NCBI RefSeq assembly: GCF_002374315.1
Contig: NZ_NWUX01000003.1
Span: 186,001 to 250,000 of the forward strand
Source: Vreelandella nigrificans
Lineage (GTDB): Bacteria > Pseudomonadota > Gammaproteobacteria > Pseudomonadales > Halomonadaceae
DNA length: 64,000 nucleotides
Direction: 5' to 3'
Part shown: piece by piece, positions 1 through 64,000 of the stretch
Layout: each line of letters begins with the position of its first letter
Position numbering within the stretch: the first letter of the stretch is position 1
Notes under the pieces: generated by a model
What the model saw: the letters and a program-made list of their open reading frames with translations, nothing else
What the model was told of the DNA's origin: nothing
Databases searched by the model: none
Translations under genes and position numbers: made by a program

Positions 1-69
1 CTGCATCAGCCTGCAGGCCGCCGATAGGCCCGAGGGCCCGGCGCCGACGATGACCACGTCGAATTCCAT
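1..69 (-). CDS. Electron transfer flavoprotein-ubiquinone oxidoreductase, N-terminal fragment
   Basis: Only the first 23 codons lie in the window; the gene runs off the left edge. Read on the minus strand from the ATG at 69, it begins MEFDVVIVGAGPSG, a Rossmann FAD-binding start (GxGxxG) typical of ETF-ubiquinone oxidoreductase (ETF-QO). That membrane-bound iron-sulfur flavoprotein passes electrons from reduced ETF to ubiquinone. The identification rests on this short N-terminus plus the etfB/etfA and acyl-CoA dehydrogenase genes just downstream, which would need exactly this enzyme. Another FAD-dependent oxidoreductase with a similar start is possible. Confidence 0.6.
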   Translation of the reverse strand, partial: MEFDVVIVGAGPSGLSAACRLMQ

Positions 70-388
70 CACATCTCTTTGTATTGCCATAGCCCTCTCT
101 GCTAGCCCCCTCGTCTGTTGTTATTTACCTGTCTGTTGTTACTCACCTGGCCTCACCCAGCATCCTCTCTGGGAGATCAAACCAGCTGGATCTCATATTC
201 ATATTGCCAAACGCCCCGCAATTCCACTAAAGACAAAATATTATCAAATATTAGACCTATGTACCACTTGGCGGAATTGAAGTACCGCATAGCAGAACAT
301 ACTATCGCAATACGGTCATCAGGTCTACCTCTCGATACCTGCAGCCTGAATGGCCGACAAGTACAACGAATAATTAAAAGGAAGGGGT
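70..388. other. Divergent intergenic region between the ETF-QO-like gene and the porin
   Basis: This AT-richer stretch of about 320 bases separates a minus-strand flavoprotein gene from a plus-strand porin, so it should hold both promoters. I see no convincing coding sequence in it. A purine-rich ribosome binding site (AAGGAAGGGG) immediately precedes the porin ATG. No clear operator was recognised. Confidence 0.5.
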
Positions 389-1381
389 ATGACTACCAAC
401 AAGATCTCGGCTTTGTGCGCCGGCTTCTGCTTACTCTCCACGACTGCCGCCGCTCAGGGCACACCCGAACTCTATGGTCAGGTCGCCGCCCGCGTCATTG
501 ATCAAGAACATCAGGACCGCTCGGTAGAAGCTTATGACGTTCGTCTGGGCCTCAGGGGAATGGGCCAGTACGCCAATATCACCGCTGTCTACGAGCTCGA
601 AGCCGAATTCACCAACGCGGTGAATGACAGTAGCGATAACAACAATGATGATAATGAGCTTGAAATCCGCAATGCTCGCCTTCTATTCCCGACTCAGCTC
701 GGTACTTTTGTAATTGCCCCAAAAACACCCAGCAGTCAGTACTTAATTCTCTACAGTGCAGTCGATATCTTTGAGACCAACCGCGCCTATACCAATAACG
801 GTGTGTCACAGATATTTGACCAGGCCGAGACATCCTCCCATGTACTGGCCTGGCTGAGTCCTCGTAAGTATGGTTTTCAGGGTCTGCTCTCCTATCTAAC
901 AGGCAGCACCGACAGCGGCACTGACTCCGACTACGTGACCTGGTGGCTAGAATGGCAAGCTGACGAGGAGAGCGACCTATCCGGCTTAAGAGCCGCTATC
1001 GGCCAAGTGTATATCGATCGCTTGGCAGTTCATGCCTTGGCCGAAGATGATGCCGTTCGAACAACTGCCACAATTGGCTATACCAACCACGGCTTGCACC
1101 TTGGGGCAACTTACGAGCATTCGGACTTCAAAGGTTTCGCCAACATGGACAGGGAAACCTATGGCATCGCTGCCAGCTATACCTACAATGGCTATACGCT
1201 AGGCGCTGGCTATTACGAGCGCAGTTTCGATGATGATCTCATGTCTTCTCAGGACAACAAGGGAACGGTGGTCACGCTGCAGAAGCGCTTCAACGAAGAC
1301 CTGATGTTCTTCATTGAGAACGGCAATTTTGACCTCGACGGCCAGAGCAGCCTGAGCGTCGGCGCGAAGCTGACGTTCTGA
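389..1381 (+). CDS. Gram-negative outer membrane porin
   Basis: This 330-residue protein has a signal peptide (about residues 1-22, ending TTAAA) followed by ELYGQVAARV, a typical first beta-strand of general porins. It has many alternating aromatic/polar strands, an acidic loop rich in Asp and Asn near residues 75-90, and a terminal phenylalanine (GAKLTF), the outer-membrane insertion signal recognised by BamA. It probably forms a trimeric beta-barrel channel for small solutes. The start is supported by AAGGAAGGGG just upstream, and an intrinsic terminator follows at 1449. Its position inside a beta-oxidation island suggests, but does not prove, uptake of an organic acid substrate. Confidence 0.8.
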   Translation: MTTNKISALCAGFCLLSTTAAAQGTPELYGQVAARVIDQEHQDRSVEAYDVRLGLRGMGQYANITAVYELEAEFTNAVNDSSDNNNDDNELEIRNARLLFPTQLGTFVIAPKTPSSQYLILYSAVDIFETNRAYTNNGVSQIFDQAETSSHVLAWLSPRKYGFQGLLSYLTGSTDSGTDSDYVTWWLEWQADEESDLSGLRAAIGQVYIDRLAVHALAEDDAVRTTATIGYTNHGLHLGATYEHSDFKGFANMDRETYGIAASYTYNGYTLGAGYYERSFDDDLMSSQDNKGTVVTLQKRFNEDLMFFIENGNFDLDGQSSLSVGAKLTF

Positions 1382-1408
1382 TCGCGTCTCACTGTTTCGT
1401 AGGCTAGG

Positions 1409-1445
1409 TTTCGACAGCCAGATTTCGACAACCAGTTTCGATCTT
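1409..1445. repeat. Short degenerate tandem repeat (13-14 bp unit)
   Basis: The unit TTTCGACARCCAG occurs twice, followed by a partial third copy, just after the porin stop codon. It is one of several short intergenic tandem repeats in the window. Confidence 0.6.
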
Positions 1446-1448
1446 TTC

Positions 1449-1475
1449 GCCTCGACCTTTGGTCGAGGCTTTCTT
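1449..1475 (+). terminator. Intrinsic terminator after the porin gene
   Basis: A perfect 9-bp stem (GCCTCGACC / GGTCGAGGC) with a TTT loop is followed by TTTCTT. It lies about 70 bases after the porin stop, so it most likely ends the porin transcript. Confidence 0.75.
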
Positions 1476-1560
1476 GCTGCCTACTGGCACGGGCCAACAC
1501 GATGCTCCCATGCAACCCCCATGCAGCCCCCGTCAGCACAACGGGCACTGCGCGGATCTA

Positions 1561-1598
1561 CATCTTCCTTAAGAGCCTATATCTTCCTTAGAGCCTGC
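1561..1598. repeat. Direct duplication of the 3' end of etfA (about 18 bp)
   Basis: The sequence ATCTTCCTTAGAGCCT, which on the minus strand contains the last codons and TAA stop of etfA, recurs immediately downstream as ATCTTCCTTAAGAGCCT. The downstream copy is non-coding and looks like a tandem duplication of the gene's end. Confidence 0.65.
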
Positions 1599-2522
1599 TT
1601 TCCAATTCCGGCAGGATCTCGAATAAATCACCGACCAGGCCATAATCGGCGACCTGGAAGATCGGGGCCTCCTCGTCCTTGTTGATCGCAACGATCACCT
1701 TGGAGTCCTTCATCCCAGCCAGATGCTGGATGGCACCCGAGATGCCCACAGCGATATAAAGCTCGGGGGCGACGATCTTGCCGGTCTGGCCCACCTGCAT
1801 GTCGTTGGGCACGAAGCCAGCGTCCACCGCTGCGCGTGAGGCGCCGATAGCCGCCCCCAACTTGTCGGCAATGCCGTCGAGCAGCTTGAAGTTCTCGCCA
1901 TTGCCCATACCACGGCCACCGGAGATAACCACCTTGGCGCCGGCCAGCTCGGGTCGATCGCTCTCGGCCAGCTCCTGCCGGATAAAGGTTGATTGGCTGT
2001 TCTCTACCACCGTGTCGACAGTCTCAACGCTGGCATTTCCGTTCGTCCCGACTGCATCGAAGCCGGTGCTGCGCACGGTGATCACCTTGAGGACGTCGGT
2101 GCTCCGCACAGTGGCGATGGCGTTGCCGGCGTAGATCGGGCGCTTGAAGGTGTCGGCTGCATCCACCGCAACGATCTCGGAGATCTGCGACACATCCTTG
2201 AGCGCAGCGACGCGCGGCATGATGTTCTTAGCAGTGGTGGAGGCGGCCGCCAGAATGTGACCATAATCATTGACGAGTTCAACCAGCAGAGCGCCCACCG
2301 GCTCAGCCAGTTGGTGTGCGTAGACGGCATTATCGGCGACGCGGACCTTACTCACGCCGTCAAGCTTGGCGGCGGCCTCGGCAATGGTAGCGACATTTTC
2401 GCCGACCACTAGGATGTCGATGTCGCCACCGCTGTCCTGCTGAATGGCCTGGGCCGCCGCGACCACGTGAGCAGTGGCGCCAGCGAGCTGGCCGTCGTGA
2501 TGTTCGGCAAGTACCAAGATGC

Positions 2523-2526
<4 letters not shown>
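1588..2526 (-). CDS. etfA: Electron transfer flavoprotein alpha subunit
   Basis: This 312-residue protein begins [14 protein letters not shown], the normal start of EtfA. Its C-terminal FAD-binding domain carries the family signature [14 protein letters not shown] (about residues 200-213), followed by [21 protein letters not shown] and [11 protein letters not shown]. EtfA and EtfB form the soluble heterodimer that accepts electrons from acyl-CoA dehydrogenases and delivers them to ETF-QO. Its ATG overlaps the etfB stop (ATGA), which implies translational coupling. The four dehydrogenase-type genes just upstream are its likely electron donors. Confidence 0.96.
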
Positions 2527-3299
<773 letters not shown>

Positions 3300-3329
3300 C
3301 TTCATACCTCTCTGAGTCAGCTATTGACA

Positions 3330-3380
3330 CGAACGCTGCGGCACCGGCACGACTGAGTCGTACCGGGTCAGCAGCGTTCG
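3330..3380 (-). other. Intercistronic hairpin between acyl-CoA dehydrogenase and etfB
   Basis: Perfect 10-base arms CGAACGCTGC (3330-3339) and GCAGCGTTCG (3371-3380) enclose a second nested inverted repeat, ACGAC-TGA-GTCGT, flanked by CCGG on both sides. No U-tract follows on either strand, so it is more likely an mRNA processing or stability element, or a cruciform, than an intrinsic terminator. Confidence 0.6.
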
Positions 3381-3411
3381 GAGCAACGCATCAGCAAATA
3401 TGACCGGGGCG

Positions 3412-4542
3412 TCACGCGGCCTGGGCGTTACGAATCAGTCGCTGTAGATGCTCATCACGGGAGCCAAGCAGGGTATTGATCATAGTAATTCGCTTGAAAA
3501 AGTGACCAACATCGAGTTCATCACTCACGCCCATACCACCATGTAGCTGTACCGCCTGCTGGCCGACCAAGCGACCGGCACTACCCACTTTCACCTTCAA
3601 CATGGAGGCAGCGTGACTCGCCTCCTCGCCGCCGCCTGCAACGGTAATCGCGCCGAAATAGAGCATTGAGCGCGTCTGCTCACACTCCATGAACATGTCA
3701 GCCATGCGATGCTGTAGCACTTGGAACTTGCCGATAGGCTGACCGAACTGCTTGCGCACCTTGCAGAACTCGACAGTGGCATTGAGCAGCTTCTCCATGA
3801 CGCCAACCGCTTCGGCGGACAGCGCCACGATGGCGTCATTCAAGGTCGCCTGGATAGCATCGTAGGCACTGTCCACCTCCCCCAGAAGGGTTGCCTTGAC
3901 GCTATCGAAACGAATTTCAGCGCCACGAAAACCGTCATTGGTCGGGTAGGCCTGCATAGTGACGCCCGGCTGGGCCGGATCTACCAGGAACAGTGACAGC
4001 CCATTCTGATCACCTCGATTGCCACTGGTGCGAGCGGCCACCACCAGTAGGTCGGCGCTCGGTGCTCCTAGCACCACGGCCTTGTGACCCGTGATATGGT
4101 AGCCCTCTTCACTACGCTCGGCGGACGTTTCGATATCCGTGATGGACGAGTGGCACTGCGGCTCGGCCTGGGCAAACGCCAGCTTTAGCTCACCGGCGAT
4201 AAGCCGCTCAAGCAATTCCGACTGCTGGCTTTCGCTACCATGGCGCTGAATCAGGTTGCCGCCCAGAACTACCGTGGAGAAGTAAGGCTCCACGACCAGG
4301 CCACGGCCAAGTTCGGTTTGCAGCACGATCAAGTCGGTCAGACTACCGCCCAGACCACCATAGGCTTCATCGAAAGGTAGCGCTAACCAGCCCAGCTCGG
4401 CAAAAAGCTTCCAGTTTTCCTCACTGTAGCCCAGCTCACTCTCGGTTAGACGGCGACGGGTTTCAAAGTCATAGTCGTTCTGAATGAACTTCGCCGCACT
4501 GTCCTGGAGCATCTGCTGAATGTCATTGAGTGCAAAATCCAT
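3412..4542 (-). CDS. Acyl-CoA dehydrogenase, small-subunit type (PimD-like)
   Basis: This 376-residue acyl-CoA dehydrogenase has the usual layout: an N-terminal helical domain, a middle beta domain (FAQAEPQCHSS, weaker than the usual T/SEP motif) and a C-terminal helical domain with RKQFGQPIGKFQVLQHRMADM and QLHGGMGVSDELDVGHFFKR. It sits 11 bases after a second dehydrogenase gene. Together the pair resembles the small and large subunits of heteromeric enzymes such as pimeloyl-CoA dehydrogenase PimC/PimD. The expected reaction is alpha,beta-desaturation of an acyl-CoA, reducing FAD, which EtfAB re-oxidises. The substrate is inferred only from this pairing. Confidence 0.8.
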   Translation of the reverse strand: MDFALNDIQQMLQDSAAKFIQNDYDFETRRRLTESELGYSEENWKLFAELGWLALPFDEAYGGLGGSLTDLIVLQTELGRGLVVEPYFSTVVLGGNLIQRHGSESQQSELLERLIAGELKLAFAQAEPQCHSSITDIETSAERSEEGYHITGHKAVVLGAPSADLLVVAARTSGNRGDQNGLSLFLVDPAQPGVTMQAYPTNDGFRGAEIRFDSVKATLLGEVDSAYDAIQATLNDAIVALSAEAVGVMEKLLNATVEFCKVRKQFGQPIGKFQVLQHRMADMFMECEQTRSMLYFGAITVAGGGEEASHAASMLKVKVGSAGRLVGQQAVQLHGGMGVSDELDVGHFFKRITMINTLLGSRDEHLQRLIRNAQAA

Positions 4543-4553
4543 AGTCGTTTTCC

Positions 4554-5750
4554 TCAGAGTTCCAGAACCGCCTTGGCGATGATGTTCTTTTGAATTTCAT
4601 TGGTGCCGCCAAAGATGGTGACCTTACGGTTGTTGTAGTAATGGGGCGCCGTATTGGGGGCAAAATGCGGTTCGATGACGATCCCGTCACCCTCTTCTTC
4701 GTACTGTTCCGGCACGAAAGGTAAGGCATAGTGGCCAGAAGCCTCTAGGTAGAGTTCATCGATCATCTGTTGCACCTCGGTGCCCTTGATCTTGAGTATC
4801 GACGACTCTGGCCCCGGCGCCTTACCGGTAGAAACCGCAGAAAGCACGCGTAACTCAGTGAACTCCAGCGCTTTGAGTTCGATCTCGGTTTCCATGACTC
4901 GCGCCATGAAGACACTGTTATCAATAAGGTTAGGCATGCCTAAAGGCGGCTCGCTGAGCATCTCGCGTAATCGTTTGAGGCGCTGCTTTGAGGACGCCAC
5001 ACCAGCGATATTGGTTCGCTCATGGGTCAACAGAACCTTGGCGTAGGTCCAGCCTTTACCCTCTTCACCCACCAGGTTCTCTACTGGCACACGAACATCC
5101 TCGAAATTCACTTCGTTGACTTCGCGCCGCCCATCTAGAGTGATGATCGGAGTAACGCTGACCCCCGGAGAGTTCATGTCGATCAGCAGAAAGCTGATAC
5201 CTTCCTGTTTCTTACCGGTATCGCTGGTTCTAACCAGGCAAAAAATCCAGTCGGCATAGTGCCCCAGAGTGGTCCAGGTCTTGGTGCCATTGACGATGTA
5301 ATGGTCACCATCGCGTACTGCACGCGTCTTAAGCCCCGCCAGATCGGAGCCCGCGTTGGGCTCTGAATATCCCTGACACCACCACACCTTGCTGGCGAGG
5401 ATATCGGGTAGAAAGCGCTGCTTCTGCTCCTCATTACCAAAGGTATAGATGACCGGCGCCACCATAGTGAGGCCGAAAGGAATGATACGTGGTGCCTGAG
5501 CAGTGGCCGCCTCATTGTTGAAGATGTACTTCTGGGTAGCGCTCCAGCCCGTACCGCCGTATTCCACCGGCCAATTCGCCCCTGCCCACCCCTTGGCATG
5601 GAGTGCCTGCTGGTAGGCGATCTGGTCGTCACGGCTGATACGCAAGCCGCGCTGGATCTTCTCCATGACCTGGGGAGGCAACTCATTTTGAAAGAAGGCC
5701 CGCACCTCGTCGCGGAAGGCGAGCTCGTCGCCGGTCAAATCGATATTCAT
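4554..5750 (-). CDS. Acyl-CoA dehydrogenase, large-subunit type (PimC-like)
   Basis: This 399-residue enzyme contains NWPVEYGGTGWS, the substrate/FAD motif WWCQGYSEPNAGSDLAGLKT, then GTKTWTTLGHYADW and a C-terminal IFGGTNEIQKNIIAKAVL typical of the superfamily. GGAG sits 6 bases before the ATG at 5750; an in-frame TTG at 5762 lies upstream of that ribosome binding site and is rejected as the start. With its neighbour it likely forms a two-subunit dehydrogenase. Such pairs act on dicarboxyl-CoA or bulky CoA esters in characterised organisms, so dicarboxylate degradation is a reasonable but unproven guess. Confidence 0.82.
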   Translation of the reverse strand: MNIDLTGDELAFRDEVRAFFQNELPPQVMEKIQRGLRISRDDQIAYQQALHAKGWAGANWPVEYGGTGWSATQKYIFNNEAATAQAPRIIPFGLTMVAPVIYTFGNEEQKQRFLPDILASKVWWCQGYSEPNAGSDLAGLKTRAVRDGDHYIVNGTKTWTTLGHYADWIFCLVRTSDTGKKQEGISFLLIDMNSPGVSVTPIITLDGRREVNEVNFEDVRVPVENLVGEEGKGWTYAKVLLTHERTNIAGVASSKQRLKRLREMLSEPPLGMPNLIDNSVFMARVMETEIELKALEFTELRVLSAVSTGKAPGPESSILKIKGTEVQQMIDELYLEASGHYALPFVPEQYEEEGDGIVIEPHFAPNTAPHYYNNRKVTIFGGTNEIQKNIIAKAVLEL

Positions 5751-5852
5751 ACCGCTCTCCAACCTCTAGGAATGTTTAACCAAAGCTATCACCAGCAAAA
5801 CCACATATCAAATAGCAGTATTTAATTTTACTATGCAGAACTGAAATAGCTT

Positions 5853-7106
5853 TCAGTCTCGCAACGGTGGGGTCAGGTATGCCGCCCCCTTACCGAGCGA
5901 GGCCTGCCGCTCTTTCAATTCCATACGTGCAATCTTGCGCAAGTGCACTTCATCAGGGCCATCGGCAAAGCGTAAGGCTCGCCCTTGGGACCACATATCT
6001 GCCAACGGCGTGTCCGGGCTCACCCCCATGGCACCGAAGGTTTGCATTGCCCGATCCACCACTCGAGTGTGCAACTTAGGTACCAGCGCCTTGATCAGGG
6101 AGATCTCCTTGGCAGCCGCCTTAGCGCCGACTCGGTCGATCATCCAGGCAGTTTTCAGCACCAGGAGCCTGGCCTGCTCGATCTCAAGCCGAGAATGGGC
6201 AATCCAGTCAGATACCGCGCCGTACTGATGAAGGTGCTTACCAAATGCCCTACGCTCCTGGGAGCGCTCAATCATCAGCTCCAGGGCCAGCTCTGCCTGG
6301 CCAATAGAACGCATGCAGTGGTGTATCCGCCCCGGCCCAAGGCGCGCCTGGGCCATCGCAAAGCCTTCCCCTTCGCCGCCCAACAAGTTGCTGACAGGCA
6401 CCCTGACGTTGCGAAAAGTGATCTCGCAGTGACCATGGGGGTTGGTATGGTTCATCACTGTGATATTGCGCTCTACCGTCACCCCCGGCGCGTCATAGGG
6501 GATTAGCACCATGCTTTGCTGACGATGGCGGTCCGAATTGTCCGGATCACTCTTGCCCATCAGGATAAAGAGTCGGCAGTGGGGGTGGCTGGCGTTGGAG
6601 ATGAACCACTTACGGCCATTGATGACGTAGTCACCGCCTTCACGGGTAATCAGGGTTTGGATATTGGTGGCATCGGACGATGCCACGTCCGGCTCAGTCA
6701 TGGCGAAGGCAGAACGAATCTCGCCGTTGAGCAGAGGGTCGAGCCACTGCTCACGCTGCGCTGGCGTCGCGAACATGTGCAGCAACTCCATGTTGCCAGT
6801 ATCCGGCGCATTGCAGTTGAACACCTCGGCACACCAGGGTACTCGCCCCATCTGCTCGGCCAGCGGGGCGTACTCCAGGTTGGAAAGCCGCGTTCCAGGC
6901 TCATCGTCCCGCAGCCCGGGCAGAAACATATTCCACAGTCCCTCGGCACGCGCCAGCTCCTTGAGATCCGCCATAAAGGACACGGGATAGTGGCCGGTTC
7001 GGACCTCTTCGCGATGCTGTCCGATACGAGGAACGATATTCTCCTCCATAAACCGGATCAGTTGATCGCGCAGTGCCTGAGTCCGCTCGTTGAATTCGAA
7101 GTGCAT
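5853..7106 (-). CDS. Acyl-CoA dehydrogenase (ACAD10/11-like)
   Basis: The protein of about 417 residues begins MHFEFNERTQALRDQL and carries SAFAMTEPDVASSDATNIQT (FAD/substrate motif), GRKWFISNASHP, RIHHCMRSIGQAELAL, ERRAFGKHLHQYGAVSDW and a terminal GPDEVHLRKIARMEL. The TEPDVASSDA motif and overall pattern fit the long-chain ACAD10/ACAD11-type branch. Two adjacent ATGs (7109 and 7106) follow AGGAG; the second has the better spacing. It is followed by about 100 AT-rich bases before the PimC-like gene, so it may have its own message. Confidence 0.85.
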   Translation of the reverse strand: MHFEFNERTQALRDQLIRFMEENIVPRIGQHREEVRTGHYPVSFMADLKELARAEGLWNMFLPGLRDDEPGTRLSNLEYAPLAEQMGRVPWCAEVFNCNAPDTGNMELLHMFATPAQREQWLDPLLNGEIRSAFAMTEPDVASSDATNIQTLITREGGDYVINGRKWFISNASHPHCRLFILMGKSDPDNSDRHRQQSMVLIPYDAPGVTVERNITVMNHTNPHGHCEITFRNVRVPVSNLLGGEGEGFAMAQARLGPGRIHHCMRSIGQAELALELMIERSQERRAFGKHLHQYGAVSDWIAHSRLEIEQARLLVLKTAWMIDRVGAKAAAKEISLIKALVPKLHTRVVDRAMQTFGAMGVSPDTPLADMWSQGRALRFADGPDEVHLRKIARMELKERQASLGKGAAYLTPPLRD

Positions 7107-7169
7107 CATTCGACTCCTGTAGGGCCGGCGGCTTGGACGAAGCGCGGCCGAAGTAAGCATGAAAAAGAA

Positions 7170-8165
7170 TCAGCGCTGGGCAACAGCGTCAGGCACCAGC
7201 ACCAGCTTTCCATTGACCTGACGATCGAGCACCCGGCGCAACGCCTCTGCGGCACGCGAAAGCGGCAGGGACTGGTCAATATGCAAACGCACCTGATCTT
7301 GTTCGTACCAGCCAAAGAGTTCCTGCATATTGGTGGCGAAGGTCGCCGGGTCCCGACGCACGAAGGCGCCCCAGAAGACCCCCACCGCGGCGAACTCCTT
7401 CACCAGCGCCAGGTTGACGGGAAGTTTGGGAATCTCACCACTGGCAAAGCCAATAACGAGCAGCCGACCATAGGGCGCCATGCTGCGGGCACAAGTGTCG
7501 AATTGGGCGCCACCCACCGGGTCGTACACCACATCGACCCCCTTACCATCGGTTAGCCGTTTCAGCTCCCCGCGCAACTCCTGGGTCTGGTAATTAATCA
7601 GCTCATCGGCCCCATTGGCCTTTGCCAAGGCCAGCTTGGCATCGGTGGAACAGGCCGCTATGACCCTGGCTCCCATCGCCTTGCCGATCTGTACCGCAGC
7701 CAGACCAGTGCCGCCTGCTGCGCCGAGCACCAGTAAGGTTTCACCGGGCTGCAGTTGGCCGCGCTGTTTTAGCGCGTGGTGCGCGGTGCCATGGGCCAGC
7801 ACTAGACTAGCGGCATCACTGAACGGCATCGTCTTCGGCATCGCCATGAGCCGCTCTACTGCACAGCAGACCTTCTCTGCATAGGCAGAGTAGTGATCAC
7901 TAACCCCGATGACCCGGTCACCAATGGCATAGTCAGTTACACCTTCGGCAACCGCATCCACGATGCCGGCAAATTCCACTCCCGGGGTAAAAGGAAGCTC
8001 AGGCTTGGCCTGGTAGCTTCCCTCCACTAGCAAACCATCGGGAAAGTTCACCCCGATCGCTTCGATGGTGATGCGTACCTCTCCGCTACGCGGTTCAGGC
8101 TCTTCAACGTCGCGATACTGAAGGCTCTCAACGGGTGCGAATTGGTCGCAAACGATGGCTTTCAT
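7170..8165 (-). CDS. NADPH:quinone oxidoreductase, zinc-free MDR family
   Basis: This 331-residue medium-chain dehydrogenase/reductase begins MKAIVCDQFAPVESL and has IEAIGVNFPDGLLVEGSYQ, the nucleotide-binding motif LVLGAAGGTGLAAVQIGKAMGA (about residues 144-165), and no structural zinc cysteine cluster. It resembles quinone oxidoreductase or trans-2-enoyl-CoA reductase-like members. In this cluster it might reduce an enoyl-CoA or quinone, but the substrate cannot be fixed from sequence. The start at 8165 has GGGAG eight bases upstream; the longer reading frame above it only runs through tandem repeats. Confidence 0.8.
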   Translation of the reverse strand: MKAIVCDQFAPVESLQYRDVEEPEPRSGEVRITIEAIGVNFPDGLLVEGSYQAKPELPFTPGVEFAGIVDAVAEGVTDYAIGDRVIGVSDHYSAYAEKVCCAVERLMAMPKTMPFSDAASLVLAHGTAHHALKQRGQLQPGETLLVLGAAGGTGLAAVQIGKAMGARVIAACSTDAKLALAKANGADELINYQTQELRGELKRLTDGKGVDVVYDPVGGAQFDTCARSMAPYGRLLVIGFASGEIPKLPVNLALVKEFAAVGVFWGAFVRRDPATFATNMQELFGWYEQDQVRLHIDQSLPLSRAAEALRRVLDRQVNGKLVLVPDAVAQR

Positions 8166-8201
8166 AGGCTCACTCCCTAGGTTTACGGTAATGACTCGAA
8201 G

Positions 8202-8297
8202 TTTCAGAAACCATTTCAAAAACCATTTCAAAAACTATTTCAAAAACAAGCTCAGAAACTATTTCAGAAGCTATTTCAGAAACCATTTCAGAAACTA
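8202..8297. repeat. Tandem array of eight 12-bp units
   Basis: Eight consecutive 12-base units of consensus TTTCAGAAACYA (variants TTTCAAAAACCA, GCTCAGAAACTA) fill the gap between two minus-strand genes. The last unit contains the TGA stop codon of the upstream acyl-CoA dehydrogenase, so the array seems to have grown out of or into the gene's end. Confidence 0.9.
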
Positions 8298-10090
8298 TCG
8301 ACCGGCATGGCCAGGCAGGTGGTATCCAGGGCACGTAGTAGGTGGCAACTGTGCTCAATCCTGGGCAACTCCCAGCGGAAGAAGTACTGACAAGCCATGT
8401 GCTTGCCATGACAGAAGGCCTCCGACTCGGAGCCGGAAGCGGCTTGCATAGCCAAGGCCGCTTGGGCCTGGCGCAGCCAAAGCCACGCCACGACGAGATG
8501 GCCGAAGGCATCCAAATAAAGTGATGAGTTGGCAAGGGCATGCTTGGCGTCGCCTTCACGCAGCAGGTTTGACAGCGCCTTGGTGGTATCGCGGAATCTA
8601 TCGAGGGCGGCTTGCAGCGACTCGGCGAACTCCCGTATGCGTGAATCGCAACGAGTACTTTCGATGGTGACTTGGATCTCGTCGCAGAGCAGCTTGAATG
8701 ACCCACCGTCGTGCATCATGATCTTGCGTCCGAGCAGGTCCAGCGACTGAATACCCTCAGTACCTTCATGAATCGGATTGAGCCGGTTGTCACGATAGAG
8801 CCGCTCCACTGGATAATCACGGCTATAGCCATAGCCGCCATGCACCTGGATCGCCAAGGAGTTAGCTTCCAAGCAGTAGCGTGACGGCCAAGACTTGAGC
8901 ACCGGGGTCAACAAGTCGAGCAACATCGCCGCTCGTTCCCGCTCGGCGGCATCCGCACTCCAGGCTTTGCGATCGGCCAGTTGGGCTCCATACAGAGACA
9001 GGCATAGGCCACCCTCGACATAGCTCTTCGCCGCGAGCAGCATGCGCCGCACATCCGCATGGGCAATGATCGGTTGCGGCGATGACGAGGCGTCCTTACT
9101 TTCCGGGGGGCGCCCCTGAAGCCGTTCGCGGGCGTAGTCCAAGGCATGCCGATAAGCCGCATAACCAAGGCCTACAGCCCCCACGCCAACCCCTACTCTG
9201 GCCTCGTTCATCATCTGAAACATATAGGCCAACCCTCGATGGGGCTCACCGACGAGATAGGCCACGGCCCCACCCTGCTCACCGAAGTTAAGGATGGTGG
9301 ATGTCGTGCCACGATAGCCCATCTTGTGAATCAGGCCGCCCAGTACCACATCGTTACGCGGCCCGAGCGTGCCATCCTCATTGACCAGATACTTGGGCAC
9401 CAGGAATAGCGACAGCCCCTTTACCCCTTCCGGCGCACCCTTTATACGCGCCAGCACCAAGTGAACGATGTTCTCGCTCAATTCGTGGTCACCGGCGGAT
9501 ATGAAAATCTTGCTGCCACGCAAACGATAATCGCCATCGACCATGGGCTCGGCAGTCGTGGCGATATCTCCCAGCGACGACCCCGCCTGGGGCTCGGTGA
9601 GGGCCATGGTTCCGGTAAAGCGCCCGTCGAGCAACGGCTGACGATAAAGGCGCTGCTGGCTCTCCGAACCAAAGGCGCCGATCACATTGGCATTAGCACC
9701 GCTGAGCGAGGCATAGGCAAGCGTCGAGATATTGGCGGCACTGAAGATCGCCTTGCAGGCCACCGATACCGTAAAGGGGAGCTGCATTCCGCCCAATTCA
9801 TAGTCCTGGGTGGCTGCACCGAAGCCGGCACCGTAGTACTGATCGAGAGCCTCTTTCACTTGTGGAATCAGTTCGACTCTCTCTCCGTCGAAGCGCGGCT
9901 CGTTTTCATCCAGCTCTGCGGCATGAGGAGCGAAATAATCGATAGCGATGGACTCGGCCGTATCGAGAGCCGCGTTGAAGGTTTCACGGCCGTGTTCGGC
10001 AAACCGCTCCAACGACACCAACTCGTCGGTGTCAATCACCTGATAAAGCAGAAAATCTAGATCATTCCGACAGATCATTTTAGAACCCAT
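8288..10090 (-). CDS. Acyl-CoA dehydrogenase, large 600-residue type (DmdC-like)
   Basis: At 600 residues this is longer than ordinary acyl-CoA dehydrogenases and has the added C-terminal helical domain of the DmdC-like branch, whose known members include methylmercaptopropionyl-CoA dehydrogenase. Visible motifs are GTMALTEPQAGSSLGDI, GSKIFISAGDHEL, VGVGAVGLGYAAYRHALDYARERLQGR and the FAD-site segment QVHGGYGYSRDYPVERLYRDNRLNPIHEGTEGIQ split across about residues 410-445. The start is supported by GGAGGGGG upstream. It is divergent from the FadB-like gene across 460 bases, so both are probably controlled together. DMSP metabolism is not supported by any neighbour. Confidence 0.85.
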   Translation of the reverse strand: MGSKMICRNDLDFLLYQVIDTDELVSLERFAEHGRETFNAALDTAESIAIDYFAPHAAELDENEPRFDGERVELIPQVKEALDQYYGAGFGAATQDYELGGMQLPFTVSVACKAIFSAANISTLAYASLSGANANVIGAFGSESQQRLYRQPLLDGRFTGTMALTEPQAGSSLGDIATTAEPMVDGDYRLRGSKIFISAGDHELSENIVHLVLARIKGAPEGVKGLSLFLVPKYLVNEDGTLGPRNDVVLGGLIHKMGYRGTTSTILNFGEQGGAVAYLVGEPHRGLAYMFQMMNEARVGVGVGAVGLGYAAYRHALDYARERLQGRPPESKDASSSPQPIIAHADVRRMLLAAKSYVEGGLCLSLYGAQLADRKAWSADAAERERAAMLLDLLTPVLKSWPSRYCLEANSLAIQVHGGYGYSRDYPVERLYRDNRLNPIHEGTEGIQSLDLLGRKIMMHDGGSFKLLCDEIQVTIESTRCDSRIREFAESLQAALDRFRDTTKALSNLLREGDAKHALANSSLYLDAFGHLVVAWLWLRQAQAALAMQAASGSESEAFCHGKHMACQYFFRWELPRIEHSCHLLRALDTTCLAMPVDSF

Positions 10091-10170
10091 CTAGCCCCCT
10101 CCACGCCATTTCCACGGCAGCCGTTCGCCTTGTTTCTGACCTTCTGTCTACTAAGCCAGGTCAAAACCAG

Positions 10171-10254
10171 CCCTCAAAAATCGATCTTCAAAAACTAGCT
10201 CTTAAAAACCAACTCTCAAAAACCATCTCTCAAAAACCATCTCTCAAAAACCAA
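10171..10254. repeat. Degenerate tandem repeat, about six 13-15 bp units
   Basis: Units of consensus CTCTCAAAAACCAT run head to tail; the three copies nearest the right end are almost identical and those at the left are degraded. The CAAAAACCA core resembles that of the 8202-8297 array on the other side of the same gene. Confidence 0.85.
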
Positions 10255-10444
10255 CAAGCGAAATATACAACCGCACAGCGAAACAATGCAAGGAAAAACA
10301 AAACAACCTATTTACTCATGAAGCGAGGCTGCTACCACGGCAAAGTCTGCTCTCCCCACCACCATTTTTGCGACATTCTGGACGTCGCCTGAGGCTTCCA
10401 TAAATATGAAGATCGCCACGATGACCGCTATGCAGAATTATATT

Positions 10445-10472
10445 TTGCAAATACAGATTCATACCGTATAGC
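10445..10472 (+). promoter_or_regulatory. Candidate sigma-70 promoter for the FadB-like gene
   Basis: TTGCAA and TATAGC are spaced 16 bases apart, about 80 bases before the ATG at 10553. Both hexamers match the consensus at four of six positions, so this is only a moderate candidate. Confidence 0.3.
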
Positions 10473-10552
10473 ATAGATAGTGGGCCTGCCTATCGACCTG
10501 TTGTCCCGGGGGGCCAATCGTCATTCGTTAAGGAAAAGGGCAAGGGATCACC

Positions 10553-12646
10553 ATGAGCGAACCCGTCACATGCAAGCAGCACGATAGCGTCCTGCTGATT
10601 ACCATTGATAACCCCCCGGTCAATGCACTTTCTGCCGCTGTGCGCCTAGGCCTATCCAAGGCGTTCGCTGTCGCCGAGCAGGAGCCTACCGTGAAGGCAG
10701 TCGTCCTGCGCTGTGCGGGGCGCACCTTCATCGCCGGTGCCGATATCACTGAATTCGGCAAGCCAATGCAGCCTCCCGCCTTGCCAGAAGTGCTTGATCA
10801 AATCGATACATTCACCAAGCCAGTAGTGGCAGCACTACACGGCACAGCACTCGGTGGCGGGTTCGAAACAGCCCTGACTTGCCACTACCGCATTGCCGAA
10901 GCATCGGCCCGGGTGGGGTTACCGGAAGTTAAGCTTGGCCTCCTACCCGGCTCCGGAGGCACCCAGCGCTTGCCGCGGCTGATCGACGTCAAGAGTGCGC
11001 TAGACATGATCGTGTCGGGCCGCCAGGTTGCGGCACCTGAAGCCATGGCGCTGGGCGCCATTGACCGTATCGCCGAGGGCGACCTGACCGAACAAGCCAT
11101 GGCTTATGCACGAGAACTGGTGGACAACTCAGCTCCCCTGCGCCGCTGCAGCGACATGGCAGTAAACACCGCTGATATCGGAGCAACATTCTTCGCTGAA
11201 TATCGCACCCAGGTGGCCAAGCAGCAGCGGGGGCTGGAAGCGCCTCAGGCCTGCATCGAGGCCATCGAAATAGCCACCACGCTGCCATTCGCCGAAGGCT
11301 TGAAGAAGGAACGCGAGCTGTTTCTCGAGCGAATGGCATCCTCCGAGTCGGCTGCCCTGCGACACGTTTTCTTTGCCGAACGCCAAGCTCCCGTGGTTAC
11401 CGACTTGCCGCGCGACACACCGAAACGGGAGATTCGTCGAGTTGGGATCATCGGCGCCGGTACAATGGGCTCCGGCATCGCTATCAATTTTCTCAACGCA
11501 GGGATTCCCGTTACCCTGCTGGAGATGAAGAGCGAGGCCCTGGAGCGCGGCATAAAAACCATTCAGGCCTACTACGACGATCGCAAAGCCAAGGGGCGCA
11601 TGTCGGAGGAAAAGGCCAATGCCTGCTTCGCACGGTTAGCCGGTACGCTCGACTATGCTGACTTCAACGACGTCGACCTGGCCATCGAAGCGGTGTTCGA
11701 GAACATGGCCGTCAAACATGAGGTGTTTGCCAAGCTCGATGAGGTCTGCAAGCCAGGGGCCATCCTGGCCACCAACACCTCCTACCTGGACGTCAACCAG
11801 ATCGCCGCAGCTACCTCGCGTCCGCAGGATGTACTGGGCCTGCATTTCTTCAGCCCCGCCCATGTAATGCGGCTGCTGGAGGTGGTGCGGGCCGACAAGA
11901 CCGCCGACGATGTGCTCGCCACCGCAATGAAATTGCTCGGCACCATTGGCAAAGTGGGAGTTGTCTCTGGCGTTTGTGACGGCTTCATCGGTAATCGCAT
12001 GCTCAAAGGCTACGGCCGGGAAGCCGGTATTCTGCTGTTGGAGGGAGCTAGCCCCTCCCAGATTGATAGCACAATGAACCGCTTTGGCATGGCGATGGGG
12101 CCGATGGCGATGGGCGACCTCGCTGGCCTGGATATCGGTTCCCGAGCGCGGGAAGAGCGCCGTCAGCGTGGAGAAACGGTTTCCCCCACCGATGGCGCTG
12201 TGGCCGACCGGCTGGTGGAGATGGGCCGCCTGGGTCAGAAAAGTGGTAAGGGTTATTACCGCTACGAGGCTGGCTCTCGCAAGCCGATACTCGACCCGGA
12301 GGTAGATACGGTCATTGAGCAGGCCGCCAAGCAGCTTGGCATCGAGCGCCGTGACATCAGCGAAGAGGAAATCCTGCAGCGGCTGATCTATCCGTTGATC
12401 AACGAGGCGGCAAAAATTCTCGAGGAAGGGATTGCTCAGCGCCCCAGCGATATCGACGTGGTCTGGATCAACGGCTATGGCTTCCCGACCTACCGCGGCG
12501 GCCCCATGCACTATGCCGACAGCATCGGACTGGCATCCATTCTCACCACCATCAAGCAGTATCAACAGCGCTACGGCGATACCTGGCAAGCCGCCCCGTT
12601 GTTAGAGCGGCTGGTGCAAGAAGGCAAACGCTTCTCCGATCTCTGA
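10553..12646 (+). CDS. Bifunctional enoyl-CoA hydratase / 3-hydroxyacyl-CoA dehydrogenase
   Basis: This 697-residue protein has an N-terminal crotonase domain (about 1-200: AGRTFIAGADITEFGK, oxyanion-hole segment HGTALGGGFETAL, and GLPEVKLGLLPGSGGTQRLPR with the catalytic Glu). It then has an NAD-binding 3-hydroxyacyl-CoA dehydrogenase domain (VGIIGAGTMGSGIA at about 300; HFFSPAHVMRLLEVV with the catalytic His) and two C-terminal dehydrogenase domains. It hydrates enoyl-CoA and oxidises the 3-hydroxyacyl-CoA in beta-oxidation. Length and order fit the peroxisomal-type/PimF-like branch rather than E. coli FadB, which is longer. No thiolase partner lies in the window. A strong terminator follows. 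Confidence 0.93.
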   Translation: MSEPVTCKQHDSVLLITIDNPPVNALSAAVRLGLSKAFAVAEQEPTVKAVVLRCAGRTFIAGADITEFGKPMQPPALPEVLDQIDTFTKPVVAALHGTALGGGFETALTCHYRIAEASARVGLPEVKLGLLPGSGGTQRLPRLIDVKSALDMIVSGRQVAAPEAMALGAIDRIAEGDLTEQAMAYARELVDNSAPLRRCSDMAVNTADIGATFFAEYRTQVAKQQRGLEAPQACIEAIEIATTLPFAEGLKKERELFLERMASSESAALRHVFFAERQAPVVTDLPRDTPKREIRRVGIIGAGTMGSGIAINFLNAGIPVTLLEMKSEALERGIKTIQAYYDDRKAKGRMSEEKANACFARLAGTLDYADFNDVDLAIEAVFENMAVKHEVFAKLDEVCKPGAILATNTSYLDVNQIAAATSRPQDVLGLHFFSPAHVMRLLEVVRADKTADDVLATAMKLLGTIGKVGVVSGVCDGFIGNRMLKGYGREAGILLLEGASPSQIDSTMNRFGMAMGPMAMGDLAGLDIGSRAREERRQRGETVSPTDGAVADRLVEMGRLGQKSGKGYYRYEAGSRKPILDPEVDTVIEQAAKQLGIERRDISEEEILQRLIYPLINEAAKILEEGIAQRPSDIDVVWINGYGFPTYRGGPMHYADSIGLASILTTIKQYQQRYGDTWQAAPLLERLVQEGKRFSDL

Positions 12647-12691
12647 GCCGCCAGGGCACGCAATGTTTCTCTCGGCCCTGAGGGCCTTTAT

Positions 12692-12722
12692 GGGTTGTGC
12701 CAACTGGCACAACCCTTTTTTG
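12692..12722 (+). terminator. Intrinsic terminator after the FadB-like gene
   Basis: A perfect 10-bp stem GGGTTGTGCC / GGCACAACCC with loop AACT is followed by a run of T's. It separates the FadB-like gene from the MFS gene. Confidence 0.9.
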
Positions 12723-12744
12723 CTACTGCCGACCTCTCGCCTTG

Positions 12745-12786
12745 TTGGAGTACAACCGCTGGAGTACAACGCTGGAGTACAATCGC
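12745..12786. repeat. Three tandem copies of a 13-15 bp unit carrying a Shine-Dalgarno core
   Basis: TGGAGTACAACCGC, TGGAGTACAACGC and TGGAGTACAATCGC follow one another and end exactly at the ATG of the MFS gene. Each copy contains GGAG; the last one lies 9 bases before the start codon and is probably the ribosome binding site. Confidence 0.8.
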
Positions 12787-13986
12787 ATGACCCTCTGGTT
12801 GCTATTTACCGCTCTGCTTGCCACCGCTACCGGCCAAGGCGTGGTGATGACGCTGCTCCCGCCCCTGGGGCGTGAAGTAGGACTCAATGAATTCCAGGTA
12901 GCCATCATCATATCGTCTTCCGCCTTGGTCTATGCTGTGGGCACCACGGTTTGGGGACGGGTGAGCCTGCACTTCGGCCGGCGCCGTATCATTCTTATTG
13001 GGCTGGCCGGCTATACACTGGGTACACTGCTCTTCACCACGGTCTTCTCGCTGGGCATGCTAGGGTTGCTGGCGGGATTGCCGCTATTCATGGCACTACT
13101 CTTCAGCCGCATGCTGCAATCCTCGATCATGTCAGCCACCCCGCCTGCCGCCCTAGGCTATGCGATTGCCTTAACGACGGCCGACAAACGCCTAGCCGCG
13201 ATCAGCCGGACCACCTCCGCCAATAGCCTGGGACAGGTGGTGGGGCCTGCTTTCGGTGGTTTACTGGCGGCCTTAGGCCTGCTGGTACCCCTCTACACCG
13301 TTGCGCTGCTGACTTTTTTAGCGCTGGGCTGGTTATGGTTTAGGCTGCCCGATGACCGCCTACTGCCAGGGCAGGTCGATGCAAAAACGACGCACCTCAA
13401 CACTAGTGAACGGCTCACCTGGGCTTCCTGGCGCTACTTAATGGTGGCAGCCGCCCTATTCTCGGCCATGGCCATGATTCATCAGACTCTGGGGTTCTTC
13501 TTCATCGATATCTGGCATCTCTCTCCATCACGGGCCGCTCAACAGGTCGGCTTCTCCGTCCTGACGCTGGCACTGGTCTCGGTCGCGGTACAATTCGGTT
13601 TCGTCCAACGCAGTCGTTGGGGCACAGGTCGCATGCTAATACTCGGTCTAACCAGCCTGCTTATCGGCTATATGCTGCTGGCATTCGCTGCCAGCATGGT
13701 CAGTTTGCACGTTGCCATGGCACTGGTCGGTCTTGGTATGGGATTGAGCTACCCGGCAGCCGCCACTGCGGCAACTTCAACCGGCAGCGCCCAACAGCAG
13801 GCAAAAGCAACCGGGCTGGTGTCAGCCACACCCGCGGTAGGTTTCATTATTGGTCCCTTGGTCGCCGCTCCGCTGTATCAACTGAACCCTAGCGCCCCCT
13901 TCGCTGCCGCCGCGATCCTGATAGCGGTCATGCTGGTCATACACCGCTTACCAGCGACCCATACCCGAGCTACAGACACACCATAA
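12787..13986 (+). CDS. MFS-family transporter (probable drug/proton antiporter)
   Basis: This 399-residue inner-membrane protein has about 12 hydrophobic segments. Between helices 2 and 3 it has the MFS signature-like WGRVSLHFGRRRIILIG (about residues 58-74), and NSLGQVVGPAFGGLLAALG in helix 5 resembles the antiporter motif C. It probably exports small hydrophobic compounds by proton exchange. I start it at 12787 because an upstream in-frame ATG (12697) lies inside the preceding terminator and the extra residues are encoded by repeat DNA. The substrate is unknown. Confidence 0.85.
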   Translation: MTLWLLFTALLATATGQGVVMTLLPPLGREVGLNEFQVAIIISSSALVYAVGTTVWGRVSLHFGRRRIILIGLAGYTLGTLLFTTVFSLGMLGLLAGLPLFMALLFSRMLQSSIMSATPPAALGYAIALTTADKRLAAISRTTSANSLGQVVGPAFGGLLAALGLLVPLYTVALLTFLALGWLWFRLPDDRLLPGQVDAKTTHLNTSERLTWASWRYLMVAAALFSAMAMIHQTLGFFFIDIWHLSPSRAAQQVGFSVLTLALVSVAVQFGFVQRSRWGTGRMLILGLTSLLIGYMLLAFAASMVSLHVAMALVGLGMGLSYPAAATAATSTGSAQQQAKATGLVSATPAVGFIIGPLVAAPLYQLNPSAPFAAAAILIAVMLVIHRLPATHTRATDTP

Positions 13987-14014
13987 AAAAACCCCGACCA
14001 CAGGGGCCGGGGTT
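13984..14014 (-). terminator. Terminator between convergent MFS and ALDH-ADH genes
   Basis: On the minus strand AACCCCGGCC pairs with GGTCGGGGTT (one mismatch), followed by seven T's. The U-tract lies on the minus-strand side, so it mainly serves the ALDH-ADH gene whose stop is at 14048. It touches the stop codon of the MFS gene. Confidence 0.85.
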
Positions 14015-14047
14015 GGTAGCGATGGATGGGAGACAGTCAAGCCAGCG

Positions 14048-16708
14048 TCAGTAAGCCTCTTCATAGACGGCGGCCACTTCCTGAGGGCTCTTCACCGGCC
14101 TTGCATTGAACATGATAGCGGCGTCCCCCATGGCATGTACGGCCAGGTTCGGCAGATTCTCTTGCGGTACGCCGAGATCGCGCAGATGGCGCGGGTGGTC
14201 GACCGCCTGCATCAGCGACTCCACCGCCGCGGCCGCGGCCAACGCCGCTTCGCGTTCACCCATACCTACGGTTTCCACGCCGAGCGCCTGGGCCGCCAGT
14301 GCCAACTTGTGGCTGGCATGGTCGACGTTAAAGCGCATCACCCGAGGCAGCATGATGCCGCAGGCGAGCCCGTGTGGGATGTCATGGACCACCCCCAGCG
14401 TATGGGCCATAGCATGGGCTAAGCCAACTTGTGCCACATTGAATGCCCAGCCAGCCATGGTGGCCGCCAATTGGAGATTGGAACGAGCAGCTTCGTCGCG
14501 GGGATTTTTCACTACCCTGGGCAGGTTTTCACTGATCAGGCGAATGGCCTGTAGCGCCTGACCGTCGCAGATTGGCTGCGAGCGGGTACTGGTCAGCGCT
14601 TCAATAGAGTGAGTCATGGCATCCAGCGCCGTGGTCACAGTCATGCGGTGGGGCAGCCCGAGGGTAAAGAGAGGATCGAGAATGGCGCTGTTGGGCACGA
14701 TATAGGGATCGAGGATATAGACCTTGCGGCCCACCGCCTTGTTCTTGATCACCGCCACGTTGGTCACCTCGCTGCCTGTGCCGGAGGTGGTGGGGATAGA
14801 AATATGAGGGGTCTGCGGCTCCTGCAAACGCAGCATGGCCATATGATCATTACACTTGCCGCCATTCTTCAACACGACGCATACCGCCTTGGAGGTATCG
14901 ATCACACTGCCACCACCAACACTGACAATGGCATCGGCACCACATTCACGAGCATAGGCCGCCGCCGCATCGACGGTATCCAGAGACGAGTCCTGCTCGA
15001 TACGGTCGTAAAGCCCTACACAGAAATCATCCAGCGCCTCTCTAACCATGGCTGGCAGGCCCGTCGCATTGACGCCCTCGTCGGTCATGATCACCGCACG
15101 CTTACAACCCAGCTTGACCATCTCTTTGTAGATCGCTGGCAAGCTGCCGTGACCGGAAATGATATTGGTGGGTGCCTTGTACTGCACGAAGGGCGTCTTC
15201 TTGTCGTCCGAGAGGATGGCCATGGCCGGACTGGCCCCGACCGCCGCGTAGGCGCTGACATGGATCCGCTTGACCTGGACAAATTCCGACAGCCCAGACG
15301 CCCCCATCTCACGGCCGAACCCGGACTGTTTGTAGCCACCGAAGGGGCAGAAGTCACCGAAGGCATGATAATTATTGATCCACACCGTCCCCGTGCGCAT
15401 CTGGGCGGCAACCCGCTGTGCCCGAGCATTACTGCCGGAATACACGCCACCCGCCAAACCATAGATAGAGTCGTTAGCGATAGCCACGGCCTCTTCATCG
15501 CTATCAAATTTGATCACCGCCACGACCGGGCCAAAGATCTCCTCCTGGGCAATACGCATACTATTATCGACATCCGTGAAGATCGTCGGCGCGTAATAGT
15601 GGCCGCCCGAAATGCCGGGCACCTCGACCCGATGCCCACCGGTGAGCAGGGTAGCGCCCTCCTCCAGACCCAGCTTAACGTAGCCATCGACGGTTTCGAG
15701 CTGCTTGGCACTGACCAGCGGCCCCAGATGGCTCTCTGGAGAGAGCGGGTAGCCGACCCGCAACGCCTCGGTACGCGTCTTCAGCTTGGCAATGAATTCA
15801 TCATAGATCTTTGAGGCAACCAGCAGTCGAGTACCCGACTCGCACACCTGCCCCTGGTGCAGAAAGGTGCCAAAGACCGCACCATCGACCGCCGCATCCA
15901 GATCCGCGTCGTCGAGGATAATATTGGCCGACTTCCCCCCCAGTTCCAGGGTAACTCGCTTAGTGGAATCCGCCGCCAGCTTCATGATGTCGTTGCCGAC
16001 ACTGGTGCTGCCGGTAAAGGAGATCTTGTCGACGTAGGGGTGCGTGCAGAGCAGATTGCCCACTTCACGCCCCTGACCAGTAATCACGTTGATGACCCCT
16101 TTGGGAATACCAGCGGCCTGGGCCGCCTCGGCAATGATCAAAGCGGTAAGCGGCGTCTGGGTCGCCGGCTTCAGTACGATGGTGTTACCCATGATGATGG
16201 AGTGAGAGATCTTCCAGAACGCCATGCTAGCCGGAAAATTCCATGGAATGATCCCAACACAAACCCCGATCGGCTCACGGCGAATATAGTCACGCCCCGG
16301 CGCCCCGACATTCCCAGAGTAGGGAATCTCCTCCTCCCAGGGAAAACTGTTCGCCGAGTAGTGAGCCAGGTTACGCAGCAGGCTGGCACCATTGGAGGCC
16401 CAGAACTTGGACAGATTGATCACGTGGCCGGCATCCATGGATTCGGCCATGGCCAGGCGCCCGGCCAACTTCGTGACGTGGTCAGCGAAGTCATAGACCC
16501 TGCTGGCACGCTCCGTCGGCGTCAGCCTTGGCCACTCGCCGTGATCGAAGGCCTCTCGTGCCGCTTCAAGGGCGCGCAGGGCATCTGCCTCTCCCGCCTG
16601 GGCCACCGTTGCGACCGGTTTCTCGTTACCCGGGTCATACGTAGTGAAGGTTCTGCCATCGGCGGCATTGACGAACTCGCCGTTGATGAAGAGCTGGTAG
16701 GAATCCAT
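14048..16708 (-). CDS. Fusion of CoA-independent aldehyde dehydrogenase and iron-containing alcohol dehydrogenase
   Basis: This 886-residue protein joins two enzymes. Residues about 1-490 are an NAD(P)-dependent aldehyde dehydrogenase with IIPWNFPASM, KPATQTPLTAL, the general-base motif LELGGKSANI (Glu) and the catalytic-cysteine motif GQVCESGTR. Residues about 505-886 are a group III iron alcohol dehydrogenase with GGGSVIDTSKAV, TTSGTGSEVT, DAMTHSIEA, HAMAHTLGVVHDIPHG, which supply the Asp and three His metal ligands. It should oxidise an alcohol to an aldehyde and on to the acid in one polypeptide. It differs from AdhE, whose aldehyde half is acylating and needs CoA. GGGAGG precedes the start, and the unknown 750-residue gene is divergent from it. 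Confidence 0.88.
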   Translation of the reverse strand: MDSYQLFINGEFVNAADGRTFTTYDPGNEKPVATVAQAGEADALRALEAAREAFDHGEWPRLTPTERASRVYDFADHVTKLAGRLAMAESMDAGHVINLSKFWASNGASLLRNLAHYSANSFPWEEEIPYSGNVGAPGRDYIRREPIGVCVGIIPWNFPASMAFWKISHSIIMGNTIVLKPATQTPLTALIIAEAAQAAGIPKGVINVITGQGREVGNLLCTHPYVDKISFTGSTSVGNDIMKLAADSTKRVTLELGGKSANIILDDADLDAAVDGAVFGTFLHQGQVCESGTRLLVASKIYDEFIAKLKTRTEALRVGYPLSPESHLGPLVSAKQLETVDGYVKLGLEEGATLLTGGHRVEVPGISGGHYYAPTIFTDVDNSMRIAQEEIFGPVVAVIKFDSDEEAVAIANDSIYGLAGGVYSGSNARAQRVAAQMRTGTVWINNYHAFGDFCPFGGYKQSGFGREMGASGLSEFVQVKRIHVSAYAAVGASPAMAILSDDKKTPFVQYKAPTNIISGHGSLPAIYKEMVKLGCKRAVIMTDEGVNATGLPAMVREALDDFCVGLYDRIEQDSSLDTVDAAAAYARECGADAIVSVGGGSVIDTSKAVCVVLKNGGKCNDHMAMLRLQEPQTPHISIPTTSGTGSEVTNVAVIKNKAVGRKVYILDPYIVPNSAILDPLFTLGLPHRMTVTTALDAMTHSIEALTSTRSQPICDGQALQAIRLISENLPRVVKNPRDEAARSNLQLAATMAGWAFNVAQVGLAHAMAHTLGVVHDIPHGLACGIMLPRVMRFNVDHASHKLALAAQALGVETVGMGEREAALAAAAAVESLMQAVDHPRHLRDLGVPQENLPNLAVHAMGDAAIMFNARPVKSPQEVAAVYEEAY

Positions 16709-16844
16709 GGATGTTGTACCTCCCGATTGCAGACGTCGCCCTGTGGGTAAGCGCGGTCATGCAATGACGCGTTATGATTGTGTAGGAATGGTTCTGCTTG
16801 AAAAACCCTACCCAACGCATGCTGAAACGACAAAGGAAAGGCAC

Positions 16845-16878
16845 TGTTTCACTGAAATTATTGTTTTATACTGAAACA
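16845..16878. promoter_or_regulatory. Inverted repeat with overlapping -10 element upstream of the 750-residue gene
   Basis: TGTTTCA (16845) and TGAAACA (16872) form an inverted repeat spaced by 20 bases; a further CTGAAAC lies at 16822. TATACT at 16867 is a good -10 hexamer overlapping the right arm, with no good -35. The layout suggests a regulated promoter in the divergent region between the fusion dehydrogenase and the unknown gene. Confidence 0.4.
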
Positions 16879-16936
16879 CCTCCCAACTCTTCCGCAGTGA
16901 AGAATACAAGTTCGCAAAACACTCAAGGAGCAAGCC

Positions 16937-19189
16937 ATGATGGAAAGCAATAGGCAGGAGCCTAGCGCGCACCAGAACGCTGCTTCGGCCATGCTGGCAG
17001 TCTTTCCTACCACCGACAGCCTGAAGCACTTCGCGAAGGCGGGCGATAACGCCCCCCTGCTGGAGTCTCTGCTCGCTTTCGCTCAACGCCATGGTGTCTT
17101 AGAGGAGGCCGACGTTGATGCCCTGTATCGCTATATCGACGAGCATGGCGGCGGCGCGAGCAGATCACTGGACGCAGGAAGGCCACAAACCCTGGAAGAG
17201 CTGCTCGACAACAGGCAAGCGCATCTTTCACTGCCCCTATCGATACGCGCCTGGACCGAGCGCATCAATGCCTTACTCGACAAGCACCAAGTCGCACTCC
17301 CCCGAGTCAGCAACTCGATGCTGACTCGCTTGAAGCGAGAACCGGCCGATAACCTGCATAAACAGAACGTACTGCGCAGCCTGGCTTTCTGGATCGGGCA
17401 TCAGCGGCAAACACTCGGTGATCAGTGGCACTTCGAAGCGTTGTTGGCACTCTGCCAGGCCAGTAGGCGAACAGAAAATTTCACGGCGGGAGTACGCATG
17501 GGGTTTTCCCTCAGCAGCCGCGGCGACCTGATCGACAACCCCGTCGTCAACTGGCTCAAACGAACCCTCAAGCGCCACCTCGACCAGCGCGATGAAGGCT
17601 CGCCCGGCGGGCGCTGGGGCAAGGTACATTCCCACGATATCACCACGCTATATATAGACATCCCCAAAGAGCATGACTCCGGAGCCCCCCTCGCCTACCG
17701 CCAATGCCTGCGCCAGGCGGTTTCACTGGCCCACAAAGTCGCTATCAGTTGGGCACTGTCGGAACACTCCAGCCACAAGCGCTTTCTCTCTATCGGCCTG
17801 ACGACCGGCGAGTTCTCGAGTCTCGACGGCTATTTGCTACCACTACTCGGGGCCGAGCTACCGGGTGACCCAGTGGTTCGAGTGTCTAATTTCACCCGAC
17901 AATGCCTGCAGATCAACGACATACGGGTTCTGTACCAGGAGCGCCCCACCGAGGTGACACTCTTCAATGGTGAAGTGCTGGCAGCCTGGCCGCTCACTGC
18001 GCTCTGGAGCTTCATCTACTTCGATTTCGCTCCCGAACTGCAGAGCGACCCCGTGCTCAACGCGACAGGAACCAGATTCGAATTCGACACCTGGCAAACC
18101 TACACCCCAAATACCGCCAAGGATGCCATCAGCACCTTCCTGCGCACTCCCCATAACGCCATGTTGGGCATCGAGATCGCCAAGACGCTCTATTATCGCC
18201 ACCGCTTTGCCGAAGCCTGCGACATCCTGCGTATCGTGCTCAGCATAGACCCAAGCTCCATGGTGGCCCGCACGCTGCGCATGATGATCTACCGCAATAT
18301 GGCGGTGGAGTGCCCCACACTCTCCGGCGCCACAGCACTCTTTCGGATGGCGGCCCAGGACGCCTGGTGTATTCGTCAGCATAATGCTTCGCTACCCGAG
18401 GATTATTACTGTGAAGTCGGCGTATTAGCACTGGCCGAGGCCCTCACGTTGGCCAAGTTCTCCCGCGCCGCCGGTAACGCGATGGGTGAGGAGGAGCGCT
18501 TCCTGGCCCTGCTGGAAGAAGCCGCAGACCTCTTCGAAAAAGGCATGAGCGTCTCGCCTGCCGGCCTACGCTCAAGCTTCCTGCTGGCCAGCGCTCGCCT
18601 GCTGAAGGCGTTCTTTCGCGCAGACCCGCACCTACTGATTGATGACAGGCGCCGAGTGGATGGAAGCCAGCCACTGGCAGCGGAGCAGACAATCAACCTG
18701 CTAAGGCTGCGCGGCTATGATGTGGAGGCCGCACTCACCCCAGAAGGCAACCAGTTTGTGGAACACAAGCTGCTGGACAAAATCACGTTCCATAACGATG
18801 CCATTGCCCTGCGCGCCTATCGACCAACCTTGTGCTATACGGCCGCTGTCGCCCTGTGGGACTTCACCCCTCAACGCACCGCAGGCCTGGCCCGACAGGC
18901 CCTGGCGCTGATCGAGCAAGCCCGAACAATGGCACGAGAGCTGACACAGAGCGGCTTTCACATCTACTCCTTTAGCCGAATCTATGGCGAGATTCTGACC
19001 ACTGAACGCTTCCTTGAGCATATGGATAATGCCGAGCAAAGCATTCGCCGCACAGCAGGCAACACCCTCGATGCATGGCCGAACCACAAGCCCCTGCCAT
19101 TGAAGAAGCAAGCTGAACTCTTACTCATGGCCAACTTTCCCACATTAACGGCAACAGGGCAGACGGAGGGGAAGATAAAGAGTAACTAG
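16937..19189 (+). CDS. Conserved-looking protein of unknown function with a TPR-like middle
   Basis: This 750-residue protein has no signal peptide or obvious membrane segment. I do not recognise the family. Residues about 390-440 (AMLGIEIAKTLYYRHRFAEA followed by a DILRIVLSIDPSSMVARTL helix) resemble a tetratricopeptide or other helical-repeat hairpin. Several later blocks (AALALAEALTLAKFSR-like, LARQALALIEQARTMAREL) are long amphipathic helices. A beta-rich stretch with DITTLYIDIPKEHDSG lies near residues 230-260. The start has AAGGAG upstream. It is divergent from the alcohol/aldehyde dehydrogenase fusion, so it may be linked to its control or assembly. Its end is 82 bases from the distal end of the CRISPR array, with no sign of a CRISPR role. 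Confidence 0.75.
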   Translation: MMESNRQEPSAHQNAASAMLAVFPTTDSLKHFAKAGDNAPLLESLLAFAQRHGVLEEADVDALYRYIDEHGGGASRSLDAGRPQTLEELLDNRQAHLSLPLSIRAWTERINALLDKHQVALPRVSNSMLTRLKREPADNLHKQNVLRSLAFWIGHQRQTLGDQWHFEALLALCQASRRTENFTAGVRMGFSLSSRGDLIDNPVVNWLKRTLKRHLDQRDEGSPGGRWGKVHSHDITTLYIDIPKEHDSGAPLAYRQCLRQAVSLAHKVAISWALSEHSSHKRFLSIGLTTGEFSSLDGYLLPLLGAELPGDPVVRVSNFTRQCLQINDIRVLYQERPTEVTLFNGEVLAAWPLTALWSFIYFDFAPELQSDPVLNATGTRFEFDTWQTYTPNTAKDAISTFLRTPHNAMLGIEIAKTLYYRHRFAEACDILRIVLSIDPSSMVARTLRMMIYRNMAVECPTLSGATALFRMAAQDAWCIRQHNASLPEDYYCEVGVLALAEALTLAKFSRAAGNAMGEEERFLALLEEAADLFEKGMSVSPAGLRSSFLLASARLLKAFFRADPHLLIDDRRRVDGSQPLAAEQTINLLRLRGYDVEAALTPEGNQFVEHKLLDKITFHNDAIALRAYRPTLCYTAAVALWDFTPQRTAGLARQALALIEQARTMARELTQSGFHIYSFSRIYGEILTTERFLEHMDNAEQSIRRTAGNTLDAWPNHKPLPLKKQAELLLMANFPTLTATGQTEGKIKSN

Positions 19190-19271
19190 CCTCACAAAGA
19201 GAACGCACCACAGCTGTGTGCAGTCAGTCCTCTGCACGCACCTCCCCGACCGAGTGCCGTCTGAGCCGCAT

Positions 19272-22200
19272 TTTCTGAGCTGCCTGGGCGGCAGCGCACT
19301 CATACCCCCATGCATAAAACTCCTCGATAGCTTTCTGAGCTGCCTGGGCGGCAGCGCACGCGTGATGTATTCGCGCCCGCTGTCTTTATCTTTTCTGAGC
19401 TGCCTGGGCGGCAGCGCACATGTACGCAGGCAAGGAGGTAGGAGGAATCTGTTTCTGAGCTGCCTGGGCGGCAGCGCACTTTATTAAATGGATGGGTGGC
19501 AAGCGCCGCCTTTTCTGAGCTGCCTGGGCGGCAGCGCACCTTCCATTTCATCGGGATCAAGCACACCTGGTTTTCTGAGCTGCCTGGGCGGCAGCGCACG
19601 ACCCGGTATTGAAGTAACGGCTCCATCTCTTTTTCTGAGCTGCCTGGGCGGCAGCGCACCCAAGCGCTATCAATAAGTAAGCGAAAATCATTTTCTGAGC
19701 TGCCTGGGCGGCAGCGCACTCCGAGACCGATCGCGACTCGCTGGCAGGTGATTTCTGAGCTGCCTGGGCGGCAGCGCACACACCGTGGTGATGACAGCGG
19801 CTGTACACGGTTTTCTGAGCTGCCTGGGCGGCAGCGCACGTCGAGTGTTGGCCATGAGGGGTATCCGTTCTTTTCTGAGCTGCCTGGGCGGCAGCGCACC
19901 ACCATTTGGGCTTTTAGGGCGACGTCATAGCTTTCTGAGCTGCCTGGGCGGCAGCGCACTGAAGGATGCGGCAAATACTGTGCTGCGGGCATTTCTGAGC
20001 TGCCTGGGCGGCAGCGCACAATTTGCCGGGGCACGCGTATGTTTAGTAGCATTTCTGAGCTGCCTGGGCGGCAGCGCACCTTAACCGCGTCAACGATGTT
20101 TTGGCGGCTACTTTCTGAGCTGCCTGGGCGGCAGCGCACCTTAACCGCGTCAACGATGTTTTGGCGGCTACTTTCTGAGCTGCCTGGGCGGCAGCGCACC
20201 AGATCGGTGCTACTTGGTACTTTGCCCGCGAGTTTCTGAGCTGCCTGGGCGGCAGCGCACCATTAGTGATTTACCAACGCCCTCTTCTGCGGTTTCTGAG
20301 CTGCCTGGGCGGCAGCGCACTTGCTCCTAGCTCTGACCCATCTGGCGAGTCTTTTCTGAGCTGCCTGGGCGGCAGCGCACGTGCGTTCATTCGCCGCCGA
20401 ATTTACAGACGTTTTCTGAGCTGCCTGGGCGGCAGCGCACCCGCCGTCGCATTAATATTACTCATCCCTGACTTTCTGAGCTGCCTGGGCGGCAGCGCAC
20501 TGACCCGCCCGCCGCCGTGGAATTTCGTTACCTTTCTGAGCTGCCTGGGCGGCAGCGCACGGGCAGAGCGACTATCACGTGATAGCGTTGATTTTCTGAG
20601 CTGCCTGGGCGGCAGCGCACTATTGCTCCCCGCCTTGTTGCTGGCCGGGCGTTTTCTGAGCTGCCTGGGCGGCAGCGCACGTATTCAAGGCGCAGCTGCT
20701 CAAGGTCGAACATTTCTGAGCTGCCTGGGCGGCAGCGCACGTGCCAGACGGCTCCATCCTAATCACCTCGCTTTTCTGAGCTGCCTGGGCGGCAGCGCAC
20801 AAATGGCGCAAGGCGTGCGAGTGACGAAAGCATTTCTGAGCTGCCTGGGCGGCAGCGCACGCGATGTGCTAGAAGCAGCACCATTTGCCTTGTTTCTGAG
20901 CTGCCTGGGCGGCAGCGCACGGCAATCATCTTCATTGTTAACGCCTCCGTTCTTTCTGAGCTGCCTGGGCGGCAGCGCACGTGTAGTGCTATCAGTCATC
21001 TCTTTTACCCCTTTTCTGAGCTGCCTGGGCGGCAGCGCACATGCGGATGATGTGGCGGCGCGTATTAGCGCTTTTCTGAGCTGCCTGGGCGGCAGCGCAC
21101 CCGGCAGTGGCCATTTCCTGCAGCTTTTTATTTTTCTGAGCTGCCTGGGCGGCAGCGCACACATCAAAGCATGAGTTCCTGGATGGCTTGCTTTTCTGAG
21201 CTGCCTGGGCGGCAGCGCACCACCACCTCAATGGTCCAGCTATTTTCGTCGCTTTCTGAGCTGCCTGGGCGGCAGCGCACTGAGCGTTAGCGCCACTAAT
21301 GACAAGGCCAGCTTTCTGAGCTGCCTGGGCGGCAGCGCACCGGAAGCGCTTTCCGCTGGCCTTGTCATTAGTTTTCTGAGCTGCCTGGGCGGCAGCGCAC
21401 GTGGGCAAGCCCGATTACCAGCCCGCGCCGCCTTTCTGAGCTGCCTGGGCGGCAGCGCACTAGCTGATGCTCTCCGGGGCTCTTTCTGATGATTTCTGAG
21501 CTGCCTGGGCGGCAGCGCACGCCGGGATTAGCACCTTAGCGGTCACGATTCATTTCTGAGCTGCCTGGGCGGCAGCGCACCTTATCGGCCTCCACGCTTT
21601 CTGCAGCTTTACTTTCTGAGCTGCCTGGGCGGCAGCGCACCGTGCACGTCTTGCGTTCTGGCCACTGTAAAGTTTCTGAGCTGCCTGGGCGGCAGCGCAC
21701 GATGTTAGCAAATCGCTGTATCAGCGCGTGTCTTTCTGAGCTGCCTGGGCGGCAGCGCACTTCCCACGCCCAAACTGGTTTAGTGTGTCGATTTTCTGAG
21801 CTGCCTGGGCGGCAGCGCACGTCGTGCCGGTTTCTGCGATGATAATGTCCATTTTCTGAGCTGCCTGGGCGGCAGCGCACATAATGAAATAGATGATCCT
21901 GACAACAATTCGTTTTCTGAGCTGCCTGGGCGGCAGCGCACCGATACGTGGCCATCGTACATGCGTGGAGAGTTTTCTGAGCTGCCTGGGCGGCAGCGCA
22001 CCGTGCGGCGTGGGTGAGCGGTGAAGAGGGCGTTTTCTGAGCTGCCTGGGCGGCAGCGCACTTTATCACCGTTGCCAATTTTAAATGCGTACTTTTCTGA
22101 GCTGCCTGGGCGGCAGCGCACTCCACAAACTCCGCGCTAGGATCGTCTTTAATTTTCTGAGCTGCCTGGGCGGCAGCGCACCTGGCTCGTGAGCATGACG

Positions 22201-25200
22201 CTGTTGCTAAGCCTTTCTGAGCTGCCTGGGCGGCAGCGCACGCACTACATATGGCATCAAACTTTATGACGGTTTTCTGAGCTGCCTGGGCGGCAGCGCA
22301 CCCGTTGACGTTGAGTATGAGAGCGCTATCACGTTTCTGAGCTGCCTGGGCGGCAGCGCACTTATTTCAGCTCTTGGGCTTTGTGGCATTCGCTTTCTGA
22401 GCTGCCTGGGCGGCAGCGCACTGCGCCCGGGCACGCTATCCCGCCGATATGCATTTCTGAGCTGCCTGGGCGGCAGCGCACCACAACGCCCCGTTATGCA
22501 ATTATTTTTCGCGTTTCTGAGCTGCCTGGGCGGCAGCGCACAGACCAACTTTTTGGGTTTAGTGATCCTTTTTTTTCTGAGCTGCCTGGGCGGCAGCGCA
22601 CATGAATTCCGAGACCTTCATGCCGAAGTGCTGTTTCTGAGCTGCCTGGGCGGCAGCGCACTTCGCGCAGAACCGCTAGAGCGGCGTCAGTCTTTTCTGA
22701 GCTGCCTGGGCGGCAGCGCACTGATGCAGTCTACCGCGTGCGTGAGTCACTGATTTCTGAGCTGCCTGGGCGGCAGCGCACAAGCTGGCGTAGCACCTTA
22801 ACTAGCTCGCCCTTTTCTGAGCTGCCTGGGCGGCAGCGCACCCAGCATGCGGCAATTGTGACGAAAACGGAGATTTCTGAGCTGCCTGGGCGGCAGCGCA
22901 CTCTTTGATCTCTTTACGCTTCTTTTCCAGCGTTTTCTGAGCTGCCTGGGCGGCAGCGCACAAACATGGATATAACCCCGCTTTGGCGGGGTTTTTCTGA
23001 GCTGCCTGGGCGGCAGCGCACCAAGCCGCTGTTGCCCACTGTCGTTGCGGGCGTTTCTGAGCTGCCTGGGCGGCAGCGCACGTATCAGCGTGTCAGTGAA
23101 AGCGAAAGTCGCTTTTCTGAGCTGCCTGGGCGGCAGCGCACCAGTACGCATTAAAGATGAATGCGCAGCTCCATTTCTGAGCTGCCTGGGCGGCAGCGCA
23201 CTAGTTATGTACGAGCACTCAATTAGAGATGCTTTTCTGAGCTGCCTGGGCGGCAGCGCACTCGGCGCGCCCTCAAACGTGCGGATCACTGACTTTCTGA
23301 GCTGCCTGGGCGGCAGCGCACTCGATCACTACCGTAGCGCCCGTTATCACGATTTTCTGAGCTGCCTGGGCGGCAGCGCACCGTGACGCTTGGGTCGTTA
23401 ATCTGCGCGCCCTTTTCTGAGCTGCCTGGGCGGCAGCGCACCGCCCCTGCCAGCAGAGCGCCATTGCACCTGCTTTCTGAGCTGCCTGGGCGGCAGCGCA
23501 CGCCGAGCTAGAGGAGCGGGAGGCGGCGCTGGCTTTCTGAGCTGCCTGGGCGGCAGCGCACGATTGGCCCCACGACTGGGCACAGTTCGCCACTTTCTGA
23601 GCTGCCTGGGCGGCAGCGCACTCAGCGCCTGCATTTGATTTGCAAGACGCGATTTTCTGAGCTGCCTGGGCGGCAGCGCACGTTATCACGATGGCGGGCG
23701 CGGTGAACTCGTGTTTCTGAGCTGCCTGGGCGGCAGCGCACGGTTAGAAGGCTCTTTCTCAGCTCCTCTTTGATTTCTGAGCTGCCTGGGCGGCAGCGCA
23801 CCATGTCTCGATAAACCATTGCAAACGCCCACCTTTCTGAGCTGCCTGGGCGGCAGCGCACATTTGGCGGCTGCGGCAGCACTGGTGTGTGTATTTCTGA
23901 GCTGCCTGGGCGGCAGCGCACCCCAAGATCGTCATAATAACAGGCTTGCTCTGTTTCTGAGCTGCCTGGGCGGCAGCGCACGAGGACGGCTGCTACGCCG
24001 ATTGCGGCGCCCATTTCTGAGCTGCCTGGGCGGCAGCGCACCGGCCATGTGGTCGCCACCGGGGGAGGTGGATTTTCTGAGCTGCCTGGGCGGCAGCGCA
24101 CCTCTGCCGTTTGCTCAAACACGGGTGGCGTTATTTCTGAGCTGCCTGGGCGGCAGCGCACGTGCACAAGATGAAAGATTACTGCTCACGCTGTTTCTGA
24201 GCTGCCTGGGCGGCAGCGCACAAGTCGTATTCGTATTGCTCTAGCGCGCTCATTTTCTGAGCTGCCTGGGCGGCAGCGCACTTAGTGGCCCTCCTTGTAA
24301 CCAATCTGTGGATTTTCTGAGCTGCCTGGGCGGCAGCGCACTGACATACGAAAACGCCACTAATGGTTTTATTTTTCTGAGCTGCCTGGGCGGCAGCGCA
24401 CAACCGATAGGAAATAAAAAAGCCACCCGGCAATTTCTGAGCTGCCTGGGCGGCAGCGCACGTAACCGATCAGCGACAAAAACGGCCTGTATATTTCTGA
24501 GCTGCCTGGGCGGCAGCGCACGCTACTTACCATTGGAAACGTGCTTGAAACGTTTTCTGAGCTGCCTGGGCGGCAGCGCACCGTATCAACGACAGACTTG
24601 AGCGCCTCATATATTTCTGAGCTGCCTGGGCGGCAGCGCACTTTTATGGCTTCCTCGCGTAGTTTTTCGTTCGTTTCTGAGCTGCCTGGGCGGCAGCGCA
24701 CGTGGCCTTTGATTTGTAGGTGATTACTCTGTGTTTCTGAGCTGCCTGGGCGGCAGCGCACCCGTATATTGCTAAACATGCTTTTCATGTGGTTTTCTGA
24801 GCTGCCTGGGCGGCAGCGCACGCGGGGGTGCGTCTTATTTGGAGGGTGTCATTTTTCTGAGCTGCCTGGGCGGCAGCGCACGGCAACCTGCTTCTGAATG
24901 GCGACCTCAAAGATTTCTGAGCTGCCTGGGCGGCAGCGCACGTATGCGCGAATCTGCGCTAAAGAATAGCTATTTTCTGAGCTGCCTGGGCGGCAGCGCA
25001 CTTGCTCGCCTGGATGTTATGACAGCGAGCAATTTTCTGAGCTGCCTGGGCGGCAGCGCACTGGATCCGGCGGCGCTGGCAAAGGCATCCAATTTTCTGA
25101 GCTGCCTGGGCGGCAGCGCACACCATTAGTGGCGTTTTCGTATGTCATCACTTTTTCTGAGCTGCCTGGGCGGCAGCGCACGATCTATTGCGCCCCCCTG

Positions 25201-25421
25201 GTTTTGTTGGGCATTTCTGAGCTGCCTGGGCGGCAGCGCACATTAGCTCGTCGGGGTCACGGCCCCATAGGATTTTCTGAGCTGCCTGGGCGGCAGCGCA
25301 CAAATAGATGTGCTATCATAGCCATTCGGCTGTTTTCTGAGCTGCCTGGGCGGCAGCGCACGCGGCGTTGTGCGTGAGGTAGTTCCGGGTGGTTTTCTGA
25401 GCTGCCTGGGCGGCAGCGCAC
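19272..25421 (-). CRISPR. Type I-F CRISPR array, 103 repeats and 102 spacers
   Basis: Counting line by line gives 103 copies of a 28-bp repeat that all read as identical, with 32-bp spacers except two of 33 bp (20200-20232 and 21881-21913). In the transcribed (minus) direction the repeat starts GTGCGCTGCC, has a 6-bp stem GCTGCC/GGCAGC with loop GCCCA, and ends CTCAGAAA, the expected 8-nt crRNA handle after Cas6f cleavage. The leader and cas genes lie at the right end, so the newest spacers are near 25,390 and the oldest near 19,300. The most distal repeat is not degenerate. One spacer is duplicated (20080-20111 and 20140-20171) and several spacers overlap in sequence. Confidence 0.99.
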
Positions 25422-25550
25422 TAGAGCATATCAAAATTAATGTGCTGATTGTTAAAGAGCTTTAGCCAAAAAAAGCGATATCACCCTTTTTTGAGCGATA
25501 CCGCTAAGTGGTTGATTATTGGTTGCCAATTTTCACGTTAGAAAAAAGGG
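25422..25550 (-). promoter_or_regulatory. CRISPR leader with IHF-like sites
   Basis: This AT-rich gap lies between the cas6f stop and the first repeat. On the minus strand it contains AATCAACCACTTA (25505-25517), a full match to the IHF consensus WATCAANNNNTTR, and a second 12/13 match at 25438-25450, about 17 bases from the repeat. Type I-F leaders in characterised bacteria use IHF bending for spacer integration, so both sites are plausible. The array promoter should also lie here, but no single -10/-35 pair stood out. Confidence 0.7.
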
Positions 25551-26120
25551 TCAAAACCACGGCACGGTAGCGTTACTGCTTAAACCATAGTGGTTAAACG
25601 CACCCGCCACCGCGTTTTCATGAGGCTTGCTGTGCTCTATAAACAGGCTGAATCGCTGCTGGGTAGAACGGCTATTGATCTGTACAAAGGGCAGCTCTAT
25701 ACGCCGCGCCGCAACTTTGGCGTAAATTGTCCGCGCTTCGTCTTCTGAAATGTTATGCCGCTTGGCATAGCGTTTGGCACGGCTTGCGCTCCCTGTATTG
25801 AACTGCTTCCGCGCGACATTAATATGCTGCGCATTCGTAGGAACAGCGATTACCTCACTCACCTTGGCATGGTCACGCATGCCCGCTAACCAGTTCGCGC
25901 TCATTAGCTGCTGCAAACGCGCTTGAGTACCATGTAGGCGAAGATGATCACTTAGTGTGCGAGCGCGAACACCATGTTTATGCTTTGGAAAACTGACACC
26001 TACATCTGCGGCTTCTAGATCAAACAACGCTCGGTGCAACTTGTTGTAAAGCGCGCCCATGAGCATTGTTTCCGGAAAGTCCGGGTCGGGGCGCAAGCGA
26101 ATATCAATGTAGTGATCCAT
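25551..26120 (-). CDS. cas6f: CRISPR endoribonuclease Cas6f (Csy4)
   Basis: This 189-residue protein begins MDHYIDIRLRPDPDFPETM and contains LMGALYNKLHRALF with the catalytic His near residue 29, SFPKHKHGVRARTL, and a C-terminal RFSLFIEH and FNHYGLS block typical of Csy4. It binds the repeat hairpin, cuts on its 3' side and stays on the mature crRNA at the end of the Csy surveillance complex. The gene starts three bases after the csy3 stop and is the last gene before the leader. Its length matches the family (about 187 residues). Confidence 0.96.
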   Translation of the reverse strand: MDHYIDIRLRPDPDFPETMLMGALYNKLHRALFDLEAADVGVSFPKHKHGVRARTLSDHLRLHGTQARLQQLMSANWLAGMRDHAKVSEVIAVPTNAQHINVARKQFNTGSASRAKRYAKRHNISEDEARTIYAKVAARRIELPFVQINSRSTQQRFSLFIEHSKPHENAVAGAFNHYGLSSNATVPWF

Positions 26121-26123
26121 GGC

Positions 26124-27149
26124 TTACCCCGCTTCGCCGAACACACCACCACGGATCAGCGTTGCCATCACAAAATGCTGCTGCTCAGTGGACGGCACTG
26201 AATCCTTGATCATCCAGTTATCCAGCAGTGAGTAGAAATCGGCTTTCTGCTTGGGCTGGCGGTACGCTTTGCCCTGAGTCGTTACTGATCCATAAGGCTC
26301 TACAGCAATAGGCCCAAGGTCTTCATCGTTTTCATTGGGGTACCAGGTGTCTATAGTACGAATGGCGTTCCCCAATTTCTGAGAGTGAATACCGGCAATA
26401 TCGCTGACGTGATAAAGCGTTTTGCTCTTATCACCACGCCCGCGATCAAGAATCAGCTCTTGAGAGGGGAACACCTCTTGACCACTGCCCATTCGTACAT
26501 AGGCCACTACCTCTAGCAGTAAGTGCTGCTCGCCCGCTAACGCGGAGGCGATAACTCCCGCAAGCTCTTTAAGCTCGGTAGTATCCTCGAAGGCACGCAA
26601 CGAAAGCGACAATGCATCAAACGTCCACTCTTTGGTGGCTTTGCCTTGAGCCAACTGGCGAATACTGACTTCTACTTGCTCTGCGCCCATGCGGTTACGC
26701 CACAGAAAGCGACCATTAGCGAGGTTATTGGCGTAACGGTGCGCCAGTTCGCCGAAGCCTTGCGCTTGTTTATACTCGGCAACTGCCTGTTCCAGCTTGG
26801 CTTGGTACTCAGCGTTATTACAGGCTGATGGCGTTCCAGCACCAGCTAATACGCGCAGGGTGAAGCGAGCAACCAGGGTATCTGCATTGTGGGGCAGTGT
26901 GGCGACATCGACGGTTTGTAGGTTGGGGTTTTCAATCGCGGCATCTAGCTTGGCGGGATCCTGATCTTTCGCTTTCAAGCGGTTGGAAATAGTGCCGCGA
27001 ACCGACTTTTCACGCACCACGACCGGCTGCCACTGCTGCTCATCTTCCCGCTTATCCCAATTGCTGGCGTAAAGCAGGGCATCAGAAGGGTCGAGCTTAC
27101 GCTCAAAGGCGAGGACGGAAGCGGTTTTAAGGGTATCGTTTTTAGCCAT
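26124..27149 (-). CDS. csy3: Csy complex backbone protein Csy3 (Cas7f)
   Basis: This 341-residue protein starts [27 protein letters not shown], as Csy3 proteins do, and has [13 protein letters not shown] (RNA-contact region), FPSQELILD, and a C-terminal [12 protein letters not shown]. Six copies polymerise along the spacer part of the crRNA in the I-F surveillance complex. It lies 15 bases after csy2 with a clear AGGAGCTTC-type ribosome binding site. All domains look intact. Confidence 0.96.
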
Positions 27150-27164
27150 GATGAAGCTCCTTAT

Positions 27165-28133
27165 TTACTGTGCAGTGGCGCGTAGGTGGTAATCGTTATT
27201 GAGTCGGTAAAGTCCCGCTTCTTCGTCGTTATCAACGTACCAAAGCAGGTCTTCAGGTTGCTTCATGCGGTGCGGGCTGACCCATTCACCAATGGAGTAG
27301 AGGCTTTCAACAAAGCGAAACTGGGTCTTGGCATCGCGAGCATTGGCCACTTCTCCAGACTGGAAAAGGTCGGAAATAGCGCCATAACCCACCGGAATCG
27401 GCACCAGCCAGCCGCGATAGGGCCGCTGAGCCTGCCAAACGGGCTTCTCGCTGGGTTCGCCTTCATTCTCTAACGTGCAAACATGGTTAAGACGAGAGAG
27501 GTCTAACCACGCATCCAGCAGGCTGCACTCGGGGTTGTGCTGCTGCAGCGTTTGATGGTGTTCGGTGAGGTAGTCGTCGCGCAGGGTTAGCGCAAAGCCG
27601 GGGAGCCAGCGCCGTTTTAGGCGTGCGAATTGCTTGTAGCGTTCATCTTCTTTGTCATCCAGCGCCACCCATTGCGGTCGCTGCTTGTGGCTTGGTACGT
27701 TGCGGTTAGGCACTACGCTACCACCGGCAATTCGCATGCCCGACACAATTTCACCAATTTGATAGGCAATATCCTCATGCTCACTTTCTGTAGCAGCACT
27801 ATCAATCGTGAAGATCAGCGTGATATCAAGATGGACGCGCCCTTCTTCTACAATGGCTGCCGTCCCGCCGGTTTTATCCACCGGATTACGCGTTAGGTGA
27901 AAACCACGAATGTAGCCGCCTTCAGTGGCCTGGGCTTCAAAATCGTGGCAAATAACACCGACATTACCGAGCGAAACGTTGATACCTGCCGAAAAGAGCT
28001 TGCGCTCCAAGGCGTGCATCAAGCCTACAAAAGCACTCATGGCGGGAAAGCCCCAGGTCATTGGACTGGAAATGGCATTGGCGTTTTGTACCCGCAGGCG
28101 CGGCAGGACCAGGAGGTTTTTCACTTTATTCAT
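27165..28133 (-). CDS. csy2: Csy complex protein Csy2 (Cas5f)
   Basis: This protein of about 322 residues begins MNKVKNLLVLPRLRVQNANAISSPMTWGFPAMSAF, the normal Csy2 start. It binds the crRNA 5' handle together with Csy1 and helps read the PAM. Three in-frame starts exist (GTG 28142, ATG 28139, ATG 28133); the last lies 8 bases after GGAGG and is preferred. It overlaps the end of csy1, so the two are translationally coupled. LTLRDDYLTEHHQTLQ and RPYRGWLVPIPVGYGAISDLF are family-typical segments. Confidence 0.95.
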   Translation of the reverse strand: MNKVKNLLVLPRLRVQNANAISSPMTWGFPAMSAFVGLMHALERKLFSAGINVSLGNVGVICHDFEAQATEGGYIRGFHLTRNPVDKTGGTAAIVEEGRVHLDITLIFTIDSAATESEHEDIAYQIGEIVSGMRIAGGSVVPNRNVPSHKQRPQWVALDDKEDERYKQFARLKRRWLPGFALTLRDDYLTEHHQTLQQHNPECSLLDAWLDLSRLNHVCTLENEGEPSEKPVWQAQRPYRGWLVPIPVGYGAISDLFQSGEVANARDAKTQFRFVESLYSIGEWVSPHRMKQPEDLLWYVDNDEEAGLYRLNNDYHLRATAQ

Positions 28134-29490
28134 CGTCATCACCTCCTGGCAGGTTGGTTAAGTCTTCCATTAGGCTTTCCATCCAGCGGCGGTCACGATC
28201 CTGCAGGCGTTGATGGGTAGCATCTTTCGCCAATGTTTTCTTCCAGTGGCGAAATTCCACATCACCAAAGGGAAGCTTTCCGCCGAGCGCGGTATTCAGC
28301 CAGTTAGCAAAGCGGTGACGAATATCGTCTGCCCACTCCACGCTGTTTCGCGCTTCACGAAAAGAGCTATCTTTCTCGGCGCGGCCAGGATCTAGCCAGT
28401 AAATTTCTTCTACTGGTAATTCGCACTTCTCATCGTCACTCCATCCCGCAGGCAGGCTATGCATCTGCATAGCGAATAGCGCCAGCTCATCCATCAGTAT
28501 GGCGGTGTAGTCATCGCGCAAATCGCGTGTGTGCATATCTGACGTAGGGTTTGTTTCAAGAAATTGTTTGAGGTCTTTAACCAGCGAGCGCACGTCCAAA
28601 CGGCTGCCAAAGACGCCAGGGTGAGAGAAAACCGATGCGACTTTCAGCGGTGGGCGAATATCGCGCACATTCCAGCTCGGTGGCATTGAGGCCAGCAAAT
28701 AGTTATTCCCGCCTCGCTCGCTATTCAGCTGCGAGATATTTTGTGGCTTAGTGCCCCCCATTTTCTGTACGGCTAAGTCGGGATAGTTGTGCACGGTTTG
28801 CTCGGCGTATTTGCCCTCCCGCTTGGCTTTACGTGCCTCTTTGGCCTCTTCGCTAAAGCGATCATGGTTAATAGTTTGAAATACGCGATGCGCTAGCGAG
28901 GTGGCATAGAGCGGGGCTAGCAGATGGAAGTCTTCATCCTCCAAGGTGTCTTCGCCCACCAGCCAATAGAGTTGCTTGCCCCGAGTGTGTGAAGCGTGCT
29001 CGCCACTCGGCTCGGTAATCGCCGCAAAAGCGTTGATCCAAGCCTGGGCTTGTTCGTGGTTATCGCTTAACGCTTTTGCCAGCTCACCATCATTTTCCAA
29101 CGCACGTTCAAGCAGTGATTTTCCCTCAAATTGTAGCTTCAAGAACTTATAAACATCCAAAGCTGCAGCATTTCCCACAACATCGCCCGCAAAATCAGCG
29201 GGAAGCGTGTGGCTGCCGACAAGATGATGGTTGTTTAGCAATTCAGGTGGGGCGTAAAGATTGGAGCCTTTGGCATCCGGATGAATAGGTTTGAGGGAGT
29301 GGGTAACGACTTGCAGTTGACCAACACGTCTTGCCGCATCGTTAATCCAGGTATCGAACTGGAACTGCTCCACTAACGCCTGGTATTTTGGATCGTCGGG
29401 AGCTAGCTTTTCCGCTTTGGTATCGAAACGCTCTTTTAAGAAGGTTTCGACCCCAGAGCGAATTTCTGCTGCTCTGCTATTATCTGCCAT
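28126..29490 (-). CDS. csy1: Csy complex large subunit Csy1 (Cas8f)
   Basis: This 454-residue protein contains the hallmark GGTKPQNISQLNSERGGN (about residues 247-264) followed by LLASMPPSW. Cas8f sits at the 5' end of the crRNA with Cas5f, recognises the PAM and recruits Cas2/3 after target binding. The C-terminal helical region ends in an acidic tail (GGDDDE). It is separated from cas2-3 by about 220 bases holding an opposite-strand HicB-like ORF, so the csy genes probably have their own promoter. AGGAAA precedes the ATG. Confidence 0.96.
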   Translation of the reverse strand: MADNSRAAEIRSGVETFLKERFDTKAEKLAPDDPKYQALVEQFQFDTWINDAARRVGQLQVVTHSLKPIHPDAKGSNLYAPPELLNNHHLVGSHTLPADFAGDVVGNAAALDVYKFLKLQFEGKSLLERALENDGELAKALSDNHEQAQAWINAFAAITEPSGEHASHTRGKQLYWLVGEDTLEDEDFHLLAPLYATSLAHRVFQTINHDRFSEEAKEARKAKREGKYAEQTVHNYPDLAVQKMGGTKPQNISQLNSERGGNNYLLASMPPSWNVRDIRPPLKVASVFSHPGVFGSRLDVRSLVKDLKQFLETNPTSDMHTRDLRDDYTAILMDELALFAMQMHSLPAGWSDDEKCELPVEEIYWLDPGRAEKDSSFREARNSVEWADDIRHRFANWLNTALGGKLPFGDVEFRHWKKTLAKDATHQRLQDRDRRWMESLMEDLTNLPGGDDDE

Positions 29491-29529
29491 ACATTTTCCT
29501 TTTGTTTATCACACTCTGTTGGCATAGAA

Positions 29530-29703
29530 ATGATGATAAAACACAGCGACCACATCTTTAGTATTCTTTGGTCTGAAGAAGACCAACAATTTGTCGGTTT
29601 ATGTTCGGATTTTCCAAGTCTTTCCTGGCTTGCTAATGACAGCACCGATGCTCTTACTGGTATCAAAACGCTTGTACGCGAAACGCTCGCGGATATTAAC
29701 TAG
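29530..29703 (+). CDS. Small HicB-like antitoxin-domain ORF inside the cas locus
   Basis: This 57-residue ORF is too short for usual gene calling. It reads MMIKHSDHIFSILWSEEDQQ, then FVGLCSDFPSLSWLANDSTD and ALTGIKTLVRETLADIN. The pattern W(S/D)xED-x-FVG-C-x-(E/D)FPSLSWLA with a following ALxGIxxLV helix matches the N-terminal RNase-H-like fold of HicB-family antitoxins. The usual C-terminal DNA-binding (ribbon-helix-helix) part is missing, and no HicA toxin gene is adjacent. It lies on the strand opposite to all cas genes and ends 11 bases from the cas2-3 stop. There is no clear ribosome binding site, so it may be a truncated relic, or a minimal solo domain. Confidence 0.55.
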   Translation: MMIKHSDHIFSILWSEEDQQFVGLCSDFPSLSWLANDSTDALTGIKTLVRETLADIN

Positions 29704-29714
29704 CATGTTTAACT

Positions 29715-32700
29715 TCATTTGCTCCTCCAAAACCCCAATACGGAGTGGTATCCCCACCGTGGGCTTCTAGCCGAAGCAGTCACCGTGCCGAAGGTACGGG
29801 CGGCGCGGTCAAGGGAGATATCCAAGTCTTCCGCTAAGTCAGCCAGTGCTGTTAAGTAGTCGCTTGCACCCCAGGGTTGTATCCGTTCGCCCTGCTCGTT
29901 TGCTAGGTCTATCCGCACCAGTAGGCTCTCTTCCACCGGAACGTAGAGTTTTTCACCGCGCCTTGCGCCATCATCTACGCGGTGTAGCGTCCAGGTTTCA
30001 CCGCCCTCATCGGGCAGCAGCGCTAGGGTTATTTCAGGTTCGAGCTGCTTACGAAATGGGTCACGTTGAATCAACACACCGGTTAAATGCAGCTGCGGCA
30101 TCACATGCCAGCTATAGGCGCCTAACGGCGGTGGCTTGGGTGTTTTCCCTATCCGTATCTCTTTTTTGGTTAACGGCTCGGCGGGTTGTTCGATCATCAG
30201 TTGGTGTAGCCGCTCGTGCTCCAGGTCTACCAGGCTATCTTTGGCGTGCAGCGTTTCTCGTGCCAGCACGCGGGGGCGGGCATCAATCACTTGATACTCA
30301 TCTGGCGTTAACAGCGTGTTAAGTGAGTGGCTATTAAGACGCCAGGCCATCTTCGTTTCAAAGCCTGGCTTATGAAACGCGGGCTCATCCGCGCGCTCCA
30401 GATGCTTTAGATTGGTCTCCAACAGCAGAATATTCGCCACCTCACAGGCCTGTTCGCGATGGCGACGCACCCGGCCTGCTAACTGAATAATCGAGCGCAT
30501 GGAAGAAGGCTCCACTATGGCCCAATCATAGTCGTGGTCGCGGCCCACTTCCGTGACCGGCGAGCCAAGCACCATAAACAGGTGATCGTTCTCTTCGCTG
30601 CTATCCAGTAGGCGGCGGATATCCGGCTGCTGAAAAACGCGATCTGGCTCAGCCCGTTGCAGCGTTCTGTCTAACCGGCGCTCAATTTCTGAGCGCATGA
30701 CCAATGGGTGGCGGGAGTGATAGACGCACAGATGAAGTCGCACACCCTCAGGTGCGCCCTGCTGAAACAGTGCTCTGGCCACATCTACTAAGGGGTCAAT
30801 ATTGGCCATTCGGATCAAGCCAAAGCTGACGCGTTTTCCCGAATGGGGGTCAACGGAGTGATGCTGTTGGTGAAGCGCTAGCGCATGTTCACGCAGCAGG
30901 GATGCAATGGCGGGTCTTATCTCTTCGGGGCGTTTACCCAACGGTGGCAACGCTAAAATATCTGCGCGGCGGCGTACCGGGCTTTTGGCTAGGCGCTCTA
31001 ACCGACGCTTGGCAAAGGCGTGGTGAGCCTCTCGAAAAGTTTCGCTACTGGAGCAGTTGTGATGCTGGCGGTCGTGCTCGTCGAACCAAGCGCAGCAAAT
31101 ATCGGTCGCTAACCCCGGCTCGCCGCGGTGACGCTGAAAGGCTTCGCGACCACTGCGATAGGCTTCATACAAACCCTCCACTAGCGCAGGCGGCAAGGTG
31201 GCCGAGGAAAGCAGCACCCGTGAACCTAGCAGCCCAGCCCAATTGACGAGCCGGGTAAGCGCCGGCAGGTCGTTGATATCGAAATCGTCGATTTCATCGA
31301 GCACTAAATCACTGCTCATTAGGCGTAGCATGGGCACGATCTGCCGTCCGCCTCGTGTGCTCTCCGTGGCGGGCACTAGATGGTCAACGGTACATACTAA
31401 AATCGGTGCGGCGATCAGCGCGCGGGTGCCCGGCTCATCGCTCAAACGCCGCAGTACCGGGTGGCTATCAAAATTGCCATCAAACACCACGTGGGCATCT
31501 TCTTCAATCAGTGCCTGTTTGGATGCTGAACCACTGGCTTCGGCTTCCTGCTCGTAGTGCTCAAACAGGGCTTTATTAGCGCTGCCACCCACGCGCACGG
31601 CGAGTTCATCTTCACCTAAATGCAAACGATCACGTAAAGCTTGGCCGGTTTGCAGGGTTAGGGTGCGCAACCCCAACGCAATGCTAAAGCGCGCGCCCTG
31701 CTGTGGGTCAGCCAGAGCGTACATAATGCGGCCATTCGCTAAGGTTTTACCACAGCCAGTGGACGCCATGTTAATGCCAAAAAAGCCTTGGCGCTGGCTA
31801 CGCTCTCTAAGCGATTGCGCCAGATCGAAAGCTTTATCCTGCCAGCGAAAGCGTGGGTGGCTACTGCGCTTACGAAAGCCTTTATGGCGCGCTAAACGGG
31901 GTAAGTGGCTGTCTACGCTGGGTAGTGCACGGGCAACTGCTGCCGCGTGTTTCTCAACTCCTAAAATATGCTCATCTAACGGTTGATTGGGCTGTCCGGT
32001 TTTGCGCACGGTATTGGCAATTAACGGGTAATTGGGCTCGCCGCGCACGCGATGCTGTAGGTCTTCCAGGCTTGAGTAATGGTGATCGGCCAGCATTAAG
32101 CTAAGCCGAGCTAAGTGCATAACGTAGCGGCTTTCCAGCCAGTGGCTACCATTTTGCAGCCGTACCTGTAACCGCGTGGCGAGCTTTGTGGCACGCTCAC
32201 GCCAACGTGGCGTGCTAACAGGTAATCCGCCCTTGAACTGCCAGTAGGGTGTGATGCGTTTAGGGTCTTGGGTCTCGGGAATCTCGTTCCACTCGGCATA
32301 AATAGAAGCAAACAATCCGCCCAATTGCTCCGCCTGAAGTGGCGCCTTTCCTCTGCCCCAGCGCCTTTCATTTTCACCATCGTTTTCCGGCGGTTTTAAA
32401 GGTAGCCGGTGGTGGCTAAGCACTAGCCAACCCAGCGCAGCCGCCAGCGGCGGTAAACGACTAAACACCGTAGAGGTGGGTGTATCTATCCCGTCGCGCT
32501 CTAATCCTGCCAACCAGTCCTGCTCTTGATAGCCGCCTTCGGCTAGGCGCGCAAGCCATGTGGAGTCGTCATCACTACCTACAAACGCTTGGAACAGGCG
32601 TAGCGAGATCCACTCATGGCGGTATAAGTTGCGCCCTTCCAATTTGCCTTTTAGCCGCTGCTGAAAGGCGTCGCAGGCTTTTCCCAGGTCGTGGAGTAAC

Positions 32701-33059
32701 GCAGCCATCGCAGTAAGCAATAGAATGTCTTCACCGTTGTGCCAGTCGTTCTCATCGCGACGGCGAAGGATATCTCTGGCGGTAGTATTGGTTGGTACTG
32801 CACCATTGATATTAAACCGCGACGCATCCCCCACTACCCACATTAGCTCGCTGTGGTCGTGGCCACGAATCCAGTGGCAGGCGACGGCGGTATTCTTGCG
32901 GGCTTTTTTACGCAGCAGCTTGCGCAGTGTATCTAGTCCCGCCTGGGTGATAGGTGTTTGCCAGGTGCGATCTCCTCGGCGTTCGGCAAACTGGTCGAGT
33001 ATTCGGCGCGTCTCTTTAAGGGCATTTTTGTTGCACTGGGAAATAAGCAACACATTCAT
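29715..33059 (-). CDS. cas3: Cas2-Cas3 fusion nuclease-helicase (type I-F)
   Basis: This 1114-residue protein has an N-terminal Cas2 domain (MNVLLISQCNKNALKETRRI, about 1-95), which is diagnostic for subtype I-F. It then has an HD nuclease (LLHDLGKACDAF near residue 120), a superfamily 2 helicase with Walker A MASTGCGKTLANGRI, DEID-type motif LVLDEIDDFD, motif III LLSSATLPP and motif VI QLAGRVRRHREQ, and a C-terminal domain. With Cas1 it integrates spacers; recruited by the Csy complex it unwinds and shreds target DNA. Its ATG overlaps the cas1 stop (ATGA). All catalytic motifs are present. Confidence 0.97.
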   Translation of the reverse strand: MNVLLISQCNKNALKETRRILDQFAERRGDRTWQTPITQAGLDTLRKLLRKKARKNTAVACHWIRGHDHSELMWVVGDASRFNINGAVPTNTTARDILRRRDENDWHNGEDILLLTAMAALLHDLGKACDAFQQRLKGKLEGRNLYRHEWISLRLFQAFVGSDDDSTWLARLAEGGYQEQDWLAGLERDGIDTPTSTVFSRLPPLAAALGWLVLSHHRLPLKPPENDGENERRWGRGKAPLQAEQLGGLFASIYAEWNEIPETQDPKRITPYWQFKGGLPVSTPRWRERATKLATRLQVRLQNGSHWLESRYVMHLARLSLMLADHHYSSLEDLQHRVRGEPNYPLIANTVRKTGQPNQPLDEHILGVEKHAAAVARALPSVDSHLPRLARHKGFRKRSSHPRFRWQDKAFDLAQSLRERSQRQGFFGINMASTGCGKTLANGRIMYALADPQQGARFSIALGLRTLTLQTGQALRDRLHLGEDELAVRVGGSANKALFEHYEQEAEASGSASKQALIEEDAHVVFDGNFDSHPVLRRLSDEPGTRALIAAPILVCTVDHLVPATESTRGGRQIVPMLRLMSSDLVLDEIDDFDINDLPALTRLVNWAGLLGSRVLLSSATLPPALVEGLYEAYRSGREAFQRHRGEPGLATDICCAWFDEHDRQHHNCSSSETFREAHHAFAKRRLERLAKSPVRRRADILALPPLGKRPEEIRPAIASLLREHALALHQQHHSVDPHSGKRVSFGLIRMANIDPLVDVARALFQQGAPEGVRLHLCVYHSRHPLVMRSEIERRLDRTLQRAEPDRVFQQPDIRRLLDSSEENDHLFMVLGSPVTEVGRDHDYDWAIVEPSSMRSIIQLAGRVRRHREQACEVANILLLETNLKHLERADEPAFHKPGFETKMAWRLNSHSLNTLLTPDEYQVIDARPRVLARETLHAKDSLVDLEHERLHQLMIEQPAEPLTKKEIRIGKTPKPPPLGAYSWHVMPQLHLTGVLIQRDPFRKQLEPEITLALLPDEGGETWTLHRVDDGARRGEKLYVPVEESLLVRIDLANEQGERIQPWGASDYLTALADLAEDLDISLDRAARTFGTVTASARSPRWGYHSVLGFWRSK

Positions 33060-34030
33060 TGCTCCGCGCCCCCCAACGCTTGAGCCACTTCCTTGAGCGT
33101 ATCAATCATGAAATCGAGGGATTCGGTGCGGGTTAAGCGCTCAATGCAGGCTTGGCGAAACTCCTGCTCTTCATCGCCGCGCATGGCGGAAATAAATGCT
33201 TGAGGCAGAATCACGGCGTCTTTCACCAAATCCGCCACATCAAACACCAGTCCTCCGCGGCGGGTTTTACCGTGCAGTACCGCAAGCCCGTGGGGAATGC
33301 CCAATACCCAGGTGGCGGTCGCCGCTAGGCCATAGGCGAGGTAGTTGCCGTGATCAAGAAAGCGGTTGGCAGGGTCAGTGCCTGAGCCGCGCTTGGCGCG
33401 GGTGAAGTCACCGTAGTCGACCGCATTAACCGCTAGCTTGAACAGCGTTTTGGTTAAGCGTGCTTCTAAGGTCAGTAGATCAACGGTGTTGGGGGCTTTG
33501 GTAATTGCTTCACGGTGATGGTTCAGTGCGCTATGCAGGTGGTCGGTGGAAATAGTAAAGCCTGCGTCTTTCATCACACGGCTTGTCCATAGCGCTTCAA
33601 TACGCGCAAGGCGCGCCTGCTGAAACGCGCGGGCGGCATCCAGACGTTTTACATCGTCAAACCAGAAACGCACCCAGTATTGAAGATACTCCGTGGGCCG
33701 GTACTCGCTTTGCGGGGTTAGCCAGGCGACATCCACATCCACCTCATTGGCGGCAAATAACGGCGTGCCACCGCCACCACAAAACCCGACTAATACACCT
33801 GCTTTGGCAAGCTCACGCATGGCCGCTTGGGTAATTGAGGTACCGGTGCCCAACAGTATCGAGGTGGTGTTGGCGATGGGGATATTCCAATAACGGGATT
33901 TGCTGCCCTCATCGGTAACGTATTCTACTCGGCCACCATTCACCAGCACCCGGCAGTGCTGCAGGTAATAGAGGTTAGCGCGTTTGGAGTGGAGGATTGT
34001 TTTAAGATCCGAAGGTGAGAAGTCTTCCAC
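33056..34030 (-). CDS. cas1: CRISPR integrase Cas1 (type I-F)
   Basis: This 324-residue protein starts at a GTG preceded by CAGGAG. The metal-binding active site is visible as Glu in LLTLEARLTKTLF (about residue 189), His in GLAVLHGKTRRGG and Asp in LVFDVADLVKD. NIPIANTTSILLGTGTSITQAAM is typical of the I-F Cas1 N-terminal domain. Cas1 forms the adaptation complex with Cas2-3 and inserts new spacers at the leader end. It is the first gene of the locus and translationally coupled to cas2-3, so the adaptation unit looks intact. Confidence 0.97.
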   Translation of the reverse strand: MEDFSPSDLKTILHSKRANLYYLQHCRVLVNGGRVEYVTDEGSKSRYWNIPIANTTSILLGTGTSITQAAMRELAKAGVLVGFCGGGGTPLFAANEVDVDVAWLTPQSEYRPTEYLQYWVRFWFDDVKRLDAARAFQQARLARIEALWTSRVMKDAGFTISTDHLHSALNHHREAITKAPNTVDLLTLEARLTKTLFKLAVNAVDYGDFTRAKRGSGTDPANRFLDHGNYLAYGLAATATWVLGIPHGLAVLHGKTRRGGLVFDVADLVKDAVILPQAFISAMRGDEEQEFRQACIERLTRTESLDFMIDTLKEVAQALGGAEQ

Positions 34031-34185
34031 GGTAGCACTCCTGAGTAGCGATCTCCCATCTAACCATCCTTCGCCCCACCATGCTATTGACCTTAGTCAT
34101 ACTTCGCGCCTTTTGAATACACGTTAGCCTCTGGTGCTCTCCATGCTACGCTTAGCGCTACCGCCCCCTTTTATAGGCCTTCACC

Positions 34186-34857
34186 ATGCATGTTGTTCGC
34201 GTTTTTACCGCGTTGGTTACCACCTTGGTGATCGCGCTGCCTGCTTACTCACAAACCTCATCTCAAGCCTCTACCGATTGGGCGATCTATGACGAGGTGT
34301 TTGAAAGCGGGGCACGCCATGCTGCTTGGTGGGATGCTGGGTGGACGGGGATTTATGCAGCAAGTTTCGCGATCGACGCCTACCAAGCGAGTGAGGCAAG
34401 CAGCCGAGATGACCGCTTTGATGCGCGGGTGGGGGTCGTGAAATCTGCCTTGGCGTTAGGTGGCATGCTGCTAGACCGTCAGCCGCACCAAGCGGCATTG
34501 GTTGAGTATGAGCGCCTAAAAGCCAGCGGTGAGCTAAGCGGCGTGCAGGCGCTGGGCTTAGAGCTTGCCCAAGCCGAACAGGCTCGTCGTGGTTTTGAAG
34601 CACGCATTAGCTCGCTAGTGGTCAACAGCCTTGCAGGAGCAGTGATTGCCGCCGATGGTCGCGAGCGAGACGGTGCGATTAATTTTGCTACCGGTATGTT
34701 AATTAATGAGCTGCAAATATGGACGCAGCCCAACCAGGCCTCTAGCGCGATTAATCGTTTTCAGCCTGCCAACCTGTCGCTGGGGCCTATCACTATCCCC
34801 GGTGAATACGCACTGCATGTAACGCCTCAGCAGCTTGGTGCCACCTGGCGTTACTAA
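34186..34857 (+). CDS. Hypothetical exported protein
   Basis: This 223-residue protein of unrecognised family has a clear signal peptide (MHVVRVFTALVTTLVIALPAYS, cleavage probably before QTSS), so it should be periplasmic. The mature part is rich in Ala and charged helices (ARHAAWWDAGWTGIYAASFAIDAY; GVVKSALALGGMLL; SLVVNSLAGAVIAADGRERDGAINFATGMLINELQIWTQP split over several segments). The glycine/alanine-rich helices could insert in a membrane. It is divergent from cas1 and has no functional link visible. Confidence 0.7.
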   Translation: MHVVRVFTALVTTLVIALPAYSQTSSQASTDWAIYDEVFESGARHAAWWDAGWTGIYAASFAIDAYQASEASSRDDRFDARVGVVKSALALGGMLLDRQPHQAALVEYERLKASGELSGVQALGLELAQAEQARRGFEARISSLVVNSLAGAVIAADGRERDGAINFATGMLINELQIWTQPNQASSAINRFQPANLSLGPITIPGEYALHVTPQQLGATWRY

Positions 34858-34897
34858 TTTGCCCTTCTAAGCTCTGCCTTCTTTTTTGTTCTTCCAC

Positions 34898-34926
34898 AGC
34901 ACTGGTGGCAACTAGCAACCAGTGCT
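34898..34926 (+). terminator. Possible terminator after the hypothetical exported protein
   Basis: Perfect 9-base arms AGCACTGGT and ACCAGTGCT with an 11-base loop are followed by TTAT. The short T-run makes it a weak candidate. Confidence 0.45.
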
Positions 34927-34987
34927 TTATCGTTGCCAGCGTGGCATTAACACGTAAAATATTTGGCAACTTTTGGCTTTAATTAAC

Positions 34988-35000
34988 GTTATGTTATAAC
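34988..35000 (+). promoter_or_regulatory. Zur box upstream of the zinc uptake operon
   Basis: GTTATGTTATAAC matches the gammaproteobacterial Zur core GTTATANTATAAC at every fixed position except one. It lies 28 bases before the first start codon of the small ORF-znuC-znuB unit, where a repressor would block transcription when zinc is plentiful. No zur gene is in the window. Confidence 0.65.
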
Positions 35001-35027
35001 CTATTTGGTTAACAAAGAGGGTAGTCT

Positions 35028-35177
35028 GTGAGTCATCGTGCGCACCGCCATAATAAGGAAGGCCCTTGTCATTTCTCCTTGATGTCATTGTCGGCTACTA
35101 AACGGCTGATATTTGTTGGCGTACCACTGTTGATACTTTGGGTCTTAGTGGTATGGGCTGGCGGGTGGTTGAGATGA
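35028..35177 (+). CDS. Small His-rich single-span membrane peptide ahead of znuC
   Basis: This 49-residue ORF starts with GTG after AGAGGG and ends in an ATGA overlap with the znuC start, so it is probably translated and coupled to znuC. The N-terminus is rich in possible metal ligands (SHRAHRHNKEGPCH: four His and one Cys). Residues about 26-46 (RLIFVGVPLLILWVLVVWAG) form one membrane helix. The function is unknown. Its place between a Zur box and znuC suggests a small accessory of the zinc importer, or a leader peptide for coupling. Confidence 0.55.
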   Translation: MSHRAHRHNKEGPCHFSLMSLSATKRLIFVGVPLLILWVLVVWAGGWLR

Positions 35178-35908
35178 GTCAGCGCTCACTATCACGCTTA
35201 CAACTGCATAACCTGCATTTGGCGCAAGCAAGGCGCACTGTGCTGGAACATATTGAGGGCGATTTTCAGCCAGGGGCGATTACGGCACTTATCGGTGCCA
35301 ACGGCGCCGGTAAAAGTACGCTGATCCAGGCCATCATGGGTGAGTTACGGCCTATCAGTGGCAAAGTCGTGTGTACGGTGCCGAAAGAGCGCCGAGCGTG
35401 GTTGCCCCAGCAGCTGGCATTAGATCTCACCTTCCCCATGAGTGTGGAGGAGTTGGTGATGACCGGCAGTTGGCCAAGTCACGGGGCATTCACTGGCTAC
35501 TGTGCGGCGCACTACCGCAAGGGTCGTGAGATTATGGCCCGCCTGGGTATTTCGCATTTGGCCCACCGCCCGCTGGGTGAGCTTTCCGGTGGCCAGCGCC
35601 AGCGTGCACTGATTGGGCGCACACTGATGCAAGAGGCTGAGCTTTTACTGTTAGACGAGCCGTTTGCCAATGTGGATAGCGATACGGTGGATATTTTGAT
35701 CCGCATTCTGCGCCAGATGGCCGACGACGGCGCGACGATCATTGTGGTACTGCACGATATGGATCACCTGCGCCGCCTGGCCGACGAAGTACTGATGCTA
35801 AGCGGCGGCCATAGCCGCTGGGTCGCGCCCAGTGAGCTTACTCATCAACATGCACCTGCCCAAGTGGTGCCGTTCACGCTGGGAGGTCGCCATGCTGGAT
35901 CTGCTTAA
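35174..35908 (+). CDS. znuC: Zinc ABC transporter ATP-binding protein ZnuC
   Basis: This 244-residue ATPase begins MSQRSLSRLQLHNLHLAQ and has Walker A GANGAGKST, Q-loop region WLPQQLALDLTFPMSV, signature LSGGQRQR, Walker B LLLLDEPFANVD and the H-loop VLHDMDHLRRLAD. It powers uptake of zinc delivered by the periplasmic binding protein. It overlaps the small upstream ORF by four bases and znuB by 17, so the genes form one operon. The A-I type metal ABC family also includes manganese importers; the Zur box and His-rich binding protein favour zinc. Confidence 0.88.
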   Translation: MSQRSLSRLQLHNLHLAQARRTVLEHIEGDFQPGAITALIGANGAGKSTLIQAIMGELRPISGKVVCTVPKERRAWLPQQLALDLTFPMSVEELVMTGSWPSHGAFTGYCAAHYRKGREIMARLGISHLAHRPLGELSGGQRQRALIGRTLMQEAELLLLDEPFANVDSDTVDILIRILRQMADDGATIIVVLHDMDHLRRLADEVLMLSGGHSRWVAPSELTHQHAPAQVVPFTLGGRHAGSA

Positions 35909-36782
35909 TGCTTGGTTTATCAGCCCATTCGATTACGGCTTTATGCGCCGCGCCGTGGTAGGCGGTTTAGCGCTTTCGCTGGCCGCTCCGCCGTTGGGAG
36001 TGTTTTTGGTGCTGCGCGGCATGAGTCTGATTGGCGACGCCATGGCCCATGCGATTCTGCCCGGCGTAGCGTTAGGGTTTCTGCTGGCGGGGTTTTCGCT
36101 CCCGATGATGAGCATTGGCGGCGTGCTGTTCGGGTTACTGGTCGCGCTGCTGGCGGGGGCGGTGTCGAAAATGGGCGGTCAGCGTGAAGATGCCGCTATG
36201 GCGAGCTTTTTTATTATTTCTTTGGCGGCCGGTGTGATGTTGATTTCATTAGGCGGCAGCAGTGTCGATCTTACCCACGTGCTGTTTGGGTCCATTTTGG
36301 CTATCAATTCCACCGCGCTGCTGCTGATCGCGGGCATCAGCACACTGATTGTAGTGACGCTAGCAGTGGTGTTTCGCGCCCTGGTGGTGGAATGCTTAGA
36401 CCCGCTGTTTTTACGCGGTCAAAGCCGCCGCAGTGGCTGGGTACACAGCGTGTTTTTAGGGCTGCTGGTGCTGAACTTAACCGCTGGCTTTCAAACCCTG
36501 GGCACATTGATGGCGGTGGGCTTAATGATGCTACCCGCCACCTCGGCACGCTTTTGGAGCAACCGTTTAGAGGGGCTAATCGGTATTGCTATTGTGCTGG
36601 CCATGGTGGCGAGCACCGGCGGCTTACTGCTCTCTTTTCACTTAGATATCCCTTCGGGGCCCAGCATTATTTTGCTGGCTGGAGTGGGTTATCTGTTTTC
36701 GGCCCTGTTTGGCCGCTACCACAGTTTGGCGGCCAAGCTGCGGCGTAAAACAACGCCGTTGGCAGTAGAACAAGGGTGTTGA
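35892..36782 (+). CDS. znuB: Zinc ABC transporter permease ZnuB
   Basis: This 296-residue permease starts MLDLLNAWFISPFDYGFMRRA after GGGAGG. Several hydrophobic segments (eight or more) are visible, with the family-typical RGMSLIGDAMAHAILPGVALGFLLAG and GFQTLGTLMAVGLMMLPATSARFW. It forms the inner-membrane channel, probably as a dimer with ZnuC. A start at 35832 would lie deep inside znuC and is rejected. It is followed 37 bases later by the binding protein gene. Confidence 0.9.
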   Translation: MLDLLNAWFISPFDYGFMRRAVVGGLALSLAAPPLGVFLVLRGMSLIGDAMAHAILPGVALGFLLAGFSLPMMSIGGVLFGLLVALLAGAVSKMGGQREDAAMASFFIISLAAGVMLISLGGSSVDLTHVLFGSILAINSTALLLIAGISTLIVVTLAVVFRALVVECLDPLFLRGQSRRSGWVHSVFLGLLVLNLTAGFQTLGTLMAVGLMMLPATSARFWSNRLEGLIGIAIVLAMVASTGGLLLSFHLDIPSGPSIILLAGVGYLFSALFGRYHSLAAKLRRKTTPLAVEQGC

Positions 36783-36819
36783 TCTTTATCGTTCATGCTT
36801 AACCGTAAAGGAGTGCTGT

Positions 36820-37902
<1,083 letters not shown>

Positions 37903-37925
37903 GCGGCCAACGTCAACAGCGCTGC

Positions 37926-38807
37926 TCAGGCATCAGCATTAATTGCCGTGAGCAGCCACTCCCGAAAAGACGCCATCGCGTGGGTTTCTGTGCGCGTCTG
38001 TAGGCGAGTGAGCCAGTAACCTCCCAGACTGACAGTGGTGTCAAAGGGTTGCACCAACGCGCCACTGTTCAGTTGCCGGGAGAACATCAGGGGTGGCGCC
38101 AAGGCCACGCCTACCCCTTGTATGGCGGCTTCCACCATGGCGATAGAAGAGTCAAACACAATGCTTTTGGCCATCGGAAAGCTACCTGACAGCCCCGCCA
38201 CTAATAGCCACTCGGTCCATTCATCGGCGCGATAAGAGCGCAACCACGTCTCGCCCAAGACATCAGCAGGTGTTGTGAGTCGAGCAGCAATAGTAGGCGT
38301 ACACATTACCGATAATGATGCCGGCAGCAACGGCTGTGCAGCGGTACCGTGCCAAGCGCCAGTGCCAAAACGAATAGCTAAATCTAACCCCTCTGCGGCT
38401 AAGTCCGCACGATTGTTGTGGGTAGAGAGGCGCAGGTCGACAAAGGGATACTTTTTCTGGAAATCCTCCAGCCTCGGCAGTAGCCAGCCAACAGCAAACG
38501 TACCTACCACACCGACGTTCAATACCTCACGGTAGCGGCTCTCGCCGAGCCGGTCCAGCGTATGGGCCATCTGGTCGAACGAGCTTTCAAGCACTGGCAG
38601 CAACAGTTCGCCCTCTTGGGTAAGCATTAGCCCCCGTGGCAAGCGTATGAATAGCGGTACTCTCAACTGACCTTCAAGCAGCTTAACCTGATGGCTAACA
38701 GCGGCCTGGGTCACACAAAGCTCTTCTGCCGCTCGCGTAAAACTCAAATGTCTGGCCGACGCTTCAAAGGCACGCAGCGCCTTTAGCGGCAGGTAAGGAC
38801 GCACCAC
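37926..38807 (-). CDS. ampR: LysR-family regulator, AmpR type
   Basis: This protein of about 293 residues begins VVRPYLPLKALRAFEASARHLSF, with the helix-turn-helix FTRAAEELCVTQAAVSHQVKLLE, very close to the AmpR/GcvA group. The C-terminal substrate-binding domain is complete (LRLSTHNNRADLAAEGLDLAIRFG). It is divergent from the class C beta-lactamase gene, the classic arrangement in which AmpR senses muropeptides and activates ampC. The GTG at 38807 follows GGGGG; one codon later is also possible. It is convergent with znuA, 23 bases apart. Confidence 0.85.
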   Translation of the reverse strand: MVRPYLPLKALRAFEASARHLSFTRAAEELCVTQAAVSHQVKLLEGQLRVPLFIRLPRGLMLTQEGELLLPVLESSFDQMAHTLDRLGESRYREVLNVGVVGTFAVGWLLPRLEDFQKKYPFVDLRLSTHNNRADLAAEGLDLAIRFGTGAWHGTAAQPLLPASLSVMCTPTIAARLTTPADVLGETWLRSYRADEWTEWLLVAGLSGSFPMAKSIVFDSSIAMVEAAIQGVGVALAPPLMFSRQLNSGALVQPFDTTVSLGGYWLTRLQTRTETHAMASFREWLLTAINADA

Positions 38808-38976
38808 TTGAACCCCCAAATTTTTCTAATGGCTCATGCAAAATATCGCTGTTTGTGAATCTTCGCAGCGCGCCGTATGTTAGCTCTTTAGCACGCTTAT
38901 ATAGGCAGGCTTACGCTATTTCAACTGGCGACATTTATTAAGCGCCTAGCTTCAACAATAGGAACAGGATTCTCGT

Positions 38977-40149
38977 ATGCGTACGATATTAGCAGCAAAA
39001 ACCCACCTCTTCATGGCAACTTCTCTGCTATTTAGCAGCTCGGCTTGGGCGCTCGGGGATACAGATAACGGGGAAATCGAGGCGCTAGTGAACGACACTA
39101 TCGCACAGCTGATGGATGAGCATCGCATCCCCGGCATGGCCGTCGCGCTGAGTATTAATGGACAGCAGCATTACTTTAATTATGGGCTTGCTAATCAAGA
39201 AGCAAGTCTGCCGGTAACGGAAGAGACGCTGTTCGAGCTAGGCTCCGTTAGTAAAGTCTTCACTGCTGCACTGGCAGGCTATGCGCAAACCAGCGGCGCC
39301 CTTTCGCTTTCCGACCCGGCCAGCCAGTACCTGCCAGCCCTTGAAAACAGTGCCTTCGATGAGATTACGCTATTAGAACTGGGCACCTACACTGCGGGCG
39401 AGCTCCCCCTACAGTTTCCCGAGTCGGTACAAAGCGACGCGGAGATGATCAACTACTACCAACAGTGGCAACCCGAGTCCTCCCCCGGTAGCCATCGGCT
39501 GTACTCTAATCCGAGCATCGGCCTACTGGGTTACTTAACCGCCCAAAGCCTTGGCCAGCCCTTCGAGACGCTAATGGAGGAAGCGTTGTTCGCACCACTG
39601 GGGCTTGAAGATAGTTATTTTCAGGTGCCCGACGAGCAGCAAGCGCACTACGCCTACGGTTACTCTAAAGAGGATAAACCGGTTAGGGTGAACCCAGGCA
39701 TGCTAGACGCCCAAGCATACGGATTGAAATCAACAGCAGCGGATGTGCTGACGTTCATCGAAGCCAACATGAACGACACTGCAGCGGATGAGTCACTTAG
39801 CCAAGCCATGGCGATCACCCGCACGGGATACGTTGAGATGGGCCATATGACCCAGGGCCTGGGCTGGGAAAGCTACGCCTACCCGGTAGCACTTGAGCAG
39901 CTACTGGAAGGTAACTCCCTTGAGATGATCCTGGAGCCTAACCCCGCCAACCACTTGAACCCGCCGCTACCGCCCCGGCAAGCTGCGTTGTACAACAAAA
40001 CCGGTTCAACCAACGGTTTTGGTGGCTATGTGGCCTTTGTACCCAGCGAGCAGATCGGTATTGTGATGCTGGCCAATCGAAACTATCCCAATCAGGCACG
40101 TATTCAAGCAGCCCACCATATCCTAACCGCCTTAACCGAGGCCCCTTGA
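38977..40149 (+). CDS. ampC: Class C beta-lactamase (AmpC type)
   Basis: This 390-residue secreted serine beta-lactamase has a signal peptide (cleavage near SSAWA-LG). The active site is visible as SVSK (Ser nucleophile), YSN (RLYSNPSIGLLGYLT) and KTG (YNKTGSTNGFGGYVAFVP). It hydrolyses beta-lactams, mainly cephalosporins, in the periplasm. The neighbouring ampR on the other strand suggests inducible expression. This is the usual chromosomal layout, and no mobile element lies nearby. A related esterase or carboxypeptidase is less likely because the Y-x-N and KTG motifs fit class C well. Confidence 0.9.
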   Translation: MRTILAAKTHLFMATSLLFSSSAWALGDTDNGEIEALVNDTIAQLMDEHRIPGMAVALSINGQQHYFNYGLANQEASLPVTEETLFELGSVSKVFTAALAGYAQTSGALSLSDPASQYLPALENSAFDEITLLELGTYTAGELPLQFPESVQSDAEMINYYQQWQPESSPGSHRLYSNPSIGLLGYLTAQSLGQPFETLMEEALFAPLGLEDSYFQVPDEQQAHYAYGYSKEDKPVRVNPGMLDAQAYGLKSTAADVLTFIEANMNDTAADESLSQAMAITRTGYVEMGHMTQGLGWESYAYPVALEQLLEGNSLEMILEPNPANHLNPPLPPRQAALYNKTGSTNGFGGYVAFVPSEQIGIVMLANRNYPNQARIQAAHHILTALTEAP

Positions 40150-40154
40150 ACGAT

Positions 40155-40177
40155 ACCGCCTTCGGGCGGTTTTTTTG
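40155..40177 (+). terminator. Intrinsic terminator of ampC
   Basis: ACCGCC-TTCG-GGCGGT followed by seven T's lies directly after the stop codon. The UUCG tetraloop makes it very stable. Confidence 0.92.
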
Positions 40178-40251
40178 CATTGCATTTTATTCGGTTGATG
40201 GGGAGACTTGGCACCACCGCTTCGTTTTAACCACTGCAAAGAGCCAATACC

Positions 40252-40932
40252 ATGCGCCTGAACGCCGACTTTAGCCACTTTGCCTGCGTTACACCGGAAC
40301 ATTACCGCTGGGTCAACTCCCCTAGTACTGGCGTGGAACGTATGATGCTCGACCGCGTTGGCGATGAAGTAGCCAGGGCTACCAGCTTGGTGCGCTACGC
40401 GCCAAACAGCCAGTTTAGCCATCATACCCACGGTGGTGGTGAAGAGATTCTGGTGCTCGATGGTGTGTTTGCCGATGAGCATGGCCGCTACCCAGCGGGG
40501 AGCTATTTACGCAATCCCATCGGTACAGGCCATACGCCCCAAATCGGCAGCGAAGGTGCTCTTATTTTAGTTAAACTGCGCCAGTTCGATGAGAATGACC
40601 TTCTACGACTTGCTATCCCCGCCCACCGTTTACCTTGGCAGCCCGATCGCCGTACCGGCGTTAGCTACAAAATGCTGCATACGTTCGGCCAGGAGCGAGT
40701 TAGCCTGGAGCGCTGGGCCGCTGAGGTAAAGGTCAACTACCCTTGCCTTAGCGGTGGACTAGAGCTCTTAGTACTGGAAGGGTCACTAAGGGATGGCGAT
40801 ACCGAATACCCGCAGGGTAGTTGGTGCCGCTACCCTGTGGGCGCAGCACCGCAGTTGCAGGCAGGTACAACAGGTGTGCAGCTGTATCTGAAGCGTGGTC
40901 ACTTAGCTAGGGTTAGCCCACCAAACCTATAA
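40252..40932 (+). CDS. ChrR-like double-cupin protein
   Basis: This 226-residue protein has two cupin halves. The first holds SHHTHGGGEEILVLDGVFADEHGRYPAGSYLRNP, a metal-type cupin motif with three His and a Glu (about residues 62-95). The second holds GLELLVLEGSLRDGDTEYPQGSWCRYPVG and lacks most of the histidines. This layout is that of the ChrR/anti-ECF cupin family, but the N-terminal zinc anti-sigma domain is absent, so a regulatory role is uncertain. Its end overlaps the convergent DUF6164 gene by about 20 bases. Confidence 0.75.
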   Translation: MRLNADFSHFACVTPEHYRWVNSPSTGVERMMLDRVGDEVARATSLVRYAPNSQFSHHTHGGGEEILVLDGVFADEHGRYPAGSYLRNPIGTGHTPQIGSEGALILVKLRQFDENDLLRLAIPAHRLPWQPDRRTGVSYKMLHTFGQERVSLERWAAEVKVNYPCLSGGLELLVLEGSLRDGDTEYPQGSWCRYPVGAAPQLQAGTTGVQLYLKRGHLARVSPPNL

Positions 40933-41278
40933 AGGGCAGTAGCGTTACCAGCACAATCAAGACAACAGCGACCAGTACCAGTATCACTTGTAGCGGGTTA
41001 GCGGTTAACCGGCGCCATAGCGTTGGCGCCTCTCCTCTGGCCACCGCTTCGTCGTGCTCCCGCCGGGCTCTCGTTTGGCGCTCAGCCTGATACTCCGCCA
41101 GAGCGGCTTCAGCAGCCTCGCGCTGGTGAGGATTGCGCAGCCAGATAGCATCGACCCCCAGGCGAAAAAACCCCGCCTGGGTCTCGTATACATCAAAGCC
41201 ATGCTCATCTAGCAGTTGGCGAACTTCCAGCGCCTCTTCATCCGTCACGTGGCGCAGCCGGAACAGCAAATGGGCCAT
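40913..41278 (-). CDS. DUF6164-family membrane-anchored protein
   Basis: This 121-residue protein begins MAHLLFRLRHVTDEEALEVRQLLDEHGFDVYET, a small alpha/beta domain like DUF2007-type modules. It has a charged helix in the middle and one C-terminal membrane helix (VILVLVAVVLIVLVTLLPFIGLVG). The function is unknown. It starts two bases after the gloA stop, so the two genes are probably co-transcribed. Confidence 0.75.
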   Translation of the reverse strand: MAHLLFRLRHVTDEEALEVRQLLDEHGFDVYETQAGFFRLGVDAIWLRNPHQREAAEAALAEYQAERQTRARREHDEAVARGEAPTLWRRLTANPLQVILVLVAVVLIVLVTLLPFIGLVG

Positions 41279-41279
41279 A

Positions 41280-41813
41280 TTAGTCGCCCATGGCCGCCAT
41301 ACGGTCTGCCTGAATCACTTCGATCCAGTAACCATCGGCGTCTTTGACGAAAATGACGTCCTTCATTTTGCCTTGGTCAGCACGCTTAACAAAAGTGACA
41401 TCGTGTTCATCAAACCATGCTTGGGCAGCCTCCAGATCCGGTACAGCGAAGCAGATATGGCCAAAGCCTTGTGGCTCGGCATTGCCATCATGGTAGGTAA
41501 AGTCTGGCTGGTCTTCGGTGCCCCAGTTATGGGTTAACTCCAGCAGACCTTTTTGACTGAATGTCCAGGCAGTGCGGGCCTGGGTCTCTTCGGGCACATT
41601 ATCGCCAGCTTCCACATTGGCGAGGAAATAGAGCGAAAACTGCATCTCTTCAAAATCTAACCGGCGCAGCACCCGCATACCAAACACCTTGGAATAAAAC
41701 GCCAGGGCGCGCTCGGGGTCTTTTACCCGCAGCATCGTATGATTTAACCGAAACCCTTGTGTTTGAGGTGCAGCGGAGGCAACACCTGGGTGCTGTTCAC
41801 CTTGGAAACTCAT
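41280..41813 (-). CDS. gloA: Lactoylglutathione lyase (glyoxalase I)
   Basis: This 177-residue vicinal-oxygen-chelate enzyme begins MSFQGEQHPGVASAAPQTQ. It has NHTMLRVKDPERALAFYSKVFGM (metal His), FSLYFLA, LLELTHNWGTE (metal Glu), GFGHICFAVPDLEAA (metal His) and DADGYWIEVIQ (metal Glu). It converts the methylglyoxal-glutathione adduct to S-lactoylglutathione. Length and the N-terminal extension match the eukaryotic-like long GloA found in many gammaproteobacteria. The ATG at 41813 follows GGAG; the longer reading frame above it has no ribosome binding site. Confidence 0.93.
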   Translation of the reverse strand: MSFQGEQHPGVASAAPQTQGFRLNHTMLRVKDPERALAFYSKVFGMRVLRRLDFEEMQFSLYFLANVEAGDNVPEETQARTAWTFSQKGLLELTHNWGTEDQPDFTYHDGNAEPQGFGHICFAVPDLEAAQAWFDEHDVTFVKRADQGKMKDVIFVKDADGYWIEVIQADRMAAMGD

Positions 41814-41976
41814 AATACGCTCCTTTAAATAACGCGAAACTTTGACGAAATTAACACTTTGTACAAGGCTGTAATCTACATCCAACGAAATAAGCCGCAA
41901 TTCTGCTACTAGTATTTACCATGAGGGTGGCTGATGGCTAATTCCAGCCCTGTTTCTATGCTCAGAAGAGCATTCT

Positions 41977-42040
41977 AAGTAAAACGCTCTGGGTAAAACG
42001 TTTTGGGGGAAGCATTTTGGGGAAGGCACTTTGGGGAAAG
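41977..42040. repeat. Degenerate tandem repeat, four 14-16 bp units
   Basis: Units such as GTAAAACGTTTTGGGG, GAAGCATTTTGGGG and AAGGCACTTTGGGG follow one another. The last unit merges into AAGGAGG, the possible ribosome binding site of the small ORF at 42053. Confidence 0.75.
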
Positions 42041-42052
42041 CAAGGAGGCTAG

Positions 42053-42181
42053 ATGCCCCACGGACAAAACCTGGGTGTATCAGTAGTATTGCGTTCTCTG
42101 GAAAAACCGATGCAACACCTTAACAATTACATTTCAGAAGTTTCACATGGCATGTTTATTAATCAACTGCCTTTCCATTGA
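42053..42181 (+). CDS. Possible 42-residue small protein
   Basis: An ORF of 42 codons (MPHGQNLGVSVVLRSLEKPM, then QHLNNYISEVSHGMFINQ) starts 5 bases after a perfect AAGGAGG. It lies between the gloA promoter region and the DUF6482 gene, with no recognised family or domain. The strong ribosome binding site may be a by-product of the G-rich repeats before it, so the call is tentative. Confidence 0.3.
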   Translation: MPHGQNLGVSVVLRSLEKPMQHLNNYISEVSHGMFINQLPFH

Positions 42182-42223
42182 TGAATGAGATACCTAGCAG
42201 GCGGCGCTCATACGGAGCTTGTC

Positions 42224-42568
42224 ATGACTGAAATCGATATTTCCCTTGGCGACCGCCTAACCTTAAAGCAGTTGGCTCACGCTCTACAGCACGGCTTTTC
42301 ACCGATAGTGGAGGTCGAGTCGATGGATGGTATTTATAAAGTTCGCTTTCATCACGCTAACGGCGTCTCTGACCTGTGCAATAACGAAGGCCAAGTGAGT
42401 ACTTTTTTAGGTACCGGTGAAATTCGCGATACGCTTGGCCAACTAGGGCTAACCCACGGCGTACTGACGTTCTCCGACCAGTGCGGCGATGAGATGATCG
42501 GCGTAGAAGGCAAAGCCATGACGCCCGAGGAAATGCTGACGTACGGTACTCGCATCGCGTTTCGCTGA
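42224..42568 (+). CDS. DUF6482-like small protein of unknown function
   Basis: This 114-residue protein starts MTEIDISLGDRLTLKQLAHA after GGAG; an in-frame ATG 13 codons earlier is less likely. It is a small alpha/beta protein with EVESMDGIYKVRFHHANG and VLTFSDQCGDEMIG, and has no signal or membrane segment. It resembles short halomonad proteins assigned to DUF6482. The role is unknown, and it stands alone before the thiamine riboswitch. Confidence 0.55.
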   Translation: MTEIDISLGDRLTLKQLAHALQHGFSPIVEVESMDGIYKVRFHHANGVSDLCNNEGQVSTFLGTGEIRDTLGQLGLTHGVLTFSDQCGDEMIGVEGKAMTPEEMLTYGTRIAFR

Positions 42569-42644
42569 GCTAATTTACGCTACGGCTACGCTCGCCTTAG
42601 CGTTAGAGGCTTTACAGACCGGCCTGAGCCAAGGATAGTACTCT

Positions 42645-42726
42645 CACGACAGGGGCGCCCATGCTTAGCAGGGCTGAGAAGCACCCTTTGAACCTGAACC
42701 GGATAACACCGGCGTAGGGAGTCGTG
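42645..42726 (+). promoter_or_regulatory. TPP riboswitch (THI element) upstream of thiM
   Basis: All conserved blocks are visible: P1 arms CACGAC and GTCGTG, AGGGGCGCC, the GGCTGAGA pyrimidine-sensor loop, ACCCTTTGAACCTGA, and CCGGATAACACCGGCGTAGGGA (split arms). It binds thiamine pyrophosphate and should switch off thiM-thiE when the cofactor is abundant. Confidence 0.95.
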
Positions 42727-42740
42727 GTGCTGCTGCATCA

Positions 42741-42756
42741 CCTCCCGGCCGGGAGG
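42741..42756 (+). promoter_or_regulatory. Shine-Dalgarno sequester palindrome of the TPP riboswitch
   Basis: The perfect 16-base palindrome CCTCCCGGCCGGGAGG contains the thiM ribosome binding site GGGAGG, which lies 5 bases before the ATG. Folding it would hide the site, pointing to control at translation start rather than termination; no U-tract follows. Confidence 0.7.
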
Positions 42757-42761
42757 ACACT

Positions 42762-43571
42762 ATGCTTTCACGCCCCCTTGGCGATTACCTCAGTGCCCTG
42801 CGCGATGCCACGCCGCTGGTACATTGCATTACTAACTATGTGGCAATGAACAGCACTGCTAACCTGCTACTCGCCACCGGCGCCTCCCCCGCAATGCTTC
42901 ACGCTCAAGAAGAGGTAGCTGAATTTACAGCTATTTCTGGCGCGCTATCGATTAACATTGGCACCCTTTCCGCACATTGGGCGGATGCCATGCTGATAGC
43001 AGCACGCACCGCCCAAGAGCAGCATATTCCCTGGGTTCTTGACCCAGTCGCCGTTGGCGCTACCGCATTTCGTCAACAGCTGTGCAGTGCGTTACTAGTC
43101 CATCAACCCAGCGTTATTCGTGGCAATGCATCTGAAATCCAGGCACTCAACGGATTAGCTGGCCAGGGGCGTGGTGTGGATGCCACCGCCAGTACCCATG
43201 AAGCAGCGGCAGCAGCTATTTCGTTAGCGCAGCAATATCGCTGCGTGGTGGCGGTCACCGGTGAGGAGGACTTCATTACTAACGGCACTGATCATTATCG
43301 GCTTAAAGGTGGCCACCCGCTGATGCCACGTGTTACTACCTTAGGCTGTGGGTTAAGTGCGCTAGTTGCAGGCTTTGTGGCGGCTAATCGTACACAGCCA
43401 CTGGAGGCCAGTTTGGCCGCACTGGCCTGCTTTAGCATTGCAGGTAGCCGTGCGGGCCAGCAGGCCCAAGGCCCAGGCAGTTTTCAAGTAGCACTATTAG
43501 ACGCGCTCTATCAGTTAACGCCCGAAGACCTCTCTACTATTGCCCAAATGGAGGCAGTGCATGCCGTTTGA
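42762..43571 (+). CDS. thiM: Hydroxyethylthiazole kinase
   Basis: This 269-residue ribokinase-like enzyme contains PLVHCITNYVAMNSTANLLLATGASP at its N-terminus, WVLDPVAVGAT, VIRGNASEIQAL, VAVTGEEDFIT and the catalytic TTLGCGLSALVAG. It phosphorylates thiazole alcohol so that it can be reused for thiamine. It sits behind a TPP riboswitch and overlaps thiE by 11 bases. The catalytic Cys in TLGCG is conserved. No thiD follows. Confidence 0.95.
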   Translation: MLSRPLGDYLSALRDATPLVHCITNYVAMNSTANLLLATGASPAMLHAQEEVAEFTAISGALSINIGTLSAHWADAMLIAARTAQEQHIPWVLDPVAVGATAFRQQLCSALLVHQPSVIRGNASEIQALNGLAGQGRGVDATASTHEAAAAAISLAQQYRCVVAVTGEEDFITNGTDHYRLKGGHPLMPRVTTLGCGLSALVAGFVAANRTQPLEASLAALACFSIAGSRAGQQAQGPGSFQVALLDALYQLTPEDLSTIAQMEAVHAV

Positions 43572-44175
43572 TCTCTCGCTCTATTTAATCACCGATGCAG
43601 AGCTGTGTGCTGGCATTGGCCTTGAAAAAACGGTTGAAGCGGCTGTTCAAGGCGGCATTACCATGGTGCAGCTACGCGACAAGCACGCCAGCGACGAGCA
43701 CATGATCGCCCAAGCTAAACGCCTTAAAGCCGTTTTAGCCGGTAGTGGCGTGCCGCTGATTATTAATGATCGCCTGGTGGTGGCCGCCGAAAGCGGGGCC
43801 GATGGCCTACATGTGGGCCAAAGCGACACCGCGGTGCAGGAAGCTCGCCAAACACTAGGCTCCAACGCCATCATCGGTCTTTCAATTAACACCCTTACCC
43901 AGCTGCAGGATGCCCCCCTTGAGCTGCTGGATTACGTTGGCTTAGGGCCTGTGTTTGCGACCGCAAGCAAGCAAGACCATGCCCAGCCAATAGGTTTTGA
44001 GGGGTTAGCCCAACTTGCCAGCGCAAGCCAACTACCCTGCGTGGCGATTGGCGGCTTAAAGGCCGAACACGCGGCACGGGTAAAAGCCGCCGGGGCAGAC
44101 GGCAGCGCAGTTATTTCCGCTATCTGCGGCCAGCCCGACCCGCGCCTTGCAGCGCAGGCATTCCATAGCCCATGA
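43561..44175 (+). CDS. thiE: Thiamine-phosphate synthase
   Basis: This 204-residue TIM-barrel enzyme begins MPFDLSLYLITDAELC and has GGITMVQLRDKHASD, PLIINDRLVVAAESGADGLHVGQSD, IIGLSIN, LDYVGLGPVFATASKQDH and CVAIGGL, all conserved ThiE motifs. It couples the pyrimidine pyrophosphate with thiazole phosphate to thiamine phosphate. The ATG at 43561 lies inside the thiM end; a longer frame is only thiM read-through. The stop overlaps the following LysR gene (ATGA). Confidence 0.95.
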   Translation: MPFDLSLYLITDAELCAGIGLEKTVEAAVQGGITMVQLRDKHASDEHMIAQAKRLKAVLAGSGVPLIINDRLVVAAESGADGLHVGQSDTAVQEARQTLGSNAIIGLSINTLTQLQDAPLELLDYVGLGPVFATASKQDHAQPIGFEGLAQLASASQLPCVAIGGLKAEHAARVKAAGADGSAVISAICGQPDPRLAAQAFHSP

Positions 44176-45083
44176 ACCAGCTCGAACACCTGATGGCCTT
44201 TGTAAAGGTGGCCGAGCTAGGCAGTTATACTCGCGCAGCTGAGGCGCTGGATCTGTCCCGTACGCGAGTATCCCGCCAAGTGATGGCGCTTGAAGCGTCG
44301 TTAGGCGCTCGGCTGATTCAGCGCACCACGCGACGGCTGCATCTCACGGAAGCTGGCGAGCGTTACCTGGTTCGGGCCCAGGGAATTCTGCTCTCTTTAG
44401 AAGAAGCAGCGGCAGAAGTCGGCAGTGGTACCAATACGGTGAGCGGGCGATTACGCATCAATGGCCCTATGAGCTTTGGTACCCGCTACCTCTCGCCGCT
44501 CGTTGCACAGTTTATGCAAACCCACCCTAAGCTTGAGGTGCGTTTAGACCTGAATGATCGCCGGGTTGATCTACTGGAAGAGGGTTACGACGTCGCTATT
44601 CGTATCGGCAACCTACCCGACTCCAGTTTGGTTGCACGGCGACTCACCCGGTGCCAAATGTTATTTTGCGCATCACCTGGCTACCTCGCTCAACATGGCA
44701 CACCAGAGCGTATTGAAGAGCTGTCATCTCACCGCTGCTTACGTTATCGAAGCGGCCAAAACAGTGGAGACTGGAGGGTTGGCGATCGTGCCTTTAGCAT
44801 TTCTGGGCCACTAGAAAGCAATAATGGCGATATGTTGACCCACGCGGCGGAGGCAGGCCTGGGCATTGCACAGCAACCTAGCTTTTTAGTGACCGATAGC
44901 ATTGCTAGTGGGCGTTTAGTGCCTATTTTGCAAGACTTACCGCCCTCCCTGCTGGAAATTCATGCTCTTTACCCGGCCCGCCACTACTTACCGGCTAAGG
45001 TAGAGCGCTTTATTGAGCTATTAGCAGCAGCATGGGGTGACCCACCGGTATGGGAAGTCGAACTTGGATTGTCGCCTTTTTAG
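44172..45083 (+). CDS. LysR-family transcription regulator
   Basis: This 303-residue regulator has an N-terminal winged helix (MNQLEHLMAFVKVAELGSYT, RAAEALDLSRTRVSRQVMALE) and a C-terminal sensor domain (INGPMSFGTRYLSPLVAQFM; DVAIRIGNLPDSSL) of the CrgA-like subgroup. It overlaps thiE by four bases, so it can be read from the thiamine message. Its more natural targets are the DoxX and ring-opening dioxygenase genes just downstream, since LysR genes often sit beside such pairs. Confidence 0.88.
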   Translation: MNQLEHLMAFVKVAELGSYTRAAEALDLSRTRVSRQVMALEASLGARLIQRTTRRLHLTEAGERYLVRAQGILLSLEEAAAEVGSGTNTVSGRLRINGPMSFGTRYLSPLVAQFMQTHPKLEVRLDLNDRRVDLLEEGYDVAIRIGNLPDSSLVARRLTRCQMLFCASPGYLAQHGTPERIEELSSHRCLRYRSGQNSGDWRVGDRAFSISGPLESNNGDMLTHAAEAGLGIAQQPSFLVTDSIASGRLVPILQDLPPSLLEIHALYPARHYLPAKVERFIELLAAAWGDPPVWEVELGLSPF

Positions 45084-45183
45084 CAACAGTGAAGTTCACT
45101 AGCAGTGGATTATCTCAGTGTCTTTCAGCAGTAGAGTAGCGTTATCGCATCCAGCGTGATGCTAACGACTAAGAGAAACTGCC

Positions 45184-45591
45184 ATGACCACTGCTAACAC
45201 TGCATCTCTCCCTCTCCACGCAACCGCCTTGCTACGCATCAGCTTAGGCGTAATGGCCTTAGCTCACGGCTTGCTGAAGGTGTTTGTCTTCACCTTACCT
45301 GGCACCGTCGGCTATTTTGAGTCCTTGGGTTTACCGGGCTTTCTAGCCTACCTGACGATTGCTGCTGAAGTCGGCGGCGGCTTAGCACTGCTACTGGGCG
45401 TTTATACCCGCTGGGTAAGCCTTGCCTTGGTACCCGTACTGTTAGGCGCTGTCTGGGTACACATTGGCAATGGCTGGCTGTTCTCTAACGCAGGCGGCGG
45501 TTGGGAATTTCCTGTTTTCTGGACCATCGCCCTACTCGTTCAAGCAGGCCTAGGCAGTGGTAGTCTGGTTTTAAACCGTCGATTCAGCTAA
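45184..45591 (+). CDS. DoxX-family membrane protein
   Basis: This 135-residue protein has four hydrophobic helices and typical DoxX segments (ALLRISLGVMALAHGLLKVFVF; FESLGLPGFLAYLTIAAEVGGGLALLLG; GNGWLFSNAGGGWEFPVFW). DoxX proteins are small inner-membrane proteins, some tied to quinone redox chemistry or sulfur oxidation. The exact function here is unknown. It precedes the dioxygenase gene by about 60 bases and probably shares its promoter. Confidence 0.85.
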   Translation: MTTANTASLPLHATALLRISLGVMALAHGLLKVFVFTLPGTVGYFESLGLPGFLAYLTIAAEVGGGLALLLGVYTRWVSLALVPVLLGAVWVHIGNGWLFSNAGGGWEFPVFWTIALLVQAGLGSGSLVLNRRFS

Positions 45592-45652
45592 ACCATTTCA
45601 CCTATCGCAGTGCCCCAGCATGCACTGGGGTCACCTTGTAGGAGATTGAATC

Positions 45653-46390
45653 ATGTTACCGAGCCTGTTTATTTCCCATGGATCCCCCATGCTGGCGCTG
45701 AATAAAACACCGGCCCATGCTTTTCTACGCGAATTGGGTAAGCGGCTTTCCCCCAAGGCTGTAGTCGTCGTCTCAGCACACTGGGAGAGCCTGACGCTTA
45801 AAGTCAGTACTAGTGCCAAGCCGGAGACCATTCACGATTTTGGCGGGTTCCCGCAAGCCCTCTTCGATTGCCAATATCCTGCCTCTGGCGACCCTGAGCT
45901 GGCTGAACAAGTAGCCGTACTACTGGGAGCGGAACGTGTAGAGCGCGGCCTAGATCACGGCGCCTGGGTGCCACTTTCATTGATGTTTCCAGAGGCGAAT
46001 ATACCGGTGGTTTCTCTTTCTCTACCCGTGCGCTGGAGTAATCAGGCGCTAGTAACCCTAGGCGAGCGCCTATCGTTACTACGGGAACAAGGAGTTTTGA
46101 TTATCGGCTCAGGCAGCCTGACCCATAACCTGTATGAGACGCTACCCCAGGACAGCCCCATCCCCACCTGGGTGGATGAGTTTTCACATTGGGTGAACGA
46201 GCATATTACCGCCAACGATCGGCAAGCACTGCTCAACTGGGAGCACGCCCCAAAAGCACAGCAAAACCACCCCACCCCTGAACACTTTCAACCCCTACTG
46301 GTGGCCATGGGGGCGGGAGGCGAAGCGACACAGTTGCACCATAGCGTAGAACACGGCGTACTCACCATGGATGTTTATGCCTTTAACTGA
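45653..46390 (+). CDS. DODA-type extradiol ring-opening dioxygenase (YgiD-like)
   Basis: This 245-residue class III extradiol dioxygenase begins MLPSLFISHGSPMLAL with the first metal His. It has VVVVSAHWESLTLKVSTS, GLDHGAWVPLSLMFPEANIPVVSLSLP and LIIGSGSLTHNLYE. Members such as 4,5-DOPA dioxygenase cleave catecholic rings using non-haem iron or zinc. The physiological substrate is unknown. Its end overlaps the convergent trhP by 8 bases. Confidence 0.9.
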   Translation: MLPSLFISHGSPMLALNKTPAHAFLRELGKRLSPKAVVVVSAHWESLTLKVSTSAKPETIHDFGGFPQALFDCQYPASGDPELAEQVAVLLGAERVERGLDHGAWVPLSLMFPEANIPVVSLSLPVRWSNQALVTLGERLSLLREQGVLIIGSGSLTHNLYETLPQDSPIPTWVDEFSHWVNEHITANDRQALLNWEHAPKAQQNHPTPEHFQPLLVAMGAGGEATQLHHSVEHGVLTMDVYAFN

Positions 46391-47753
46391 TCGATACTCC
46401 TAGGGATTCCGGCTGCGCTGTCCTGGAGGAGGTAAGATCACGCATTAACAGGGCAAACTCAAGCTGCTCGGGTTGCAGGTTGATACCTGGCACGGGGATA
46501 CGCACCCGATGCCCAGAACCAGGCGCGGCGCGCTGGCTTTCGCCGCGCAGGTTCTCAATGTGCTTGAGCATGAAGCGATGATTTCCACCCGGTAGCATTA
46601 ACTCCATGCTATCGCCTACCTCAAAGCGGTTTTTCACTTCTATCTCAAGCAGTTCACGGCTGGTGTCGTAAGCCAGCACATCGCCGACAAACTGTTGGTG
46701 CACGCCAATTGAGCTACCTTGCTCATAGCTCTGAAACTCATCGTGTACATGGCGCCGGTAAAAGCCTTCGGTATATCCTCGGTTCGCGAGATTCTCCAGC
46801 TCATCCATAAGGCGCATATTAAAGGGTCGCCCCGCGACAGCGTCATCAATGGCTTGGCGATACACCTGGGCCGTTCGCGCTACGTAGTAATAAGACTTAG
46901 TACGCCCTTCGATCTTTAGCGATGACACTCCCATCTCCGCCAACCGCGCCACGTGCTGAACAGCACGTAGATCTTTTGAGTTCATAATGTAGGTGCCGTG
47001 CTCATCCTCATAGACGGGCATTAACTTACCTGGGCGGGTGACATCCTCAATCAGGGCCGAAAGCTCATCCTGCTCATTAGCGGTTACCGCCACTCCCTGC
47101 TGTGCCGGTATAAGGTCACCGGTCTCATCGTGCGTCGCTGCGACAGTATTATACTTCCAGCGGCATGCGTTGGTGCAGGTACCTTGATTAGGATCACGAT
47201 GATTGAAGTAACCTGATAGCAGACAGCGTCCTGAGTAAGCAATACATAGTGCCCCATGAACAAAGGTTTCAATCTCTAGGTCCGGACACTCAGCACGTAT
47301 TTCGCCAATCTCTTCCAGGGAAAGTTCACGGGATAAAATAATTCGGCTAATGCCCTGGCGCTGCCAAAACTTAGCGGCCGCCCAATTGACGACATTAGAT
47401 TGCACTGAAAGGTGAATTTCTTGGTCTGGCCAGCGATCACGCACCATCATGATCAAACCTGGGTCTGACATAATCAGCGCATCAGGCGCAGCATCAATCA
47501 CCGGCTCCATATCACGCAGGTAGGTTTTCAGCTTACTGTTATGCGGTGCAATATTTGAAGCTACATAAAACTGCTTACCACGTGCATGGGCGTATTCGAT
47601 ACCACGGTGCAAATTGTCGACCTTGAAATCGTTATTACGCACACGCAGTGAATAGCGCGGCTGCCCTGCGTACACCGCATCCGCACCGTAGGCAAAGGCA
47701 TAACGCATATTATTAAAGGTACCGGCAGGAGAAAGCAGTTCAGGAGCTTGCAT
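46383..47753 (-). CDS. trhP: U32-family tRNA hydroxylation protein TrhP (YegQ)
   Basis: This 456-residue U32-family protein has PELLSPAGTFNNMRYAFAYGADAVYAGQPRYSLR at the start and the family signature EIETFVHGALCIAYSGRCLLSGYFNHRD, with the Cys residues CRCLL and GTCTNACRW that suggest an iron-sulfur cluster. In E. coli the homologue is needed for prephenate-dependent 5-hydroxylation of wobble uridine in some tRNAs. It was formerly annotated as a peptidase. It is a single gene, full length for the family. Confidence 0.92.
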   Translation of the reverse strand: MQAPELLSPAGTFNNMRYAFAYGADAVYAGQPRYSLRVRNNDFKVDNLHRGIEYAHARGKQFYVASNIAPHNSKLKTYLRDMEPVIDAAPDALIMSDPGLIMMVRDRWPDQEIHLSVQSNVVNWAAAKFWQRQGISRIILSRELSLEEIGEIRAECPDLEIETFVHGALCIAYSGRCLLSGYFNHRDPNQGTCTNACRWKYNTVAATHDETGDLIPAQQGVAVTANEQDELSALIEDVTRPGKLMPVYEDEHGTYIMNSKDLRAVQHVARLAEMGVSSLKIEGRTKSYYYVARTAQVYRQAIDDAVAGRPFNMRLMDELENLANRGYTEGFYRRHVHDEFQSYEQGSSIGVHQQFVGDVLAYDTSRELLEIEVKNRFEVGDSMELMLPGGNHRFMLKHIENLRGESQRAAPGSGHRVRIPVPGINLQPEQLEFALLMRDLTSSRTAQPESLGVSIS

Positions 47754-47908
47754 AAAGAGTCACCGTTCTCAGGACCATGGCACGCAGGGTGCTATGATGA
47801 AAGGGCTGGATTATAGCCAGCTCCAACACCCTGTCTTGCTCAACAGTCTACTTTGCTGACCCAGGTCAAAAAGTAACGGTAATAGGCCGTTGATGACACA
47901 ATGAAAAC

Positions 47909-47935
47909 AAAGGCCTTTGGGTGCCAAAGACCTTT
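47909..47935 (-). terminator. Probable terminator downstream of the EamA transporter
   Basis: AAAGGCCTTTGG and CCAAAGACCTTT form a 12-base stem with one mismatch and a three-base loop. On the minus strand it is followed by TGTTTTCATT, about 110 bases after the transporter stop. Confidence 0.6.
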
Positions 47936-47950
47936 TAGTAGCCAAGAGAC

Positions 47951-48041
47951 TCTTTAGTGACTAACAGAGCTTTTAGTGACTAACAGAACTTTTAGTGACA
48001 AAAACCTAGTGGTGACAAACACCTGTTAGTGAAAAGAGCGC
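47951..48041. repeat. Degenerate tandem repeat with TTTAGTGACTAACAGA unit
   Basis: CTTTAGTGACTAACAGAG recurs nearly exactly, then as decayed copies (TTTTAGTGACAAAAACC, GTGGTGACAAACACC, GTTAGTGAAAAGAG) up to the stop codon of the EamA transporter gene. It is another member of the intergenic mini-repeat class in this window. Confidence 0.75.
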
Positions 48042-48042
48042 T

Positions 48043-48918
48043 TTAAGCGCTTGGACGCGTTTTCAGCGTTGTGCGGCGATCATGGTAGGCAATCGCCAAA
48101 CCACTGCCCATAATCAGCGCGCTACCCACCCATACCCATACATCAGGCAACTCTCCCCAGAACCACCAGCCTAGCAGTACTGCCCACAACATCGCCGTGT
48201 AATCAAACGGCGCGGCTATCGCCGCAGGTGCAAAGCGGAATGCCAGTGTAATAAAAGCCGTTGCTCCAATACCTAAAACACCCGCGGCCAAAAACCCAAG
48301 CCAATGCCCAGGCTGCGGCGTCTGCCATACCCAGGGCAAGCTAATGGCTGTGATGATAAATGGCACTAACGTCATATAGAACACCATGGCCCATAGGTGC
48401 TCCCGGGCTCCATAGCGACGTGCCGTAATCATCATTAGTGCATAGAAAAAGGCCGCCCCCAATAGCGTAAGTGTGCCTAGCTGGAACGCATCCCCACCAG
48501 GGCGTACAACAATCAGTACACCCACAAAACCTGCCAGGGAGGCAATCAATACAGGTGGGTCGATCCGCTCACCAAGCAGCGGCACCGACAGCAACGTCAC
48601 AAACAGCGGTGCCACAAACGCAATGGCAGTGGCTTCCGCTAGCGGCAGCAGCGTTAGCCCCCAGACGAAACACACCATCGTGGCAGTATAAATCAGCCCC
48701 CTTAAGAGGTGCACACGGGGACGTTTGGTGCGCAACTTGCGTAGCCCTCCCGCAAAATGGGCCAACAAAGCAATGAGCGGTAATGACACGAGCGTACGGA
48801 AAAAAATAATCTGCAGCGGCGAATGCACTTCGCCAAGCCACTTTGAAACAGCATCGCCAAGCGCTAGAAACAGCACACCTAAACACATACAGAGTATGCC
48901 TTTAAACGATGTTGTCAT
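48043..48918 (-). CDS. EamA-family (DMT) transporter
   Basis: This 291-residue inner-membrane protein has ten hydrophobic segments in two EamA repeats (MTTSFKGILCMCLGVLFLAL; LGDAVSKWLGEVHSPLQIIFFRTL; LPLAEATAIAFVAPLFVTLLSVPLLGERI and the repeat AAPFDYTAMLWAVLLGWWFWGELPD). Members export amino acids or metabolites. The start at 48918 follows AGGAGG; a longer frame upstream is not supported. The substrate is unknown. Confidence 0.85.
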   Translation of the reverse strand: MTTSFKGILCMCLGVLFLALGDAVSKWLGEVHSPLQIIFFRTLVSLPLIALLAHFAGGLRKLRTKRPRVHLLRGLIYTATMVCFVWGLTLLPLAEATAIAFVAPLFVTLLSVPLLGERIDPPVLIASLAGFVGVLIVVRPGGDAFQLGTLTLLGAAFFYALMMITARRYGAREHLWAMVFYMTLVPFIITAISLPWVWQTPQPGHWLGFLAAGVLGIGATAFITLAFRFAPAAIAAPFDYTAMLWAVLLGWWFWGELPDVWVWVGSALIMGSGLAIAYHDRRTTLKTRPSA

Positions 48919-48961
48919 GCTTTCCTCCTGTTGGTCTCGAAGTGGCAATACCGTTAGATAT

Positions 48962-48997
48962 AAAAAACCCCGCCAATGAGGTGAGGCATTGGCGGGG
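48962..48997 (-). terminator. Intrinsic terminator of the D,D-carboxypeptidase gene
   Basis: A perfect 11-bp stem CCCCGCCAATG / CATTGGCGGGG with an eight-base loop is followed on the minus strand by six T's. It lies just after the stop at 49017. Confidence 0.93.
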
Positions 48998-49016
48998 TAA
49001 GTAAACCTGGTAGCAG

Positions 49017-50459
49017 TTACAAGCTTGCGTTAACTACCATACAGTCCATCCCCTGAGCCTGTAGCGTCTGGCAGGCCTGCCTGGCTCGCCCTTCATCCAG
49101 AGCCACTACCCGGGCTCGGAATACCGGCGTTTGACCTTCCAAAGTATCCACTGCTACGCGACCACCCATATTATTGGGTAACCTTTGGGCAGCTTGTTGG
49201 GCTAATTGCTCGGCATGTGCAGCCTGACTGAAAGCCCCCACTTGAATCCCCCAGTTACCACCAGGCGCTTGCGCTGAGGGGGTAGCCTGTGACGAAGCAA
49301 CTATGCGTTCCCGTTCAACAACTTCCTGCAGCGGGTCTTTTTCCACGGGAGCAGCCTGGGCACGTAAAAGCTGCTGTTCGACGGCTGCCGCCGCCGTGGA
49401 GCTACCTTGAGAGATAGCAGGTGTCTGCGAAGCTGCGGTCCACGTAGCTGTTGCCCGCTCCGGTGTTGCCCGAGCAGTTGTTGCCCGAGCTGTTGCGTCC
49501 ACACTGGCCATCATCGGACGGCTAGGTGTGTGCTGTTGCGGCTGAGTAGGCATCGGCTGGGCAGAGCCAGAGAACCCCATAAATTCACGCGAGAAATTAG
49601 TGCTGGCCAGCCACGTTCGCTGATCGCGCAGCGCTGCACGAGCAAAACCACGATCTAGCAGGTTCGCCATATGGGTATCACGCGATGCGCCAGTAAAGCC
49701 ACCCATTACAATACTTACCAAGCGCCGATTACCATGAACGGCGGTGGTTGCCACATTGAAGCCCGAAGCACGGATAAAACCTGTTTTTAGGCCATCTGCA
49801 CCGGGGTAGTTGCGTACCAAACGGTTATGGCTGGTATGGCGAGTTCCCCGATAGGTAAACTCTTGGAGGCCGAAGTAGTGGTAATACTGGGGGAAGTCCT
49901 GCATAACCCGTACTGATAACCTCAGCATATCCCGTGCTGTGGTTATCTGCTGATCATCTGGTAAACCAGAGGCATTACGAAACGTAGTAGAGTTCATGCC
50001 CAGTTCGCGTGCTTTAGCGGTCATTAAGTGGGCAAAACCCTGCTCACTACCACCTAACGCTTCAGCCACCACTACTGCAACATCGTTGGCTGAACGCACT
50101 GCCAACGCCCGAATCGCCGTATCAACGGGGATGGAACTGCCTGCAGATAGCCATAGCTTGGTCGCTGGCATAGCCGCGGCCTGTGCTGAAACAGGTAGCG
50201 CTTGATTTATACTTAGCTCGCCTTTCTCAAGCGCTTCAAAGGTAAGATAAAGTGTCATCATCTTAGTAAGCGATGCCGGATAACGTGGCTCATCCGCATT
50301 TTCTGCGTATAGCACTTCACCGTTTTCCAGATCAACGACAATGCCAGCATAGCGCGGATTGGCCTGGGCCTGGCTGACAGTTCCCAGCACTAATAAAGAA
50401 AGCGTAAGCGGCAGCCACCAACGCGCTATTGCTCTTGCATACATTCCCGTTGTGGCCAT
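49017..50459 (-). CDS. D-alanyl-D-alanine carboxypeptidase with C-terminal SPOR domain
   Basis: This 480-residue serine peptidase (S11) has a signal peptide or anchor (about 1-33, ending SQAQA) and active-site motifs YPASLTKMMTLY (SxxK), RSANDVA (SxN) and GLKTGFIRASGFNV (KTG). After about residue 290 comes a low-complexity Ala/Thr/Gln linker (PTQPQQHTPSRP, ATARATTARATPERATATW). The end is a SPOR peptidoglycan-binding domain (WGIQVGAFSQAAHAEQLAQ, TPVFRARVVALDEGRARQ). It trims the terminal D-Ala of peptidoglycan stem peptides, and SPOR would target it to denuded septal glycan. This differs from E. coli PBP5, which carries an amphipathic anchor instead. Confidence 0.92.
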   Translation of the reverse strand: MATTGMYARAIARWWLPLTLSLLVLGTVSQAQANPRYAGIVVDLENGEVLYAENADEPRYPASLTKMMTLYLTFEALEKGELSINQALPVSAQAAAMPATKLWLSAGSSIPVDTAIRALAVRSANDVAVVVAEALGGSEQGFAHLMTAKARELGMNSTTFRNASGLPDDQQITTARDMLRLSVRVMQDFPQYYHYFGLQEFTYRGTRHTSHNRLVRNYPGADGLKTGFIRASGFNVATTAVHGNRRLVSIVMGGFTGASRDTHMANLLDRGFARAALRDQRTWLASTNFSREFMGFSGSAQPMPTQPQQHTPSRPMMASVDATARATTARATPERATATWTAASQTPAISQGSSTAAAAVEQQLLRAQAAPVEKDPLQEVVERERIVASSQATPSAQAPGGNWGIQVGAFSQAAHAEQLAQQAAQRLPNNMGGRVAVDTLEGQTPVFRARVVALDEGRARQACQTLQAQGMDCMVVNASL

Positions 50460-50600
50460 ACATGCCCCCGCTCAATCAACGTATGTTAAATACTCAATGA
50501 TAGCCAGTTCGCCAGAAATAACCGTACCAGACTAGCACGGTTGCTTAGCAAAATACTGTCTGCTAAAGAGTATATAGGTTAAGAACAAACAGATAGACAT

Positions 50601-50634
50601 AAAAAAACCGACCCCGCAGGGTCGGTTTTCATTT
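50601..50634 (-). terminator. Terminator of the alpha operon after rplQ
   Basis: CCGACCC-CGCA-GGGTCGG lies between an A-run and a T-run, so it could act in both directions. It is 24 bases after the rplQ stop and ends the long ribosomal transcript. Confidence 0.92.
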
Positions 50635-50657
50635 TTCTTGAAGAAGAGCGCAGGATA

Positions 50658-51044
50658 TTACTCTGCAACCGCTTCTTCTTCAGCAACCGGGCGGTCAACT
50701 AGCTCAACGTACGCCATAGGTGCGTTGTCGCCGGTGCGGAAACCGCACTTGAGAATACGGATGTAACCACCCGGACGCTCGGCGTAACGCGGACCCAGCT
50801 CGTTGAACAGTTTGCCGACGGCTTCTTTAGAGCGCGTACGAGCAAATGCCAGACGGCGGTTTGCAACGCTATCCTGCTTGGCTAAGGTGATCAGCGGCTC
50901 GATAACGCGACGCAGTTCCTTGGCCTTAGGCAGGGTTGTCTTGATGACTTCATGTTCGACCAGCGAGACAGACATGTTCTTAAACATGGCCTGACGATGC
51001 GAGCTGGTACGATTCAGATGACGACCACTCTTACGATGACGCAT
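50658..51044 (-). CDS. rplQ: Ribosomal protein L17
   Basis: This 128-residue protein of the large subunit starts [20 protein letters not shown], the conserved L17 start. It is the last gene of the alpha operon, 39 bases after rpoA, and is followed by a strong terminator. It ends in an acidic tail (VAEEEAVAE), a small extension seen in several gammaproteobacteria. L17 lies near the peptide exit tunnel. Confidence 0.98.
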
Positions 51045-51083
51045 GGTTGTAATTCCTTACCAAACTGGGACTCAAGTCGACGC

Positions 51084-52079
51084 TTACGCGGAGGCTTTGT
51101 CGTCCTTCAGGCTAGCGGGTGGCCAATTTTCCAACCGCATACCGAGGGACAGGCCGCGCGCCGCCAATACATCTTTGATTTCATTCAAAGACTTTTTACC
51201 GAGGTTCGGAGTCTTCAACAGCTCAACTTCTGTGCGCTGAATCAGATCACCGATGTAATAAATATTCTCGGCTTTTAGGCAGTTAGCGCTACGAACGGTC
51301 AACTCAAGATCGTCTACGGGGCGCAATAGGATAGGATCAACATGATCCTCTTCCTCTTCGACTTCCTGCTCTTTGTCAGCTTCCAGGTCGACGAAGGCGG
51401 CCAGCTGCTCTTGCAGAATGGTCGCACTGCGACGGATAGCCTCTTCCGGATCCAGAGTACCGTCGGTTTCCAGGTCGATAATCAATTTATCGAGATCGGT
51501 GCGCTGCTCAACACGAGCGGCCTCAACCGAGTAGGAAACGCGGCGGACAGGGCTGAAGGTAGCATCCAGCTGCAGGCGGCCAATTGCACGCGTCTCTTCA
51601 TCAGAGCCACGGGCGTCAGCCGGTTCGTAACCACGACCCAGCGCGACCTTAAGCTGAATTTTCAGCTCGGCACCTTCATTGACATGCGCAATGATGTGGT
51701 CCGGGTTGACGATTTCGACGCTATGATCAAGCGCAATGTCGCCAGCGGTGACGACGGCTGGGCCCTGCTTGTTCAGCGAGAGCACCGCCTCATCGCGGCT
51801 GTGCATCTTGATCGCAACATCTTTCAAGTTCAGGAGGATTTCGATGACATCTTCCTGCACCCCTTCGAGCGCACTATATTCGTGCTCTACACCGGCAATT
51901 TCAGCCTCTACCACGGCAGCGCCGGGCATGGACGAAAGCAGAATGCGACGGAGTGCATTCCCCAGGGTGTGACCAAAGCCGCGCTCGAACGGTTCGAGAA
52001 CGATTTTGGCATGATGTGCGCTGATTTCTTCGACCTTGATGTCGCGAGGGCGAAGAAACTCTGTCACTGAACGCTGCAT
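51084..52079 (-). CDS. rpoA: RNA polymerase alpha subunit
   Basis: This 331-residue protein has an N-terminal assembly domain ([31 protein letters not shown]), an acidic linker ([11 protein letters not shown]) and a C-terminal domain with [16 protein letters not shown], holding the Arg that contacts UP elements, and [15 protein letters not shown]. It dimerises to start polymerase assembly and binds promoter DNA and activators. It lies in the alpha operon, preceded by a 128-base gap with a long hairpin. Confidence 0.99.
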
Positions 52080-52145
52080 ATGAACACCTTTCTTCAGGCT
52101 GCCAAACGGATACTGAGTACTCTAAAGCACAATACTCAAGAGCAT

Positions 52146-52175
52146 CTGGGCGGTTAGCTTTGCTATCCCGCCCAG
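52146..52175 (-). other. Intercistronic hairpin between rpsD and rpoA
   Basis: CTGGGCGG and CCGCCCAG enclose a further TAGC-TTT-GCTA stem, giving a nearly continuous 12-bp hairpin in the rpsD-rpoA gap. No U-tract follows, so it is not a standard terminator; it may mark RNA processing or partial attenuation. Confidence 0.6.
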
Positions 52176-52207
52176 GCCTCAAGAAGCAGAAATATGAAAC
52201 AAACTGC

Positions 52208-52828
52208 TTACTTGGAGTACAGCTCGACGATCAGGTTTTCGTTGATGTCGGCAGTCAGGTCACCGCGTTCAGGCAGAGCCTTGAAAGTGCCTTCCATCTT
52301 CTTGGCGTCGATTTCGATCCAAGCGATGTCGCCACGGTTGGCCGCAATGGTCAACGCGTTTTGAATACGGGCTTGGTTTTTCGCCTTCTCGCGAATGGAT
52401 ACAACGTCACCCGGCTTCACTTGGTAGGAAGCTACGTTAACGGTGCGGCCGTTCACGGAAATCGCCTTGTGGCTGACCAGCTGACGCGCTTCAGAGCGAG
52501 TCGAGCCGAAGCCCATGCGGTAGACGACGTTATCCAGTCGGGATTCGAGCAACTGCAGCAATACTTCACCAGTCGCACCTTTCAGGCGAGCGGCTTCTTT
52601 GTAGTAGTTGCGGAACTGCTTTTCGAGTACGCCATACATACGACGTACTTTCTGCTTCTCGCGAAGCTGCAAGCCGTAGTCGGAAAGACGCTGACGACGC
52701 TGGCCGTGTACACCCGGGATTTGCTCGGATTTACACTTTTTCTCGAAGGGAGTCACACCGCTCTTCAAAAAGAGGTCTGTGCCTTCACGACGAGACAGTT
52801 TGCACTTCGGTCCAATATAACGAGCCAT
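52208..52828 (-). CDS. rpsD: Ribosomal protein S4
   Basis: This 206-residue small-subunit protein begins [20 protein letters not shown] and has the S4 RNA-binding domain [34 protein letters not shown]. It binds the 5' domain of 16S rRNA early in assembly and in E. coli represses its own alpha operon. Only scattered cysteines are present, so it is the zinc-free form. It is 12 bases after rpsK. Confidence 0.98.
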
Positions 52829-52840
52829 GAATCTGTCTCC

Positions 52841-53227
52841 TTAAACGCGGCGTTTCTTAGGCGGACGGCAGCCATTATGGGGAATGGGCGTCGCGTCTGT
52901 GATGCTTTGCACGCGGAAGCCGGCGGCGTTCAGTGCACGCACGGCGGATTCACGGCCGGGACCGGGGCCCTTGACCAGCACGTCTACGTTTTTCACACCA
53001 TACTCGGCTGCAGCAGTTGCTGCACGCTCACTTGCCACTTGAGCAGCGAACGGGGTGCTCTTGCGAGAACCACGAAAACCCGAACCACCGGCTGTCGCCC
53101 AAGAAAGAGCGTTGCCCTGGCGGTCTGTGATCGTCACGATCGTGTTGTTAAAAGAGGCATGGATGTGCGCTACGGCGTCCACTACCTGCTTTTTAACCTT
53201 TTTACGGTTACTACGCGGGTTAGCCAT
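52841..53227 (-). CDS. rpsK: Ribosomal protein S11
   Basis: This 128-residue protein has [21 protein letters not shown] and a C-terminal [20 protein letters not shown], both hallmark S11 segments. It sits on the 30S platform near the mRNA exit. It lies between rpsM and rpsD in the usual alpha-operon order. Confidence 0.98.
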
Positions 53228-53266
53228 GTTGATGTCTATTCCTGTCTTTACGCCAGAACGTGCGTG

Positions 53267-53623
53267 TTATTTGCGGATCGGCTTACGCGGGCCCTTACGG
53301 GTACGCGCGTTAGTCTTAGTCCGCTGACCACGCAGCGGAAGACTACGACGATGACGCAGACCACGGTAGCAGCCTAAGTCCATGAGACGCTTAATGTTAA
53401 GCGTGACATCACGACGAAGGTCGCCTTCTACGGTGTACTTACCAACTTCAGAACGCAGGGTATCCAGCTCATCGCTAGACAGATCCTGGATCTTGGTAGT
53501 CGGCGCGATACCGGCAGCAGCACATAGGTGCTGAGCGCGAGTACGGCCAATCCCGAAGATATAGGTCAGCGAGATCGCCGCATGCTTGTTGTCCGGGATA
53601 TTGACGCCTGCAATACGGGCCAT
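53267..53623 (-). CDS. rpsM: Ribosomal protein S13
   Basis: This 118-residue protein begins [20 protein letters not shown] and ends with the basic tail [21 protein letters not shown] that contacts P-site tRNA. It is the first gene of the alpha operon in E. coli. Here it follows rpmJ after 124 bases that hold a large hairpin. Confidence 0.98.
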
Positions 53624-53681
53624 CAGCTTACTCCGAAATTTGAGCGGCTTGCTCGTTTATTCATCTACAAAAGGCGCAACA

Positions 53682-53718
53682 GCATACCCCTTTATAAGCC
53701 CTAAGGCAAGGGGTATGC
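53682..53718 (-). promoter_or_regulatory. Hairpin in the rpmJ-rpsM gap, candidate alpha-operon leader
   Basis: Arms GCATACCCCTT and AAGGGGTATGC pair over 11 bases with a 15-base loop; on the minus strand GTTGCGCCTTTTG follows. In E. coli the rpsM leader folds into a pseudoknot bound by S4. The position here fits such a leader, or a partial terminator separating the spc and alpha units, but the pseudoknot was not verified. Confidence 0.5.
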
Positions 53719-53747
53719 CAGCACCCGCTAAAAACAACCCAGAGGAA

Positions 53748-53861
53748 TTAACCCTGGCGCTGTTTGTGCCGTGGCTCGCTGCAGATGACGCGGACAGCGC
53801 CATTGCGACGAATGATCTTGCAGTTACGGCACATCTTCTTTACGGAAGCTCGAACTTTCAT
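53748..53861 (-). CDS. rpmJ: Ribosomal protein L36
   Basis: This 37-residue protein reads [19 protein letters not shown] and then [18 protein letters not shown]. It keeps the zinc ligands Cys, Cys, Cys and His, so it is the zinc-binding type. GGAG lies 8 bases before the ATG. It is the last gene of the spc operon, 51 bases after secY. It is too short for many gene finders, but the sequence is unambiguous. Confidence 0.97.
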
Positions 53862-53912
53862 CGTTCTTTCTCCAAAAACGGCTCGCGGCGCGCCAATAAA
53901 TTGGGCAGCGCC

Positions 53913-55244
53913 TTAGCGCATAATGCCGCCGCTACCGTAGCCTTTCAGGTTGGACTTCTTCATCACTGAGTCATACTGATGCGACATGAGATGCGACTGC
54001 ACCTGAGCCATGAAGTCCATGATGACCACTACCACGATCAGAAGCGACGTACCGCCAAAGAAGAACGGAACGTTCCATGCAACGATCAGGAACTGGGGCA
54101 TCAGGGAAACCGCAGTGATATACAAGGCACCGAACAGGGTCAGACGTGTCATAACCTTGTCGATATAGCGAGCGGTCTGCTCGCCGGGGCGAATGCCCGG
54201 CAGGAAAGCGCCTGACTTTTTAAGATTGTCAGCCACATCCTTGGGGTTGAAGACCAGCGCTGTGTAAAAGAAGCAGAAGAATACCACCGCCGCGCCAAAA
54301 AGCAAGATGTAAAGCGGTTGACCTGGGCCTAATGCCTGAGATGCACGCTGCAACCACTCCATACCTTCACCGGCACCCACCCACTGACCAATAGAGGCCG
54401 GAAAGAGTAGAATACTGGAGGCAAAGATCGCCGGAATAACGCCGGCCATATTAACCTTCAAAGGCAGGTAGCTACTTTGCCCTGCATACATCTTATTGCC
54501 CACTTGGCGCCGAGGATAGTTCACTTTGAGGCGGCGTTGGCCACGCTCAATGAAGACTACAAAGGCGACAGTCGCAATACCTAACACTGACAGCGCTAAC
54601 AGCGGAAGAACATTCCAGGCCCCTTCGTTACGAGCAAGCTCAAACGCTTGCCCCACGGCACTGGGCAGCCCAGCGACGATCCCCGCGAAGATTAGCAACG
54701 AAATACCATTGCCAATGCCCTTCTCGGTGATCTGCTCACCTAGCCACATCATAAACACCGCACCAGACACAAAGGTGATGATAGCGGTGAAATAGAAGCT
54801 GAAGTCAGCGCTGTACGCGATGCCTTGGCTAGCCAGACCGACGGACATGCCGGTAGCCTGGACAAACGCCAGTAACACCGTGCCGTAGCGGGTGTACTGG
54901 CTGATCTTGCGGCGGCCGGCCTCGCCCTCTTTCTTGAGCTGTTCAAGATGAGGGGAGACCGCAGTCATGAGCTGCATGATAATCGACGCCGAAATATAGG
55001 GCATGATACCCAGGGCGAGGACACTCATACGCTCCAGGGCGCCACCCGAGAACATGTTAAACATGCCCAGGATGGTGCCCTGTTGCTCCCTAAACAAGGC
55101 AGCAAGCTGGTCAGGATTGATACCGGGAACGGGAATGTGGGCACCAATACGGTACACCACGATGGCGAGGAGCACGAAGCGCAAACGCGCCCACAGTTCA
55201 CTCAGACCGCTGCCCATCGCCGGCATATTTCCTGACTTGGCCAT
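53913..55244 (-). CDS. secY: Preprotein translocase subunit SecY
   Basis: This 443-residue inner-membrane protein has ten membrane helices and conserved segments [62 protein letters not shown], and [24 protein letters not shown]. It forms the SecYEG channel for protein export and membrane insertion. It starts immediately after the rplO stop in the spc operon. Confidence 0.99.
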
Positions 55245-55679
55245 TTAGTCCTCTACCTTGCCGCCGGCGGCTTCGATCGCTTCACGGGCACCTTTGGTGA
55301 CCTTGATTCCACGAACGGTAACCGCCTTGTTCAGTTCGCCAGAAAGGATGATCTTCGCGTGAAGCGTTGCATCCTTCAGCACGTTGGCTTGCTTCAAGGT
55401 TTCCATAGTGACTTCGTCACCGGCAACTTTAGCAAGCTCGGCCAGACGTACTTCTTCAGATACCAGCGATTTAGCGGACGTAAAGCCGAATTTCGGCAAA
55501 CGGCGCTGCAGCGGCATCTGACCGCCTTCGAAACCAGGCTTGACGCTGCCGCCACTGCGTGATTTCTGACCTTTGTGACCACGGCCACCGGTCTTACCAA
55601 GACCGGAGCCGATACCACGACCAACGCGCTTTTCAGCGTGCTTGGAGCCCGGTGCCGGGCTCAGGGTATTGAGTTTCAT
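55245..55679 (-). CDS. rplO: Ribosomal protein L15
   Basis: This 144-residue 50S protein begins [22 protein letters not shown], with the glycine/basic stretch [21 protein letters not shown] that threads into 23S rRNA. It lies three bases after rpmD and directly abuts secY. Length and order match the E. coli spc operon. Confidence 0.98.
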
Positions 55680-55682
55680 GGA

Positions 55683-55865
55683 TTACTCTCCCTCAACGCG
55701 CACAAGGTAATTTACCTTGTGGATCATGCCGCGTACGGCAGGGGTGTCTTCCAGTTCAACCGTATGACCGATGCGACGCAGACCCAGGCCTTTCATAGTA
55801 GCCTTGTGCTTGGGCAAAACGCCGATGGTGCTGCGGATCTGGGTAACCTTGATCGTTGCTGCCAT
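55683..55865 (-). CDS. rpmD: Ribosomal protein L30
   Basis: This 60-residue 50S protein reads [20 protein letters not shown] and [21 protein letters not shown], the full L30 fold of short bacterial type. It lies six bases after rpsE and is translated in the spc operon. Confidence 0.97.
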
Positions 55866-55871
55866 GGTGCC

Positions 55872-56372
55872 TTACCCCGTGATCGCTTCGACAGACAGAC
55901 CGCGCTTAGCGGCGATGTCTTCCGGTGCTTGCATGGCAGAGAGACCTTTAACAGTCGCTCGAACCACGTTAACCGGGTTGGTGGAACCGTAGCACTTGGC
56001 CAGTACATCGTGGACACCAGCAAGCTCTAGTACAGAGCGCATAGCACCACCAGCGATGATTCCGGTACCCTCGGAAGCCGGCTGCATGTAGACCTTAGAA
56101 GCACCATGACGTGCTTTCACCGGATACTGCAGCGTATGGCCAGCAAGGTTCACCTTGACCATGTTGCGACGAGCTTGGTCCATCGCTTTTTGAATCGCGA
56201 CAGGCACTTCACGCGCCTTGCCACGACCAAAACCGACACGACCTTTACCATCACCAACGACGGTCAGCGCGGTGAAGCCGAAAATACGACCACCTTTGAC
56301 CACCTTGGCGACGCGGTTAACCTGCACTAACTTCTCTTGCAGATCACCGCTTTGCTGTTCGTTCTTCGCCAT
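55872..56372 (-). CDS. rpsE: Ribosomal protein S5
   Basis: This 166-residue 30S protein has the double-stranded RNA-binding-like domain ([50 protein letters not shown]) and the C-terminal S5 fold with [20 protein letters not shown]. It helps decoding accuracy and mRNA unwinding. It lies 11 bases after rplR. Confidence 0.98.
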
Positions 56373-56383
56373 CGTAAAACCCT

Positions 56384-56734
56384 TTAGAATTCCAGGCCGC
56401 CTTCACGAGCGGCGTCGGCCAGAGCCTTGACGCGACCGTGATACTTAAAGCCAGCACGGTCGAAGGCCACCTGGGTGATGCCTGCTTCTTTAGCGCGCTC
56501 AGCAATCAGAGCACCGACCTTAGAGGCCGCGTCTGAGTTACCGGTCGCACCCTCGCGCAGTGCTTTGTCCAGCGTGGAAGCGCTGGCCAACACTTTGCCA
56601 CCATCCGGCGAGATAATCTGCGCATAGATGTGACGCGGGGTACGGTTGACGCACAGGCGATACACGCCCAGCTCGCGGATCTTGGCGCGAGCGCGGCGGG
56701 CACGACGGAGACGAGATTCTTTCTTCGCGTTCAT
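56384..56734 (-). CDS. rplR: Ribosomal protein L18
   Basis: This 116-residue protein begins [22 protein letters not shown] and contains [21 protein letters not shown] and [23 protein letters not shown]. It binds 5S rRNA. It lies nine bases after rplF in the spc operon. Confidence 0.98.
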
Positions 56735-56743
56735 AACCCTGCC

Positions 56744-57274
56744 TTACTTCTTCTTGGCTTCTTTGCGACGCACCTGCTCGTCGGCGTACCGAACACCCTT
56801 GCCTTTGTACGGCTCAGGCGGACGGAAGGCGCGGATTTCCGCGGCGCACTGGCCGAGCATCTGCTTGTCCGCGCTTTTCAGCACGATCACGGTGTTTTTC
56901 GGCGTTTCCGCTGATACACCCTTAGGCAGTTCATAGTCGACCGGGTGCGAGAAGCCCAGTGAAAGATTGAGCGTCTGGCCCTTTGCTTGGGCACGATAAC
57001 CGACGCCTACAATTTCGAGAGTTTTTGTGAAACCCTCGGATACGCCCGTTACCAGGTTCTGAACCAAGGCGCGGGTAGTACCGGCCATTGCCCAGCTCTT
57101 GGCAGACTCACTCGGGGCGAAGGTCAGCTGACCATCTTCTTGACCAATCACCACATCTTGGTGAATGGCGAGAGACAGTGTGCCCTGGCCGCCTTTGGCG
57201 GTCAGCTGGCCAGCGTCGATTTTGATCTCGACACCAGCAGGCACTTTAACCGGATATTTCGCTATGCGGGACAT
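56744..57274 (-). CDS. rplF: Ribosomal protein L6
   Basis: This 176-residue 50S protein begins [20 protein letters not shown] and has two similar domains; the C-terminal half has [48 protein letters not shown]. It sits near the factor-binding site. It follows rpsH after nine bases. Confidence 0.98.
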
Positions 57275-57283
57275 TCCAGCCTC

Positions 57284-57676
57284 CTAGAATACGGTGCAGA
57301 TGACTTCGCCACCGACGCCTGCTTGGCGCGCGGCACGATCGGTCATGACACCATTAGAGGTGGTGACAATCGCGATACCCAGACCATCGGCGACCTTGGG
57401 CAGGTTGTCCTTGCCCATGTAACGACGCAGAGACGGCTTGGAAACCCGCTGAATGTGCTCAATAACCGGCTTACCCTCAAAGTACTTGAGAGTAACGGTC
57501 AGCTCGGGTTTAACGCCTTCAGCCACCGTAAAGTCGGTAATGTAGCCTTCTTCCTTTAGCACTCGGGCCACTTCAACTTTCAGCTTGGAGGACGGCATAG
57601 TTGCCGTCTCCTTGGTGGCCATCTGCGCATTGCGGATACGGGTAAACATATCCGCCAGAGTGTCTTGCATGCTCAT
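57284..57676 (-). CDS. rpsH: Ribosomal protein S8
   Basis: This 130-residue 30S protein starts [20 protein letters not shown] and ends [25 protein letters not shown]. It binds helix 21 of 16S rRNA, and in E. coli represses the spc operon by binding a mimic near rplE. It lies 32 bases after rpsN. Confidence 0.98.
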
Positions 57677-57708
57677 TTAATGTGCGCTCCTGATGATTCT
57701 ACGTGGCG

Positions 57709-58014
57709 TTACCAGCTGGACTTTTTAAGGCCAGGAACGTCGCCACGCATGGCGGCTTCACGCAGCTTGTTACGGCCGAGGCCGAACTTGTTGTAAAAAC
57801 CGTGCGGACGGCCAGTCACGCGGCAGCGGTTACGCTGACGCACCGGACTTGAGTCGCGCGGCAGTTGCTGCAGCTTCAGCGTCGCCTCGAAGCGGTCTTC
57901 TTCAGTCGTGTTAACGTCTGAGATGATCTTCTTGAGCTCAGCGCGCTTGGTGGCATACTTCGCCACCAATTGTGTACGCTTAAGCTCACGCTCTATCATA
58001 CTTTTCTTAGCCAT
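57709..58014 (-). CDS. rpsN: Ribosomal protein S14
   Basis: This 101-residue protein begins [20 protein letters not shown] and ends [18 protein letters not shown]. This is the long form without the zinc-ribbon cysteines, as in E. coli. It lies ten bases after rplE. Confidence 0.98.
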
Positions 58015-58024
58015 GATCCAACCC

Positions 58025-58564
58025 TTATTTCTTGAACGGGAAGTTCAGTGCCGCTAATAGCGCACGACCTTCCTCGTCGGTGTTGGCGGTAGTAGTGATA
58101 GTGACGTCCAGCCCCCGGATACGATCGATTTTATCATACTCGATCTCTGGGAAGATGATCTGCTCACGCACACCCATTGAATAATTGCCGCGACCGTCAA
58201 AAGACTTCGGGTTAAGACCACGGAAGTCACGCACGCGGGGAATCGCAATGTTCACCAGACGGTCCAGGAAGTCCCACATACGCGCTGAGCGCAGTGTTAC
58301 TTTGACACCGATCGGCCAACCTTCGCGTACCTTGAAGCCCGCGATGGACTTGCGTGCCTTGGTCACCAGCGGCTTCTGACCGGAAAGCTTCTCCAGGTCG
58401 CCGATGGCGTTGTCAATCAACTTTTTATCGTTGACTGCTTCGCCGATACCCATGTTCAGGGTCACTTTCGTGATCCGGGGTACCTGCATTACGTTGGCGT
58501 AGCTAAACTGCTCTTTAAGCTGAGCTACAACCTCGTTTTGATAACGTTCTTTCAAGTTCGCCAT
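58025..58564 (-). CDS. rplE: Ribosomal protein L5
   Basis: This 179-residue protein begins [20 protein letters not shown] and has [43 protein letters not shown] and [19 protein letters not shown]. It binds 5S rRNA and touches the small subunit. It lies 18 bases after rplX. Confidence 0.98.
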
Positions 58565-58582
58565 TTTGCTACCCGACTCGCG

Positions 58583-58897
58583 TTAGGCGTCGATCTGCGT
58601 CTGCGTCGACTTGTAGATACGTACCTTGGTACCGTCTTCCTTAACTTGGAAGCCGACGCGATCCGCCTTACCGGTCTCCGAATTGAAGATGGCTACGTTG
58701 GACGCGTGAATCGGAGCCTCACGCTCGACGATACCGCCCTGATTACCCGCCATGGGATTAGGCTTGGTGTGACGTTTAATCATATTCACACCGGACACCA
58801 CGAAGCGGTTTTCTAATACCCGCTTAACGGTGCCACGTTTGCCTTTATCCTTCCCGGCGATGACGATGACTTCATCGTCACGTTTGATCTTTTGCAT
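58583..58897 (-). CDS. rplX: Ribosomal protein L24
   Basis: This 104-residue protein begins [24 protein letters not shown] (a KOW motif) and has [19 protein letters not shown]. It starts assembly of the 50S subunit and lies at the tunnel exit. It is 14 bases after rplN. Confidence 0.98.
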
Positions 58898-58911
58898 ATC
58901 CGCCTCGCTCC

Positions 58912-59283
58912 TTACAGCACTTCAGGCGCTAGGGAAATGATCTTCATGAACTTTTCATTACGAAGTTCACGAGTTACCGGCCCGAAGATACGCGTGCCGA
59001 TCGGCTGTTCGTTGGTGTTATTCAACAAAACTGCCGCATTTCCATCGAAACGGATCAGCGAACCGTCACTACGACGGACGCCACTACGGGTGCGAACTAC
59101 TACCGCTTTCAGCACTTGGCCTTTTTTGACCTTGCCGCGCGGAATAGCTTCCTTCACCGTTACCTTAATGACGTCACCAACGCGGGCGTAGCGACGGTGT
59201 GAACCGCCTAACACCTTGATGCATTGCACCCGGCGCGCTCCGCTGTTGTCGGCGACATCCAGCATTGTCTGAGTCTGAATCAT
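58912..59283 (-). CDS. rplN: Ribosomal protein L14
   Basis: This 123-residue protein begins [21 protein letters not shown] and has [21 protein letters not shown] and [26 protein letters not shown]. It lies at the subunit interface. It is the first gene of the spc block; the 50-base gap after rpsQ may hold the spc promoter known from E. coli. Confidence 0.98.
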
Positions 59284-59333
59284 CGGTTTTCTCCAAACCT
59301 AATCTGACTGCACTGGTAGAACAGACGCAGGGG

Positions 59334-59594
59334 TTAACCTTTGGCCTGCTCAACCACCTCGACCAGCGTCCAAGCTTTCTTCTTGGAAAGCGGACGGCAC
59401 TCCTGAATGGAAACCGTATCGCCTGCCTTAGCTTGGTTCGCCTCATCATGGGCGTGCAGCTTGGTGGAGCGCTTAACGTATTTTCCGTAGATCGGGTGAC
59501 GCTCACGGCGCTCGATCATAACGACGATGGATTTATCCATCTTGTCGCTCACCACCTTGCCGGTGAGCGTACGTGCTTTCTTTTCTTCGGCCAT
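59334..59594 (-). CDS. rpsQ: Ribosomal protein S17
   Basis: This 86-residue OB-fold protein begins [25 protein letters not shown] and has [19 protein letters not shown] and [17 protein letters not shown]. It binds the 5' domain of 16S rRNA. The ATG at 59594 gives the usual length; an in-frame start three codons earlier is less likely. Confidence 0.97.
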
Positions 59595-59595
59595 C

Positions 59596-59787
59596 TCAAT
59601 CACCTGCCTTCTCGTTGAGCATAGTCTTCACGCGGGCGATATCCCGACGGACCTGCTTGAGCAGATGAGTCTGGCTCAGTTGGCCAGTGGCCTTCTGCAT
59701 GCGCAGGTTGAACTGCTCGCGGAGGAGCTCGAGGAGTTGCTCTTGAAGCTCTCCTACGGACTTTTCACGAATTTCCTGGGCTTTCAT
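59596..59787 (-). CDS. rpmC: Ribosomal protein L29
   Basis: This 63-residue helical hairpin reads [20 protein letters not shown] and [22 protein letters not shown] sequence ([20 protein letters not shown]). It forms part of the tunnel exit where trigger factor and SRP dock. The ATG at 59787 overlaps the rplP stop; a GTG one codon upstream is possible. Confidence 0.96.
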
Positions 59788-60200
59788 CACATCACCGTCC
59801 GTTTCGCAAAGGTGGTGGACAGGGGCATCTTCTGGGCGGCCAGTTCAAATGCTTCACGGGCCAGCTCTTCGGATACACCTTCAATTTCATACAGGACCCG
59901 ACCCGGCTGGATCTGGGCTACCCAGTACTCAACTGAACCTTTACCCTTACCCATACGAACTTCGAGCGGTTTCTTGGAGATCGGCTTATCAGGGAAAACG
60001 CGGATCCAGATCTTACCGCCACGCTTAACGTGACGTGTGATCGCACGACGGCCTGCTTCGATCTGGCGCGCAGTGATGCGGCCACGACCGGTTGCTTTGA
60101 GACCGTACTCCCCGAAGCTGATCTTGCTTCCGCGATGCGCCAGGCCACGGTTGCGGCCTTTCATCATCTTACGGAATTTCATACGCTTGGGCTGTAACAT
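59787..60200 (-). CDS. rplP: Ribosomal protein L16
   Basis: This 137-residue protein begins [19 protein letters not shown] and has [49 protein letters not shown] (in parts). It helps position A-site tRNA. Its stop overlaps the rpmC start, and it lies 15 bases after rpsC. Confidence 0.98.
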
Positions 60201-60215
60201 CGACTCGCTCTCCCC

Positions 60216-60920
60216 TTACCTGGAACCTTTCTTCTTGGGCGCGTTGCCGGCAGGCTGTTGTTGCTTAGCCTTGGCACGTACTTCCTCGATACCACCGAGG
60301 ATTTCGCCCTTGAAGATCCACACTTTGACGCCGATGACGCCGTAGGTGGTGTGAGCTTCGTAAGTGGCGTAGTCGATGTCCGCACGCAGAGTGTGCAGCG
60401 GAACGCGACCTTCGCGGTACCATTCGGTACGTGCGATTTCGGCGCCACCCAGACGACCTGACAGCTGAATCTTGATGCCGCCAGCGCCAAGACGCATTGC
60501 GTTCTGTACCGCGCGCTTCATAGCACGACGGAACATAACGCGACGCTCAAGCTGACCCGCTACGTTAGCAGCGACTAGCTTGGCATCCAGCTCCGGCTTG
60601 CGAACTTCTTCAATGTTCACATGCACGGGAACACCCATCATCTCGGTGAGATCGCGACGCAGACGGTCGACATCTTCACCTTTCTTACCAATCACAATAC
60701 CCGGACGGGCAGTGTGGATGGTGATGCGGGCATTGTTCGCCGGACGCTCGATGTGAATGCGGCTCACGGAGGCGTTTTTCAGACGCTCTTCCAGGAAACT
60801 GCGCACTTCGAGATCGTTATTGAGCTTATCGGCATATGCGCCGCGCTCGGCATACCAGACAGAAGCATGGTCTTTGACGATGCCCAGTCGAATGCCTGTT
60901 GGATTGACTTTCTGACCCAT
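60216..60920 (-). CDS. rpsC: Ribosomal protein S3
   Basis: This 234-residue protein begins [20 protein letters not shown] and has the KH domain [19 protein letters not shown], then [20 protein letters not shown]. It forms part of the mRNA entry channel. The C-terminus ends in a basic tail. It lies 11 bases after rplV. Confidence 0.98.
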
Positions 60921-60931
60921 CTGGTCGACTC

Positions 60932-61264
60932 CTACTTCTCGGCTACCTTGACGGTGATGTGGCAGGTGCGCTTCAAGATACGATCCGCACGCCCTTTGGC
61001 ACGCGGCTTGATACGCTTGAGCGTCATGCCCTCATCGACGCAGATGGTCGAGACACGCAGCTCGTCAATATCCATGCCGTTATTTTCTTCCGCGTTTGCA
61101 ATGGCGGACTGCAGCACTTTCTTAACCAGCTTGGCAGCCTTCTTCGGTGAGAAGGTCAGCAGGTCGAGTGCCTCGGCGACCGGTTTACCGCGCACCTGGT
61201 CAGCCACCAAACGGGCCTTCTGGGCGGATAAACGAGCGCCACGCAGCTTAGCTGTGACTTCCAT
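60932..61264 (-). CDS. rplV: Ribosomal protein L22
   Basis: This 110-residue protein begins [21 protein letters not shown] and has the tunnel-lining loop region [21 protein letters not shown]. It contacts all 23S rRNA domains, and the beta-hairpin forms part of the macrolide-adjacent tunnel wall. It lies 18 bases after rpsS. Confidence 0.98.
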
Positions 61265-61282
61265 CTCTCAATCCTCTCTGGC

Positions 61283-61558
61283 TTACCGTTTGGCTTTCTT
61301 GTCCGCCGCATGCCCGCGATAAGTGCGAGTAGCAGCGAATTCGCCCAGCTTGTGACCAACCATTTCCTCGGAGACATGCACCGGGACGTGTTGGCGACCG
61401 TTATGGACAGCGATTGTGAGGCCTACCATGTTTGGCAGGATCATCGAACGACGCGACCAAGTCTTGATCGGTTTGCGATCGTTCTTCTCCACTGCAGCCT
61501 CTACCTTCTTCAAAAGATGAAGGTCAATGAAGGGACCTTTCTTTAGTGAACGTGGCAC
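61283..61558 (-). CDS. rpsS: Ribosomal protein S19
   Basis: This 91-residue protein begins [20 protein letters not shown] and has [23 protein letters not shown] and [15 protein letters not shown]. It sits in the 30S head next to S13. It lies 33 bases after rplB. Confidence 0.98.
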
Positions 61559-61591
61559 AGCCGTTACCCCTTAATGTCTTGGCAATTTAGA

Positions 61592-62422
61592 TCAACGCGT
61601 CTTATTACGACGACGAATGATCAGCTTGTCGGTGCGCTTATTCTTACGCGTCTTGTGACCCTTAGTCGGCACACCCCATGGGGATACCGGGTGACGGCCA
61701 CCACTGGTGCGGCCTTCGCCACCACCGTGCGGGTGATCCACCGGGTTCATCGCGACACCGCGAACAGTCGGACGCACGCCTCTCCAGCGCTTCGCACCGG
61801 CCTTGCCAAGTTGACGCAGGCTGTGCTCGGAGTTGCTCACTTCACCCAAGGTCGCGCGGCACTCAGCCAGGACTTTACGCATTTCACCAGAGCGAAGACG
61901 TAAAGTGGCGTAGTTACCATCACGAGCGACCAACTGGGCGCTAGTACCGGCACTGCGAGCAATCTGCGCGCCTTTACCCGGCTTCAGTTCGATACCGTGA
62001 ACGGTAGAACCAAGCGGAATATTGCGCAGCGGCAAGGCATTGCCTTTCTTGATGGGCGCGTTAACACCAGATTCCAGCACGTCACCCGCGCTGACACCTT
62101 TCGGTGCAATGATGTAACGACGCTCGCCATCAGCGTATTTCAGCAGCGCAATGTGCGCACTGCGGTTCGGGTCGTGCTCCAGACGCTCAACAGTGGCAGG
62201 AATGCCATCTTTGGTGCGTTTGAAGTCGATCAACCGATAGTGGTGACGGTGACCACCGCCCACGTGACGGGTGGTGATGCGACCGTTGTTATTACGGCCA
62301 CCGGACTTGGACTGCTTTTCCAAAAGCGGTGCATAAGCACGGCCCTTGTACAGTTCCTCACCAACGATCTTGACGACGTGGCGACGACCGGCGGATGTGG
62401 GTTTGGTCTTGACGATTGCCAT
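61592..62422 (-). CDS. rplB: Ribosomal protein L2
   Basis: This 276-residue protein has [22 protein letters not shown], an SH3-like core, and the peptidyl-transferase-proximal [29 protein letters not shown] (in parts) with the essential His. It is one of the earliest 50S assembly proteins. It lies 17 bases after rplW. Confidence 0.99.
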
Positions 62423-62439
62423 TATCCGTACTCCTGCCC

Positions 62440-62736
62440 TTATTCGGCGCCAGAGAAGTCTTCGAGCGTTTCACCCGCAGCCAGGGTCACATACGCTTTG
62501 CGATAACCCTTACGCAGGCCAACGCCGTGAGCAGTACGCTTTGTTTTACCCTTCATGTTCAATACTTGAACACTGCCGACCTTCTTGCCGAATAGTGCTT
62601 CAACGGCTTTCTTGATCTCGGGCTTGGTAGCATCGCTTGCCACCTTGAAAACGTACTGGTTGCGCTCAGCAGCCATCGCGGCCTTTTCGGTCACGTGCGG
62701 TCCAAGCAGAACCTTGAATACGCGTTCCTGGTTCAT
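62440..62736 (-). CDS. rplW: Ribosomal protein L23
   Basis: This 98-residue protein begins [21 protein letters not shown] and has [20 protein letters not shown]. It is the main docking site for trigger factor and SRP at the tunnel exit. Its ATG overlaps the rplD stop by four bases. Confidence 0.98.
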
Positions 62737-63338
62737 GCCAGCTTCTCCTCGAATTTACGCAGGGCGGAGACGGTAACCAGGACCTTATCAAAGGCTACCA
62801 GGCTTACCGGATCAGCTGCCGCGACATCCACCACATCAACGTGGGGAAGGTTGCGTGCGGCCAGATAGAGCTTTTCGTCAACTTCTTCAGTGACAATCAA
62901 CACTTTTTCAAGGTTGAGCTCTTTCAGCTTGGCAGCTACCTGCTTGGTCTTCGGCGCTTCAACGCTGAACTCTTCAATCGCGATCAGACGCTCTTGACGT
63001 ACCAGCTCAGACAGGATGGAACGCATCGCCGAACGGTACATTTTGCGGTTAACTTTTTGCGAGTGGTCCTGAGGACGCGCTGCAAAAGTTACGCCGCCGC
63101 TGCGCCATAACGGAGAGCGGATAGTACCAGCACGTGCACGACCGGTACCCTTCTGACGCCACGGTTTCTTACCACCACCGCGCACGTCGGAACGGCTCTT
63201 TTGAGCGCGAGTGCCTTGGCGACCACCAGCCAGATAGGCGGTGACAACCTGATGGACCAGCGCTTCGTTGAATTCTTTGCCAAAAGTGGCGTCGGCTACT
63301 TCAACGGTACCCGCGCCTGCAGCAAGATTCAGATTCAT
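62733..63338 (-). CDS. rplD: Ribosomal protein L4
   Basis: This 201-residue protein has [44 protein letters not shown] (in parts), the long loop that reaches the exit tunnel. In E. coli L4 also represses the S10 operon, but the leader and rpsJ lie beyond this window. It lies 15 bases after rplC. Confidence 0.98.
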
Positions 63339-63353
63339 TGGTAATTATCCCCT

Positions 63354-63992
63354 TCAGCCAGCTTTCACGGCGCTGCGAACGATAACGTCACTACCGGGAG
63401 CGCCCGGAACAGCACCTTTGATCAGCAGCAGGTTACGCTCGGCGTCGACACGGACGATCTCAAGGCTCTGTACGGTGCAACGGGCATTACCCATTTGACC
63501 GGCCATTTTTTTGCCTTTAAATACACGACCCGGGGTCTGACACATGCCGATAGAACCCGGCGCACGATGCGACAGGGAGTTACCATGCGTGTTGTCTTGG
63601 GTACGGAAATTCCAGCGCTTAACAGCACCCTGGAAGCCTTTACCCTTAGAGGTGCCGGTCACGTCGATTATTTGACCAGCTTCGAAGAGGGATACGGTGA
63701 GTTCGCCACCCACTTCTGGAGCTTCTTCGCCTTCTGAAAGACGGAATTCCATTAGTGAACGACCAGCCTCAACACCCGCCTTGGCAAACTGACCAGCTTG
63801 CGCTTTGGTGAGGTGTTTGGCTTTACGAGAACCTGTGGTGACCTGAACCGCTGCGTAACCGTCAGACTCAAGAGTCTTAACGCGCGTTACACGGTTAGGA
63901 TCAACTTCAATAACGGTCACGGGCACAGAAGCGCCATCTTCGGTAAAGACGCGGGTCATCCCGGCCTTTTTACCGACTAAACCGATAGTCAT
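63354..63992 (-). CDS. rplC: Ribosomal protein L3
   Basis: This 212-residue protein begins [20 protein letters not shown] and has [17 protein letters not shown] and [26 protein letters not shown] (in parts), the region near the peptidyl transferase centre that holds the glutamine methylated in E. coli. It is complete; only eight bases remain to the window edge, so rpsJ is expected just outside. Confidence 0.99.
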
Positions 63993-64000
63993 ACTCAGTC

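Follow-up and report, generated by a model that had tools for sequence, protein, structure and literature searches.

The type I-F system of Pectobacterium atrosepticum, when primed, acquires spacers from both strands, and these cluster near the primed protospacer (PMC4117759). Adaptation in that bacterium (PMC4117759, PMC5059440) shares many features with the locus studied here, including Cas1, a Cas2-3 fusion, Csy proteins and a CC/GG PAM, as well as 32-nt spacers with a few of 33 nt, spacers from both strands and a one-base slip (here in spacer S87). The P. atrosepticum process is known from plasmid experiments, however, whereas we infer the order and trigger of uptake from a natural array that lacks an exact target match. 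A second point of comparison comes from Sulfolobus, in which overlapping spacers from both strands expose each other's CCN PAMs (PMC3468723). Those data comprise hundreds of fresh spacers from cultures, whereas here a single fixed array is examined and the PAM is read without a known target. Overlapping spacers are described in the same source as rare in natural Sulfolobus loci (PMC3468723).

The pair of overlapping spacers described below (S68 and S69) illustrates that such spacers reveal a natural array's PAM and direction even without a known target, and the test spans 61 arrays. The analysis also names the phage gene under attack and leads to a checkable statement about which PAMs the phage can lose by silent change. 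Our search of the literature found no account of this array, of this target or of such a count of overlaps over arrays, which does not prove their absence from print.

The type I-F locus and its array

We analyzed a stretch of 64,000 nucleotides of the Vreelandella nigrificans genome (the window), whose minus strand carries a complete type I-F system. All six of the cas proteins (Csy4, Csy3, Csy2, Csy1, Cas3f and Cas1f) exceed the cut-offs of the NCBIfam type I-F models, and all are encoded on the minus strand: cas6f (csy4) at 25551-26120, cas7f (csy3) at 26124-27149, cas5f (csy2) at 27165-28142, cas8f (csy1) at 28126-29490, the cas2-3 fusion at 29715-33059 and cas1f at 33056-34030. At its N terminus, Cas3f has a match to the I-F Cas2 domain. 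The array (19272-25421, minus strand) comprises 103 identical 28-nt repeats, which we take to resemble known I-F repeats, and 102 spacers, 100 of them of 32 nt and two of 33 nt. A preliminary description of this DNA had proposed a type I-F system, and the cas gene set, the 28-nt repeat, the 32-nt spacers and the CC PAM all agree with it. The position of cas6f, the strand of the cas genes and the side of the PAM also concur with the minus-strand direction predicted there for the array.

Spacers are numbered in the crRNA (minus) sense from S1 (25362-25393), which adjoins the leader. Because the array follows csy4, we placed the leader at the end with the higher coordinates, which would make S68 the newer spacer and S69 the older one. 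The putative leader region (25422-25550, minus strand), between the array and cas6f, is assigned from position alone. Two other features of the array deserve mention. Spacers S88 and S89 (20080-20111 and 20140-20171) are identical and probably reflect a tandem duplication of one unit. Adjoining the distal end of the array is a 750-aa open reading frame (16937-19189, plus strand) with no Pfam or NCBIfam match at an E value of 0.001.

Overlapping spacers and the CC PAM

The older and newer spacers of the pair, S69 (21281-21312) and S68 (21341-21372), are both on the minus strand and are separated by one of the 103 identical repeat copies (21313-21340, minus strand). On the plus strand S69 reads TGAGCGTTAGCGCC-ACTAATGACAAGGCCAGC and S68 reads CGGAAGCGCTTTCC-GCTGGCCTTGTCATTAGT; in crRNA sense the two are GCTGGCCTTGTCATTAGTGGCGCTAACGCTCA and ACTAATGACAAGGCCAGCGGAAAGCGCTTCCG, respectively, and their first 18 nt are exact reverse complements. 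These shared 18 bases and the positions of both spacers had been reported in the preliminary description, and letters and coordinates proved correct on re-reading. Merged, the two spacers form a 46-nt target with CC 5' of both crRNA-sense protospacers. The CC directly before the start of S69 is visible inside S68, and vice versa, so the dinucleotides claimed for both protospacers are indeed present in the array.

We looked for similar pairs in the stretches flanking csy4 for 60 of the 96 csy4 places found in the family Halomonadaceae besides that of the window, which yielded 61 arrays with the window's own and 3,478 spacers. Each locus was represented by a single array, its longest run, and because stretches stopped at 20 kb or at the contig end, some arrays are cut. 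From 76 listed pairs we excluded full-length duplicates, mismatched pairs and two repeat-derived pairs of one array (L158), leaving 13 pairs with partial exact overlaps of at least 11 nt (eight on the same strand and five on opposite strands). The reversed-sequence control, covering 136,421 spacer pairs in the 61 arrays, had no end-to-end overlap of this length, and thus the overlap of S68 and S69 is not due to chance. Theirs is one of two partly overlapping pairs among 3,417 adjacent pairs, and the sole opposite-strand one of those two. The overlap is real and well resolved, and represents ordinary CRISPR immunity, a good natural example of a known process. The 13 overlapping pairs lie closer together than expected by chance, the median separation in the array being 6, whereas that of random pairs is 23.3 (P = 0.0016).

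Flanks visible within the partner spacer were CC in 12 of 14 cases against a background of 7.0%, and the two non-CC flanks both came from one 11-nt pair (L152). Head-to-head pairs with CC on both sides and an overlap of at least 6 nt numbered four (S68/S69, S9/S28, and spacers 15/83 of L145 and 12/19 of L172), with none in the control. The window's array holds three more overlapping pairs, all on the minus strand. S35 (23322-23353) and S29 (23682-23713) come from the same strand and share 11 nt, with CC, and both match one 53-nt stretch of Synechococcus phage Yong-L1-251 with 2 mismatches each. S9 (24882-24913) and S28 (23742-23773) overlap by 7 nt on opposite strands, with CC on both sides. 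The opposite-strand overlap of S5 (25122-25153) and S18 (24342-24373) extends over 26 nt, and their PAMs fall outside the merged stretch.

In array L158 (G002:C45; 115 spacers), the source of the two excluded pairs, spacer 25 starts with 15 nt of the window-type CRISPR repeat, and spacer 5 does so with one difference; spacers 25 and 5 run on into the reverse complement of the array's own spacers 77 and 23. An exact search flagged spacer 25 but not spacer 5. The array itself seems to have been the source of both, with uptake at a CC within the repeat. Spacers 109-113 of this array are five consecutive identical copies, a long run of duplicated units.

Further evidence for the PAM came from the targets of the other spacers. 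At up to 7 mismatches, 26 of the 101 distinct spacers matched in 183 loci (2.11 Mb) that overlap each other and were partly picked because spacers match them; the reversed control gave none. The count excluded nine own-array loci, S89 (the copy of S88) and seven matches that were spacers in other arrays. The best-match protospacer carried CC for 18 of the 26 spacers, which together with the 12 of 14 in-array flanks bears out the earlier identification of CC, in crRNA sense, as the I-F PAM. The eight exceptions were S32 (CA), S41 (AA), S55 (AC), S62 (AT), S69 (GC), S73 (GC), S79 (TC) and S87 (GC). S79 has TC in its best match and CC in several others, and the best match of S73, in L192, has 7 mismatches. 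The two 7-mismatch matches of S41 (L095 and L161) are uncertain, because this spacer (22962-22993) holds a perfect terminator-like hairpin (AACCCCGCCAAAGCGGGGTT). The 33-nt spacer S87 (20200-20232) opens with a C that in phage targets forms the second base of the CC PAM, which probably reflects a one-base slip of the PAM into the spacer at uptake. Slips of this kind have been described for I-F uptake (PMC5059440).

The tape measure target and its phages

Translated, the 46-mer gives EALSAGLVISGANA, which is conserved in the tape measure protein of Halomonas and Vreelandella siphophages such as vB_HmeY_H4907. We arrived at this target by searching all spacers against 82 same-genus genomes (15 with a match, G000 included), scoring the best three candidates per genome, which led to prophage stretches. 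In the prophage of G064, S68 matches at 9 mismatches with a CC PAM, and the full 46 nt aligns with 15 mismatches, 12 of them at third codon positions; the site falls in a 1,167-aa tape measure protein (PHROG 339). Searches starting from this gene, from related genes and from the peptide brought the total to six different homologous 46-mers that align with the target over its whole length, at 11, 13, 13, 15, 15 and 15 mismatches. In one of these relatives (L096, G113) every one of the 13 mismatches falls at a third codon position, and EALSAGLVISGANA is identical in all of its 14 residues. The peptide is also exact in 8 of 45 homologous proteins (E <= 1e-30). Ten of the top 23 tape measure homologues are organism-named, all from Vreelandella or from Halomonas, in which Vreelandella was formerly placed. 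S68 and S69 thus have one target, which in relatives lies in a single gene.

The end-to-end alignments also bear on two other explanations of the shared 18 nt. Nothing was found in favor of two unrelated targets with a common 18-nt word, or of a chance match; the contiguous 46-nt homologues and the clean reversed control speak against this explanation, and we give it a very small probability; the single target claimed at the outset holds against it. Spacer flipping or rearrangement of the array could have produced S68 by copying S69 or its junction in reverse, since protospacers are flipped at a low rate in I-F systems (PMC5059440) and exact spacer duplications occur both here (S88 and S89) and in other arrays. 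Yet only 18 of the 32 nt are common to the two spacers, and both of the unique 14-nt ends align contiguously in the same gene of relatives, which makes such an origin highly improbable.

The PAMs of the two spacers fared differently in the six relatives. The S68 PAM is read from positions 1 and 2 of a glycine codon and is CC in all six. That of S69 falls on positions 2 and 3 of a serine codon (spacer sequence TCC) and is CC in none of them (CG, CG, CA, GT, GC and GC). As the relatives do not confirm it, the evidence for the PAM of S69 comes from the array and from the PAM at other protospacers. The preliminary description had predicted one contiguous match with CC on both sides; contiguous homologues were found, with CC on the S68 side, but neither an exact match nor CC on the S69 side.

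The exact 46-mer was not found in phages, plasmids, IMG/VR or 275 family genomes. Searches of phages and plasmids returned 44 and 8 records, respectively, all weak matches and none spanning 80% of the query, and neither an exact 20-mer from the merged target nor two back-translated patterns matched in IMG/VR. Among the 275 family genomes, scored again by the best three candidates per genome, eight had matches at E <= 0.01, including G000 with its own array. The other seven, with 18-22 mismatches over the 46 nt at best, were judged to be chance matches; four (L040, L041, L042 and L044) read ..ADKASG.. and, by eye, apparently represent one bacterial protein. Three exact 18-mer matches in genome contigs, with 19-22 mismatches over the 46 nt, were also attributed to chance. 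In the bacterium's own genome the 18-mer occurs with up to 3 mismatches at nine places, two of which are the array. The backwards pattern gave six, and the seven places outside the array are therefore no evidence of self-targeting. Within the window, the search for self-targeting gave two 9-mismatch matches outside the array and none better.

The closest viral contig found (IMGVR_UViG_2698536813_000001) has 6 mismatches over 32 nt to S68, 6 to S69 and 5 to S71. Spacer S71 (21161-21192, minus strand), two places older than S69, targets the head-tail adaptor gene (PHROG 442) of H4907-like phages with a CC PAM and 5 mismatches. The S71 and S68 sites are 3.4-4.5 kb apart, and 3.4 kb apart in the closest contig. 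Phage vB_HmeY_H4907 is described as a temperate siphophage of the proposed family Suviridae (PMC10580944). It carries a tape measure gene with the S68/S69 site and an adaptor gene with the S71 site. It differs from the 46-nt target at 15 positions, however, and is a relative rather than the sampled phage. Two neighboring spacers were also considered. In G010, S66 has a match with 3 mismatches and CC in a region resembling a prophage, beside an anti-repressor gene, and no link to H4907-like phages was established. S65 was dropped as an additional H4907 target (10 mismatches, CC, and by eye a stop in the target's frame). A translated search with all spacers was also dropped, as the control likewise gave many scores of 30-39 and a few of at least 40.

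Targets tend to form runs along the window's array, with groups that are biased because conserved genes are easier to match. S68, S69 and S71 form the run against H4907-like phages. S29, S34, S35, S36 and S40 match 1.1 kb of phage Yong-L1-251 (L009 12617-13726) with 2-7 mismatches and CC; five spacers on so short a stretch suggest that a relative of this phage infects halomonads. S87 has a match in the terminase gene of Salmonella phage SEN5. Around the S87 site in halomonad prophages, S79, S86, S92 and S93 match at distances of up to 1.3 kb, and S78 and S80 at up to about 2.7 kb. There are exceptions to these runs: S81, S83 and S84, inside the S78-S93 run, match the G064 prophage, which is of the S68/S69/S71 kind, and S101 matches Yong-L1-251. 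Spacers with the same boundaries also occur in other arrays, where spacer 78 of L139 (G015) corresponds to S36 (3 mismatches), spacer 54 of L144 (G076) to S93 (2) and spacer 93 of L161 (G009) to S79 (6). The protospacers of S36, S93 and S79 seem to have been resampled from diverged phages by the arrays of other species.

Acquisition of the second spacer

Serial uptake at the leader end from one kind of phage, S69 and then S68, is well supported, with the order inferred from the usual growth of arrays at that end. We consider it probable that S68 was then taken up by a primed or interference-driven process at one site in the phage tape measure gene. S69 would have been captured first, beside a CC on the coding strand, and S68 next, on the other strand, from a CC 18 nt further in, giving the head-to-head overlap of the protospacers. 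The second uptake would have been triggered by S69 already acting on the phage, through priming or interference. Type I-F uptake of this sort tends toward the displaced strand, 5' of the first protospacer, and S68 matches this expectation: its protospacer is on the other strand, shifted by 14 nt toward the PAM side of S69. This is a single case, and the newer-to-older offsets of the opposite-strand pairs are mixed in direction (-14 for S68/S69, then -18, -21, +6 and +15). Thus, the proposal of primed adaptation in the preliminary description fits the published I-F geometry in strand and direction, but serial unprimed or interference-driven uptake would fit as well.

The two spacers may instead stem from independent naive uptakes from a repeatedly met phage, the overlap being an occasional outcome of many draws from a 40-kb genome. 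Random draws from one such phage would give overlaps of at least 11 nt in approximately 0.1% of same-phage pairs (43 offsets over 40,452 bp), which suffices for the two overlaps observed among the 3,417 adjacent pairs without any special closeness. Furthermore, other overlapping pairs are up to 68 spacers apart and call for repeated encounters rather than one priming event. The closeness of overlapping pairs in the arrays speaks against independent uptake, though serial unprimed uptake would have the same effect. S71 and S69, both older than S68, match the same phage group as S68 does, and in one studied I-F system priming is reported to exceed naive uptake more than 500-fold in activity (PMC5059440). 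On balance, independent uptake is possible but somewhat unlikely, and we retain the primed or interference-driven uptake of S68 as the working explanation.

A more specific function for S68, the re-anchoring of immunity at the S69 site, appears doubtful. If it applied, a silent mutation that lets a phage evade S69 could leave priming intact, and with the opposite-strand S68 the site would again be targeted, through a PAM whose loss could not be silent. In the 22 closest proteins (P0001-P0022, inspected by eye), the residue encoded at the S68 PAM codon is glycine in every case.
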